Virus record (IMG/VR): IMGVR_UViG_3300021440_000058
Location: 1-41,409 of that record
Strand: one strand, 5' to 3'
Length of the DNA: 41,409 nt
From: a virus
Below the pieces are notes generated by a model. It searched no databases and was not told where the DNA came from. It saw nothing but the letters and a program-made list of their open reading frames with translations. The translations under genes and the position numbers were made by a program. Positions 1 through 41,409 of this stretch are shown here, piece after piece. Numbering within the stretch: the stretch's first letter is position 1; every line of letters starts with the position of its first letter.

Positions 1-298
1 CCGCATAGGTCGCCGGGTTGAAGCCCGTCTTATGCATGTGCCAGCGGGCGGCGGAGAAGCCACCTGCGAAGGCCAGCACGAAGGGGCTGGGCACGAACAC
101 GATGTGCTTTGGTGGCGGTTGCTTGGCAGCGGCGTAGAGCCCGTGCACAGCTTCGATGCAGGCCTGCCGGTCATCCTCGGTCATCGGCGCAGTTGACATG
201 GCATTGGCGATCCAGCGATCGCGCCATGCAGGCAGCATGGCCCGGTGTTCGTCGGTGAGCGAGTAGATCTTCGGACGCTTAGTTGCGGCGGTCGCCAT
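1..298 (-). CDS. 5' part of DUF6745-like repeat protein (continues at window end)
   Basis: This is the N-terminal 99 codons of a gene cut by the window edge. The ATG at 298 follows a good ribosome site (GGAGA about 7 nt upstream). The reading frame is open to position 1 and ends in ...NPATYA, just as a 12-bp repeat encoding AATx begins. The same repeat and frame resume at 41409 on the minus strand and run to the stop at 40537. Joining the ends with a one-base overlap gives about 389 residues. The N-terminal part (MATAATKRPKIYSLTDEH...) is mostly charged and soluble, with no membrane segment. The family guess comes from the C-terminal part; see the entry at 40537. Function is unknown. Confidence 0.75.
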   Translation of the reverse strand, partial: MATAATKRPKIYSLTDEHRAMLPAWRDRWIANAMSTAPMTEDDRQACIEAVHGLYAAAKQPPPKHIVFVPSPFVLAFAGGFSAARWHMHKTGFNPATYA

Positions 299-339
299 GG
301 GGTTCTCCAGTTGGCTGGTTGGGAAGGGTTGCGGGTGCA

Positions 340-516
340 TCAGAGCAGTTTCCAATCCAGCGCGTTTTCGTCGCCGGGGACTGTTTTGAAATCGGCGTAT
401 TGCCATTCGTAGAGTTCGATGAAGCCGGGGTGATCGAAGCGGGTGCGGATCACTTTGCAGTGTTGCAGAGCCTTGTAGGCCCGGCGTGCGGTGGCAGAGA
501 GGGTGACGGTGGCCAT
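340..516 (-). CDS. small hypothetical early protein, 58 aa
   Basis: Unrecognised 58-residue protein (MATVTLSATARRAYKAL...). Its ATG at 516 shares a base with the stop of the upstream gene (TGATG), so translation is probably coupled. The middle is rich in aromatic and charged residues (FIELYEWQYADF), with no signal peptide or membrane segment. It is the seventh gene in the leftward chain of tiny overlapping genes that begins at 2273 and precedes the DUF6745-like gene. A longer reading of this frame starting near 702 would overlap the next gene completely, so the short form is preferred. No function can be assigned. Confidence 0.6.
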   Translation of the reverse strand: MATVTLSATARRAYKALQHCKVIRTRFDHPGFIELYEWQYADFKTVPGDENALDWKLL

Positions 517-716
517 CAGTTCTGCCCTTCGGGATCGGTGATGCCGAGACGGGTATAGTTGGGCTGTGAGGCCCGCCGAAGATTCTTCAAAAACCCGGTG
601 ACCCGCTCGGCCATATGGCCGACCATGCAGGCGGCATATTCCTGCTCGTTGAAGCCGTCCGGGTTGAGTTGATGGGCTTCGAGCCGCTTGGCGGCTAACC
701 ATGTGGCAAAGTTCAT
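516..716 (-). CDS. small hypothetical early protein, 66 aa
   Basis: Predicted 66-residue soluble helical protein (MNFATWLAAKRLEAHQLN...EYAACMVGHMAERVTGFLKNLRR). The ATG at 716 overlaps the stop of the upstream gene (TGATG), and its own stop overlaps the next ATG. This tight coupling supports the short start over the longer open frame. The pattern N-FATWLA-KRLEA...D-F suggests a small helical accessory protein, but no family was recognised. It belongs to the leftward early operon controlled from the promoter near 2300. Confidence 0.6.
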   Translation of the reverse strand: MNFATWLAAKRLEAHQLNPDGFNEQEYAACMVGHMAERVTGFLKNLRRASQPNYTRLGITDPEGQN

Positions 717-871
717 CAGCCGCGCCTCCGCAGGTCGCGCAATTTGTCGGCGGCGCGGAAGATGGCGACCAGGACGAGCAGGATCAGCCAGACGAGGGCG
801 TGGCCATCGGGCAGCGGTTCGTTGGTTGGGCTGTCGCCAAAGTTTTGAGGGTTGTTCCACGGGTCGTTCAT
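716..871 (-). CDS. small single-span membrane protein, 51 aa
   Basis: Predicted 51-residue protein with a proline/asparagine-rich N-terminus (MNDPWNNPQNFGDSP), one hydrophobic segment at about residues 26-40 (ALVWLILLVLVAIFRA) and a strongly basic tail (KLRDLRRRG). This is a single-span inner-membrane protein, probably with its basic C-terminus in the cytoplasm. The ATG at 871 overlaps the stop of the gene upstream by ATGA. Small single-span proteins in phage early operons often act on host membrane processes or superinfection, but nothing here shows which. Two more small membrane proteins are encoded further upstream in the same operon. Confidence 0.6.
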   Translation of the reverse strand: MNDPWNNPQNFGDSPTNEPLPDGHALVWLILLVLVAIFRAADKLRDLRRRG

Positions 872-1050
872 GGCCTGCCTGCCTCCACCTTTTCGAGAAA
901 ATCGCGGGCCATTTCGGTGCCCCATTGCCAATAGAAGTGACTGCGCGTGTGCGGTCCGAAGGGATTTGCCGGATCGGGCCACCGTTCGATGCGGGCGCGC
1001 AAGAAATCGGTTGCGCCGCGATGGCGGGCGCTGCGAAGAGCGGGACTCAT
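868..1050 (-). CDS. small Rmf/CrpP-like protein, 60 aa
   Basis: This 60-residue basic protein begins at the ATG at 1050. Its stop overlaps the next start (ATGA). The sequence has a basic helix (ALRSARHRGATDFLRARIERW), then NPFGP, then W-WGTEMARDFLEK. This resembles the short Rmf/CrpP-type fold, in which a basic helix is followed by NP(F/Y) and a W-x(2)-G(W/T) helix. Rmf binds ribosomes; phage homologues are common and mostly uncharacterised. The resemblance is by eye only. It is part of the leftward early operon. Confidence 0.55.
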   Translation of the reverse strand: MSPALRSARHRGATDFLRARIERWPDPANPFGPHTRSHFYWQWGTEMARDFLEKVEAGRP

Positions 1051-1430
1051 GGGCGGGGTTCCTGATCCTCACACTCGGCAGCCAATCTATCCCAAGCGGC
1101 GGAGAGCAAAGCCCCGGCCTGGGCAAGGTGGCGCTGGGCGCGCTGCTGCCAGCCGTCGCGGCGAAAGTGCATGTCTTCCTGTGCGTGGACGATGTAGCGC
1201 AGCGCGCGATCGGGCAGGCATTTGAGCGGCAAGGCGCGGTCGCTTTCGGGGGTATGGCCAAACTGCTGGGCATCGCGGGCGCGCTCGGCAAGGAAAGCGA
1301 TCACGGCGCGCAGACCAAGCATGTCAGGATCGATCGCGCCGGGGATCAGCTGGGCGGGCGCGGAGCAATGTGCAATTTCTGCACATTGCTCTTGTGCCTG
1401 ATCAAACAGCGAGGGCGCGGGTTCGATCAC
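1047..1430 (-). CDS. hypothetical early protein, 127 aa, GTG start
   Basis: Predicted 127-residue soluble protein, largely helical, rich in Ala, Arg and Gln. It has Cys residues in the N-terminal third (QCAEIAHCSA) and a C-terminal helix (QQRAQRHLAQAGALLSAAWDRLAAE). The GTG at 1430 forms a GTGA overlap with the stop of the upstream gene, and no ATG lies close upstream in this frame. Its own stop overlaps the next ATG. No family was recognised. The coupling at both ends is the main support for it as a real gene. Confidence 0.55.
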   Translation of the reverse strand: MIEPAPSLFDQAQEQCAEIAHCSAPAQLIPGAIDPDMLGLRAVIAFLAERARDAQQFGHTPESDRALPLKCLPDRALRYIVHAQEDMHFRRDGWQQRAQRHLAQAGALLSAAWDRLAAECEDQEPRP

Positions 1431-1612
1431 AGGTGCGGCAGCGGGATTTGAACGATCAGAACCGCACCGGCCACCAAGGCAGCCCCGGCAAACATGAGCT
1501 GGCCTGAAGTTGAACGGCGCAGGCTTCGGCGATCATCAACAATATCGACAATCGCAGCGGCGGCGATGGTGTTGCACAGCCATGCGCAAAGCAGGAGGAT
1601 CAAGCTGGTCAT
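1427..1612 (-). CDS. small two-span membrane protein, 61 aa
   Basis: This 61-residue protein has two hydrophobic segments, at about residues 3-22 (SLILLLCAWLCNTIAAAAIV) and 39-56 (LMFAGAALVAGAVLIVQI). They are joined by a charged turn (DIVDDRRSLRRST), a hairpin in the inner membrane with the basic loop probably cytoplasmic. The ATG at 1612 overlaps the stop of the upstream gene (ATGA). Size and topology would also fit a holin, but it lies in the early leftward operon far from the endolysin. A membrane exclusion or host-modulating role is as likely. No family was recognised. Confidence 0.6.
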   Translation of the reverse strand: MTSLILLLCAWLCNTIAAAAIVDIVDDRRSLRRSTSGQLMFAGAALVAGAVLIVQIPLPHL

Positions 1613-1824
1613 GCCGGGATGCCCTGAATTGCCGCCGCGATGGCTGGCGCGAGAACGAGACCCCAGATGAGGGCGACGGCGGCTCCGCCGAGAAAGGGCC
1701 AGTGATCGTGCCGCGCAGCGGTGAGGCGCACGCGGCGGATCAGGGCATCGCGGCGGGCTTCGATATCGAAGCTGGCTTGCAGATCGATGTGGGCCTGCTT
1801 GTCCATCGCGGTGGGCCGGTTCAT
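1609..1824 (-). CDS. small membrane-anchored protein, 71 aa
   Basis: This 71-residue protein (MNRPTAMDKQAHIDLQASF...) has a charged helical N-terminal half, possibly a short coiled coil (residues 8-40, DKQAHIDLQASFDIEARRDALIRR in register). A C-terminal hydrophobic segment (about 48-66, FLGGAAVALIWGLVLAPAIAAAI) follows. It looks like a tail-anchored inner-membrane protein. The ATG at 1824 overlaps the stop of the preceding gene (ATGA). An internal Met at residue 7 is an alternative start. Its own stop overlaps the two-span membrane protein gene, so the two are probably made together. Confidence 0.6.
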   Translation of the reverse strand: MNRPTAMDKQAHIDLQASFDIEARRDALIRRVRLTAARHDHWPFLGGAAVALIWGLVLAPAIAAAIQGIPA

Positions 1825-2273
1825 GCGCGTGTGCCCTGGGCGAAGCGCTGGGCCAACGCGGCATCGATCTGTGCGGCGCGGTCTGCCGAGTGGCCGGACA
1901 GGCTGCCGCCGCTGGTGCCATCGTTGAAAGTGCGGGTTGCCACCCAGGCATCGACAGCGGCGCGGAGCCATTCGCTTTTCGGGGTGACGGCTGCCGCGCC
2001 GGTTACCGGCTGGCCGTGGCGCAAGCGCGAGCTGGCGGGTGACGGAAAGCCCGATGCCGCGATGTGGGCGCGGATATGGGCAACTACCGTGCGCAGATCG
2101 ACGGCTTCAAGCCGGAGCTGGCGGGCGACGTAGAGAATGCCGCACCATTGCCCGCGATGTCCGAGTTCCAGCGCGATCGGCGCGCTGTTGGTCTGATCGG
2201 TGGGGATTGGTGCAGCGGGGGCGAAGCGTGCCGGGAAAGGCAGGACTTTCGCGGTGCCGGGAGCTAAAGACAT
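1821..2273 (-). CDS. first gene of leftward early operon; possible DNA-binding protein, 150 aa
   Basis: First gene of the leftward operon. The ATG at 2273 has a strong GGAGG ribosome site that is buried in a predicted hairpin (2280-2301). The 150-residue product has a disordered, Pro/Ala-rich N-terminus. A central region (LRLEAVDLRTVVAHIRAHI-AASGFPSP) and a later segment (SEWLRAAVDAWV) recall small AlpA-like or winged-helix phage proteins, where a GFP-x-P turn and a W-x(2)-AAVDAW helix recur. This is weak, by-eye similarity. If correct, the protein would be a transcription regulator or excision factor made immediately on induction. Otherwise the function is unknown. Confidence 0.55.
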   Translation of the reverse strand: MSLAPGTAKVLPFPARFAPAAPIPTDQTNSAPIALELGHRGQWCGILYVARQLRLEAVDLRTVVAHIRAHIAASGFPSPASSRLRHGQPVTGAAAVTPKSEWLRAAVDAWVATRTFNDGTSGGSLSGHSADRAAQIDAALAQRFAQGTRA

Positions 2274-2279
2274 CGGAAA

Positions 2280-2301
2280 CCTCCGTTCTGTGAACGGGAG
2301 G
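2280..2301 (-). promoter_or_regulatory. leader hairpin covering the ribosome site of the first leftward gene
   Basis: On the minus-strand RNA, CCTCCCGTTC - ACA - GAACGGAGG forms a 9-bp stem with one bulged base and a three-base loop. It ends 6 nt before the ATG at 2273. The GGAGG of the ribosome-binding site is the 3' arm of the stem, so the hairpin would hide it. This suggests translational control of the first early-left gene. The pairing is read directly from the sequence; its effect is inferred. Confidence 0.55.
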
Positions 2302-2305
2302 CTTA

Positions 2306-2357
2306 TGTTATCAAAATGATTACCCCGTCAAGCGGAAATGTTATCGTTTAGATAACA
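2306..2357 (-). promoter_or_regulatory. leftward early promoter with two CI-type operators (O1, O2)
   Basis: There are two 19-bp dyads. O1 (2306-2324) reads TGTTATC-AAAAT-GATTACC. O2 (2339-2357) reads TGTTATC-GTTTA-GATAACA, a perfect 7+5+7 inverted repeat. Reading leftward, a -35-like TTGACG lies at 2330-2325, between the operators. O1 fills the space down to a weak -10-like region (TAACAT/ACATAA) near 2310. A repressor on O1 would therefore cover the promoter core of the leftward operon, and O2 sits just upstream of the -35. The divergent neighbour is the XRE repressor gene, which ends at 2376, the obvious candidate ligand. Confidence 0.65.
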
Positions 2358-2375
2358 CTGCTTCAGTCGATGCCC

Positions 2376-2786
2376 TTATGCCGCGCGATCGGCCATGGAC
2401 TTTGCGCCCAGACTATCATCGTCTGAAGCGGGGCTGGAGAAATCAACCGGCGCGCGTTGTTCGGCCACGCGGTGGATCAATTCGCGCTGGATATGCCCTG
2501 CCGCGCGGTAGGCGCGGATCAGTTCCATCTCCTCGGCGCGAAGGAAAGCATTCTGTTCGTTTTCATTGAGAAGATCGACGGGAGGCAGGTCAAAGACCTT
2601 CGCGATGCGGCGCATATAGTCGAGGGTGAGCTGCATGCGCCCGACTTCGAGCGAAGAAATTGTGACTTTCGAGACGCCCACCTGATCGGCGAGCGCCTGC
2701 TGCGACAGTCCGGCTCTCATGCGAATGAGCCGGATGCGGTTGGGTGCCTGATCCATTGGCAAGAGATGGAAGACCTGTGCTGCCAT
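2376..2786 (-). CDS. XRE-family repressor, CI-like, 136 aa
   Basis: The N-terminal half (about residues 14-72) is a clear Cro/C1 helix-turn-helix domain: IRLIRMRAGLSQQALADQVG, then VSKVTISSLEVGR and LTLDYMRRIAKVFDLP. The C-terminal half is charged and helical (ENEQNAFLRAEEMELIRAYRAA), with no LexA/S24 peptidase motif. The protein is thus a compact repressor that cannot self-cleave, and induction must use another route, such as the BRO antirepressor at 36.8-37.6 kb. It is transcribed leftward, divergent from the Cro-like gene, with operators at both ends. The start is the ATG at 2786; the Met at residue 11 is an alternative. Confidence 0.85.
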   Translation of the reverse strand: MAAQVFHLLPMDQAPNRIRLIRMRAGLSQQALADQVGVSKVTISSLEVGRMQLTLDYMRRIAKVFDLPPVDLLNENEQNAFLRAEEMELIRAYRAAGHIQRELIHRVAEQRAPVDFSSPASDDDSLGAKSMADRAA

Positions 2787-2814
2787 GCCTAGAGGCTCAA
2801 TTGATTACGGGCAC

Positions 2815-2843
2815 TTGTCAAGATGTTATCGTTTCGATTACAT
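2815..2843 (+). promoter_or_regulatory. rightward early promoter with CI-type operator O3
   Basis: A -35-like TTGTCA (2815-2820) is followed by 17 bp and a -10-like TTACAT (2838-2843). The 19-bp operator TGTTATC-GTTTC-GATTACA (2824-2842) occupies the spacer and most of the -10. It has the same half-sites and 5-bp spacing as O1 and O2. The Cro-like ATG (2852) is only 9 bp past the -10, so the transcript would be leaderless or nearly so if this is the true promoter. Bound repressor would block rightward early transcription. Confidence 0.65.
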
Positions 2844-2851
2844 GACCCGCA

Positions 2852-3076
2852 ATGACACAGGCAGTTCCCCCTCACCCGCTGCGCGCTTGGCGCTTATCCA
2901 AGGGTTTCACGCTGGACCACTGCGCGAAGGGCGTCGGGACGACGCGCCCGGTGTGGCACGCCTGGGAGACTGGCAAGCGCCGCCCGGACCCGAATTTCAT
3001 GCCGAAGGTGCGGAAATTTACGGGCGGTGAAGTGGGCGCTGATGCGTTTTTCCCCAGCATTGAAGAGGCGGCGTGA
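2852..3076 (+). CDS. Cro-like helix-turn-helix protein, 74 aa
   Basis: The first rightward early gene encodes 74 residues. Residues 9-55 look like an XRE/YdaS-type helix-turn-helix: LRAWRLSKGFTLDHCAKGVG, then TTRPVWHAWETGKRRPDPNF. The final residues are FFPSIEEAA. Size, position divergent from the CI-like gene, and the operator just upstream make it the Cro counterpart of the lysogeny switch. The ATG at 2852 has no clear ribosome site and may be read from a leaderless message. The stop overlaps the next ATG (TGATG). Confidence 0.75.
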   Translation: MTQAVPPHPLRAWRLSKGFTLDHCAKGVGTTRPVWHAWETGKRRPDPNFMPKVRKFTGGEVGADAFFPSIEEAA

Positions 3077-3504
3077 TGGGTAAGGATGGTGGCGATTCGC
3101 TGTGGGCGTTTCTGAAGGACTTGTTTCTGCCATTCCCGCCCGTGAATATGGCAGAAATTGTCAGATGCGTTGTTTTGCCTGCACCTTCTGGAAAGATGGA
3201 GAGCGCGCGGATCAGCCGTGATCCCTTTGCCCATGCTGACGGTTCGCGCGAGTGTCGTCCGGTCGCTGCAGTTGATCTTACCAATGCTGCCGTGAAGCAG
3301 CAATTTGCGCAAATGCAGCAGGCCAAGAGCCATCCGGCGCTGGCTAGTCTGGTGGCGATCGGGGCGCGTAGTGACGGGCGGGGCTGGCATGTACAGTTGA
3401 TGCGCGGGGGATCGGTGATTGCCTCGCTGACGCCGAACGAGGCCGAGGCGCTGGCGCGCGAGCTGACCGATACGGCTGCCGTGGTGCGGGGTGAGAAGTG
3501 GTGA
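3076..3504 (+). CDS. hypothetical early protein, 142 aa
   Basis: Unrecognised 142-residue protein. The start is taken at the ATG at 3076, which overlaps the Cro-like stop. An in-frame GTG lies directly before it and a later ATG at 3196. The C-terminal third has a compact alternating pattern (GWHVQLMRGGSVIASLTPNEAEALARELTD), a beta hairpin followed by a helix. This is often seen in small early proteins of temperate phages. The N-terminal third is hydrophobic but lacks a clear membrane span, so a shorter protein from the later ATG is possible. It lies early in the replication operon. Confidence 0.55.
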   Translation: MGKDGGDSLWAFLKDLFLPFPPVNMAEIVRCVVLPAPSGKMESARISRDPFAHADGSRECRPVAAVDLTNAAVKQQFAQMQQAKSHPALASLVAIGARSDGRGWHVQLMRGGSVIASLTPNEAEALARELTDTAAVVRGEKW

Positions 3505-3902
3505 GGCTGACTAGCGACTGGTCGCGGATTTCGGCGGCGAGCGCGATCAACCGCACGGCGGCGGTGGTGACTGCGGGCAGCGAAGTGGAAGGCAGTTTTC
3601 GCCGCCCGCCGCATGATTGCTGGCATGCCCGCGTGCCGCCGCAAACGATATCGCCGCGCTATTTCCCGGATGTTGCCACGGGGTTCGAGGACCTGACCGG
3701 CAGGCAGACCGGGCGGCTGACGGTGATCGGCTATCTGGGCAAGCAGAACCCCAAGAAGAAGGCGCGTTGGCTCGTGCGGTGTGCCTGCGGCGATTACGAG
3801 GTGCGCCATGCGGCGGCGATCAAGGCGGCGGCATCGGGCGATGATTGCTGCTGGAACTGCGGCAATGTGAAGGCGATGAGAAACGGGGGGCACAAGCGGT
3901 GA
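3501..3902 (+). CDS. zinc-ribbon protein with GRLTVIG motif, 133 aa
   Basis: The C-terminal half holds DLTGRQTGRLTVIGYLG, then WLVRCACGDYEVR and CCWNCG. The DLTG-x-GRLTV(I/L)G...W-CRC-CG signature is common in phage proteins linked to AP2-type or HNH DNA-binding proteins. The Cys pairs (about residues 94-96 and 115-119) probably bind one zinc. The GTG at 3501 makes a GTGA overlap with the preceding stop; another in-frame GTG at 3498 is possible. It probably binds nucleic acid. No nuclease HNH residues are visible, so no enzyme activity is claimed. Confidence 0.6.
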   Translation: MRLTSDWSRISAASAINRTAAVVTAGSEVEGSFRRPPHDCWHARVPPQTISPRYFPDVATGFEDLTGRQTGRLTVIGYLGKQNPKKKARWLVRCACGDYEVRHAAAIKAAASGDDCCWNCGNVKAMRNGGHKR

Positions 3903-4027
3903 CTGTGCCGGACCATTACTTTCTGCTGATCGGGTTGCGGCTGTGCTGCTTCAGCGAAGGCGCGGCGCTGGCGCTGGCGCGATGCCTGCACCCGGCGATG
4001 TTCACCAGCCGTGTGCCGGGAAATTGA
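3899..4027 (+). CDS. possible small protein, 42 aa
   Basis: A short frame begins at a GTG at 3899 that overlaps the previous stop and ends 5 bp before the primase ATG. The predicted 42 residues (VTVPDHYFLLIGLRLCCFSEG...) fill the gap exactly, as expected for a coupled gene. There is no ribosome site of note, no family and no membrane span. Support is positional only. The stretch could instead be leader for the primase gene. Confidence 0.35.
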   Translation: MTVPDHYFLLIGLRLCCFSEGAALALARCLHPAMFTSRVPGN

Positions 4028-4032
4028 GTGCC

Positions 4033-5262
4033 ATGGGGGGGTATCAGCAAACACCGGAGCAAAAGGCAGCGCGCGAGGCCGAGCTGGCCGAACTGCGCGC
4101 CCGGCTGAACGATGATGTTGACGAGGTTGTGCGGCGCTATCTGCCGCTGGCCCGGCAGGCAGGCCGGTTCTGGGAGCTGGGCAGCCCGGACGGGGCGGCA
4201 GGGCAAAGCCTGAAGATCAACCGCAGCGGCATGAAAGGCGTGTGGACCTGGTACAAGGGCCAAGGCTTTGACCGGTCAGGCTCGATGCTCGATCTGATCG
4301 TGCGGGTGGGCTTTGGCGGCAACTTTGGCGCAGCGATGCGCGAGCTGCGGCGCGATTACCATCTGGAGAACGTGACGCCCGAACAGACCGAGGCGTTCCG
4401 GCGTGAGGCGCTGGCGCGGGCGGCGCTGCATGAAAAGGCGGTGAGCGAGGAAGACGAGGCCAAGCGGGGCCGCGCAACGGCGTTATGGATGGGGGCTGTG
4501 CCGGTGCGCGGCACGCCAGCGGAAAGCTATCTTCAGGCGCGGGTGCCGGGCTGGCAGGCGCTGGGGGCGTGGCCGGGTGCCCTGCGTTACCGGCCCGATG
4601 TGAAGTTCTGCCCGGTGCGCGGCTCTGGCCCGGATCGCACGGGCTTTCCGGCGATGCTGGCGGCGGTGTTTGGCCCGGACGGCGATGTGATTGCCTGCCA
4701 TGGCACGTTTCTGGATATTTCAGGCTGGGACCATGCCAGCAAATCAGGCCCGGTGCGGGTGCACAAGGTGGTGCGGATGCTTGACAAGGCGGTGCCGCCG
4801 TTTCTGCTCGACCCGGACAATCCCCCCGATCCTGCACTGGCGAAGGGGATCAAGAGCCACAAGGCGACACTGGGCCGCTATGCGCACCAGGGCGGCTATA
4901 TTCCGCTGCGCAAGGGCAAGAGTGGCAAGCGGCTTAGGCACGTGCCTGCAGGGACGATTCCGCACTTTGCCGAAGGGATCGAGGATGGGCTGAACTATGC
5001 GGTCGACCATCCCGGCGAGTGGATTGGCGCATCGGTGAGCCTGTCCAACATGGGCAATGTCTGGGTGCCAGATCAGGCGGGCGGCATGTGCATTATCGCC
5101 GACCGCGCGCCTGCCGACAACGAAGACGAGATTGCCGCTTTCGAGAATGCCGTGGCGATGCAGCAGGCGCGGCGAGACGATCCTGAATTTGTGCGGGCGG
5201 TGTGGCCTTTGCCGGGGTTCAAGGACTTTTCCGACCAAGCAACAGGGAAACGGGTGGCATGA
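4033..5262 (+). CDS. TOPRIM-domain DNA primase-like protein, 409 aa
   Basis: Probably makes primers for phage DNA replication. The N-terminal 110 residues (GRFWELGSPDG...WTWYKGQGFDRSGSMLDLIV) recall the zinc-less N-terminal region of phage primases and DUF7146-type proteins. The centre (YLQARVPGW, then LRYRPDVKF, then FPAMLAAVFGPDG) and the TOPRIM-like end are typical. The TOPRIM glutamate is E314 in AEGIEDGL and the acidic pair lies near D357 in IIADRAPAD. The start is the ATG at 4033. The stop overlaps the helicase start by ATGA, so primase and helicase are translated together. No CHC2 zinc finger is seen, as in other members of this group. Confidence 0.75.
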   Translation: MGGYQQTPEQKAAREAELAELRARLNDDVDEVVRRYLPLARQAGRFWELGSPDGAAGQSLKINRSGMKGVWTWYKGQGFDRSGSMLDLIVRVGFGGNFGAAMRELRRDYHLENVTPEQTEAFRREALARAALHEKAVSEEDEAKRGRATALWMGAVPVRGTPAESYLQARVPGWQALGAWPGALRYRPDVKFCPVRGSGPDRTGFPAMLAAVFGPDGDVIACHGTFLDISGWDHASKSGPVRVHKVVRMLDKAVPPFLLDPDNPPDPALAKGIKSHKATLGRYAHQGGYIPLRKGKSGKRLRHVPAGTIPHFAEGIEDGLNYAVDHPGEWIGASVSLSNMGNVWVPDQAGGMCIIADRAPADNEDEIAAFENAVAMQQARRDDPEFVRAVWPLPGFKDFSDQATGKRVA

Positions 5263-7340
5263 GTGAGGCGGAAAACGCAGGCCCGCAAGTGATGCCCGAT
5301 CTGCGCGAGAAGGTGGCAGCGAAGCGCGGCGGCAAGAAGGCCGGGGCAGGCGAACGGCCTTCATCGCCCGAACCCGATGCCAAGGCCGAACACGGCGGCG
5401 GCTTTCTGGGGCCGGATTGTCCGGCTGTGCCGCTGGGGGTGAACGATGAAACGCTGTTCCTGCTCGATGACCTGTGCCAGCTTCGCAAGGTGCCGCCGAA
5501 GCTCGACAAGTCGATGCTCTATTCGCTGTTCGGCCACGGCTGGCTTGACCAGCGGTTCCCCAGTTACAACCAGCATGGCGAGGTGCTGCCGAAGAAATTC
5601 AATCAGGATCACGCGCAGCGGGCGATCATCGCGGCGTGTAAGGCCAAGGGCCGAATCAGGATTGACGATGCCGAGCGGCAGCGCGGCAGCCATGTAAGCC
5701 GCAAGGGCGCGCTGGTGCTGCATTGCGGTGATGAACTGACCATCGCGGGCGAGAAATCGGCGCGCGATCCGGGCGAGGTTCGGGCCGTTTACACGCGCCA
5801 TCCCGGCCTTTACGAACGGCTGATCTTTCCGCTCGACGATGAACTGGTGCGGCCTGCGCCGAAGGACGAGGCGGCAACGCTGAACGAATCGTGGGCCTGC
5901 CTTGATCACCTGAACCAGGGCGGATGGAACTGGAAAGGGCCCACGCAGATTTCGCTCGATGGCGACCCGGCTGATCCGGCTGACAGCGTGGACGTGTTTG
6001 CCTGGCTGGTATTTGGCTGGGCGATGTCTGCCAAGGTGTGCGGGGCGCTGTTCCGCCGCCCGGCGCTGTTGGTGACCGGGCCAACGCAGCAGGGCAAATC
6101 GACGCTGCTGGCGCGACTGAAGGACCTGATCGGCGAAGGCTGGTTCATCTCTCCCGAAGACCCGAGCGAGGCAGGTATCACCGCCGAGATGGGCAAGGCG
6201 CGAATTGCCGTGCTGCTGGACGAGCTGGAGGGCAAGGAAGACGATCCCGGCTATATCAAGCGGATGTACAACCTGATGCTGCGCAGCTTTGACGGTGGCG
6301 GCAAGCTGCGATCAAGCGCCGACCAGAAGGCGGTGAAGACCGAACTGTTTTCATCGTTTCAGGGCAGCAGCGTGCTGCCGCCGAAAATGCGGCCGCAGGA
6401 GCGCAACCGGATTATCATCGCCGAGATTGCTGCGCGTGTTGATCCATCGCGGGCCTATGTCTGCCCGGAGTGGTTCGCCGCGGTTGGCCCGAAGCTGCAC
6501 CGGAGGCTGGCGGAACAATGGCATCGCTATCCGGCGACGCTGAAGGCCTATGAAGGGGAAATGGCGCGGCGGGGCAGTTCTGGCCGCGAGCGCGATTGCT
6601 ATGCGACGGCGCTGGCCTGTGCCGACCTCGCGCTGTTCGATGCCGCGCCGGATGCGGTGAGTGAAGCGGGTAAGGCGGCGGATAATCCGGCGCGGGTGCA
6701 GCATCTGGTGGCCTGTGTGGTGCCGCTGATCGGGACAATGCGGACCGAAAATATCGACCATCCCGAGCGGGCGATGGCGGCGCTGCTATCCAGCCACCTG
6801 CCATCGAGCGGCGGGCAGGTTCAGCAGAATGTGGGCCAGTGGATCGAAAAGGCGATTGTTGCGCTGGGCAGCCATGACGAGGCCGGTTGGCAGACGGGGC
6901 GGACCCAGCTTGCCGCGCATGGCATGCGGCTGTGCAACCTGAAGCCGGACCACGAGAAGAGCAAGGCTGGCGTGATCGAGCTGGCCGATCTGGCGAGCGG
7001 CTATCTGTGCATTGCCGGGCCGACGCATGAGGGCATGGCGAAGATCTTCAAGGCGACCGAATTCAATCAGGGGCGCTGGCCGGAAGCGCTTAGCCGCCTG
7101 GTGCACGTGGTGCAGGATGCCGAGGGCAAGGACGTGGGGCAGATGCCCGCGATCAAAGGCAAGATTCCCAAGATCGGCGGGTGGCAGGGTGCCTGCACGC
7201 TGATCCCGCTGGCGGCGTTCCTTGACCTGAAAGAGCTGAGCGAAACGATCCGGCAGGCGCGTGACAACGAGTTGATGGGTGCCAGCGAAGCCGAGGACAA
7301 GGCGCGCGAGCGGCGCAAGGCGCGGGGGATTGTCGAATGA
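5259..7340 (+). CDS. AAA+ replicative helicase/ATPase, 693 aa
   Basis: Residues 250-420 form a P-loop ATPase. Walker A is GPTQQGKST at 274-282 and Walker B is IAVLLDELE at 316-324, followed by an arginine-containing segment (MRPQERNRIIIAEIAAR). The first 50 residues are charged and probably disordered. Residues 60-240 recall the N-terminal part of phage/plasmid D5-like proteins. The region past 440 is helical and unassigned. Location directly after the primase, with an ATGA overlap, indicates a primase-helicase pair that loads the host polymerase at the phage origin. Helicase superfamily assignment (SF3-like) is inference. Confidence 0.7.
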   Translation: MSEAENAGPQVMPDLREKVAAKRGGKKAGAGERPSSPEPDAKAEHGGGFLGPDCPAVPLGVNDETLFLLDDLCQLRKVPPKLDKSMLYSLFGHGWLDQRFPSYNQHGEVLPKKFNQDHAQRAIIAACKAKGRIRIDDAERQRGSHVSRKGALVLHCGDELTIAGEKSARDPGEVRAVYTRHPGLYERLIFPLDDELVRPAPKDEAATLNESWACLDHLNQGGWNWKGPTQISLDGDPADPADSVDVFAWLVFGWAMSAKVCGALFRRPALLVTGPTQQGKSTLLARLKDLIGEGWFISPEDPSEAGITAEMGKARIAVLLDELEGKEDDPGYIKRMYNLMLRSFDGGGKLRSSADQKAVKTELFSSFQGSSVLPPKMRPQERNRIIIAEIAARVDPSRAYVCPEWFAAVGPKLHRRLAEQWHRYPATLKAYEGEMARRGSSGRERDCYATALACADLALFDAAPDAVSEAGKAADNPARVQHLVACVVPLIGTMRTENIDHPERAMAALLSSHLPSSGGQVQQNVGQWIEKAIVALGSHDEAGWQTGRTQLAAHGMRLCNLKPDHEKSKAGVIELADLASGYLCIAGPTHEGMAKIFKATEFNQGRWPEALSRLVHVVQDAEGKDVGQMPAIKGKIPKIGGWQGACTLIPLAAFLDLKELSETIRQARDNELMGASEAEDKARERRKARGIVE

Positions 7341-7639
7341 GCGAGGCTGAAGGGCCTGCCGATCAGCCCGGCGAGCGGACTGCCGCCGTGCTGCCAATCC
7401 GCGAAGGGCTGGAGCTGGTCGCCGATGTGCAGCGCGAGGCGCTGGACTATTTCAAGGACCGGCTGGCTGCCTATGGCGGGCCGGACATGATCGGGGTTTG
7501 CTTTACGGTGCATGACAAGAATGGCCGGTGCACGAGCTTCAGCTATGCCGCGCCGGATCGCATGCCGAATGCGCTGCTGGAAGCGCAGGCGAGTGTCGTT
7601 CTGGCCGATGCGGCGATACAGGGCAGTAGCGGGCAGTGA
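7337..7639 (+). CDS. hypothetical replication-operon protein, 100 aa
   Basis: This 100-residue soluble protein has a helix (LELVADVQREALDYFKDRLAAYG) followed by a beta-rich stretch (MIGVCFTVHDKNGRCTSFSYAAPD) and a C-terminal helix. Its ATG overlaps the helicase stop (ATGA), and its stop overlaps the methylase GTG (GTGA). It is therefore firmly part of the replication operon. No family was recognised. An accessory role for helicase or methylase is possible but unsupported. Confidence 0.55.
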   Translation: MSEAEGPADQPGERTAAVLPIREGLELVADVQREALDYFKDRLAAYGGPDMIGVCFTVHDKNGRCTSFSYAAPDRMPNALLEAQASVVLADAAIQGSSGQ

Positions 7640-8217
7640 GCCTGCTTAGCCGCGCCACCGGCACGACCAGGGCGCGGCATCGCAATGACTTCTATCGCAC
7701 GATCGATGCGAGGGCTGTAGCGGCGCTGTTGCCGCATGTGGAGCCGGGGGCATGGTTTCTGGAGCCGTGCGCGGGGGATGGCAGCCTGATCGGGCTGCTG
7801 GAGGCGGCGGGGCTGCATTGCTATGGCCGGTTTGATATCGCGCCGAGCTGTCCCTATGTGCCGCGCCGCGATGCCTTTTCGCTGGAGCCGGGCGAAGCGC
7901 GGATCATCACCAATCCGCCCTGGGCCCGGCCAATGCTGCATGCGCTGATCGCGCATTTTGTGAGCGTGGCGCAAGAGGCGTGGTTGCTGTTTGATTCGGC
8001 CTGGTGCCAGACCCGGCAATCGGCGCTGCTGGGCGGCAAGTATTGCACCGATATTGTCGCGGCGGGGCGGCTGAAGTGGTTCGAGAACAGCCGCCACGAT
8101 GCGACCGATGATTGTTCCTGGTATCGGTTCAGCGCCGACAAGAGCGGGCCGACTCGGTATCACTGGCCAGCAGCACCTGTGCTGGCGCAGGACGGGGCGC
8201 AAGGGCTGCTGCTGTAG
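7636..8217 (+). CDS. small adenine-methylase-like protein, 193 aa
   Basis: A SAM-dependent methyltransferase fold is indicated by motif I FLEPCAGDGS (about 41-50) and a catalytic NPPW at 93-96 (IITNPPWARPML). NPPW is the form used by N6-adenine (and some N4-cytosine) DNA methylases. It lacks an obvious target-recognition domain, so the target could be DNA or another substrate. It starts with GTG at 7636, overlapping the previous stop, and is the last gene of the rightward replication operon before a strong hairpin. Phage orphan methylases often protect against host restriction or mark replication and packaging sites; neither is shown here. Confidence 0.65.
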   Translation: MSLLSRATGTTRARHRNDFYRTIDARAVAALLPHVEPGAWFLEPCAGDGSLIGLLEAAGLHCYGRFDIAPSCPYVPRRDAFSLEPGEARIITNPPWARPMLHALIAHFVSVAQEAWLLFDSAWCQTRQSALLGGKYCTDIVAAGRLKWFENSRHDATDDCSWYRFSADKSGPTRYHWPAAPVLAQDGAQGLLL

Positions 8218-8242
8218 TGCGGACGTGCGCCAGATACAAAGG

Positions 8243-8268
8243 GGGCCGGAAGATTGATCTTCCGGCCC
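8243..8268. terminator. bidirectional terminator hairpin between convergent operons
   Basis: A perfect 12-bp stem, GGGCCGGAAGAT / ATCTTCCGGCCC, has a two-base loop. It lies between the convergent methylase gene (ends 8217) and the leftward gene ending at 8290. No long T run follows on either strand. The location and perfect symmetry still make a bidirectional terminator the best reading. Confidence 0.6.
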
Positions 8269-8289
8269 TGTGGGGCGCTGTGGCGGGAT

Positions 8290-8568
8290 TTAGGCGGTGG
8301 GACGTTCACACTGGCTGGCGGGCTTCTTCCACCGCACTTCATGAGCTGGCCACCAGCCATGCGTCTGCATGGGTTCCCGGCCTCCATAGGTTGATCCCCA
8401 AGGCCCGTAGTCGCGGCACATGCCAGAAACCTTGCCATCGGGCCGGATTTCATAGGCGCGGCCAACCTGCCAGCTTCCATCCTGCCAGAACCAAGCGCGC
8501 TTGCCCTCTGGGCCGATGCTGGCGGCGGCGGGTAGTTCGGCAAAGCCGAAGTCGATCTGGGTGGTCAT
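8290..8568 (-). CDS. hypothetical protein rich in Trp and Gly, 92 aa
   Basis: Unrecognised 92-residue protein, last in a short leftward operon with the SprT-like gene. It has many Trp, Gly and Tyr residues (RAWFWQDGSWQVGRAYEIRP, then GPWGSTYGG, then GWWPAHEVRW), suggesting a small beta-barrel or SH3-like fold. The start is the ATG at 8568. No membrane segment or metal-binding pattern is visible. Function unknown. Confidence 0.55.
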   Translation of the reverse strand: MTTQIDFGFAELPAAASIGPEGKRAWFWQDGSWQVGRAYEIRPDGKVSGMCRDYGPWGSTYGGREPMQTHGWWPAHEVRWKKPASQCERPTA

Positions 8569-8570
8569 GA

Positions 8571-8891
8571 TCAGGACTCACGATCTGCAATGACAGCGGC
8601 GCACGGTTCAGCGCTGCAATCCTCTTCGACGCGCCCGCAAGCGGTGCAGGTGAATTCGTGCCCCATGTTGTCCTGCGTCAGATGCGGGGTGGCCGGTGAA
8701 GCGGCGCGCGGCCTGTTGCCGATGTCATAGGCCAGCTTGCGGCAGTCTCTGGCCCACTTGTCTGATCGAGCGGCCTGGGCGTGATGGTGATCGGCAGCTT
8801 GCCGCATAGCCTCTTCTTCATGCGCGACAGCGGCGATGGAAAGGGCACAGTCGATAGTGAGAAGTTCACTTTCAGTGAAAGTCATGGACAT
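8571..8891 (-). CDS. hypothetical protein with C-terminal zinc motif, 106 aa
   Basis: This 106-residue protein has an N-terminal helical part (TFTESELLTIDCALSIAAVAHEEEAM...) like small phage regulators. Its C-terminal Cys cluster (FTCTACGRVEEDC-x3-PC) may bind zinc. The ATG at 8891 has a GAGG-type ribosome site about 8 nt upstream; a second ATG two codons later is possible. It is the fourth gene of the leftward group starting at 9760, three of whose members have Cys pairs. Function unknown. Confidence 0.55.
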   Translation of the reverse strand: MSMTFTESELLTIDCALSIAAVAHEEEAMRQAADHHHAQAARSDKWARDCRKLAYDIGNRPRAASPATPHLTQDNMGHEFTCTACGRVEEDCSAEPCAAVIADRES

Positions 8892-8903
8892 GGGGATTTC
8901 CTC

Positions 8904-9173
8904 TCAAAACAGGGTGGGTTGCAGCGGGCCTGCGAAGAGCGGCAGGCTATCGGTGGAAGGGGCTGGGCGTGGCATGCCTTCGCCCGCGCCCTCCAGTTCA
9001 AAGACGGTGACGGTATCGCCATCGATGCTGTAGGCGACCGGCCAGCGCCCGGACCCGCCGAAGTTCAGATCAAAGGTGGTTTGGTGGGCGTGCGGGATGC
9101 CGTGGCGGCGGACGGGGAGCCGGTCCAGCTTGGCGCATTCGGCGCAGTGGCAGCGGGTGAGCGGGGCGTTCAT
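8904..9173 (-). CDS. hypothetical protein, 89 aa
   Basis: This 89-residue protein has a His/Cys-rich start (MNAPLTRCHCAECAKLDRL), which could hold a metal. A beta-rich middle follows (FDLNFGGSGRWPVAYSIDGDTVTVFELEG), then a Pro-rich tail. The ATG at 9173 overlaps the stop of the zinc-ribbon gene upstream (ATGA). A longer frame reaching 9266 overlaps that gene fully and is not preferred. No family was recognised. Confidence 0.5.
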   Translation of the reverse strand: MNAPLTRCHCAECAKLDRLPVRRHGIPHAHQTTFDLNFGGSGRWPVAYSIDGDTVTVFELEGAGEGMPRPAPSTDSLPLFAGPLQPTLF

Positions 9174-9349
9174 GCCAGAATTCCTTCGCATTCGAGTGAG
9201 GGGCAGCGCAGGCCTTCCGGGTGCGCATCGATGTGCTTTGCCGTGGTGCGGCAGGTGAAATCGCATTGATCGCAGGACAGCTTGATCATGCGGGTGGTCT
9301 GCTTTGGCGCGGCGTTGCTGATGCCATCGCGCAGGGTGGCGCGGGGCAT
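9170..9349 (-). CDS. small zinc-ribbon protein, 59 aa
   Basis: This is a two-Cys-pair zinc ribbon: LSCDQCDFTCRTTAKHIDAH, then LRCPSLECEG. The spacing C-x2-C, C, H-x3-H, C-x4-C suits a small C2H2 or ribbon-type domain binding nucleic acid or protein. The start is uncertain: ATG at 9349 (used) or an in-frame TTG at 9367; neither has a clear ribosome site. The stop overlaps the next gene by ATGA. It lies directly after the SprT-like gene. Confidence 0.5.
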   Translation of the reverse strand: MPRATLRDGISNAAPKQTTRMIKLSCDQCDFTCRTTAKHIDAHPEGLRCPSLECEGILA

Positions 9350-9379
9350 CGGGCCGAGTTCGGCCAAGATCGGACCGGC

Positions 9380-9760
9380 CTACTTGTGCCAGGCGTTGCC
9401 CGCCGTGGTGGCGGTGGCTTTGCCTTCCAGACCAACGGCCTTCATGCAGCGTTTAAACGTTGCATTGTGCTTGTTCTCCAGACCGACAGCGGCGTGGCAG
9501 AGTTCATGGGTGAGAACGTCTGCAATGCGGCTGTCGCTATCGAGCGTGGGGCGCAGGAAGATTTCAAAGTGGCGATCCGCGCTGGCCTCGCGGCTCCAGC
9601 ATTCGCCGATGGACTTGCCACGCCTGCCGCCAGACGTGAAGCCGATGCTGACCCGGATTTCGCCGGGCAGGGCATAGGTTGCGGCCTCGAATTGCGGACG
9701 GGCGGCGGCGACGAAGGCTTGGAGCCATTCTTCGCGGGTGGAGTGGATGGGGTGGGCCAT
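9380..9760 (-). CDS. SprT-like zinc metalloprotein, 126 aa
   Basis: A zincin active-site helix LTHELCHAAVG sits at residues 83-93 (HELCH, 85-89), with a downstream H (ENKHNATFKRCMKAVG). This is the arrangement of the SprT/Spartan-like family, whose members cut proteins crosslinked to DNA or act in nucleic-acid contexts. At 126 residues it is the minimal core, without the C-terminal zinc ribbon of SprT. The separate zinc-ribbon gene that follows may supply one. The ATG at 9760 has an AAGGAA ribosome site. It is the first gene leftward from a control region shared with the ribbon-helix-helix regulator. Confidence 0.75.
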   Translation of the reverse strand: MAHPIHSTREEWLQAFVAAARPQFEAATYALPGEIRVSIGFTSGGRRGKSIGECWSREASADRHFEIFLRPTLDSDSRIADVLTHELCHAAVGLENKHNATFKRCMKAVGLEGKATATTAGNAWHK

Positions 9761-9807
9761 GATGCCAGTTCCTTTCGTTTAAACGGCAAGACCGGCAAAT
9801 AATAAGC

Positions 9808-9874
9808 GATAACGGTTATGTCAATACCCGATAACGGTTATAGGGGATTTGACCGAATAACCGCTAACGGCTAT
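9808..9874. promoter_or_regulatory. palindromic operator cluster between SprT-like and RHH genes
   Basis: Two exact copies of ATAACGGTTAT (9808-9818 and 9830-9840) have centres 22 bp apart, about two helical turns. Two degenerate copies follow at 9857-9867 and 9864-9874 (ATAACCGCTAACGGCTAT). They lie between divergent genes, just before the ribbon-helix-helix ATG at 9885. Such proteins bind tandem short palindromes, so autoregulation and control of the SprT-like operon is the natural reading. A GTTTAAAC palindrome at 9777 is also present. Confidence 0.6.
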
Positions 9875-9884
9875 TGCTCTGCGG

Positions 9885-10130
9885 ATGGGAAGACCACCGA
9901 TAGGAAAGTTCACCGCCGTGCGCCTTGCGCCGGATGTGCTGGCGCGGATCGATGCACTGGTCGCGCCTGGACGGCGTGCGGACTTTATCCGCGAAGCGGT
10001 CGAACAGGCTCTGGCGCGGCACGAGCTGCTGCCGCCCGCACCCGCTGCCGGTGAGGCAGTGATGAAGCCCGATCCCAGCGCGCTCTATGCCGCGTTGACG
10101 GCAGCGCGGAAGGCCAACGCGGGCCGCTAG
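9885..10130 (+). CDS. ribbon-helix-helix transcription regulator, 81 aa
   Basis: Residues 8-52 match an Arc/MetJ-type ribbon-helix-helix. The beta strand is TAVRLAPDVLARIDALV, the turn APGRRADFIREAV and the second helix EQALARHEL. A Pro/Ala-rich linker and short C-terminal helix follow. The protein would bind as a dimer of dimers to the repeated ATAACGGTTAT sites directly upstream. It may also bind the related GCTAACC/GGTTAGC motifs downstream in the gene-free region. It is the last rightward gene before the terminase. Confidence 0.75.
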   Translation: MGRPPIGKFTAVRLAPDVLARIDALVAPGRRADFIREAVEQALARHELLPPAPAAGEAVMKPDPSALYAALTAARKANAGR

Positions 10131-10338
10131 ACCGACTCGCGGGCAGCGGAGGCGCAGCCGGAGCGGTGCGCCCGCCTTCCTCAATTTCACCCACGATAGA
10201 GTTTCACCCGGACCCGTTGGGGCTGGCGCGGATCGGCTCGCGCCGGTTAGCGCGGTCTCTCTATGGCCCGGACCCGTACCCATTGACGGGAATAACAAGG
10301 GGCCATTTGTGCCGCCTGCCGGTGGGTCGGGGGTGGGA

Positions 10339-10637
10339 CTAACCGGAAGGCTAACCAAATGCGCTAACTTGCGGGGCGCTGCATTGCCTTGATATTGCTA
10401 GCGATTTAATGGGCGGTTAGCAGGTTAGCGAGTTAGCGGGGCTTTCTATATGTGCGCGATCAGGCGCGCGCACGAGGGGCCGGAGCGGGCCTGATTTCTT
10501 TCGCGTATATATTTGGAAGGAAAAGGCGCTAACCGGCTAACCACTGCATTTATTCATTGAATTATCAATAGGTTGATAGGTTTATCAGGTTAGCAGAGGG
10601 CGGTTAGGACGGATTTCAGCCATTCTAACCATTAACC
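10339..10637. repeat. cluster of about 13 GCTAACC/GGTTAGC motifs; candidate origin or control region
   Basis: Short motifs CTAACC or GGTTAG occur in alternating groups. Forward copies are at 10339, 10351 and 10363; reverse at 10415, 10423 and 10432; forward at 10528 and 10536; reverse at 10588 and 10602; forward at 10625 with a degenerate copy at 10632. Spacing within groups is 8 or 12-14 bp. The stretch also has AT-rich patches unlike the rest of the genome (GCGTATATATTTGG near 10503; TTATTCATTGAATTATCAAT near 10550). Iterons plus an AT-rich zone are typical of replication origins. The motif also resembles the half-site of the upstream operators, so a regulator-binding array is the alternative. 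Confidence 0.55.
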
Positions 10638-11369
10638 TTTTGCAAGGGGCGCGATCCGGGGGATATGTGCTCTGCCTCATGGGCAAGGCTCTCTCCGACG
10701 ATCCGAATAAATTAGGGGCTGGAAATGCCGGTGGCGCTGTGCGCGGATCGGGCCAGCTCTCCAGACGGGTGTTCTTGGTGGCGGGGGGCCGGATTTCTGC
10801 CGAAGTTTTCGGGCTGGTGAGCGGCTCGATGGCGGTTGGCCTGGTGTTCGAGCATGGCCGGGGGGCGGTTCGCGGGAATGGCGGTTTTCTGCGGTTTCGG
10901 GCTGGGCTGGATGGCAGAGTCAGAATGACCGAGTCAGAATGGAATGGGCAAGGCGCTGGTTTTGCTTGGTTTTCTGGCGCTGCGGTCAAGCCTTGCAGGC
11001 TGCATCGGCGCGATCTGGGCCGGGCGATCGGGGCCGGAGGGGTCGGCCCCCTTCGCCGCGCGCAGTCTGTTCCATGCCCTGTCGTTTCCGGCAGGTGCCA
11101 ATTTGGTGAAAAGTGCCCGGATCGGGCCTCACCCGCCACAATCGGCCTTTGTTCAGCGATGGACCGGGCTGGAAATGGGCGCAAAATTCTTCCGGCCCTA
11201 CTGGGGTCGGGGGTACGGGCGGCGCGATGCGCAGGTGTCAACGACCGGTCAGCGCGCCGTCCGGAATTTCGCAGGATCGTAGTTCGATCAGGGGGTCTGG
11301 GTGAGGAATTGCCCGGTCCTTGCGCGAAAGGTGTCAACGAGCCGAGGACGCTAGGACCGGGGGTGCGCA
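10638..11369. other. gene-free region before the terminase; candidate packaging or regulatory region
   Basis: There is no convincing gene in this 730-bp stretch. Open frames exist on both strands, but their products look like random Pro/Arg/Gly-rich translations. Visible elements are GGCGGTTTTCTGCGGTTTC at 10880-10898 and GGCAGAGTCAGAAT at 10913-10926 (both nearly repeated at attP), and a second GAGTCAGAAT at 10931-10940. GGTGTCAACGA also occurs twice (near 11238 and 11328), with a third GTGTCAAC at the small-terminase GTG (11370). Position just upstream of the small terminase gene suits a pac or cos site. The stretch from 10131 to 10338 is also without a gene. Confidence 0.4.
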
Positions 11370-11969
11370 GTGTCAACTAGCGGCATCGACCGGCATCTGG
11401 CGGCGGCAAGCGGCCAGCCTGACGGGTATATTGCCCGCTCGCTGCACGGGATGCCTAGCGCCGAGCAGCTTGATCTGCTGCGCGATGAAGACGGAAAACT
11501 GCCGAAAAACGTGTTTCAGGTGGCGCGGCAGCGCGGTCGGCCTCCCGGCGCGCGCAACAAGCGCGATCAGGACCTGTCGGCCTACATTGTCCACAAGTAC
11601 GGTGACCCAGTCGATGCCTTGGGCAACGTGATGACGATGGACTGGCAGACGCTGCGCGACCTGTGGGTGGCGGCGCAGCGCAGCGAGGACAAATCAAAGC
11701 CGGTGCGAATCCGCGATGTCGCCGAATTCTGGCTGAAGTGCGTGCAGGAGCTGATGGATCGCGTCCACGGCAAGGCCGTCCAGCGGCTCGAAGTCGATGG
11801 CAAGGTCGATGGCTTCATTTTTGCCCCGCAGTTGCTGCCGAAGGGCGCGGTTTCGGATTCGGCGCTGATGGAATTCATGGGTCGGATGCAGGGCGTGGTG
11901 CGGGCTGAGGATATCAAGCTGCTGGAGGCGGAAATCCTTGATGGAAACCGCGCCGTGGTGCGGGAATGA
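11370..11969 (+). CDS. terminase small subunit (putative), 199 aa
   Basis: Called mainly from its place directly before the large terminase, with an ATGA overlap, and from size. A basic patch RQRGRPPGARNKR (about 50-62), typical of small terminases and other DNA-binding phage proteins, precedes a helical region (SAYIVHKYGDPVDALGNVMTMDW...LRDLWVAAQ). The C-terminal third is mixed. It would recognise the packaging site, perhaps in the gene-free region upstream. The start is the GTG at 11370, with no strong ribosome site; a later start is possible. Confidence 0.65.
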   Translation: MSTSGIDRHLAAASGQPDGYIARSLHGMPSAEQLDLLRDEDGKLPKNVFQVARQRGRPPGARNKRDQDLSAYIVHKYGDPVDALGNVMTMDWQTLRDLWVAAQRSEDKSKPVRIRDVAEFWLKCVQELMDRVHGKAVQRLEVDGKVDGFIFAPQLLPKGAVSDSALMEFMGRMQGVVRAEDIKLLEAEILDGNRAVVRE

Positions 11970-13519
11970 GCCTTGGCGCGGATCTGAACGAGGACGGCGA
12001 AAGCAATGTCCTGACGCTGGAGCCGGTCGGGCCGGTTGCGGACCGGTTTATCAACGATACCAAGTTCATCTCGGCGATCATGGGGCCTTACGGGTCGGCC
12101 AAGACGACAAGCTGCTTCCAGAAAATCATCAATGCGGCGCTGTGGCAGAAGCCGATGGCTGACGGGGTGCGCCGAATCGCGGTATGCTGCGTGCGTGCGA
12201 CCTATTCGCAGCTTGCCACCAACGTGATGCAGGACTGGTTCCGCTGGTTTCCCCAGACCAAGGCCAACTGGAACGGCGAGCTTAACCGGCACATCGTGCG
12301 GCGCTCAGTGATCGGGCTGGGCGATATCGAGATCACCATGTGGTTTCGCGCGATGGGCGATCTGAAGGCCGAAGAGGTCTTCAAGGGCATGTCGCTGACG
12401 ATCCTGTGGCTGAACGAGGTTGATACGCTCGACAACACGGTGATCCGCTTCGGCCTGCCCCGCGTGGGCCGCTATCACGGCTCTGTGCATGGCTGGAACG
12501 GGGTGATTGCCGACTTCAACGCGCCCGATGTCGATAACTGGACCTATGACCTGCTGGTTGAGGGTAATCTGGGTATTCCCGATGAAATGCTGGACGGCTT
12601 CAAGGAACAGTTCGGCGATGATTTTGGGATCAACTTCCATCGCCAGCCCGGTGGTCTTTCGCCGGAAGCCGAGAACCTGAAGAATCTGCGCAAGGGTTAC
12701 TATCAGGGCATGATGCTGACCATGTCGGAGAACGATATCCGGCGATTTATTCATAATGAATTCGGCGCAGTACGGGCCGGACAGCCAGTATTCCCCGAAT
12801 TCAACGACCGGATGCACATGGCGGCAGCGCCGCTGCGTCCGCTGCCTGATCTGCCGATCGTGATGGGGATCGATGGTGGGCGGACCCCTTCGCTGGTGTT
12901 TGCCCAGGTCGATAACGGGCAGCTTCGGGTGCTTGACGAACTGGTGATCTATGATCCCGGCAAGGACAACGAGCTGGAGCGCATGGGACCAACTGCCTTT
13001 GCCGAGCTGGCGCGTGATTTCGTCTCGGTCAGCTATCCCAAGGCGGTGCTGGGCATGGGGTTCTATGATCCGGCGACCGACTGGGGCGAGTATGACGATG
13101 ACGGGACGTGGATCGACATCTTCAAGCGGGTGTTCGGCGGCAAGTGGAAGCCGGGCGGCGAGGAAGGCAACCGGCTGGAGCCACGCCTTGAGGCGGTTCG
13201 GAGCCGTTTAAACAGGTCACCGGGCGGCAAGCCCGCGATGCTGGTCAGCCCGACGTGCAAGATGCTGCGGCGCGGGTTCAACAACGGTTATGTGATCGAG
13301 CGGGTGGCGACATCGGCAGGTGGCCGGTTCCGCGACAAGCCGACCAAGAACGATTTCAGCCATGTGCAGGATGCCCTGCAATACCTGTGCCTGGGGCTGG
13401 AGCACAAAGGCCGGGCGATCAGTGAAATCGACGCGCGCCGCGCAGCACGGCAGGCCTCTCCGCCTGCGGTGACCTATTCCAGGCAGGTGGCGCAGGTGCG
13501 CCGGATGGGGAGGAACTAA
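11966..13519 (+). CDS. terminase large subunit, 517 aa
   Basis: The packaging motor and nuclease. The ATPase shows Walker A GPYGSAKTT at 40-48 and Walker B LTILWLNEVD at 144-153. The RNase H-like nuclease half begins near VMGIDGG (D303) and ends with DFSHVQDALQYLCLG. Length is normal for the family. The ATG at 11966 overlaps the small-subunit stop, and the stop overlaps the next ATG (TAATG). The sequence type is that of BPP-1/other podovirus terminases by overall impression; a tree would be needed to infer cos or headful packaging. Confidence 0.9.
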   Translation: MSLGADLNEDGESNVLTLEPVGPVADRFINDTKFISAIMGPYGSAKTTSCFQKIINAALWQKPMADGVRRIAVCCVRATYSQLATNVMQDWFRWFPQTKANWNGELNRHIVRRSVIGLGDIEITMWFRAMGDLKAEEVFKGMSLTILWLNEVDTLDNTVIRFGLPRVGRYHGSVHGWNGVIADFNAPDVDNWTYDLLVEGNLGIPDEMLDGFKEQFGDDFGINFHRQPGGLSPEAENLKNLRKGYYQGMMLTMSENDIRRFIHNEFGAVRAGQPVFPEFNDRMHMAAAPLRPLPDLPIVMGIDGGRTPSLVFAQVDNGQLRVLDELVIYDPGKDNELERMGPTAFAELARDFVSVSYPKAVLGMGFYDPATDWGEYDDDGTWIDIFKRVFGGKWKPGGEEGNRLEPRLEAVRSRLNRSPGGKPAMLVSPTCKMLRRGFNNGYVIERVATSAGGRFRDKPTKNDFSHVQDALQYLCLGLEHKGRAISEIDARRAARQASPPAVTYSRQVAQVRRMGRN

Positions 13520-13806
13520 TGGCATTTCTGGCACCCGTATTCGCAGCGATTGGCGGGCTTTCTGCCGCAACGGTTGCCGGGGTTGGTGCAGCCGGGCTGA
13601 TTGGCTCAAAACTGATCGGCGGTGGCGGGTCGCAGGTACAGGCCCAGTCGGCGCCGATGACCCCGACGCGCAATGATGCGCTGGAACGGGCAGCAGTAGC
13701 GGACAGTCTGGCGCGGCGCACGGGTGCGCGCGGGATGCGGCGGACGCCAGTTGGCGGGGCCGAGGCCGCGACGGGCGCGAAGACCAGTTTGCTCGGTCGA
13801 TCGTAA
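13519..13806 (+). CDS. small conserved virion assembly protein, 95 aa
   Basis: The N-terminal 35 residues are hydrophobic and Gly/Ala-rich (FLAPVFAAIGGLSAATVAGVGAAGLIGSK). A segment NDALERAAVADSLARRTGARG and an end KTSLLGRS follow. Short proteins of the form hydrophobic head, RR-x-G, ...TSLLG lie between terminase and portal in many podoviruses. The role is not known; assembly or an internal head protein is usual speculation. The start at 13519 overlaps the terminase stop. Confidence 0.6.
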   Translation: MAFLAPVFAAIGGLSAATVAGVGAAGLIGSKLIGGGGSQVQAQSAPMTPTRNDALERAAVADSLARRTGARGMRRTPVGGAEAATGAKTSLLGRS

Positions 13807-13844
13807 GTGAATTTGCGTTTGGTTTTTCATGAAAGGATGAAGTC

Positions 13845-14624
13845 ATGGCTGGTTTGAAGGTTATCGATGAAGGCGCTGATGCTGCTGCGGCAGCCAAGGA
13901 TGCAGGGGAACAGGGCGCTGAGCAGGCAGCGGCCACGGATGCTACCACGCAGGGCACCGAACAGGCTGCTGCTGAAGGCGATGGCGGGGTTTCTGCTGCT
14001 GAAGACCCGGCTGTAGCGGCGCTGCGTGAAGAGCGCGATGCTGCGCTGGCCCGTGCCGAAAAGGCTGAAGCTGACTATCTTGCCCAGTCTGACGAACTTG
14101 CGAAGGCCAATGCCGCGCTGTTCGCTGCGAAGGACGAGAACGCCACTGGCGACGAAGACAAGGCCCGGATTGCCGAACTCGAAGCGCAGATCGCGGCGAT
14201 GCAGGCCGCGCAGCCGACGCCTCCCGCGCCGGTCGATGTCGATATCAAGTACCCGAAGGTCGGCAAGGCGCTGAAAATTCCCGAAGAGGGCAAGCGCGCG
14301 ACGGCGGCTGATGTGGCCAATTTGCTGGCAGCCGGCGACGTGCTGGTGATGGTGCTGACCGACTCGAACGGCAAGGTTCAGGACTATGCGCCGCAGGTTG
14401 GCGGGCCGGGCCTGTTCATCGCCCGTGATACCGGGCTGATGTTTGGCGCGGATATCGACCTGAAGCCGGAAATGCCCCGGATCGAGCTGCGCTTTGCCGT
14501 GCTGCTGGATGCCGCGGGCAAGGTGCTTTCGTCGTGCCGCCTTGGTGCGCTGCTGATCGGCGGCGACGGGCTTTCGGCGATGATCCCGGCGAACAACCTG
14601 CGCTTCGATTTTGAAGAAGAATAA
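13845..14624 (+). CDS. hypothetical head-cluster protein with coiled coil, 259 aa
   Basis: The first 55 residues are Ala/Gly/Glu-rich and probably disordered. Residues 60-125 form a clear coiled coil (ALREERDAALARAEKAEADYL, then ARIAELEAQIAAMQA). Residues 135-259 are a beta-rich domain of unknown type (ARDTGLMFGADIDLKPEMPR, then LRFDFEEE). A good ribosome site (AAAGGATGAAGTC) precedes the ATG. It lies between terminase and portal, where most relatives have no such gene. It could be a second scaffold, a head decoration or a head-closure protein. Separate from the scaffold called at 16703. Confidence 0.6.
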   Translation: MAGLKVIDEGADAAAAAKDAGEQGAEQAAATDATTQGTEQAAAEGDGGVSAAEDPAVAALREERDAALARAEKAEADYLAQSDELAKANAALFAAKDENATGDEDKARIAELEAQIAAMQAAQPTPPAPVDVDIKYPKVGKALKIPEEGKRATAADVANLLAAGDVLVMVLTDSNGKVQDYAPQVGGPGLFIARDTGLMFGADIDLKPEMPRIELRFAVLLDAAGKVLSSCRLGALLIGGDGLSAMIPANNLRFDFEEE

Positions 14625-14686
14625 GCGCGGCGCGGTGCCGGTGGCACCCGCAAATCCATGAACGGCAGCAGTAGTTAGGAACTTCG

Positions 14687-16354
14687 ATGTTTGACGGTGA
14701 ATCGATCATCAAGCGGCAGGACCGGATGGCAGTGGGCCAGACCGCGATCATGCAGCTGCGTCAGGAAGTTGCCGAGCTGCTGCTGCCGCGCATGGCCAAG
14801 TTCAATTGTCTGGGCCAGTTCGGCCCGGTGCAGCAGAACGTGGTGACATCGGTTTTTGATGAATATGGCCAGCAGAAATTCGAGGAAGGCGTGTCGATTG
14901 CCATGGGGCTGTCGAACCCTTCGGGTCAAATCTGGCAGCGGTGGGAGCTGGGCGACGAAGAGCTGATGAAGCTCCAGCATGTGCGCCTGTGGGTCGAATC
15001 GAAGAACAAGATGCTGCAAAAGCTGCGCAGCGATCCCAAGAGCGGTTTCACCGGGGCGCTGGGTGAAGGCTGGGCGAGCCTGCTGGCCTTTGCCATGCAA
15101 TCGACATGGCCGGACATTCGCCGCGATATCATGGGCAGGCCGATCGGGCTGTCTTACCAGAGCGAATTCATCGGCGGTATCTATGTCGAGGAAAACGCCG
15201 AGGGCGTGCCGATCCGCACACACAACAAGTTCACGCTGACCGCGCGGCAGGCGTGGGACAAGTGGGGCGCGGAAAGCCCCGAAGTGGTCAAGCGCCACAT
15301 GGGAAAGCAGAACAATGCTGGCGAGGATGAACAGGTCGAATTCATCCATGCGATCTACCCGAACCACGAATATGATCCTGACCGGCTGGACCACATGGGC
15401 AAGCCATGGCGCGGTTGCTATGTCGCGGTCGAGGGCAAGGAATGCTTCAAGGAAGGCGGCTATGTCGCCAATCCGCGCGTGGTGAGCCGGTTCATGAAGG
15501 GGCTGAACGGCCCCTATGGCCACTGCGCCGCATTTCAGGTGCTGCCTTCGGTTCGCCAGTGCCAGGTGATGATGGTCGATCTGATCGAAACCGCCGAGCA
15601 GAAGGCGGGGCCGACGATGCTGGCGCATGATGACATGCTGGATTACGGCATTCGCTATGCCCCGCGCGAGGTGATCATGGGCGGGCTTGGCAACCGCTAT
15701 GAAGAGCGGATCAAGGCGCTGTTCAATCCTGCCGACAATGGCGAGGGCTGGCAGTTGCTGGAGCTGATGCACAGCTACATCGACCGGGCGTTCTATGCCC
15801 ACATGCTGCAAATCAATCAGGATCTGAAAAGCCACGTAACCGATGCGCAGATTTACGAGCGCAAGGCCGATGCCGGGGTGCTGCTGACCCCGCTGGCCCG
15901 GCAGGAAAACGAGTGGTTTTCCGCGATGCTGGACCGCGAGCTGGCGCTGATGGACGAGCTGGGGCTGATGGCCGATGAGCCCGGCGAAGTGGCCGAGGCG
16001 CGGGCGGCGGGAATGGGCATCGAAGCGATCTATGACAACGGGGTGACCCGGAGCCAGGGCGCAGCGGGTGTCGGCGCGCTGCTGGATGTCGAACGTATCT
16101 TTGCCACGACTTTCCAGAACGATCCCGAGAGCTATCAGACCTACAAGGCGATGTTCCCGTTCGAGAAGCGGTTGCGCTACATCGTGGACAACACGGCGGT
16201 GCCGGTTTCGATCCAGTCAACCGACGAAGAGCGCGCGGCGATCGCCAAGCAGCACGAGCAGCAGAATGCCGAAGCGCAGTTCCTGCAATCGATCCCCGAT
16301 CTGGCGCGGGCTTCCAAGGACCTGAGCGCCGGGGTGCCTGCAAATGCAGCCTGA
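14687..16354 (+). CDS. portal / head-tail connector protein, 555 aa
   Basis: Podovirus connector (T7 gp8 type). It forms the dodecameric ring at the capsid vertex through which DNA passes. Features include an N-terminal helix with LRQEVAELLLPRM, FEEGVSIAMGLSNPSGQIW, then the GYVANPRVVSRFMKG...YGHCAAFQVLPSVRQCQVM block. That last block is typical of the head-tail connector family, where (Y/F)G-x-(S/C)P-x(4)-LP-x(2)-(K/R) is usual. Length is normal. AGGAA precedes the ATG. Its last 11 bases overlap the next gene. Confidence 0.85.
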   Translation: MFDGESIIKRQDRMAVGQTAIMQLRQEVAELLLPRMAKFNCLGQFGPVQQNVVTSVFDEYGQQKFEEGVSIAMGLSNPSGQIWQRWELGDEELMKLQHVRLWVESKNKMLQKLRSDPKSGFTGALGEGWASLLAFAMQSTWPDIRRDIMGRPIGLSYQSEFIGGIYVEENAEGVPIRTHNKFTLTARQAWDKWGAESPEVVKRHMGKQNNAGEDEQVEFIHAIYPNHEYDPDRLDHMGKPWRGCYVAVEGKECFKEGGYVANPRVVSRFMKGLNGPYGHCAAFQVLPSVRQCQVMMVDLIETAEQKAGPTMLAHDDMLDYGIRYAPREVIMGGLGNRYEERIKALFNPADNGEGWQLLELMHSYIDRAFYAHMLQINQDLKSHVTDAQIYERKADAGVLLTPLARQENEWFSAMLDRELALMDELGLMADEPGEVAEARAAGMGIEAIYDNGVTRSQGAAGVGALLDVERIFATTFQNDPESYQTYKAMFPFEKRLRYIVDNTAVPVSIQSTDEERAAIAKQHEQQNAEAQFLQSIPDLARASKDLSAGVPANAA

Positions 16355-16706
16355 TTACGGCGAAAGCCCCGATCTGCTGGAATTCAGGGCCAAGCTGGCA
16401 GCGGCGCGGGCGTCAAAGCGGGGGGCATTGGCCACGATGCTGACCAAGCGGCGCGATGCGGCGGTGCGGCACGCGGCCTTCATGGCGCTGTTCTATGATG
16501 GCGAAAAGCTGCGGCCCGGTGCGGAAATCGTGCTGGATGATCTGGCTGAAGCGGCAGGATTTGGTGCGGCCTCACCCGTGCTTGACCATGCCGAACTGTG
16601 TTTTCTGGAGGGCAAGCGCTGGCTGCTGCTCCACCTGCTTTCGCGCTTCCGGCTGTCGCCGGAGCGTGCCGCCGAGTTACAATCCCAACTGGAGAATAGT
16701 CGATGA
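16344..16706 (+). CDS. Bbp19-like head-region protein, 120 aa
   Basis: A 120-residue helical protein: YGESPDLLEFRAKLAAARASKR, then a central domain (AVRHAAFMALFYDGE) and FLEGKRWLLLHLLSRFRLSPE. The F-EG-R/K-x(3)-LHLL-R pattern near the C-terminus is like the Bbp19 phage domain, found beside portal and scaffold genes in BPP-1-type phages. The family assignment is by eye. It overlaps portal by 11 bp and the scaffold ATG by ATGA, so it is made with them. Role unknown. Confidence 0.55.
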   Translation: MQPDYGESPDLLEFRAKLAAARASKRGALATMLTKRRDAAVRHAAFMALFYDGEKLRPGAEIVLDDLAEAAGFGAASPVLDHAELCFLEGKRWLLLHLLSRFRLSPERAAELQSQLENSR

Positions 16707-17569
16707 GTGAAGTCGTTGAGTCACCCGCCGCCCCCGCCGCTGAAGCAGCACCGGCTGCCGCACCTGCACCTGAAGCCGCGCCCTTAGCTGCTGCCGCGCC
16801 GCTGGGCCGCGAAGAGCCTGCCCCCGCCGCTGCTGTCCCGGCTGCCACTGCCGCATGGCTGGACGGCCTGCCTGATGAACTGAAGGCCGACAAGACGCTG
16901 GCGCGGTTCAAGACGGTGGAAGACCTGGCCAAGGGCGTGGTCGAACGGCAGGCGATGCTGGGCAACCGGATCGAGCTGCCGAAGGCGGATGATCCCGACT
17001 CGTTCACCCGCTTTGCCGCCGCGATCCGGCCCGAGAAAGCCGAAGATTACAAGATCGAGGTTCCCGAGGGGCAGGATGCGGCATTCGCCGAATCGATGCG
17101 GCCGATTTTCCACGATATCGGGCTGCACCCGTTGCAGGCGGAAAAGCTGGTCGCCGCGAACAATGCCTATGTGGCGCAGCAGACGGCAGCGCTGGAGCAG
17201 GCGGGCCAGAAGGAAGTAGCCGACCTTGAGGCCAGCATGGGCAAGCAGGAATTTGCCGCCGCGAAGATGGCGACTAATGCCTGGCTGACGCGCATGGGTA
17301 TTCCGGTGAAGTTCGATACCGATCTGGCCCGGCTGGTCGGCGCGGGCAATTCGGTGCGCCTGCTGTTCGACATATCGGCGCGCACGGGCGAGCTGGGCAA
17401 GGTCAACGATGCCGATATGGCGCTGGCACTGGGCAGCATGACGCCCGAACAGGCCAAGGCCGAAGCAGCCAAGCTGGATCACAAGGCGCTGCGCAATCCG
17501 AACAGCCCGGAGAGCAAGAAGATGGCCGAATATGCCGCGATCATCTCCAAGGGAAGCTCCGCCCGCTGA
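16703..17569 (+). CDS. capsid scaffolding protein, 288 aa
   Basis: The N-terminus is a long Ala/Pro/Glu-rich disordered segment (residues 5-50). The pattern of phage scaffolds follows: AAWLDGLPDELKADKTLARFKTVEDLAKG...RQAMLGNRIELPKADDPDSF and IRPEKAEDYKIEVPEG. The rest is helical and ends in a basic tail (SPESKKMAEYAAIISKGSSAR). It assists procapsid assembly and is lost before DNA fills the head. Position right before the capsid promoter region and capsid gene agrees. Confidence 0.75.
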   Translation: MSEVVESPAAPAAEAAPAAAPAPEAAPLAAAAPLGREEPAPAAAVPAATAAWLDGLPDELKADKTLARFKTVEDLAKGVVERQAMLGNRIELPKADDPDSFTRFAAAIRPEKAEDYKIEVPEGQDAAFAESMRPIFHDIGLHPLQAEKLVAANNAYVAQQTAALEQAGQKEVADLEASMGKQEFAAAKMATNAWLTRMGIPVKFDTDLARLVGAGNSVRLLFDISARTGELGKVNDADMALALGSMTPEQAKAEAAKLDHKALRNPNSPESKKMAEYAAIISKGSSAR

Positions 17570-17600
17570 TCTGCCCTGTGACTTGCCGTGCGATGACGGC

Positions 17601-17629
17601 TTGACTTTGTTATCGATTCGATAAATGTA
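17601..17629 (+). promoter_or_regulatory. putative capsid promoter containing a CI-type operator
   Basis: TTGACT (17601-17606) is a -35-like element. TGTTATC-GATTC-GATAAAT (17608-17626) matches the 19-bp operator of the lysogeny switch in the left half and in five of seven bases of the right half. It lies in the spacer exactly as at the early promoters. The -10 is not clear (TAAATG or AATGTA). This is the only strong promoter-like sequence in the gene-free 298 bp before the capsid gene. Confidence 0.5.
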
Positions 17630-17633
17630 GACC

Positions 17634-17700
17634 GTGAAGTGGCGGGCCGGGATCATCTCCAGCCCCAAGCGTGGGATGATCCCCTTGCCCGCCCCTTCAC
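17634..17700 (+). promoter_or_regulatory. 67-nt imperfect hairpin in the capsid leader
   Basis: Three blocks pair in order: GTGAAG (17634-17639) with CTTCAC (17695-17700); GGCGGGC (17641-17647) with GCCCGCC (17687-17693); GGGATCATC (17649-17657) with GATGATCCC (17675-17683). That gives 22 pairs broken only by small mismatches, around a 17-nt loop. No gene overlaps it. It could be an attenuator, an RNA-stability or processing element, or a protein site. It begins just after the promoter-like sequence. Confidence 0.6.
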
Positions 17701-17867
17701 CCACCGGCCACCCCGCGCAAGCCGTTTATACGGTGCGGCCCCGGCGCTTCCCCGATAAAGGATCGGGCGTTCAAGCGGCACGTGAGCTGCCAGTCCGGCC
17801 CGGCATCTGCCGATACCCCTGACGAAATTTTCGCACCTTTTGTGAACGTTTTGCCAGGAGAAAGACA

Positions 17868-18812
17868 ATGGCAGTCCCTATTGAAAATTGGCCCGAGAAT
17901 GATCGGACTATCGCCTACAGCCTGAAGGTCACCAACGAACTCAACCAGGTTCCGGGCAAGATCACGCAGGTTTTCGACGAAAGCAATTCCAGCCAGTGCA
18001 GCGGCACGATCAAGGTTCTGGAAGACCGTTTCGATATTATCAATCTCGAAACCCAGAACAACCGCGCCGATGATACCAACTATGTCGATGTCGGCAATGT
18101 TCGCCGCGCGATCCGCAAGCGCAAGCCTGCTGACGCGGCAGTGCTGGTTGGTCGCCATGACCTTCAGGCAACCGACATCAATCTTGAGGCGGTTCCGCCT
18201 GTCCGCCTGGCCGATGCCGTGCGCCGTTATCACGACGACGCATTCTTCGATCCCAACGGCGGCTTCTATGGCAATGCCTATACCGGTGAATATGGTGCGA
18301 CGGCTGTTCCGTTCACCCCCGGCAACATCATTGCCCATGGTGGTACGGGTATCACCAAGGCGAAGTTGCAGGCGCTGATGAAGCTCTACAACGACAACGA
18401 TGTCGATACCGAGATGGAAGAGCCAATCATCCTGATTGACAACCAGGGCGTGATCGATCTGCAGAACATCACCGAATTTGCGAACTGGGATTACAACGAA
18501 GACCGCCCGCTGATGCGCGGCGAGCTTCCGACCGGTCGCGGGTTCCTTGGTTTCCGCTACATCCGCTGCAACCTGCTTTCGGCACGCGCCTATCCTTCGG
18601 CACCGGGCACGCTGGTCCCGGCTGCGAACCAGATTTCGCTGCCGAGCTTTGTCCCGAGCGGTCTGCATCGCGGCGTTTGGACCGAGTTCTTCTATCGCCA
18701 GGGTGAGAACCCCGGAAAGAAGCATCAGCTCCAGCAGTATGCTGAAGCCTGTTCGGCGATCACCCGCATCGACGAAAAGCGCTGCTTCCAGATGGTCTGC
18801 ACGGGCCGTTAA
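17868..18812 (+). CDS. major capsid protein, 314 aa
   Basis: Main shell protein with probable HK97 fold, of the BPP-1 (Bbp17-like) podovirus type. It has MAVPIENWPENDRTIAYSL at the N-terminus, a strongly polar E-loop region (about 40-75), RADDTNYVDVGNVRRAIRKRK, and a long middle with FDPNGGFYGNAYTGEYG. The C-terminal part includes GRGFLGFRYIRCN. Size (about 34 kDa) is typical. A strong AGGAG ribosome site is 8 nt upstream of the ATG, as expected for the most abundant virion protein. A terminator-like hairpin directly follows the gene. Confidence 0.8.
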   Translation: MAVPIENWPENDRTIAYSLKVTNELNQVPGKITQVFDESNSSQCSGTIKVLEDRFDIINLETQNNRADDTNYVDVGNVRRAIRKRKPADAAVLVGRHDLQATDINLEAVPPVRLADAVRRYHDDAFFDPNGGFYGNAYTGEYGATAVPFTPGNIIAHGGTGITKAKLQALMKLYNDNDVDTEMEEPIILIDNQGVIDLQNITEFANWDYNEDRPLMRGELPTGRGFLGFRYIRCNLLSARAYPSAPGTLVPAANQISLPSFVPSGLHRGVWTEFFYRQGENPGKKHQLQQYAEACSAITRIDEKRCFQMVCTGR

Positions 18813-18817
18813 CCTCT

Positions 18818-18842
18818 GACGGGCGGCGCAATGCCGCCCGTC
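18818..18842 (+). terminator. hairpin after the capsid gene
   Basis: A perfect 10-bp stem GACGGGCGGC / GCCGCCCGTC has the five-base loop GCAAT and starts 5 bp after the capsid stop. No T tract follows (TCTCCCATCTT), so partial termination or 3'-end protection of the capsid message is more likely than a full stop. The next gene begins only about 20 bp later. Confidence 0.55.
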
Positions 18843-18864
18843 TCCCATCTTCAGGAGACAAATG

Positions 18865-19320
18865 ATGGCAGACCGTACCGGAAAGTACTGGGCCAATGTT
18901 ACCACCGGCACCAAGGCCGCGATGGCACCTGGTCATAGCAACAATGCGGCAGTGCGCCGCAACCGCGAAGTGTTCCTTACCGACGATGGCGGCGCAAATG
19001 CGATCGGCACCACGCTGGTGATCGGCACGCTGCGCGGCGGCGACGTGCCGGACAAGGTTGAAATCACGGCAGGCACTGTTGCCATGTCGGGCGTCAGCTT
19101 CAGCCTTGGCACCCGCGCCAATGCGACCAAGTACAGCGCGGCTGTGGTTGGCCCGGCAGCGGGCGCGACGGTGACGATCAAGTTCCTCGACGTGAACGAT
19201 ATCGGCCTGAACACCGTGCCGTTCTCGACTGAAGAACTGGTGCTGACAACCAGCGTGGCGGTGATCCCCGTTACGGCGGGCGGCAAGCTCCAGGTCGATA
19301 CCTATTACAGCCACAAGTAA
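18865..19320 (+). CDS. capsid decoration (cement) protein candidate, 151 aa
   Basis: A beta-rich, Gly/Ala/Thr/Val-rich protein of about 151 residues (MADRTGKYWANVTTGTKAAM...). It has repeated strand patterns: TTLVIGTLRGGDVPDKVEIT, TKYSAAVVGPAAGATVTIKF and EELVLTTSVAVIPV. In BPP-1-like phages a cement protein gene adjoins the capsid gene; the place and fold impression fit this. The second ATG of ATGATG (18865) is chosen because AGGAG lies 7 nt before it; 18862 is the alternative. The call rests on context. Confidence 0.55.
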   Translation: MADRTGKYWANVTTGTKAAMAPGHSNNAAVRRNREVFLTDDGGANAIGTTLVIGTLRGGDVPDKVEITAGTVAMSGVSFSLGTRANATKYSAAVVGPAAGATVTIKFLDVNDIGLNTVPFSTEELVLTTSVAVIPVTAGGKLQVDTYYSHK

Positions 19321-19334
19321 GATTGGGGCTGTGG

Positions 19335-19392
19335 TTCCGGCGCGTCTGTTTCTGGGGTCTTGATCTCGGGTTGGAAGGCAGACGCGCCGGAA
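19335..19392 (+). promoter_or_regulatory. 14-bp perfect inverted repeat between decoration and tail tube genes
   Basis: TTCCGGCGCGTCTG (19335-19348) and CAGACGCGCCGGAA (19379-19392) are exact complements around a 30-nt loop. The element fills most of the 108-bp gap between the two genes. There is no T run after it. It may set differential expression of head and tail genes through termination, processing or mRNA protection. Read directly from sequence. Confidence 0.6.
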
Positions 19393-19428
19393 TATTCAAT
19401 TAGTGGAATTTGGCGGGAGTAGCTGCGC

Positions 19429-20052
19429 ATGGCCGATATTGTCACTTCGCAGACCCGCATTGCCAACCGCGCGTTGATCCTGCTGGGAACGACGACGCGG
19501 TTGATTTCGGTTGATGACGACAAGCCGCTGGCGAAGCAGATCAGGGATCTGTGGCACGAGAGCCGCCGCACCGGAATTGCCGCCCATACGTGGAACTTTG
19601 CGCTGCACCGGGTGCAGTTGAATGCCGATGCCACGGCCCCGGCCTTTGGCTATGAACGCCGCTTCAAGTTGCCGCCCGATAATCTGGGGTGGAAGCCGTG
19701 GCCGCGCGACAGCGAGTTCTTTTTCGAGGGGGTTGAGGAAGGCGGCTATCTGCTGACCGATGCGGCTGCACCGCTGCCGCTGCGCTACCTTCGAGATATC
19801 GAGGACGTGGGCGCATGGTCGCCCCATTTCCAGACCTTTATGGCCTTTCAGTTGGCGATGGACCTTGCCGATTCGGCGACACAGTTTTCTGCCAAGCAGC
19901 AGGATATGGCAGCAGCGCGCGAGGCTGCGCTGGCCGATGCCAAGGGGATTGACGGGCTGGCATCGGGTGAGCGGACGACCGGCAATGCCCGCTTCCTTTC
20001 GCGCTGGGCCGGATCGCGGGTGCGCCGCTCGACCAATCCGCTGGGAGTTTAA
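19429..20052 (+). CDS. tail tubular protein A (T7 gp11-like), 207 aa
   Basis: Forms the ring under the portal. The order RIANRALILLGTTTRLISVDDD, LWHESRRTGIAAHTWNFALHRVQLNA, FGYERRFKLPPDN, then LRYLRDIEDVGAWSPHF and FQLAMDLADSATQF is the recognised pattern of the gp11-like adaptor. There, a W-F sequence is followed by Y-LP-D. Length is typical. GGGAG lies before the ATG. The gene precedes the nozzle protein as in T7-like and BPP-1-like phages. Confidence 0.8.
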   Translation: MADIVTSQTRIANRALILLGTTTRLISVDDDKPLAKQIRDLWHESRRTGIAAHTWNFALHRVQLNADATAPAFGYERRFKLPPDNLGWKPWPRDSEFFFEGVEEGGYLLTDAAAPLPLRYLRDIEDVGAWSPHFQTFMAFQLAMDLADSATQFSAKQQDMAAAREAALADAKGIDGLASGERTTGNARFLSRWAGSRVRRSTNPLGV

Positions 20053-20057
20053 GGCGC

Positions 20058-22268
20058 ATGTCGCGCGTTACCCCGCTGCAATCGAATTTTACCGGGGGTG
20101 AGCTTTCGCCATTCATGCTCGGGCGGGTTGAGCATGATGTGTGGAAAGTCAGTTCGCTGGAGCTGACAGGCTGGGTGCCGCGCCCGGAAGGGGTGCTGGT
20201 TGCCTGTCCGGGGTTTGAATATGTGGCAACGGCGGCGGGGCCATGCCGCCTGATCACCTTCGAGCCCTATATCACGCAGGCCTATCAGATCGAGATGTCG
20301 GCGCTGAAGTTCCGGTTCTATACCAACGATGTCTTGCTGACGAGCGGTGGACCGCCAGCGCCGGTTGAAGTGGTTCACCCTTATACCTGGGCGCAGGTTC
20401 AGACGCTGGATTACACGATGGCCGCCGATGGCGATGCGATGTGGTTCTGGCACCGCGATGTTGCGCCCAAGCAGTTGTTCCGCACTGGCGCGGCCAGCTT
20501 TGTGCTGGAGGATTTCGAGTTCACCAACGGCCCCTATGAGGACCGCAATACTGACAAGACGCTGACGGTGCAGGCGACCGGGACCACGGGCACGGTGACG
20601 CTGGTTGCCAATCAGCCGCTGTTTGATCCGGGCGATGTCGGCGGGCTGTTCGAGATCGAATATATCGACCTTTCGACGATCCGCCACTGGATGGTGGGCA
20701 TGACGGTGACGGCGGGAATGCTGGTCGTCAGCACCAACGGCAAGGTCTATCAGCACAGCGCCGGCACGATCACCGGATCGGCTGCACCTTCGCATAGCGA
20801 GGGCACGCAGTATGACGGGATCAGCGGCATGGATGTGAATGCCAAAGGCCCTTATGGCTGCGCCTGGACCTATCGCTATTCGTCGATCGGGCGGCTGAAG
20901 ATCACCGGCTATACCGACAATGAGAACGTGACTGCCGAAGTGGTGCAGGAGCTGGCATCGACCAATGCGAGCTGGCGCTGGCGGTTTGGCGCGTTCAGCC
21001 CGAAGCGGGGCTGGCCGGAGCATGGCGTGATCATCCATGAACGGCTGGTGCTGTCAAAAGACAATGTGCGCTATGCCAGCCAGATCGGGCTGTTCAACGA
21101 TTTCGACCGCTTCAACGAGAACGGCGATATTGGCGACGATCAGGCGTTCATTTCGCAGCTTACCGATCCGAATCCGATTGCCTGGATGTTTCCGGGCACG
21201 AGCCTGTTCACGGGCGGGGCGCGCGAAGAAGGATTGATGCAGCAGAGCAGCGCGGCGCGCGGGGTTGCGCCGGGCAATATCCGCAACACGGTGAATTCGC
21301 GGCGCGGTTCGGCAGCGGTGAAGCCGATCGATCTGGACGGCAAGCCGGTGTTTCTCCAGCGCAACCGCAGGCGCGTGCTGCGGGTGACCGATACGACCTA
21401 TGAGCGGCTCGGGATCGAGGATATGACGCGCTATGCCGCGCATGTCGGCAACAGCCCGATCACTGAATTTGCCAAGCAGCTTGAACCGATGCCGCTGCTG
21501 TGGGCGGTGCGCGAGGACGGCCTGCTATGGGGTTGCCTTGCCCAGCCCGAAGAGGCTGTATTGGGCTGGTTCTCGCGACCGCTGGGGGGCGGATTGCTGG
21601 CGCGGTCAATCTCTGCCTGCACATCGCCGGAGGGGACGCGCGAGGATCTGTGGATTGCTGCCGAAACGCCATGGGGGGCGTGGTTCGTGATGAAGCTGGC
21701 ACCCTTCATGGGGGCGGGCGAGTTCGACGAAAACGCGATCATGTGTGACGCGGCGCTGGTCTATGACGGGGAACCGGAATCCATCTTTACAGCGGTGCAT
21801 CTGGCGGGCCGCGAAGTGGAAGTGATTGCTGACGGGGCAGCGCTGGGCCTGTTCACACTGGACAGTTCGGGCGATGTTGACCTTTCCGAAGTTGGCGACG
21901 GCACCTTTACCAAGGTGATGCTGGGCCTGCCCTATGCCTGCCGGTGGCGGAGCCTGCCGGTTGAGGCCGGGGGCGACAATGGCCCGGCGATGTTCAAGAT
22001 GGGCCGGACGGCAAAGGTGTGGCTGCGGGTGCAGAACAGCCTTGGCCTGAAAGTGATGGTCGATGGCGAGGAGGAAGCGGCGCTCGATGTCGAGGCGCTG
22101 ATGACCGACAGCCCGACCGATACGGCGCTGCCGTTCCTGACCCGCGATATCCCGCTGGATATGGTTGGCGGCTATGACCGGCAGAACATTATCCAGATCG
22201 ACCGGAAGATTGCGAAACAAACGACCTTGCTGGCAGTGATGCAGCAGGTCGAGAAAGCGATGTCATGA
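20058..22268 (+). CDS. tail tubular protein B / nozzle (T7 gp12-like), 736 aa
   Basis: Large beta-rich tail nozzle. It begins with LQSNFTGGELSPFMLGRVEHDVW, a pattern common in these proteins (FTGGELSP...GR-D...Y). The middle holds GWPEHGVIIHERLVLS and the typical NIRNTVNSRRGSAAVKPI, RNRRRVLRV segments. Length is close to the family's usual 700-800. It builds the tip of the short tail and contacts fibres. The start is the ATG at 20058 with AAGGCG upstream. The stop overlaps the next ATG. Confidence 0.8.
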   Translation: MSRVTPLQSNFTGGELSPFMLGRVEHDVWKVSSLELTGWVPRPEGVLVACPGFEYVATAAGPCRLITFEPYITQAYQIEMSALKFRFYTNDVLLTSGGPPAPVEVVHPYTWAQVQTLDYTMAADGDAMWFWHRDVAPKQLFRTGAASFVLEDFEFTNGPYEDRNTDKTLTVQATGTTGTVTLVANQPLFDPGDVGGLFEIEYIDLSTIRHWMVGMTVTAGMLVVSTNGKVYQHSAGTITGSAAPSHSEGTQYDGISGMDVNAKGPYGCAWTYRYSSIGRLKITGYTDNENVTAEVVQELASTNASWRWRFGAFSPKRGWPEHGVIIHERLVLSKDNVRYASQIGLFNDFDRFNENGDIGDDQAFISQLTDPNPIAWMFPGTSLFTGGAREEGLMQQSSAARGVAPGNIRNTVNSRRGSAAVKPIDLDGKPVFLQRNRRRVLRVTDTTYERLGIEDMTRYAAHVGNSPITEFAKQLEPMPLLWAVREDGLLWGCLAQPEEAVLGWFSRPLGGGLLARSISACTSPEGTREDLWIAAETPWGAWFVMKLAPFMGAGEFDENAIMCDAALVYDGEPESIFTAVHLAGREVEVIADGAALGLFTLDSSGDVDLSEVGDGTFTKVMLGLPYACRWRSLPVEAGGDNGPAMFKMGRTAKVWLRVQNSLGLKVMVDGEEEAALDVEALMTDSPTDTALPFLTRDIPLDMVGGYDRQNIIQIDRKIAKQTTLLAVMQQVEKAMS

Positions 22269-22735
22269 TGCACATGGCAGGCGCGGACATGGTGATCGAG
22301 CGGTTCACTGCGGAGCATCTGAAACAAATCGTACCGCAGGCGGCGCAGCTTTGCGACTGGCCCGACTCTGCCGAACGTGACGCGCGGGGCATGGTATTTG
22401 CCGCGCAGCAGCATTGCTGGACCTTTCTTGACCATGCGGGCGGGATCGTTGCTTGCTTCGGGATGGTGGCGAGCCATGCGCAGCACCTGACGGCCTGGGC
22501 GGTGATGTCTGACATGGGGCAGGTGCGGCTTGGCTATGTGACGCGCTGGTGCCGGGCCTATCTGGACGACACCGATGTGCGGCGGATCGATGTGATCGTG
22601 CGGGCCGGTTTCAGCAACGGGCACCAATGGGCGCGGCTGCTGGGGTTTGAGCCGGAGGGCGTGCAGCGGGCCTTCTTTGCCGACGGCGAGGATATGCACG
22701 TCTATGCTCGAATTCGAGCGGAGGAAAACACATGA
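22265..22735 (+). CDS. GNAT-like acetyltransferase-fold protein in ejection cluster, 156 aa
   Basis: The pattern fits a reduced GNAT fold: IERFTAEHLKQIVPQ, central strand TFLDHAGGIVACFGMVASHAQHLTAWAVMS in turn, helix VTRWCRAYL and end strand ARLLGFEPEGVQRAFFADGED. The last is like the GF-x-E-G segment of acetyltransferases. Such genes at this place in podoviruses (T7 gp13 position) are annotated as internal or assembly proteins; enzyme activity is unproved. The ATG is at 22265, overlapping the nozzle stop; a second ATG at 22268 is possible. Confidence 0.6.
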   Translation: MMHMAGADMVIERFTAEHLKQIVPQAAQLCDWPDSAERDARGMVFAAQQHCWTFLDHAGGIVACFGMVASHAQHLTAWAVMSDMGQVRLGYVTRWCRAYLDDTDVRRIDVIVRAGFSNGHQWARLLGFEPEGVQRAFFADGEDMHVYARIRAEENT

Positions 22736-23319
22736 GCGCCGGGGTACTGGGGGCAATTCAGCTGGTCGGATCGGTTGCCGGGCCGCTGATTGGCGGAATG
22801 GAAGATCGATCGGCGCTGAAGGCTTCGGCGGCGGCGGACCGCGAGAATGCCAACCGCACGTTGTTTCAGGGCGAGCTGGATGCCTGGCAGACGCAGCGCG
22901 AAGCCCGGCTGGCGCAGGGGGCCGGTCTGGCGCAGGCGGCGGGCGACGGCAATGTGGTTGGCACCGGCACGATTGCCGATCTGGTCGAGCAGGCGGCGCT
23001 GGAGCGCGAGATGGAAATCGGCAACCTGCGCGCCCGGGCGCGCGGCGAGGCCTATAACCTTCAGGTATCTGCCGCGAACAAGGACAAGCAGGCAGGCATG
23101 GCGCTGTTCAAGGGCATTCTGGGCGGGGCGATGGGCTATGCCGCGACCAAGGCCGATCAGCGCAATGCGGCCAGCGTGACCGCAGCGAATGCCCGTGACC
23201 GGGCAAGCCGAACAGGTTCAGGCATCGTCGCTGGTGATCAGCCGGGCAGCCAGTTCCAGATGTGGTGGCCTAACCGCCCGCGCACGCCCTGGGGCGCGCT
23301 GCCTGCACGGGGGTATTGA
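22732..23319 (+). CDS. internal virion protein B-like (T7 gp14 position), 195 aa
   Basis: A hydrophobic N-terminus (LGAIQLVGSVAGPLIGGMED) leads to a long helical region (ADRENANRTLFQGELDAW, then LVEQAALEREMEIGNLRARARGEAY). A second Gly-rich hydrophobic stretch follows (ALFKGILGGAMGYAA) and a Trp-rich basic tail (QMWWPNRPRTPWG). This suits the gp14-type ejection protein that enters the outer membrane. A strong GGAGG site precedes the ATG. Called from order and composition. Confidence 0.65.
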   Translation: MSAGVLGAIQLVGSVAGPLIGGMEDRSALKASAAADRENANRTLFQGELDAWQTQREARLAQGAGLAQAAGDGNVVGTGTIADLVEQAALEREMEIGNLRARARGEAYNLQVSAANKDKQAGMALFKGILGGAMGYAATKADQRNAASVTAANARDRASRTGSGIVAGDQPGSQFQMWWPNRPRTPWGALPARGY

Positions 23320-23321
23320 GA

Positions 23322-25148
23322 ATGCCGGGGTTCTATTCAAGCAAGGTCAATGCCAGCGTAGTAGGCGCGGCACCGGTTGCCGCGCCGCTGGGGATTGGCG
23401 AAGTGGTTTCGGCGCTGGGGCGGACGGCAGGGGCGATCAGCGACCAGAATCAGCAGGCCAGCGAGCATGTGGCCAAGGTTGATGCCGCGATTGCCGAACG
23501 CGAGCAGGCGCGGAAACAGGATGCGGCTTCGGCATCGGTCGCGGTCAAGCTGGCGCAGGGCGAAGGCGAGTATTCGCGCTGGGTGATCGATCACCAGAAC
23601 GATGCCGATTTCGAGGCGCAGGCCAATGCCAAGGTCGAGGCCGACATGGCCGCGCTGCGCGGTGAGCTGGGCAATGATCCCGAGCTGCTGAACCACTATA
23701 ATCCCTTGCTGGTGCGATCAGCCGAGGCGCGCAAGACGGCAGCCTATGAGCATGTGGCGGCGGTGCGGGCCAAGGCCAGCGCCGAGGCCAGCGATCAGGC
23801 GCTGACGGTTTCGATGAACAATGCCGAAACCGCGCCCGATCGGACCAGTGAATTCGCCGATACGATGACGACGAGCATCATGGCGAACAAGTCTATCCCC
23901 GAGGCCTTGCGGCCTCTGGTGGCGCACACGGCAGCGGGGCAGGTGTGGCAAAAGGGACTGGCAGCATCGATCCGCTCTGGCCGCTATGAGGCGGTGGCCA
24001 AGGAGCTGAACGCGGGCACCTATGACGCGATCCTGCCCGAGGGGGCGAAGGATGGCCTGCTGCGCTTGGCCGATGCGGAAGGCAATGCGGCAGCGACGGC
24101 GGCACGGGCCGATGCGGCAGTGCAGACCAAGCTGCTGAACGACAAAATCCAGTCGGTGGAAGCGATCATTGGCGCGGGCGGTGATCCGGGGCCGGATGTG
24201 CTCGATGCGCTGCACAAGCAGGCTTTGGCCCAGGGCGATGGCTCGGCGGCGACCAAGCTGCAAATCTGGACGCTTCAGACATCGACCAACCGGCAGTGGG
24301 CGGGCCGCTCGATGCTGGAAAAGGTCGCCGGGATGCAGTCGCTCGAAGCGGATAATGCAGCGGGCAAGCTCGATGCCAAGGGGCAGATCGGGCTGGCCCA
24401 GCTCCGCAAGCTGATTTCGACTGAGACGGTGAATATCGGGGCGAAGCTGAAGCCTGAATATGAAACCAGTCCGCAGGGGCGGCAGGCGGTGGCCAAGCAG
24501 CTTGACGCGCTGCCGATGGACCAGCGCTGGCAGACGGCGGAGCAGATCGACAAGGGCTTTGGTGCCTATGTGCTGGCCCCGGCCAATGTGCGCGATGTGG
24601 CAATTGCCGGGCGCAGCGATCGCGACTGGGTGAAGGACCAGTTCAAGCACGGCAAGTTGGGCCATGATCCGGTGCGCGAATTCCGCCAGTTCATGGGGGC
24701 AGCAGCGCGCGATCGCGACGGCAGCGAGGCCAATGGCATTCTGGACGTGGCGACATCGCTCTATGCCTATTACGCCAAGCGCGACGGGCTGACCGAATTC
24801 AACCAGACCCGGTTCCAGATGGCGATCAACATGACGCTGGGCGGCACGCTGGTGAACGGCGAATGGCACGGCGGACTTGGCGAATATGGCGGCAACAAGG
24901 TGCAGTTGCCGAGCGGGGTAAGCCAGCGGACCTTTGCCGCGACGATTGAAAAGCTCGACTATCCCGGCGCGAAAACGGCGAGCGGTGCCGCGCTGACCAA
25001 GGCGCAGGTGCTGAAGCACTATCGCATCGCCTACCAAGGCGACAGCGAGGATGGATCGCGGGCGGTCTATCATTTTGTCGATCCGCAAGGGCTGCCGGTG
25101 CTGCGGGCTGATGGTTCACCCTATCCCATCTATTTCGGGAATCATTGA
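23322..25148 (+). CDS. internal virion protein C-like (T7 gp15 position), 608 aa
   Basis: Mostly helical, Ala/Lys/Glu-rich protein with no membrane span. The middle has repeated helix pairs (AAVRAKASAEASDQALTVSM, then DAAVQTKLLNDKIQSVEAII). The C-terminal 200 residues look globular (NQTRFQMAINMTLGGTLVNG). This is the expected build of the second ejection protein, which forms the periplasmic tunnel. The start is the ATG at 23322, 2 bp after the previous stop; an in-frame TTG at 23316 is less likely. Confidence 0.65.
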   Translation: MPGFYSSKVNASVVGAAPVAAPLGIGEVVSALGRTAGAISDQNQQASEHVAKVDAAIAEREQARKQDAASASVAVKLAQGEGEYSRWVIDHQNDADFEAQANAKVEADMAALRGELGNDPELLNHYNPLLVRSAEARKTAAYEHVAAVRAKASAEASDQALTVSMNNAETAPDRTSEFADTMTTSIMANKSIPEALRPLVAHTAAGQVWQKGLAASIRSGRYEAVAKELNAGTYDAILPEGAKDGLLRLADAEGNAAATAARADAAVQTKLLNDKIQSVEAIIGAGGDPGPDVLDALHKQALAQGDGSAATKLQIWTLQTSTNRQWAGRSMLEKVAGMQSLEADNAAGKLDAKGQIGLAQLRKLISTETVNIGAKLKPEYETSPQGRQAVAKQLDALPMDQRWQTAEQIDKGFGAYVLAPANVRDVAIAGRSDRDWVKDQFKHGKLGHDPVREFRQFMGAAARDRDGSEANGILDVATSLYAYYAKRDGLTEFNQTRFQMAINMTLGGTLVNGEWHGGLGEYGGNKVQLPSGVSQRTFAATIEKLDYPGAKTASGAALTKAQVLKHYRIAYQGDSEDGSRAVYHFVDPQGLPVLRADGSPYPIYFGNH

Positions 25149-25150
25149 CG

Positions 25151-28100
25151 ATGCCGGGATATCCGCGCCGCATTGCCCCGACCTTTGCACCCGGCGATAC
25201 GGGGGCGGCTGATCCGCCGCCGCCCGCGCCGACCTTCTGGGAGGGTTTCTGGGCAACGCAGCGGGATGTGACTGACCGCAACGAGAACGACGAGTTCTTT
25301 CGGCACATGGGAGCCTATCAGGATTTAGCCGAGGCGCTGGGCAAGAACATTGCCGACTTTCCGGCTCCGGTGGGGCGGCAGTTCAGCACCCTGAACCCGT
25401 TCCACACGAGCAGCTTTGAGGATTATGTCGATGCTGACGGGCTGTGGGCTGCCTATCAGGCGAACCCGCACCGTGACCCGGAGATTGCCAAGTTCAAGAC
25501 GCGGCAGGAGTTTGACCAGTATCTGAACCTGCGCGGTGATCGCCACGCAAAGGATGCCGAAGTTTCGGCGCGCGCTGGAACGGGTTCACGGCTTGCAGGT
25601 GGAATGTTTGGCGGACTTACCGACCCGGCTAATGCTGTGATGAGTTTTGCGGGCGGCGGCGGTAAGACGTTTCTGGGCACGGTGGGCCGCGCGGCGCTGT
25701 TGAACATGGGGATCGAGACGATCCAGACCCCGGCGAACATGCGCGGCGCGGCGGCGGTGGGCGAGCCGATGACGGCGACCGATGCGCTGGAAAGGATCGG
25801 CATGGCCGGATTTGGCGGCGGCGTGCTGGGGGGTACGTTCCACGGGCTTGGCAAAGTGCGTGATGTGGCAGCTCCGCATGTTGTGGCGGCGCGCGATACG
25901 CTGCTGGCCAAGCTGATCCTGCACCTGCCAGCGGTGATGCAGCCGAAGGTGAAGGGGCTGGCAGATATCCCCGACGGCACGCTGGCCGATGCGATGGAAG
26001 CGATGGTTGGCAAGGACAACCTTGGCCCGGACATGACGGCGGCGCTGAACGTGGTGCGCCGCGATGGCGAGTTTGCCGCGAGCAATCCCTATGTCGAGAA
26101 CTTTGCCGGGATCAAGGCGCACGGCGATGCGCTTCAGGAAGCGATGGACCGGATCATGGGTTCAGCGCCGCAAGGCTCTGTACGCGGCGCGCTGGGTCAA
26201 TCCACGGCATTGCGGAGCGGGATGGGTGCGCCGGGTGCCGTGCCTGCTGGAGCAGCGCCCGATGCGGCTGCGATTGCAGAGTTTAAACGCGCCATTGGCC
26301 GGGCGGAAAGCCCGAACGACTTTGCCAAGAATCCGGGCAGCTCAGCGCGGGGGCGTTACCAGTTCACCAATGACACATGGCTGCGGTATCACGACAAGGT
26401 TTTCGGCAATACCGGCGAAAGCAAGGCTGCGGTGCTTGCCAAGAAGACCGATGGCGGGGTGCAGGAAGCCCTGATGAACCGGATGACCGGTGACCATATT
26501 GCCACGCTGCGGGCGATGGGCGCTCCGGTGACCAAGGAAAACCTGTACATCATGCACTTTGGCGGCGAGGCGGGTGGCCCGCGCCTGCTTGAAGCTGCCG
26601 ACAATGCGCCGATCCGCGAGGTGCTGGGTGACAAGGCAGTAGATGCCAATCGCTTCCTTGAAGGCATGACAGCAGCGCAGGCGCGGGCCGAGCTGGCGCG
26701 GCGGGTGGGCGGCAAGGCTGGCCCTGCGGTGCCGGGCGGCGGCGAGCTGGATATGACCGCGCTGGAAGCCCAGCAGGCGCAGGCCGGGTTGGCAGCAGCG
26801 GAAGGCCAGTTGGCGCAGGGCGGCGGGCCGCTGATCAGCGAGGACGTGGCCGCGCTTTCCGCGCCGCTGCAACATGCCGATGTGCTGCCTGAAGATATTC
26901 CGGTACTGAAGGCGGAAGCGTTGCACCAGGACACGATGGTGCAGCTCCGCCCGCTGGTCGCCGATCGCAGCCTGTCGCTGAATGATCCGGCTGAGCTGGC
27001 ATCGCGGCTAGGGATCGATGAGGCGCAGGTGCGCGGGGCGCTGGACGGGCTGGTCAATCGCGGCGAGCTGCGGGTGACGGCGAAGGGCACCTATCGGCGG
27101 ATACCGGACAGCGTCAATCGCGGGCCGGAAGACATGCTGCAATTCATCGCGCATCGCGGCGGGCTTTCCTATGACGGGCTTGATGTGCAGGGCCGCGCGC
27201 TTGGCACGCTGGGCCATGATCTGCCGAACAGCGGCAATCTGAAGCACTTCGTTCCCGGATCGGGACCGCTGCTGCGCCCGCATGGCCACGGGCTGGACCG
27301 GATGGGCGAGCTGCTGCACGACGCGGGCTATTTCGGGCCACCGGAAAGCACGCCGCGCCCGACCGATGGCGAGCTGATCACGCTGATCGACGATGCAATC
27401 CGCACCAAGGAAAAGCGGTACAGCGTTTTTGACCAGGCCCCCGAAGCCAAGGCCACGCCGCAGCAGAAGGCGGACCATGCCGGGTTTCAGAGCCTTGGCC
27501 ATTATGAGGGGGAGCTGGCGCGGTACAATGGCGCTGGCCGGTCGATACTGGGACGCGACCTGACCCATGAGGAATTCATGGCCGCGCTGGCGATCCGCCG
27601 CGAGGGATCGGACGTTCCTTCGATCCATGATCAGGCGCATTTCAGCGAAGCCAGCTGGAATGCCGGTGACGATTTGCGCCCGGTTGTTGCGGAAATGGTC
27701 AATCGCGAGATTGATAGCGTTCTGGAACAGGTGTACCACGAGGTTGAGGATCCTTTCTATGATGTCCACGCAAGCCCAGACCCCGCCCCCGACAATGCCG
27801 CTGGACGCGAAGCTGGAGCGGCTGCGCAGCGCAGCGAAGGACAAGCGGCTGACCCCGGAAGTGCGGGCAGCGGCGGCGAAGGCGCTGGAAATGGGCTCGG
27901 CGCTTCAGACACACGCAGCCCGGACCCCCTCGACGTAAAGCCACTGGACCCGCAGACCGAAAAGGCGCTGGCGGGCTTTGATGATCCGGTGGCCAGTGCC
28001 CATTCTGCCGAAGTGCAGAATGACAGCGCGGTGCATGATCTGCACATGCTGGCCGAGGCCTCACCCGAAACGATGGTGAAGCTCGATGCCGAGAGCGACC

Positions 28101-28195
28101 CGATCCCGCTGGCTGATTTCCTTGCATCGCTGGATGATGAAGTCGCCGCGGTTAAGCACATTGAGGGCTGCATGGCCCCGCCGAAGGGAGTTTGA
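25151..28195 (+). CDS. ejection protein with lytic transglycosylase domain, 1014 aa
   Basis: T7 gp16-position protein that would open the cell wall during DNA entry. About residues 375-490 hold a transglycosylase-like domain: IGRAESPNDFAKNPGSSARG, then GRYQFTNDTWL and YIMHFGGEAGG. The glutamate in GRAESPND (about E386) is the likely catalytic acid. The N-terminal 130 residues are charged, and Gly-rich helices (AGGMFGGLTDPANAVMSF) recall membrane-active segments. A region at about 600-650 looks like a winged-helix (LASRLGIDEAQVRGALDGLV). The C-terminus is long and helical. The start is the ATG at 25151; TTG 25145 is possible. Confidence 0.75.
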   Translation: MPGYPRRIAPTFAPGDTGAADPPPPAPTFWEGFWATQRDVTDRNENDEFFRHMGAYQDLAEALGKNIADFPAPVGRQFSTLNPFHTSSFEDYVDADGLWAAYQANPHRDPEIAKFKTRQEFDQYLNLRGDRHAKDAEVSARAGTGSRLAGGMFGGLTDPANAVMSFAGGGGKTFLGTVGRAALLNMGIETIQTPANMRGAAAVGEPMTATDALERIGMAGFGGGVLGGTFHGLGKVRDVAAPHVVAARDTLLAKLILHLPAVMQPKVKGLADIPDGTLADAMEAMVGKDNLGPDMTAALNVVRRDGEFAASNPYVENFAGIKAHGDALQEAMDRIMGSAPQGSVRGALGQSTALRSGMGAPGAVPAGAAPDAAAIAEFKRAIGRAESPNDFAKNPGSSARGRYQFTNDTWLRYHDKVFGNTGESKAAVLAKKTDGGVQEALMNRMTGDHIATLRAMGAPVTKENLYIMHFGGEAGGPRLLEAADNAPIREVLGDKAVDANRFLEGMTAAQARAELARRVGGKAGPAVPGGGELDMTALEAQQAQAGLAAAEGQLAQGGGPLISEDVAALSAPLQHADVLPEDIPVLKAEALHQDTMVQLRPLVADRSLSLNDPAELASRLGIDEAQVRGALDGLVNRGELRVTAKGTYRRIPDSVNRGPEDMLQFIAHRGGLSYDGLDVQGRALGTLGHDLPNSGNLKHFVPGSGPLLRPHGHGLDRMGELLHDAGYFGPPESTPRPTDGELITLIDDAIRTKEKRYSVFDQAPEAKATPQQKADHAGFQSLGHYEGELARYNGAGRSILGRDLTHEEFMAALAIRREGSDVPSIHDQAHFSEASWNAGDDLRPVVAEMVNREIDSVLEQVYHEVEDPFYDVHASPDPAPDNAAGREAGAAAQRSEGQAADPGSAGSGGEGAGNGLGASDTRSPDPLDVKPLDPQTEKALAGFDDPVASAHSAEVQNDSAVHDLHMLAEASPETMVKLDAESDPIPLADFLASLDDEVAAVKHIEGCMAPPKGV

Positions 28196-28198
28196 TCC

Positions 28199-30856
28199 GT
28201 GGCGCTATCCGAATGTATTGCCGGTCTGATCAAGGACGGGCTGATCAGCAAGGCCAAAGGCAGCGAAGCCGAGGTGCTGTATGACCGGCATTTCCAGCGG
28301 CTGAAGCGCAGCAAGGGCATGATGGCAGCCGCCAGCGAGGCGAGCGATCTGACGATTGCCAAACTGAAGGGCGATGCAGCAGCGGCGCGGCGCGGCAAGA
28401 TCAGCACGGCGATGGCGCAGGTGCGGGCGCTGGAGGACATGAAGACCTATGCCGGCGGCGTGATGCAGGATGGGTTGATCGACCCGCGATCGGCGACGGC
28501 GCTGGCCGTCTGGGATGATCGCGCCCGCTATATGGACCTTGAGGCGCAGCATGAAGCGGTGCGGGCGACTTACCATGCAACGCTCGATGCCGGGCTGAAG
28601 GCCAACCGGGCGACCATGCTGGGGCGGGTGCGCGATCCGGCGCTGGAAGAGGATATTCTGGCAGCGGCCTATGGCGAGAAGGTTGATTCGATCAACGCCC
28701 GGGAAATCGCCGAGAATGCCCAGAAGGTTGCCGAGCTGGCGCGGCAGCAGTTCAACGAGGGCGGCGGGCATATCGGCAAGATCGATGACTGGCACTGGGT
28801 GCAGGATCACAGCGGCGAAAAATTCATGGCGGCGGGCTATGATGGCTGGAAGGCAATGGTTACCGGAGCTGACGAGCGCGGGGTGCCGATCCTGAAGCTG
28901 GCCAGCATGATCGACCATGAAACCGGCCTGCCGTTCGAGCCTGAAGGCGAGAGCTTCGACAGGGCACTGCGCCAGATGTACCAGAATGTAACCACGGATG
29001 GCCGGGCGACAATGGGCATTGGCCAACCCAAGGGCGCGGCGCTGTACAACCGGCATGCCGAAGAGCGGTTCTTTGTGTTCAGCGATTCGAAGACGCATCT
29101 GGCCTATGCCGCGCAGTTCGGGAAGAGCGGCGTTTGGCAGGGCATGATGCACCATCTGGACCGCATGGCGCGTGATGTGGCGGCGATACAGCGCTTTGGC
29201 GCGAACCCGGATGCGACGATCCGCTTTGTTGGCGACACGCTGATCCAGCAGGCGGCGGAGAGGGTGGGGTTCAAGCCCTATGTCAAAGCGAAGCTGCTGA
29301 AGAACCCGATCGAGTTTGCCCGGCAGAAGCTGCGGCCCGATCCACAGGACCGCGCGCATAGTGCGGCGAAAGAGCTTCAGGCGAGCTATGATGTGTTCAT
29401 GGGCAAGCATGACCTGCAAATCCCGCGCAGTCGCAAGGTTGCGGCGGGGTTCGATGCCTTCCGGTCATGGGAAGGATCGGCCAAGCTGGGCGGGGCATTC
29501 TGGTCTGCGACTACGGGCGATAAGGCGACGGCGGCGGTAACGCGCAGCTTTAACGGGCTGGGGCACCAAGGCTGGCTGACCGATTATCTCAAATTGCTGG
29601 CGCCGACCGAGAACAGCCTGGAGCACCGGCAAATGCTGATCCGGCATGGCGCGCTGGCGGCGGACTGGGCACATTCGGGCGCGCAGGCGCAGCGACAGAT
29701 GGGCGAGGAATTTCAGGGCGAGCTATCGCGCCGACTGGCGGAGCTGACGATTCGCGCCTCTGGCCTGTCAAAGCATACCGACATCGAGCGGCAATTGTTC
29801 GTGCAGCACTTCAATGCCGGGATCGCGGACAATGTGCATCTGCCATTCGACAAGCTGAACCCGAAACTGGCCAAGGGGCTGGATAATTACGGCATCGGCG
29901 CGGCAGAGTGGGATAAGCTGCGGGCCACGCCGCTGGAACCGGCGCATGGCACGGTGTGGTTCAATCCAATGGCGATCGAGGACGGCGCGCTGCGCGATCG
30001 ATACCTGCGAATGGTCCACACGGAAAAGCGCTTTGCCGTGCCCGAGGCTGATCTGCGCACGCGGACGATGCTGAACAGCAATTTCCAGCGCGGCACGGTG
30101 TTTGGCGAGGCGATGAAGAGCCTGTTCCTGTTCAAGGGCTTTGGCCTGATTTTGGGGAACACGCACGGGCGGCGGGCGCTGAGTATGGGCGGCATGGCAG
30201 GCTTGAAGCAAGGCGCTGTTGGCATAGGTGCGCCGATGCTCGCCTATGCGCTGCGGATGAGCGTGTTTTCGATGGTCGCGGGTGCGGTAGCAATCCAGAT
30301 TCATAACCTGCTGCGCGGTAACGATCCCGAGCCGATGGACAGCGCAGCCTTTGCCGGTGCTGCCGAAGCGCAGGGCGGTGGCTGGGGCATCTTCGGCGAT
30401 TTCCTGAAGCAGAGCGACAACCGCTTTGGCGGCGGGATTGCCACGACGATTGCCGGGCCGGGCGGGCAAACGGTGCAGAACGTGCTCGATCTGACCTGGG
30501 GGAATATGTCCAGGGCGAACAAGGGCGAAAAAGTCAACGTTGGGCGCGATATCGTCAAGATCATGCGGCAGGAAGTGCCGGTGGCGAGTTCACTTTGGTA
30601 TCTGCGTCCGGCCTATGACCGGCTGCTGATCCATGAAATGGATGCGATGATCAACCCGGATCACGATGCCGCCGAGGCACGGGCGATCCAGCGGGCTGAC
30701 CGGGCAGGCGCTGCCTATTTTGCGCCGCCCGGATCGGGCATGTCATCATGGCGTGCACCGGACTGGGGCAATGCCATCGGGCAGCCTTCGGTGCCGGAGA
30801 ATGTGGCGGCGCGTGAGGCGGCGCTGGCAAAGGCGGATGCACCTGCCGCGCCTTGA
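28199..30856 (+). CDS. large internal virion / ejection protein, 885 aa
   Basis: This very long helical protein ends the ejection cluster. The N-terminal 200 residues are charged helices. The middle resembles phage internal proteins (SHAEERFFVFSDS-like HAEERFFVFSDS). Two hydrophobic stretches near residues 675-705 (VGIGAPMLAYALRMSVFSMVAGAVAIQI in turn) could insert in the membrane. The tail is Gly/Pro-rich (YFAPPGSGMSSWRAPDWG). GGGAG lies 9 nt before the GTG start. It probably works with the preceding protein in genome translocation. No enzyme motif was seen. Confidence 0.65.
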   Translation: MALSECIAGLIKDGLISKAKGSEAEVLYDRHFQRLKRSKGMMAAASEASDLTIAKLKGDAAAARRGKISTAMAQVRALEDMKTYAGGVMQDGLIDPRSATALAVWDDRARYMDLEAQHEAVRATYHATLDAGLKANRATMLGRVRDPALEEDILAAAYGEKVDSINAREIAENAQKVAELARQQFNEGGGHIGKIDDWHWVQDHSGEKFMAAGYDGWKAMVTGADERGVPILKLASMIDHETGLPFEPEGESFDRALRQMYQNVTTDGRATMGIGQPKGAALYNRHAEERFFVFSDSKTHLAYAAQFGKSGVWQGMMHHLDRMARDVAAIQRFGANPDATIRFVGDTLIQQAAERVGFKPYVKAKLLKNPIEFARQKLRPDPQDRAHSAAKELQASYDVFMGKHDLQIPRSRKVAAGFDAFRSWEGSAKLGGAFWSATTGDKATAAVTRSFNGLGHQGWLTDYLKLLAPTENSLEHRQMLIRHGALAADWAHSGAQAQRQMGEEFQGELSRRLAELTIRASGLSKHTDIERQLFVQHFNAGIADNVHLPFDKLNPKLAKGLDNYGIGAAEWDKLRATPLEPAHGTVWFNPMAIEDGALRDRYLRMVHTEKRFAVPEADLRTRTMLNSNFQRGTVFGEAMKSLFLFKGFGLILGNTHGRRALSMGGMAGLKQGAVGIGAPMLAYALRMSVFSMVAGAVAIQIHNLLRGNDPEPMDSAAFAGAAEAQGGGWGIFGDFLKQSDNRFGGGIATTIAGPGGQTVQNVLDLTWGNMSRANKGEKVNVGRDIVKIMRQEVPVASSLWYLRPAYDRLLIHEMDAMINPDHDAAEARAIQRADRAGAAYFAPPGSGMSSWRAPDWGNAIGQPSVPENVAAREAALAKADAPAAP

Positions 30857-30881
30857 CCTGACGGCCTCGATTCGATAACAG
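30853..30881 (+). promoter_or_regulatory. putative tail-fibre promoter with operator half-site
   Basis: TTGACC (30853-30858), a 17-bp spacer and TAACAG (30876-30881) form a weak promoter. The downstream end, CGATTCGATAACA (30868-30880), includes the GATAACA half of the CI-type operator. It shares CGATTCGATAA with the capsid promoter region. The other half-site is absent. It lies in the 106-bp gap before the fibre gene, the only gap in the tail region after 20 kb. Confidence 0.4.
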
Positions 30882-30962
30882 CAGCGCACCGGGGACCCTT
30901 CCAACCCGTCCCGGCCTTAGTCGCTCGCATGGTGCGATGCGCGATCAGGTCGGGCGCTTGGT

Positions 30963-33230
30963 ATGACAGTTTCTTCCCCCTCCATCGTTTCGCACAGCTA
31001 TATTCCGGGCGGGGCCATGCTGGCTGAATCGCTGGCCGGGCTGGTCGCGATTTCGGCCAGTGATCTGGTTGTGACCGATCCTGACGGCGTGGTGCAGGTG
31101 CAGGGCACGGATTACGAGATCACCGGCAATCTGCGGACGGGAACGGCATCGATCCGCACGCTGCGGGCCTATCCGGTTGGGGTGGCGCTGGACGTGCGGC
31201 GCGTGACTGACCGGGTGCAGAAGGCTTCGATTCCGTTCGGTCAACCGCTGCCATCACAGGCGATCGAGCGCGAGCTGGACCGGCAGGCGCTGATCAGCGG
31301 CGAACAGGACGTGGAGATGACGCGGGCGGTCCGCGTTCCGGTGGGGCAGGTCGGCCCGGATTTTCCGTCGCTGGACGATGCCGAGGGCCATGTGCTTGGC
31401 GTGGCTGGCGGAAAACTTATCCCGGTGCAGAATGACCTGATATCGGCGGCTTCGGATGCGGCGCTGGCATCAACGGCGCGCATGTTGGCGCAAGCTGCCG
31501 CTGCCAGCGCTAATGCAAGCGAAGTGATTTCAACGGCAGATTTGGCGGGCTGCAATGTAGCATTGGCGCAGGCTATGTTGGCTGCGCTGGCAGCGGGAGC
31601 CTATGACCATTCATATGCGGCTGTGGTTCCCGCAGGGATCGCAAATGGCAAGCCTTACTGGACGGCCTCAGCGGACAGCAAGGGGCTGCTGCTTTGGAAG
31701 AACAACGCGGGCGCGCCCGCCGCTGTACTTAACCCTGACACATCACAGGTTGAAATTCCTAACTCGATCGCGGTTGCTGACTTGACCGCATTGGCTGGCA
31801 TTCTCGCGGGTGTAACTGGCTCGGCGCTGGTATCGGTGGGCTATGCAGGGACGCTAGCAGAACCTTGGGATGGTGGCGCAACCATGACTGCCGTAGGCGG
31901 TCCATGGAAATACGTTATCGGCAAGGCGGCAGGCGGTGGGCCGCTTCAAAAAATGTCCTTTGGTGTCTCAACCTTTGGTCTCGGCACTGGCGTTCTCAAT
32001 GTGCTGATCATGGAAGAGGATACAGTATTCCCGACTTTGAAGGTGGTTTCGAGCCATGCTGTCACGATCGGCGCTTCAGGACAGGTTGACATTACTGCCG
32101 CCGATTTCGGCGCGATCACGTTAACCGCCGATCAATATGTCGGTTTTTCAATTCCTGCAGGCTCGATCACTTTGTTGGGCAAGCGCGCAACCACACCGGT
32201 AACCTTTGTAAAAAATGGACCGGCTTCGCTTACCTCAGGTACTGATACCTTTGTCGCACTCGGCGGGGGAGACTCGATATTCGCGCGCTTCACCCAACTC
32301 GCCGAAACGCTTCAGGTCAAGGAAGCTAACTTTGATACGTCGCTTGCTTCCATCCCCAAACTCGCTGTCAGCGCATCTCCAAAACAATGGTTGATCGTGC
32401 CGATCTGCGGACAGTCGCATGGTGAGCCGCATTCGGGGACCGATCCTGTAATCATCCTACCGACGGGGATTGCGAAAAAATATTACGGCTCGAACCCAAC
32501 ACTGACGCTCAATCTTACCGATTTTGTCAAAGATCCTGTTGGGCCTACGCTCGGCATTGCTGACAACACACACCAAAGCGGGATCGCGCCTGCTCTCGTT
32601 CAAGAAATATGGGCGCGCACCGGCATGGGTGTTATTATTGTTCCATGCGCAGAAGGCGGCTCTGGCCTCATTTCCGAAGGCCTTGGAGGTGGACGGAATT
32701 GGGCACCTCCCGGCACTGCGGGAGCGAGTGACGGCGGAGGCATTCTGCGAGCTGAAGCCTTGGCCCGTATTCAAAATGCGATGCAGGCGGCGACCGACGC
32801 GGGATTGGCCTGGCAGCTTGGACCGATGGTTTGGACGCAGGGCGGGACCGAGAGCTTGCGCTACGACCATGCCGTAGGGGTGCCGTGGACAGACTTCGGC
32901 GGCAATGTGATCACCGCTGCCAATCGTGCGGCGGCGCTCGGGGTGTTATTTACGTGGTTCCGCACACAACTTGCGCGGCCGAATTTACCTGTCGTGATTA
33001 GCTATGACCCGCCGAAAAACACAGGCGTAACGGCGGGTACGTTGATGGTGAACCAGTCGCTCAAAGATTATGTCGCAAGCGATGAGCACGCCTATCTTGG
33101 CTACACTGCCATTCAGAATTGGGCGGCGCGCGGGATCATGATCGATACCTACCATGGCAACGGTGTCGCCTATGATGAAATGGGCGCGCACCTTGGCCGT
33201 GCAGCCGCAAATGTGGCGTACAAGGCATGA
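30963..33230 (+). CDS. tail fibre with C-terminal SGNH esterase-like domain, 755 aa
   Basis: The N-terminal 150 residues are a T7-type fibre head: SHSYIPGGAMLAESLAGLVA, RVTDRVQKASIPFGQPLPSQ and IERELDRQALISGEQDVEMTR. An Ala-rich helical shaft follows. Residues 470-755 look like an SGNH/GDSL esterase: GQSHGE with Ser at about 485, a Gly-rich block (CAEGGSGLISEG), WTQGGTESL, and D728-x-x-H731 in DTYHGN. It probably removes acetyl groups from host surface polysaccharide while binding. From about 31.7 kb the DNA is less GC-rich, with mixed codon use, suggesting that the tip was exchanged. No reverse transcriptase or repeat of a diversity element is present. Confidence 0.75.
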   Translation: MTVSSPSIVSHSYIPGGAMLAESLAGLVAISASDLVVTDPDGVVQVQGTDYEITGNLRTGTASIRTLRAYPVGVALDVRRVTDRVQKASIPFGQPLPSQAIERELDRQALISGEQDVEMTRAVRVPVGQVGPDFPSLDDAEGHVLGVAGGKLIPVQNDLISAASDAALASTARMLAQAAAASANASEVISTADLAGCNVALAQAMLAALAAGAYDHSYAAVVPAGIANGKPYWTASADSKGLLLWKNNAGAPAAVLNPDTSQVEIPNSIAVADLTALAGILAGVTGSALVSVGYAGTLAEPWDGGATMTAVGGPWKYVIGKAAGGGPLQKMSFGVSTFGLGTGVLNVLIMEEDTVFPTLKVVSSHAVTIGASGQVDITAADFGAITLTADQYVGFSIPAGSITLLGKRATTPVTFVKNGPASLTSGTDTFVALGGGDSIFARFTQLAETLQVKEANFDTSLASIPKLAVSASPKQWLIVPICGQSHGEPHSGTDPVIILPTGIAKKYYGSNPTLTLNLTDFVKDPVGPTLGIADNTHQSGIAPALVQEIWARTGMGVIIVPCAEGGSGLISEGLGGGRNWAPPGTAGASDGGGILRAEALARIQNAMQAATDAGLAWQLGPMVWTQGGTESLRYDHAVGVPWTDFGGNVITAANRAAALGVLFTWFRTQLARPNLPVVISYDPPKNTGVTAGTLMVNQSLKDYVASDEHAYLGYTAIQNWAARGIMIDTYHGNGVAYDEMGAHLGRAAANVAYKA

Positions 33231-33454
33231 GCGGTGAACTTGCGACGGGGCGCACGATTACTGATGCGGATGCGGCGGCTGTGGCAAAGGCCCTGAAGGC
33301 CGAATTTGCCAAAGAGCTTCGCAACGAGGCGGGCAAAGGGTTGCTCGATCTGGTCAAGAAGGGGCTGTTCTGGATCGTGCTGCTGCTCGCGCTGCACGGG
33401 CTGGGAGTTGACCGCGATGTGCTGGCCAATGTGGCTGGCCAAGTGACCAAGTAG
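33227..33454 (+). CDS. small single-span membrane protein, holin-like, 75 aa
   Basis: Residues 1-45 are charged and helical (DADAAAVAKALKAEFAKELRNEAGKG). One hydrophobic segment (about 46-60, GLFWIVLLLALHGLGV) follows with a short tail. The start overlaps the fibre stop (ATGA), and it is the first gene of the lysis group. It may be a holin partner or antiholin. Single-span topology alone does not decide. Confidence 0.6.
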   Translation: MSGELATGRTITDADAAAVAKALKAEFAKELRNEAGKGLLDLVKKGLFWIVLLLALHGLGVDRDVLANVAGQVTK

Positions 33455-33463
33455 GAGGCGGCG

Positions 33464-34003
33464 ATGGCATTTCCCAAGGGCTATGAATGGCTGGGCACGG
33501 TAGGCCCGCTGCCGAAGATCATCTCTGAAGCGCTGGCGCTCTATGGCACGCTCGAATCGCCGGGCGCGGCGGATAATCCGGTGATCCTTGGCTGGGCCAA
33601 GGAAGTGGGCAAGGACGTTGCCGCTGCCTATGGCCATGATGCGGTGCCGTGGTGCGGGCTGTTCGCTGCGGTTGTTGCCAAGCGCGCTGACAAGCCGGTG
33701 ATTGCCGGGCCGCTGTGGGCGGCGAACTGGGCCAAGTTCGGCACGGCGGCGGATCATGCCTCGCTGGGCGATGTTCTGGTGTTCCAGCGGCCCGGTGGCG
33801 GGCATGTGGGCTTTTACCTCGCCGAGGATGAAAGCGCCTATCATGTGCTGGGCGGCAACCAAGGCGACAAGGTGTGCATTTCGCGCGTGGCCAAGAGTCG
33901 CTGCGTGGCGGTGCGCCGCCCGATCTGGGCGACGGCGCAACCTGCCAGCGTGAAGCCCTACCATGTCGCTGCCAGCGGCGCGCTTTCGGAGAATGAGGCA
34001 TGA
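33464..34003 (+). CDS. endolysin, NlpC/P60-CHAP-like (TIGR02594 type), 179 aa
   Basis: Cell-wall hydrolase for lysis. Residues include GWAKEVGKDVA...DAVPWCGLFAAVVAKRA with the likely catalytic Cys64, and LGDVLVFQRPGGGHVGFYL with His114. A third polar residue in GGNQGDKV follows. The WC-x-F...GHVGFY pairing is the mark of small phage lysins of this cysteine-peptidase group. There is no signal peptide, so release through a holin is needed. A strong AGGAGG ribosome site precedes the ATG. Confidence 0.8.
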   Translation: MAFPKGYEWLGTVGPLPKIISEALALYGTLESPGAADNPVILGWAKEVGKDVAAAYGHDAVPWCGLFAAVVAKRADKPVIAGPLWAANWAKFGTAADHASLGDVLVFQRPGGGHVGFYLAEDESAYHVLGGNQGDKVCISRVAKSRCVAVRRPIWATAQPASVKPYHVAASGALSENEA

Positions 34004-34251
34004 ACAGAATTCATCTTCGCGCCTATGAGCTTGCCGCTCTTTGGGCAATTGCCATCGGGGCGCTCATTCTTGGCGGGTACATGGTCTATCTGGGCCGCGC
34101 TGGCGAGGCCTTTGGTTCGCTGCTGGGTATCATCCCGCTGTGCATCAATCGTATTGGCAACGCTGGTCAGGCGCAGGCCATGCAATCAATGGTCGACCAC
34201 CTTGCGCGATCAACCCCAAGCGACCCTGTAAAACCGGAAGGAACCGACTGA
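34000..34251 (+). CDS. putative holin, two-span, 83 aa
   Basis: Two close hydrophobic segments (about 10-31, ELAALWAIAIGALILGGYMV, and 37-50, AFGSLLGIIPLCI) are followed by a polar, charged C-terminus. Size, topology and overlap with the endolysin gene (ATGA) suit a class II-type holin. It would permeabilise the inner membrane to release the endolysin. No sequence family was recognised. Confidence 0.6.
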   Translation: MNRIHLRAYELAALWAIAIGALILGGYMVYLGRAGEAFGSLLGIIPLCINRIGNAGQAQAMQSMVDHLARSTPSDPVKPEGTD

Positions 34252-34643
34252 TGTTGAAACGCCTCTATTTTGCCCTGTGCGCCTCGCTGGCGCTGTGTGC
34301 GTGCAGTCTTGGTGGGTTGGCCTCCACGGGCGCGGCTGTAGCTGACGCGGCGGGCGCTCCGGCCCCTGCGTCGGTTGCCAACAAGACGGTGCTGGACGAG
34401 CAGGCGGCGCTGGGGGTTGAGCTGGCCTATAAGGCGGCGCGGCTTTCGATGGAAACGGCAGTCGATGCCGGTCTGCTAAAGGGCGCGGGCGCGACCAAGG
34501 CGGCGGCAATCGACAATCAGGCCTATCTGGCCGTGGCGACGGTTCGGCAGGCTTACCGGGCTGGCAATGCGGCCAGCTACAAAGAGGCGCTGGAGGCGGC
34601 GCGGGCGGTCATTTCTGACCTAATTGCAGCGCGGGGTAACTGA
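34251..34643 (+). CDS. small lipoprotein, lysis region, 130 aa
   Basis: The signal sequence MLKRLYFALCASLALCACSLGG ends in a Cys-rich lipobox-like site (LCAC), so a lipid-anchored protein is likely. The mature part is helical (TVLDEQAALGVELAYKAARL, then QAYLAVATVRQAYRAG). It takes the place where spanins usually are, but there is no second membrane span (u-spanin) or nested Rz1 frame. A spanin substitute or surface-exclusion lipoprotein are both possible. GGAAGGA precedes the ATG at 34251, which shares a base with the holin stop. Confidence 0.6.
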   Translation: MLKRLYFALCASLALCACSLGGLASTGAAVADAAGAPAPASVANKTVLDEQAALGVELAYKAARLSMETAVDAGLLKGAGATKAAAIDNQAYLAVATVRQAYRAGNAASYKEALEAARAVISDLIAARGN

Positions 34644-34644
34644 C

Positions 34645-34857
34645 ATGCTGACCGACCTTCTCAAGCTGCTGCCGATTGTCGGCGCTGTTGTGGCGCGCAA
34701 GGATGAGTTCGTGGACTGGTATCATTCGATGACCGACGCCCTGCACCCGAATGATCAGGCGATTGCCAAGCTGGCGCTGGCCGACATTCAGGCCGACAAT
34801 GACGAGGGCCATGCCCGGCTGCAGCAGAAGCTGGCAGCGGCGGCGAACCGGGGCTAA
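34645..34857 (+). CDS. small helical protein ending the late operon, 70 aa
   Basis: Unrecognised 70-residue helical protein (MLTDLLKLLPIVGAVVARKDEF...). It has a short hydrophobic N-terminal helix and a charged C-terminal helix (IQADNDEGHARLQQKLAAA). The ATG at 34645 directly follows the lipoprotein stop. It is the last rightward gene before attP. The N-terminal hydrophobic stretch (LLKLLPIVGAVVA) could associate with membrane, as in small lysis accessory proteins. Confidence 0.5.
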   Translation: MLTDLLKLLPIVGAVVARKDEFVDWYHSMTDALHPNDQAIAKLALADIQADNDEGHARLQQKLAAAANRG

Positions 34858-34916
34858 GGCGTTATCGAATCCGCAACTTTTCGCGCGGGTTCATTCTGAC
34901 TTTGGCGATATAGGCG

Positions 34917-34968
34917 CACAATCCTTGTTATTTTCTGCAAGCTAGGTGCTTGAAATAACGGGATTGTG
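34917..34968. terminator. long interrupted hairpin between late operon and attP core
   Basis: CACAATCC / GGATTGTG (34917-34924, 34961-34968), GTTATTT / AAATAAC (34927-34933, 34953-34959) and CAAGC / GCTTG (34938-34942, 34948-34952) give 20 pairs around a TAGGT loop. It lies between convergent genes (ends at 34857 and 35096), so a bidirectional terminator is plausible. It abuts the att core by 3 bp. An alternative is a protein-binding dyad used in integration. Confidence 0.55.
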
Positions 34969-34971
34969 TGC

Positions 34972-35018
34972 AGCCTTCCAAGCTAGCTAGGCGGGTTCGA
35001 TTCCCGCTACCCGCTCCA
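34972..35018 (+). other. attP: attP core: 3' half of tRNA-Gly(UCC)
   Basis: The sequence has the anticodon loop CTTCCAA (anticodon TCC), 3' stem GCTAG, a 4-nt variable loop, a perfect T arm (GCGGG-TTCGATT-CCCGC), acceptor strand TACCCGC, discriminator T and CCA. No 5' half is present: the bases upstream cannot form the D arm or acceptor partner. The 5' anticodon stem is already broken after three pairs, so identity with the host gene probably starts there. Integration would restore the host tRNA. The integrase gene is 330 bp away. Confidence 0.8.
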
Positions 35019-35095
35019 GCCTTTTGTGGCGGATTTCTGCGGTTTCACGTGGAACAATCAGACTTTGGCAGCGCGGCATTCTGACTCAGGCAGAG

Positions 35096-35350
35096 TCAGA
35101 ATTCTGACTTTCTCTTCGGCGATTTGCGATGGACCTGGTAAATTGTGGTCCCGGTTTGCTTGAATTCATGCGCCATGAGCGTGAAGTGGGGTACCGCTTC
35201 CAAATCTGAAGCCAGTACTTCGATCCTTCCCCCGGCTGCCAGTACCAGCGCGATAATTGCCTGCGCTGTATCGCGCTGTGCAGCGTCAAGGCGCTGTTGC
35301 AGATTGGCAATGATGCGGGACTGCTCGATGAATGCTGCATCGTCCATCAT
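35096..35350 (-). CDS. small protein downstream of integrase, 84 aa
   Basis: 84 residues: a helical N-terminal half (FIEQSRIIANLQQRLDAAQRDTAQAIIALVL) that may form a coiled coil, then a mixed half ending in a basic tail (QVHRKSPKRKSEF). The ATG at 35350 overlaps the integrase stop (ATGA); a second ATG follows directly. It extends into the right-arm repeats of attP. The location and basic tail suggest an excisionase or integration helper, but no Xis/HTH pattern is visible. Confidence 0.55.
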   Translation of the reverse strand: MMDDAAFIEQSRIIANLQQRLDAAQRDTAQAIIALVLAAGGRIEVLASDLEAVPHFTLMAHEFKQTGTTIYQVHRKSPKRKSEF

Positions 35351-36660
35351 GCTTTCCCTCGGGCTTTGGTGCGGGTGTGGCTTTCGGCGATTACGCGGGC
35401 GGTCATGTTGCTATCGACCGGGCCATAGACCTTCATGATGCTGTCAACCGATCCGGGTTCGTGGCCGGTGAGCTGGCCGATCTGATCGTGGGTGAAGCCC
35501 TGGCGCTTTAGCTCGACGACGCGGCTGCGGCGGAAATCGTGCCAGTGCAGATCGTCCATGTCGCTGCGCCCGGTCGCCTCGATCGCGTGATCCTTGATGC
35601 GGTTCCATGCCCGGTTGAAATCGCGGTAGAGCCACGGTTCGCCAGTGGCATCGTTGATCAGCACATGGGTGAGCAGGCGGCGGGGCGTGGCGGCGCGATC
35701 GCGCGCACGATTGGCAGTGATGACCTGGCGCAGCTCTGCCAGCAGCTCCGGCTCGAACGGGATGTGCATGGGTACGTCGCCCTTGCCCTGGGCGAATTGC
35801 CAGCCCCAGACCTTGCCCTGTTTGTCGGCCAGCACGGCCTTGACATCGGGATCGAGCAGGAACTTCATTTCGACAAGCTGATGCTCGGTAAACTTGAGCA
35901 GATCAGCGGTGCGCTGGCCGGTGTAGAAGGCGAGCTTCAGCGCGAAGGCCATATTGGGCATGCCCAGATCGTGGGCGGCGGCGATGAAGGCAGCGCGATC
36001 ATCGGCCTCCCAAATCTGGTGACGGCCCTTGGGCTGGCCGAATTTCTCGTGCGGGTTTTCGATCCACTTCAGCAGGGCACGGAAAGTGCGCAGGTAGTTG
36101 TGCGCGGTCATGTCGCTGACCTGACGGCCTTGCTCCGTATAAACGCCGCGCCCGCGCAGCGAATCGGTCCATGCGGCGATGTGGTGGGGCCGGATATCAG
36201 AGGGCAGCAGATCGCCGAACATTTCCTTGGCGCGGACCAGATTATAGGCGGCGGTGCGCTGGTGCCCGGGCGAAAGGTGGATCAGGTACTGGGTGCGGTA
36301 GCGGTGGATGTGATCGCTGATCGTCATGAAGGAATGGTGCTTGGTGGCGGGCGCCAGCGGCAGCGGTGCGATGGCGTTCTGGCTGGTCGCCTGCGCTGAT
36401 GTTCGGGCTTCGCCCTCCATGCCGGCAGGCTCCGGTTCGCCCCGGCGCCATGCTGCGACATCGGCATTGCGCGACTCGCTGGCGGCGATGGCGAGCTTGC
36501 GATCCTCGCCGAATTTGAGCGAGGTCCAGCCATGGGCCTTCTCGGCGCGGTTGGGTTCCCAGTACCAGAGCAAGCGCCCGCCCGCGCCGGGCTTGACGGT
36601 GAGGCCCTTGATAGCGCTGGCGGCAAGCCGGGCGCGGCGGAGTTCGGGGGTGGGTTTCAT
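35347..36660 (-). CDS. int: tyrosine recombinase, phage integrase, 437 aa
   Basis: Catalyses integration and excision at the tRNA-Gly site. The catalytic set is visible: R250 (YTGQR), H374 and R377 (HDFRRS), H400 (TGHE) and Y412 (MKVYGP). Residues 108-205 are a SAM-like core-binding domain (ISDHIHRYRTQYL...LRTFRALLKWI). The first 80 residues (TVKPGAGGRLLWYWEPNR) resemble an AP2-like/arm-binding domain. The start is MKPTP at 36660, with GGAGA 7 nt upstream and an ATGA overlap with the preceding stop. The open frame continues upstream but only over other genes. Confidence 0.9.
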   Translation of the reverse strand: MKPTPELRRARLAASAIKGLTVKPGAGGRLLWYWEPNRAEKAHGWTSLKFGEDRKLAIAASESRNADVAAWRRGEPEPAGMEGEARTSAQATSQNAIAPLPLAPATKHHSFMTISDHIHRYRTQYLIHLSPGHQRTAAYNLVRAKEMFGDLLPSDIRPHHIAAWTDSLRGRGVYTEQGRQVSDMTAHNYLRTFRALLKWIENPHEKFGQPKGRHQIWEADDRAAFIAAAHDLGMPNMAFALKLAFYTGQRTADLLKFTEHQLVEMKFLLDPDVKAVLADKQGKVWGWQFAQGKGDVPMHIPFEPELLAELRQVITANRARDRAATPRRLLTHVLINDATGEPWLYRDFNRAWNRIKDHAIEATGRSDMDDLHWHDFRRSRVVELKRQGFTHDQIGQLTGHEPGSVDSIMKVYGPVDSNMTARVIAESHTRTKARGKA

Positions 36661-36827
36661 GGGTGTTCTCCATTGGCCGAATCGATCAGGATCACGAGAG
36701 CGGCGAGTGGTTCGGGTTCGAGCATCATGCCGGGGGCCAGCCCGGTTAAGAGCTGGGCGAGGCTGCGAAGGGAAAGGCGCGCCAGCATGGCCCGATCTTC
36801 CTGGTAAGCGGTCTGGTCGTCGTTCAT
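36657..36827 (-). CDS. small hypothetical protein between antirepressor and integrase, 56 aa
   Basis: 56 residues, all helical (MNDDQTAYQEDRAMLARLSLRS, then LLTGLAPGMMLEPEPLAALVILID). Both ends overlap neighbours by ATGA, and GGGAG precedes the ATG. Hence it is co-translated with the BRO-type gene and integrase. No family was recognised. It could help the antirepressor or integrase, which is conjecture. Confidence 0.55.
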   Translation of the reverse strand: MNDDQTAYQEDRAMLARLSLRSLAQLLTGLAPGMMLEPEPLAALVILIDSANGEHP

Positions 36828-37564
36828 TGGACCGACTCCCCGCTGGCGGCGTGAAGCGGCTTGCGCCATGACCAGCGTTGTTCGCTGCCAAATTTGGTAT
36901 TGCGCCAAGTCCAGCCCATGGCGGCAAGAACATCGGCGATGCGGCGTTTGGCTGTTGCATCGGGTAAGCCGATGCCGAGGCCGTGGCCGATATCGGCATA
37001 GGTCAGGCGATCCTTGTCCTGCACCCATGATGCCAATGCCGCAGCAAGGCCATCATCAATGGCAGGGGTGATGTCAGGCACGGGAAGGCCCAGCTTGGGC
37101 CAGATGGCCCGCGCAAAAGTGATGCCGAAGAGGCGGCGCGCCTCACGCACGACAGCAGCGGCGGCAGTAAGGCGCGCCGGATCAGCGCTTTCGAGATTGT
37201 TTGCAGTTTCCGCAAAGAAGTCTGGCTGATCCTTGCCCGGCATGGTGTAGGTTCCGGTGCGGAAGATGCTGGGAAGCACCTCATCGGTGATCCAGCGCAG
37301 AAAGCGCTTGGCCTCTGGCCGCTTGGATCTGATCACGCAGGTGAACATGCCGCCTTCGGTGACAATCATTAACTCCTGCGCACCGCCAAGGGTGTCCACT
37401 TTGTGGACCCCCTTTTGATCGTCATCGAGCATCCGAAGCATGTGTGGTGTATGATTGTAACCGAGTATCGTTGAAATATCGGTGGCGACCCAATGCGGTT
37501 GCTCTTCGAGCATGACAACGCGGACGGGTTTGGTTTCAAAATCGAAGATCGAAAGTTCATTCAT
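36824..37564 (-). CDS. BRO-N antirepressor, 246 aa
   Basis: Residues 1-100 are a BRO-N domain: LSIFDFETKPVRVVMLEEQP, HWVATDISTILGYNHTPHML, LDDDQKGVHKVDTLGG and VTEGGMFTCVIRSKRPEAKRFLRWITDEVLP. The C-terminal part (150-246) is a different domain with a helix-turn-helix feel (LTYADIGHGLGIGLPDATAKRRIADVL). BRO/Ant proteins bind DNA or phage repressors. As the CI-like repressor here cannot self-cleave, this protein is a reasonable antirepressor. MNELS at 37564 with GGAG 8 nt upstream is the start. Confidence 0.8.
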   Translation of the reverse strand: MNELSIFDFETKPVRVVMLEEQPHWVATDISTILGYNHTPHMLRMLDDDQKGVHKVDTLGGAQELMIVTEGGMFTCVIRSKRPEAKRFLRWITDEVLPSIFRTGTYTMPGKDQPDFFAETANNLESADPARLTAAAAVVREARRLFGITFARAIWPKLGLPVPDITPAIDDGLAAALASWVQDKDRLTYADIGHGLGIGLPDATAKRRIADVLAAMGWTWRNTKFGSEQRWSWRKPLHAASGESVQ

Positions 37565-37773
37565 GGCGTGGCTCCAGTGTTTGAGCCGGTCACCTACCTG
37601 CAACTTCTGGTGGCCGGACGCGACGGGTTTGCAGACCGCCTACTGGAAACGGCGCACCCGAAGGTGCCCCACCGCGCCCGACCATAAGAAACCGCGCCTA
37701 AGCGGGTGCCGGGCGCGGGAGCGCCAGTAAGAGCGAGACTGCAAAATCCCGGCAGCGAATTTGCGCTGCGGGC
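37565..37773. promoter_or_regulatory. divergent control region with hairpins
   Basis: A 209-bp gene-free stretch lies between the leftward antirepressor and rightward membrane-protein gene, so it must hold promoters for both or be read through. CCGCGCCCG (37672-37680) and CGGGCGCGG (37710-37718) form a 9-bp perfect inverted repeat enclosing CCGC/GCGG. A GCACC-CGAA-GGTGC hairpin sits at 37654-37667. No copy of the CI-type operator is present, so expression here may be independent of the repressor. No clear -35/-10 pair was found. Confidence 0.4.
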
Positions 37774-38190
37774 GTGGATGTGCCAGCGTTGATACGAATC
37801 GTCAAGGAGCACGGCGTGACCGAAGCGGAGCAAGTCATGGCGATTGCCTTTGTTCTGGCATTGGGTGCGCAATTTGTGGCGATGCGCGAAGAATCGGTAA
37901 GCGCCGATGTCTTGCCATTTTTCCTGCTCGGAAATGTCGCGGTCAGTATGGTGCAGGCCATTGCTGGTGGGCTGATCCGAAGTTTTCGTGGACTGATCTT
38001 CTTCACTACCCTGTCGGTTGGCGCGACCGTATTGGGTCTGGCTTTAGCTGTAGCCATGGCCAAACTTTTGCCTGTTCCACAAGGCAAGGGGCTGCACTGG
38101 GAGCACGATAAGCTGGGATGTGGCATGGCAATCATGCTTGGATTGGCATTCATGGTGGTGCTTTCAACAATAGGTGGCGGCGAGGAATAG
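37774..38190 (+). CDS. polytopic membrane protein, candidate moron, 138 aa
   Basis: Three or four hydrophobic segments (about 21-37 VMAIAFVLALGAQFVA; 46-67 VLPFFLLGNVAVSMVQAIAGG; 72-98 GLIFFTTLSVGATVLGLALA; 118-132 AIMLGLAFMVVLSTI) make this an inner-membrane protein. It is the only rightward gene within the leftward early region and is flanked by gene-free sequence. Its base use is somewhat less GC-rich than that of neighbours. These are marks of a moron expressed in the lysogen, for example for superinfection exclusion. The GTG at 37774 is uncertain; other in-frame starts follow. Confidence 0.6.
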   Translation: MDVPALIRIVKEHGVTEAEQVMAIAFVLALGAQFVAMREESVSADVLPFFLLGNVAVSMVQAIAGGLIRSFRGLIFFTTLSVGATVLGLALAVAMAKLLPVPQGKGLHWEHDKLGCGMAIMLGLAFMVVLSTIGGGEE

Positions 38191-38195
38191 ATGAT

Positions 38196-38432
38196 CTAGT
38201 CCCCCAGCTCCGCCAGCATTTCAGTGATTAGGGTTTGAGCATGCAGCAGGCCTGCCTTGCGGCCTTGGGTGGCGGGCATCTGGTCGAGCGTGATGCCGGG
38301 CGCTACGCGGGCGGCGTGGAGCCATAGCTTGCTGACTTCGTGCGCCGCTTGGGGCAAGTCGATGGCAGCGATCAGATTAGCCGCGGCTACTTGCTGGCGG
38401 CGGTCGATCAGTTTCAGAGCGGCTTTGGTCAT
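38196..38432 (-). CDS. hypothetical protein, 78 aa
   Basis: 78-residue helical protein (MTKAALKLIDRRQQVAAANLI...HAQTLITEMLAELGD), Ala/Leu-rich, no membrane span. It lies directly after the zinc-cluster gene, with only 1 bp between them, and ends the leftward block before the moron. No recognised family. Confidence 0.55.
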   Translation of the reverse strand: MTKAALKLIDRRQQVAAANLIAAIDLPQAAHEVSKLWLHAARVAPGITLDQMPATQGRKAGLLHAQTLITEMLAELGD

Positions 38433-38433
38433 G

Positions 38434-38934
38434 TCAATCTTCCCATGCTGCTTCGGCCTGGTCGATCGGATCGATCCAAGGCCGGATTGCTTCGCGCACC
38501 TCGGCGTCGGGCGCGTGGAGGCGCAGGTTCGGGCCGACTATCGAATTGAGATAGCCCCGGCACAGGCGCAGCTTTTGCGGGTTCTTGCCGCCATCGGGAT
38601 AGGCGAAGCCATGATCGCTGTTCGGTTCGACCGGCACGCCTTTGTGGCAGTAAAAGGCCGCGCCGAAAGAAAGCTCGATCATCTTGCTTTCCCAGCCTTC
38701 CTTGTCGGCCTGTTCGGGTGAGCCCTTGCGGAAGGCGCAATTGTTGCAGGGGTGCCGGAATGCGCCGAGTGGTTCTTGCTTCGGATCGAGCAGCTCGGCA
38801 GGGTCAAAGGGTTCCCATGCGGTGCCGCAATTGCCGCAGACCCTGATCGTGGTTGCGTAGAAATTGGTGACGGTTTGCTCTGCGTCCGCATGGCGGCGCG
38901 AGGCGCATTTGGGGCACTGGTCTGCGCCTTTCAT
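38434..38934 (-). CDS. double zinc-cluster protein, 166 aa
   Basis: N-terminal zinc ribbon: CPKCASRRHADAEQ then VCGNCGTAWEPF (two C-x2-C pairs, about residues 7-36). The second half has a different Cys set: CNNCAFRKGSPEQ, FYCHKGVPVE, and LRLCRGYLN. This C-x2-C...C-x-K...C pattern resembles a metal or iron-sulphur site, as in some phage proteins with CNNC-FR-GS. Function unknown. Its ATG overlaps the ASCH-like stop (ATGA). Confidence 0.6.
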   Translation of the reverse strand: MKGADQCPKCASRRHADAEQTVTNFYATTIRVCGNCGTAWEPFDPAELLDPKQEPLGAFRHPCNNCAFRKGSPEQADKEGWESKMIELSFGAAFYCHKGVPVEPNSDHGFAYPDGGKNPQKLRLCRGYLNSIVGPNLRLHAPDAEVREAIRPWIDPIDQAEAAWED

Positions 38935-39707
38935 GCTGGCACCTGATCAATGTTGCCTTTGTGGACGTTGAAGCTGACGGCGACGATCCAAGGGTTATCT
39001 TCCCATCGGGTGCCGGGATCGGTGTGCAGGCTGTTCCAGAGGGTTTCGTAGCCTTCTCGTGGAGTGTCGCCGACACCGTGCTTGAATGCATGAAATCGAT
39101 CAGAAGAAAATCCGTCGATCAATTCCATATCGTCGCCACTCTCGACGTCCCAAACGCGACTGTAGATTCCCTCGGCAATCGCATCGGCCTCGCTGATCTC
39201 CTGGAGTCGCTGGACGCGGACCTCGGTGACATCGAGCCAGAGGCGCGAAGCCCAGCGGGGCATATGGATTGATGGCGTCCAGCGGAACGGGCTCTTGCCG
39301 GGTTCCCATCGATGCATTCCATACCTGTCTGGCACTGAACCTGCCCGGCGCAGCTCATTAATCCATTTCGCCCGCAAATCTTCGAAGTCTTCTGCTTCGC
39401 ACCACGGCGTGTTCACCAGTTCGGGACTGGCGCAGTAATCAACCGCAACGTGTCCGGTATCTCGCCATGCGCCCGGTTTCCATGACTCGCGCACATAGAG
39501 CCTATCTCCGGGCGCATATCCTGCCTTGAATTGTACCTCGCCCTCTTCATCACCAAACCAGCCGGGTTCGTCGCAAGCAACAATGTGGCTCAAGACGGGG
39601 CTGTTCGGGTTATTTGCCCAAGCGCAGAGCCGCCGCGTCTGCGTCTTCGTCCCGGCGAGCAAAGCGCGGACCATCGGCGCGCTGAAGATGATGCCTTTGG
39701 TTGTCAT
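38931..39707 (-). CDS. ASCH/PUA-like phage protein, 258 aa
   Basis: The N-terminus IIFSAPMVRALLAGTKTQTRR is the well-known start of phage ASCH-related proteins (F-xPMV-AIL-G-KTQTRR). VRESW, then SIHMPRWASRLWLDVTEVRVQRLQEIS and ADAIAEGI follow, with the usual W(N/D)-x-LH and NPWIVAVSFN ending. ASCH domains bind RNA or modified bases; the role in phages is not known. ATGA overlaps link it with genes on both sides. Confidence 0.75.
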   Translation of the reverse strand: MTTKGIIFSAPMVRALLAGTKTQTRRLCAWANNPNSPVLSHIVACDEPGWFGDEEGEVQFKAGYAPGDRLYVRESWKPGAWRDTGHVAVDYCASPELVNTPWCEAEDFEDLRAKWINELRRAGSVPDRYGMHRWEPGKSPFRWTPSIHMPRWASRLWLDVTEVRVQRLQEISEADAIAEGIYSRVWDVESGDDMELIDGFSSDRFHAFKHGVGDTPREGYETLWNSLHTDPGTRWEDNPWIVAVSFNVHKGNIDQVPA

Positions 39708-40102
39708 GCTGCGTACCTATCCAGTTCGGCATAGAGGGGAGCCATGGCGAGCAGGGTTTCGGCGTGGCACCATTCGCTGGAGAGCGGGCACCAGCAGGCG
39801 AGATTGTGCCCGGCGAGGCGGTGGAGGTTGGTCAGCACCCAGCAGCGGCGGCGTTCGAGCGCGTCAATTTCGGCGGGGTGGAAGCCCATGTTTTCGAGGG
39901 TGAGCGCGCCGATATGTCCGGCGAGCCATTCCTTGTGCAGGATCACCGATTTGGCATGGCCCCAGCGGGCTTCAGCCTTGCGCGAGGCAGCGAAGGGGTT
40001 GGTCCATGGGGGGGGCCTGCCAACATAGATTGCACCCGCTGGCAGGATGAAGCCCTTGCGGCGGTAGCGCTGGATGCGGCGGGTAGAAATGTCGATGATC
40101 AT
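39704..40102 (-). CDS. DUF4326-like protein, 132 aa
   Basis: Matches the DUF4326 pattern: AIYVGRPPPWTNPFAASRK, a helical middle, then LAGHNLACWCPLSSEWCHAETLL. The Y(V)GR-x(3)-W-NPF and LACWC...CHA-L signatures are strongly conserved in that family. Members may bind nucleotides or metal; no activity is established. The ATG is at 40102. It heads a four-gene overlapping chain with ASCH-like, zinc-cluster and small genes. Confidence 0.8.
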   Translation of the reverse strand: MIIDISTRRIQRYRRKGFILPAGAIYVGRPPPWTNPFAASRKAEARWGHAKSVILHKEWLAGHIGALTLENMGFHPAEIDALERRRCWVLTNLHRLAGHNLACWCPLSSEWCHAETLLAMAPLYAELDRYAA

Positions 40103-40120
40103 GGGGGAATAGTTCCTGAT

Positions 40121-40146
40121 CCGGGCAGGCAGACGCGCCTGCCCGG
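40121..40146 (-). terminator. intergenic hairpin in leftward operon
   Basis: A perfect 10-bp stem CCGGGCAGGC / GCCTGCCCGG with the loop AGACGC lies in the 54-bp gap between leftward genes ending at 40157 and starting at 40102. There is no T tract on the minus strand. It may terminate part of the transcripts, lowering expression of the downstream group, or protect a 3' end. Confidence 0.5.
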
Positions 40147-40156
40147 AGGGATTGCG

Positions 40157-40510
40157 TCAATCAGCGACCATGCGGACCTGTTCCGAGAACGGGTCAAACT
40201 CGCGGGCGATGCGGAATTCATAAATTCCGGCATCGAGGCTGTGCGAGTCGTGCGGCGTGTCGGCGCTCTGGATCAGCGACGTGGGCGCATCGAGCAGGGC
40301 ATAGAGGATGCGCATACCTTCGGGCGGATCGGCGCGCTCCATGACATCTACGGGGCGATCCAGCACATGATGGTGCCCGCTTTCCGAGTGGCTGATGATC
40401 GGCCTGCCAGCCTTGTCGCGCTCGCCCATCGCGGTGAGGCCTTCGGGCATGGCGTCCACGCGGAAGATGGTAATCTCCCCCTGTGCGCCGACAACGGTTC
40501 GTTTTTGCAT
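40157..40510 (-). CDS. hypothetical protein, 117 aa
   Basis: 117-residue protein with a beta-rich look (MQKRTVVGAQGEITIFRVDAM). A central GRPIISHSESGHHHVLD may coordinate metal through its His cluster. Near the end is DAGIYEFRIAREFDPFSEQVR. The pattern S-SGHHHV and Y-F-RE-DP recurs in a group of uncharacterised phage proteins by impression only. AGGAG precedes the ATG. It follows the DUF6745-like gene. Confidence 0.6.
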   Translation of the reverse strand: MQKRTVVGAQGEITIFRVDAMPEGLTAMGERDKAGRPIISHSESGHHHVLDRPVDVMERADPPEGMRILYALLDAPTSLIQSADTPHDSHSLDAGIYEFRIAREFDPFSEQVRMVAD

Positions 40511-40536
40511 GCTTCTGCTCCTTCAGTTTTGCCCGC

Positions 40537-41409
40537 TCACGTGCGGACGGTGGGGTAGGAAAATTCGTGGGGTTCGAGGCCGACGCGCCATGCCTGGGCG
40601 GCGAGAACGCTGCTGATTTCCAGCGGCACGCCTTCAACTATGGTGCCGTTGCGTGGGCATTCGGCCATGAGGAAGCGGCCCGGCTTGGGTAGGCCATCCA
40701 GCTTGAGTTCGATCAGCTCGCCGTGCGACGGATCGGGATCTGCATCGACCAGCTTGTAGGGCAGCTTGCCGGACTTGATCGCGCGGACCCAGCCAATGCA
40801 GGAAAGACCAGCGGTGCGCTGTTCAACATCGCGGCATTTCAGCACTTCCATGGGATCGAGCGTTTCGCGGTCCTTGATCCAGCGGGCGGGTAGCCTCGCG
40901 CCATGCCATGACCATAGCTCGCTGCCATCGGACCAAGCGCAGAACGGGCCATTTTCGCCGTGAGGCAGGTTGCGATCGTCGACGGTAAGAACGGTCGGCC
41001 GATCGGAGATCATGCAGAAATCGGCATGGACGATGCGCGGGCCAGACCGCTCGGCGAGAACGCGATAATGGTTGTAGGCAGTGTAATCGAGCGGCAGCTT
41101 TGCCACGTCCTGAAAGAACGTCAGGAAGCTATCAAAAGCTGACCACTGATTGCCACCTTGCCACATACGATAGGCCTCCGCTGCGCACTCAAGGCCAAAG
41201 CCATGCACTCCGAGTTCGTCCGCGCAGCGGCGCAAATCGCCAGGCACTACGTACCATTTTGAAAGATCGGCGTTGGATGGCGATTTGTCTTCATCGGTCG
41301 CCGCTCTTGTCGCCGCTCTTGTCGCCGCATCGGTCGCCGCATCGGTCGCCGCATAGGTCGCCGCATCGGTCGCCGCATAGGTCGCCGCATCGGTCGCCGC
41401 ATCGGTCGC
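40537..41409 (-). CDS. 3' part of DUF6745-like repeat protein
   Basis: The remainder of the gene that starts at 298. From the window end the frame encodes [12 protein letters not shown] repeats. A globular part follows from [19 protein letters not shown], through [20 protein letters not shown] and [19 protein letters not shown], to [21 protein letters not shown]. The GP-x(3)-DG-x(2)-(Y/L)W-WHG...W(I), then an x-RT-GL-IGW-like block, is as in DUF6745 proteins. A 236-residue reading from an internal GTG at 41247 would omit the repeat and is less likely. Function unknown. Confidence 0.65.
41293..41409 (-). repeat. 12-bp tandem repeat encoding (AATx)n, spanning the window junction
   Basis: About nine and a half direct units of 12 bp (plus-strand form GTCGCCGCATCG, with CTCTT and CATAG variants) run to the last base. 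One more unit is at 1-14. Each unit adds four residues, AATD, AATY or AATR, so length changes keep the reading frame. The exact copy number is unreliable because the assembly ends here. Confidence 0.8.

Follow-up and report, generated by a model that had tools for sequence, protein, structure and literature searches.

Control of late genes by lysogeny regulators has been described in several forms. In phage lambda, CI and Cro are divergent genes and dyad operators lie at the early promoters. CI does not bind the late promoter, and the late genes stay off because Q is lacking. The Bacillus phage GIL01 has a promoter, P3, that serves the capsid and lysis genes and is directly repressed by LexA acting with gp7 (PMC6182141). 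Direct control of a capsid promoter by a lysogeny regulator is therefore known in kind. The C1 repressor of P1 has 22 dispersed asymmetric operators, and its control of morphogenesis runs by way of an activator, Lpa (PMC8546580). In Cluster A mycobacteriophages, 20-30 stoperators are spread over the genome, mostly outside promoters, with a consensus that follows the repressor, and the evolution of immunity specificity has been described as poorly understood (PMC6550527).

The DNA analysed here (the window) is the whole of IMG/VR record IMGVR_UViG_3300021440_000058, a phage sequence of 41,409 bp with 63% GC. Like lambda, this phage has a divergent CI/Cro switch with dyads at the early promoters; the difference is that the operator is also found at the capsid promoter. 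The proposed likeness to GIL01 P3 is that the regulator that keeps lysogeny would directly repress a capsid promoter, although GIL01 uses host LexA with gp7 and P3 also needs the activator gp6, whereas here the regulator would be a CI-type HTH protein encoded by the phage, and its operator specificity has diversified repeatedly (PMC6182141). With P1 the phage shares a single repressor with operators far from the switch, as well as a C4-type antisense RNA (PMC8546580). However, P1 has asymmetric 17-bp operators at about 22 places and controls morphogenesis indirectly, whereas the sites described here are symmetric dyads at about five places, one of them at the capsid promoter. The likeness to mycobacteriophage L5 and Cluster A lies in dispersed sites whose consensus tracks repressor specificity between phages (PMC6550527). 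Those sites number 20-30 per genome, are asymmetric, lie in one orientation mostly away from promoters and mostly block elongation; in contrast, the window has far fewer, and dyads adjoin TTGAC at promoters, with two to four dispersed loci.

A preliminary description of this DNA had set the arrangement against the usual scheme, in which late genes are silent only for lack of an activator. That contrast holds against lambda and P1, but the GIL01 capsid and lysis promoter was already known to be directly repressed (PMC6182141). A search of open-access full text for such an arrangement in sphingomonad phages came up empty, which does not prove its absence. The proposed form of capsid-promoter control in this clade is new to us, while dispersed operators as such are known from P1 and mycobacteriophage L5.

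The phage and its relatives

The window phage is temperate by gene content, since it carries a tyrosine integrase (Table 1). Matches of its capsid, tail tube and terminase mark it as a temperate relative of HTVC010P-like podoviruses, and related prophages occur in the family of a Novosphingobium metagenome-assembled genome (MAG). No close relative was present among 50,697 GenBank phage records, and a single-protein capsid search of IMG/VR gave no matches. Terminase, and later a terminase alignment, yielded several dozen relatives from 398 genomes of the same family and from IMG/VR, many of them metagenomic contigs. The clade consists of dormant-capable viruses of sphingomonad-type bacteria. 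CI homologs adjoin the switch operators in most relatives. The Cro-like gene has homologs in relatives, and its Pfam HTH_31 match is below the cut-off. The C4 antisense RNA resembles that of P1/P7 antirepressor control and also occurs in N8 (L030:8121-8201) and G415 (L167:13261-13345), in the latter in a different part of the genome.

Table 1. Features of the window phage discussed in the text
Feature	Coordinates	Strand	Remarks
Switch operator, leftward early promoter	2306..2324	-	minus-strand TTGAC at 2332-2328 (TTGACG)
Second leftward switch operator	2339..2357		perfect dyad TGTTATCGTTTAGATAACA; pattern search and matrix
CI-type repressor gene	2376..2786	-	136 aa; Pfam HTH_3, E 9e-14; PHROG transcriptional repressors
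Switch operator, rightward early promoter	2824..2842	+	TTGTC at 2815-2819
Cro-like HTH gene	2852..3076	+	first gene of rightward operon; phrog_3, E 3e-4
Gene upstream of capsid gene	16703..17569	+	phrog_3742, unknown function; scaffold/protease-like by position; syntenic in relatives
Capsid promoter -35, TTGACT	17601..17606	+	TTGAC recurs at matching place in relatives
Capsid-promoter operator	17608..17626	+	TGTTATCGATTCGATAAAT; pattern search, matrix, comparison with relatives
Putative weak -10, AATGTA	17624..17629	+	17-nt spacing
Long near-perfect hairpin	17634..17700	+	start of capsid leader, right after promoter
Conserved structured leader element	17735..17804	+	hairpin and H-type pseudoknot between two GGNCCCGG repeats
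Major capsid protein gene	17868..18812	+	Phage_capsid_2, PF19821, phrog_3437
TTGAC and decayed operator half	30853..30881	+	GATTCGATAACA; upstream of late tail-region gene
Late tail-region gene	30963..33230	+	position suggests a tail spike or fibre; no family match
Tyrosine integrase	35347-36999		
C4 antisense RNA	37606-37689	-	Rfam RF01695, 72.5 bits

A probable operator in the spacer of a putative capsid promoter

Matches to the 19-bp dyad TGTTATC-N5-GATWACA flank the repressor and Cro-like genes, such that an HTH repressor gene is bracketed by repeated dyads at divergent early promoters, as is expected of a CI-type immunity system. The same operator sequence recurs at an additional promoter, in the 298-bp gap between the upstream gene and the capsid gene. 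The preliminary description had reported three copies at the switch and one at the capsid gene, and all four were recovered, although the site at 2306-2324 departs from the consensus by one mismatch (it ends ACC). Its observation of a TTGNC-type -35 just ahead of the leftward, rightward and capsid sites was borne out.

With up to three mismatches allowed, both strands of the window contain nine dyad matches compared with 0.98 expected in shuffled sequence, and none of 100 shuffles reached nine; beyond the four named sites there is one further three-mismatch match at 9256. We also scanned the genome with a symmetric matrix made from the three switch sites, excluding the capsid site. Position 17607-17627 scored 17.9 bits, higher than any other stretch of the 41,409 bp away from the switch, and the runner-up was 30853-30881 with 12.6 bits. 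No equal to the capsid score appeared in ten first-order Markov randomisations. The window thus contains three switch sites, one capsid site and one decayed site. At the capsid site the left half is perfect and the two mismatches both fall within the last three bases, and this site may be bound more weakly than those of the switch.

The capsid dyad begins two bases past TTGAC and takes up the spacer that separates the -35 from an A/T-rich -10 zone, which is the classical geometry for repression by occlusion. The presumed -10 is poor, and aligned relatives have an A/T-rich, AAWTTA-like profile at this position. The capsid promoter was absent from a simple E. coli-type promoter scan, which performed at background level (5 found vs 4.3 expected).

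The nearest relative, N8, is a prophage in Novosphingobium MAG contig NZ_JAIXPP010000010.1 (L008, L030-L032), with 84% identity to the window in TerL and 87% in the capsid protein. In a blastn comparison of the two phages, the early part of the intergenic region between scaffold and capsid genes does not align, apart from a lone perfect match of 27 bases at 17599-17625, which comprises the -35 and the operator; in an alignment, the flanks of this 27/27 match and the hairpin that follows it have diverged. In N8 the switch carries operators at all three places and the capsid leader carries one, all matching the window in position. Within the 4.7-Mb genome of its host, only six places lie within two mismatches of the operator, and five of these are on the prophage contig.

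Capsid sites follow repressor specificity across the clade

Other phages of the group have operators of different sequence. A search of IMG/VR with TTGACNNTGTTATCNNNNNGATAA returned 13 stretches, and the operator later proved to be phage-specific. An initial ungapped match of switch against leader was dropped, since coding DNA within the switch segment made it too noisy, and symmetric matrices were used instead. For each of 40 relatives with a repressor and a capsid gene, a matrix was built from the repressor flanks alone and used to scan that phage's own genome. These automatic matrices found several switch motifs poorly, and for some switches (G074, G126) they do not work.

Across most of the close group, the phage's own operator recurs in the capsid leader, between the scaffold and capsid genes and after or beside TTGAC, usually 0-4 bases past it. 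High-scoring own sites at this TTGAC were found in N8, G343, G039, G401, G403, G405, G407, G408, G415, G417, G418, G419 and G420, and weaker ones in G414, G416 and L5 (IMGVR_UViG_3300028590_000998; L005, L033-L035; not the mycobacteriophage). The operator of G408 lies upstream of TTGAC rather than behind it, and in several phages other dispersed sites outscore the capsid site. About 13 different operator sequences are represented across the clade, as in G039 (switch TTATTCATTAAGGATAA, capsid TTGACATATTATTCATGATGGATAA), G343 (switch ATTTGCCCTCTATGGCAAAT, capsid TTGACAAATTCCCCTCTATGACGAAT), G419 (switch TTCAGCATATAGCTTAA, capsid TTGACTGATTAAGCATATAGCGTAA) and G401 (switch AAAATAACGGACAGTTATGTT, capsid TTGACAAACATAACTGTGTGTTAGATT).

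When the pairing of switch matrices with capsid leaders was permuted, the observed trace (z 42.5; permutation sd 5.2) was equalled in none of 100,000 permutations. With one phage per specificity, the observed value of 27.7 (permutation sd 3.6) was equalled in none of 200,000. This procedure controls for composition because the other leaders of the group are also AT-rich promoter regions. Together with the shuffles of the window, it upholds the earlier judgement that the match is unlikely to be due to chance.

The co-varying motif can be tied to the repressor gene. Phages with identical or nearly identical recognition helices have a common operator: the window and N8 (SKVTISSLE), G418 and G420 (TSNVQISDLE), and G415, G416 and G417 (THTHLSNMER). 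Among 28 phages, the more alike the recognition helices, the more similar the operators tend to be (Spearman 0.42; Mantel test, 0 of 5,000 permutations), a correlation that leaves CI and Cro unseparated.

A 19-phage clade in the capsid tree (100/100 support) has the operator in 16 members, or in 17 if the weak G414 site is included. Two members, G126 and G406, gave no convincing capsid site with their own switch matrices, and for G126 the motif finder produced no clear operator and may have failed. In more distant relatives such as G348, G327, L080, L086 and L099, switch operators are clear but the capsid gene has none; the operators scored outside the clade in L087 and L111 may be false or of independent origin. 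Placed on the whole capsid tree, the operator label requires six changes compared with 13.5 for shuffled labels. Given that most of the 19-phage clade has the operator, the arrangement is old in the clade, and its sequence has changed many times. The preliminary description had spoken of an operator copied to the capsid gene. Its recurrence is real, but a one-off event in the window phage does not fit an arrangement common to most of the clade. Because several unlinked operators must change together with repressor specificity, this clade with its approximately 13 specificities is a ready data set on the evolution of immunity specificity, and the approach makes operator sequences readable for temperate phages that have not been cultured.

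Proposed mechanism and alternatives

We propose, with a probability of about 0.82, that 17601-17629 is a sigma70-type capsid promoter whose -35/-10 spacer holds an operator recognised by the CI-type repressor that the phage itself encodes, and that it is directly repressed in the lysogen. A dimer of the 2376-2786 protein would bind the capsid operator and block RNA polymerase, keeping this internal late promoter silent. On loss of the repressor at induction, or in lytic infection, transcription would start here and add capsid transcripts to those derived from upstream; Cro may act on the same sites as CI. An internal capsid promoter is plausible because the demand for capsid protein far exceeds that for the products of neighbouring genes. 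A constitutive promoter at this position would presumably leak in the lysogen, and the immunity repressor could close it without an extra regulator. Across the clade, capsid production is very probably shut off by the repressor acting directly; the repressor would apparently be wired straight to a structural promoter with no late activator as intermediary. Direct control of a capsid promoter by the repressor, first put forward as possible silencing, is well supported by the comparative data from N8 and by the tracking of each phage's own operator.

CI and Cro of lambda-type switches bind common operators, and a Cro-like HTH gene sits at the switch of the window phage; sequence cannot separate the two proteins. 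The capsid site might be mainly a Cro target that shapes the timing of capsid expression, with lysogenic silencing secondary or absent. We consider this unlikely, as it is difficult to see why action of an early lytic repressor at a late capsid promoter should be what chiefly conserves the site, and tblastn found a Cro homolog in fewer relatives (four) than CI (nine).

A slightly less probable alternative is that the bound repressor is a roadblock to upstream transcription, or that what it controls is not the capsid mRNA but a short leader transcript. The dispersal of the sites and the strong hairpin that comes next would suit this alternative, and mycobacteriophage L5 stoperators are known to block elongation (PMC6550527). 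Here, however, symmetric dyads occupy a fixed place by TTGAC, at the switch promoters as well, and are neither orientation-specific nor scattered through coding operons; the leader also runs on into a capsid gene preceded by a ribosome-binding site.

Very improbable is a chance resemblance between an unbound AT-rich spacer and an AT-rich operator in a 63% GC genome, as the background-level promoter scan might suggest, in view of the 27/27 conservation amid diverged flanks, an expectation below one per genome in Markov sequence and the match to about 13 specificities with other leaders as composition-matched controls.

The capsid leader RNA

Nearly all examined relatives have a conserved leader between the promoter and the capsid start codon, beginning with a variable hairpin. 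The region 17625-17870 of the window has a fold z of -4.6. By inspection, relatives have hairpins of unrelated sequence at the matching place, some of them terminator-like (G343, L5). Downstream, the conserved element consists of a GGNCCCGG repeat, a small hairpin, an H-type pseudoknot ending just before AGA and a second GGNCCCGG repeat. RNAalifold gave no useful structure for the leader alignment because pseudoknots are outside its model. A direct search against shuffled letters found that a matching H-type pseudoknot is possible in 21 of 22 sequences while the sequence changes (combined z 6.2). No Rfam family matched the leader at its thresholds, and a low threshold gave only irrelevant miRNA matches. 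Since much of the leader is also present in relatives without the operator, we regard the RNA as a separate feature.

Further dispersed operators

The sites appear to form a dispersed-operator regulon, since more copies lie upstream of the late tail-region gene and between the replication genes and terminase. The fifth operator of N8 is a perfect dyad (30593-30611) upstream of the homolog of that late gene, and the matching position of the window keeps TTGAC and one dyad half. At somewhat less than even odds, we suggest a combined picture in which a small conserved set of loci is under the repressor, comprising two early promoters, one locus in mid-genome and the promoters of the capsid and late tail genes. 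The operators of this regulon would all shift together with immunity specificity, and transcription from the capsid promoter would begin with a new conserved leader RNA, pseudoknotted, that exerts further control over capsid output.

Own-operator matches in the late part of the genome also occur in L5 (37931) and G418 (36483). The window lacks a second operator pair between the replication genes and terminase. Many relatives have such a pair, with members approximately 500 bp apart and resembling the pair around CI; in joined coordinates, examples are G401 (18115/18659), G403 (13900/14433), G408 (14648/15182), G415 (16135/16675), G418 (15251/15776) and G343 (12118/12597). The idea that these operators mark a C4 RNA locus was dropped, as the Rfam C4 hits do not coincide with them. 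On its rightward side, the second pair opens a conserved reading frame (..NKIRGVY..) that may represent an RNA rather than a protein.
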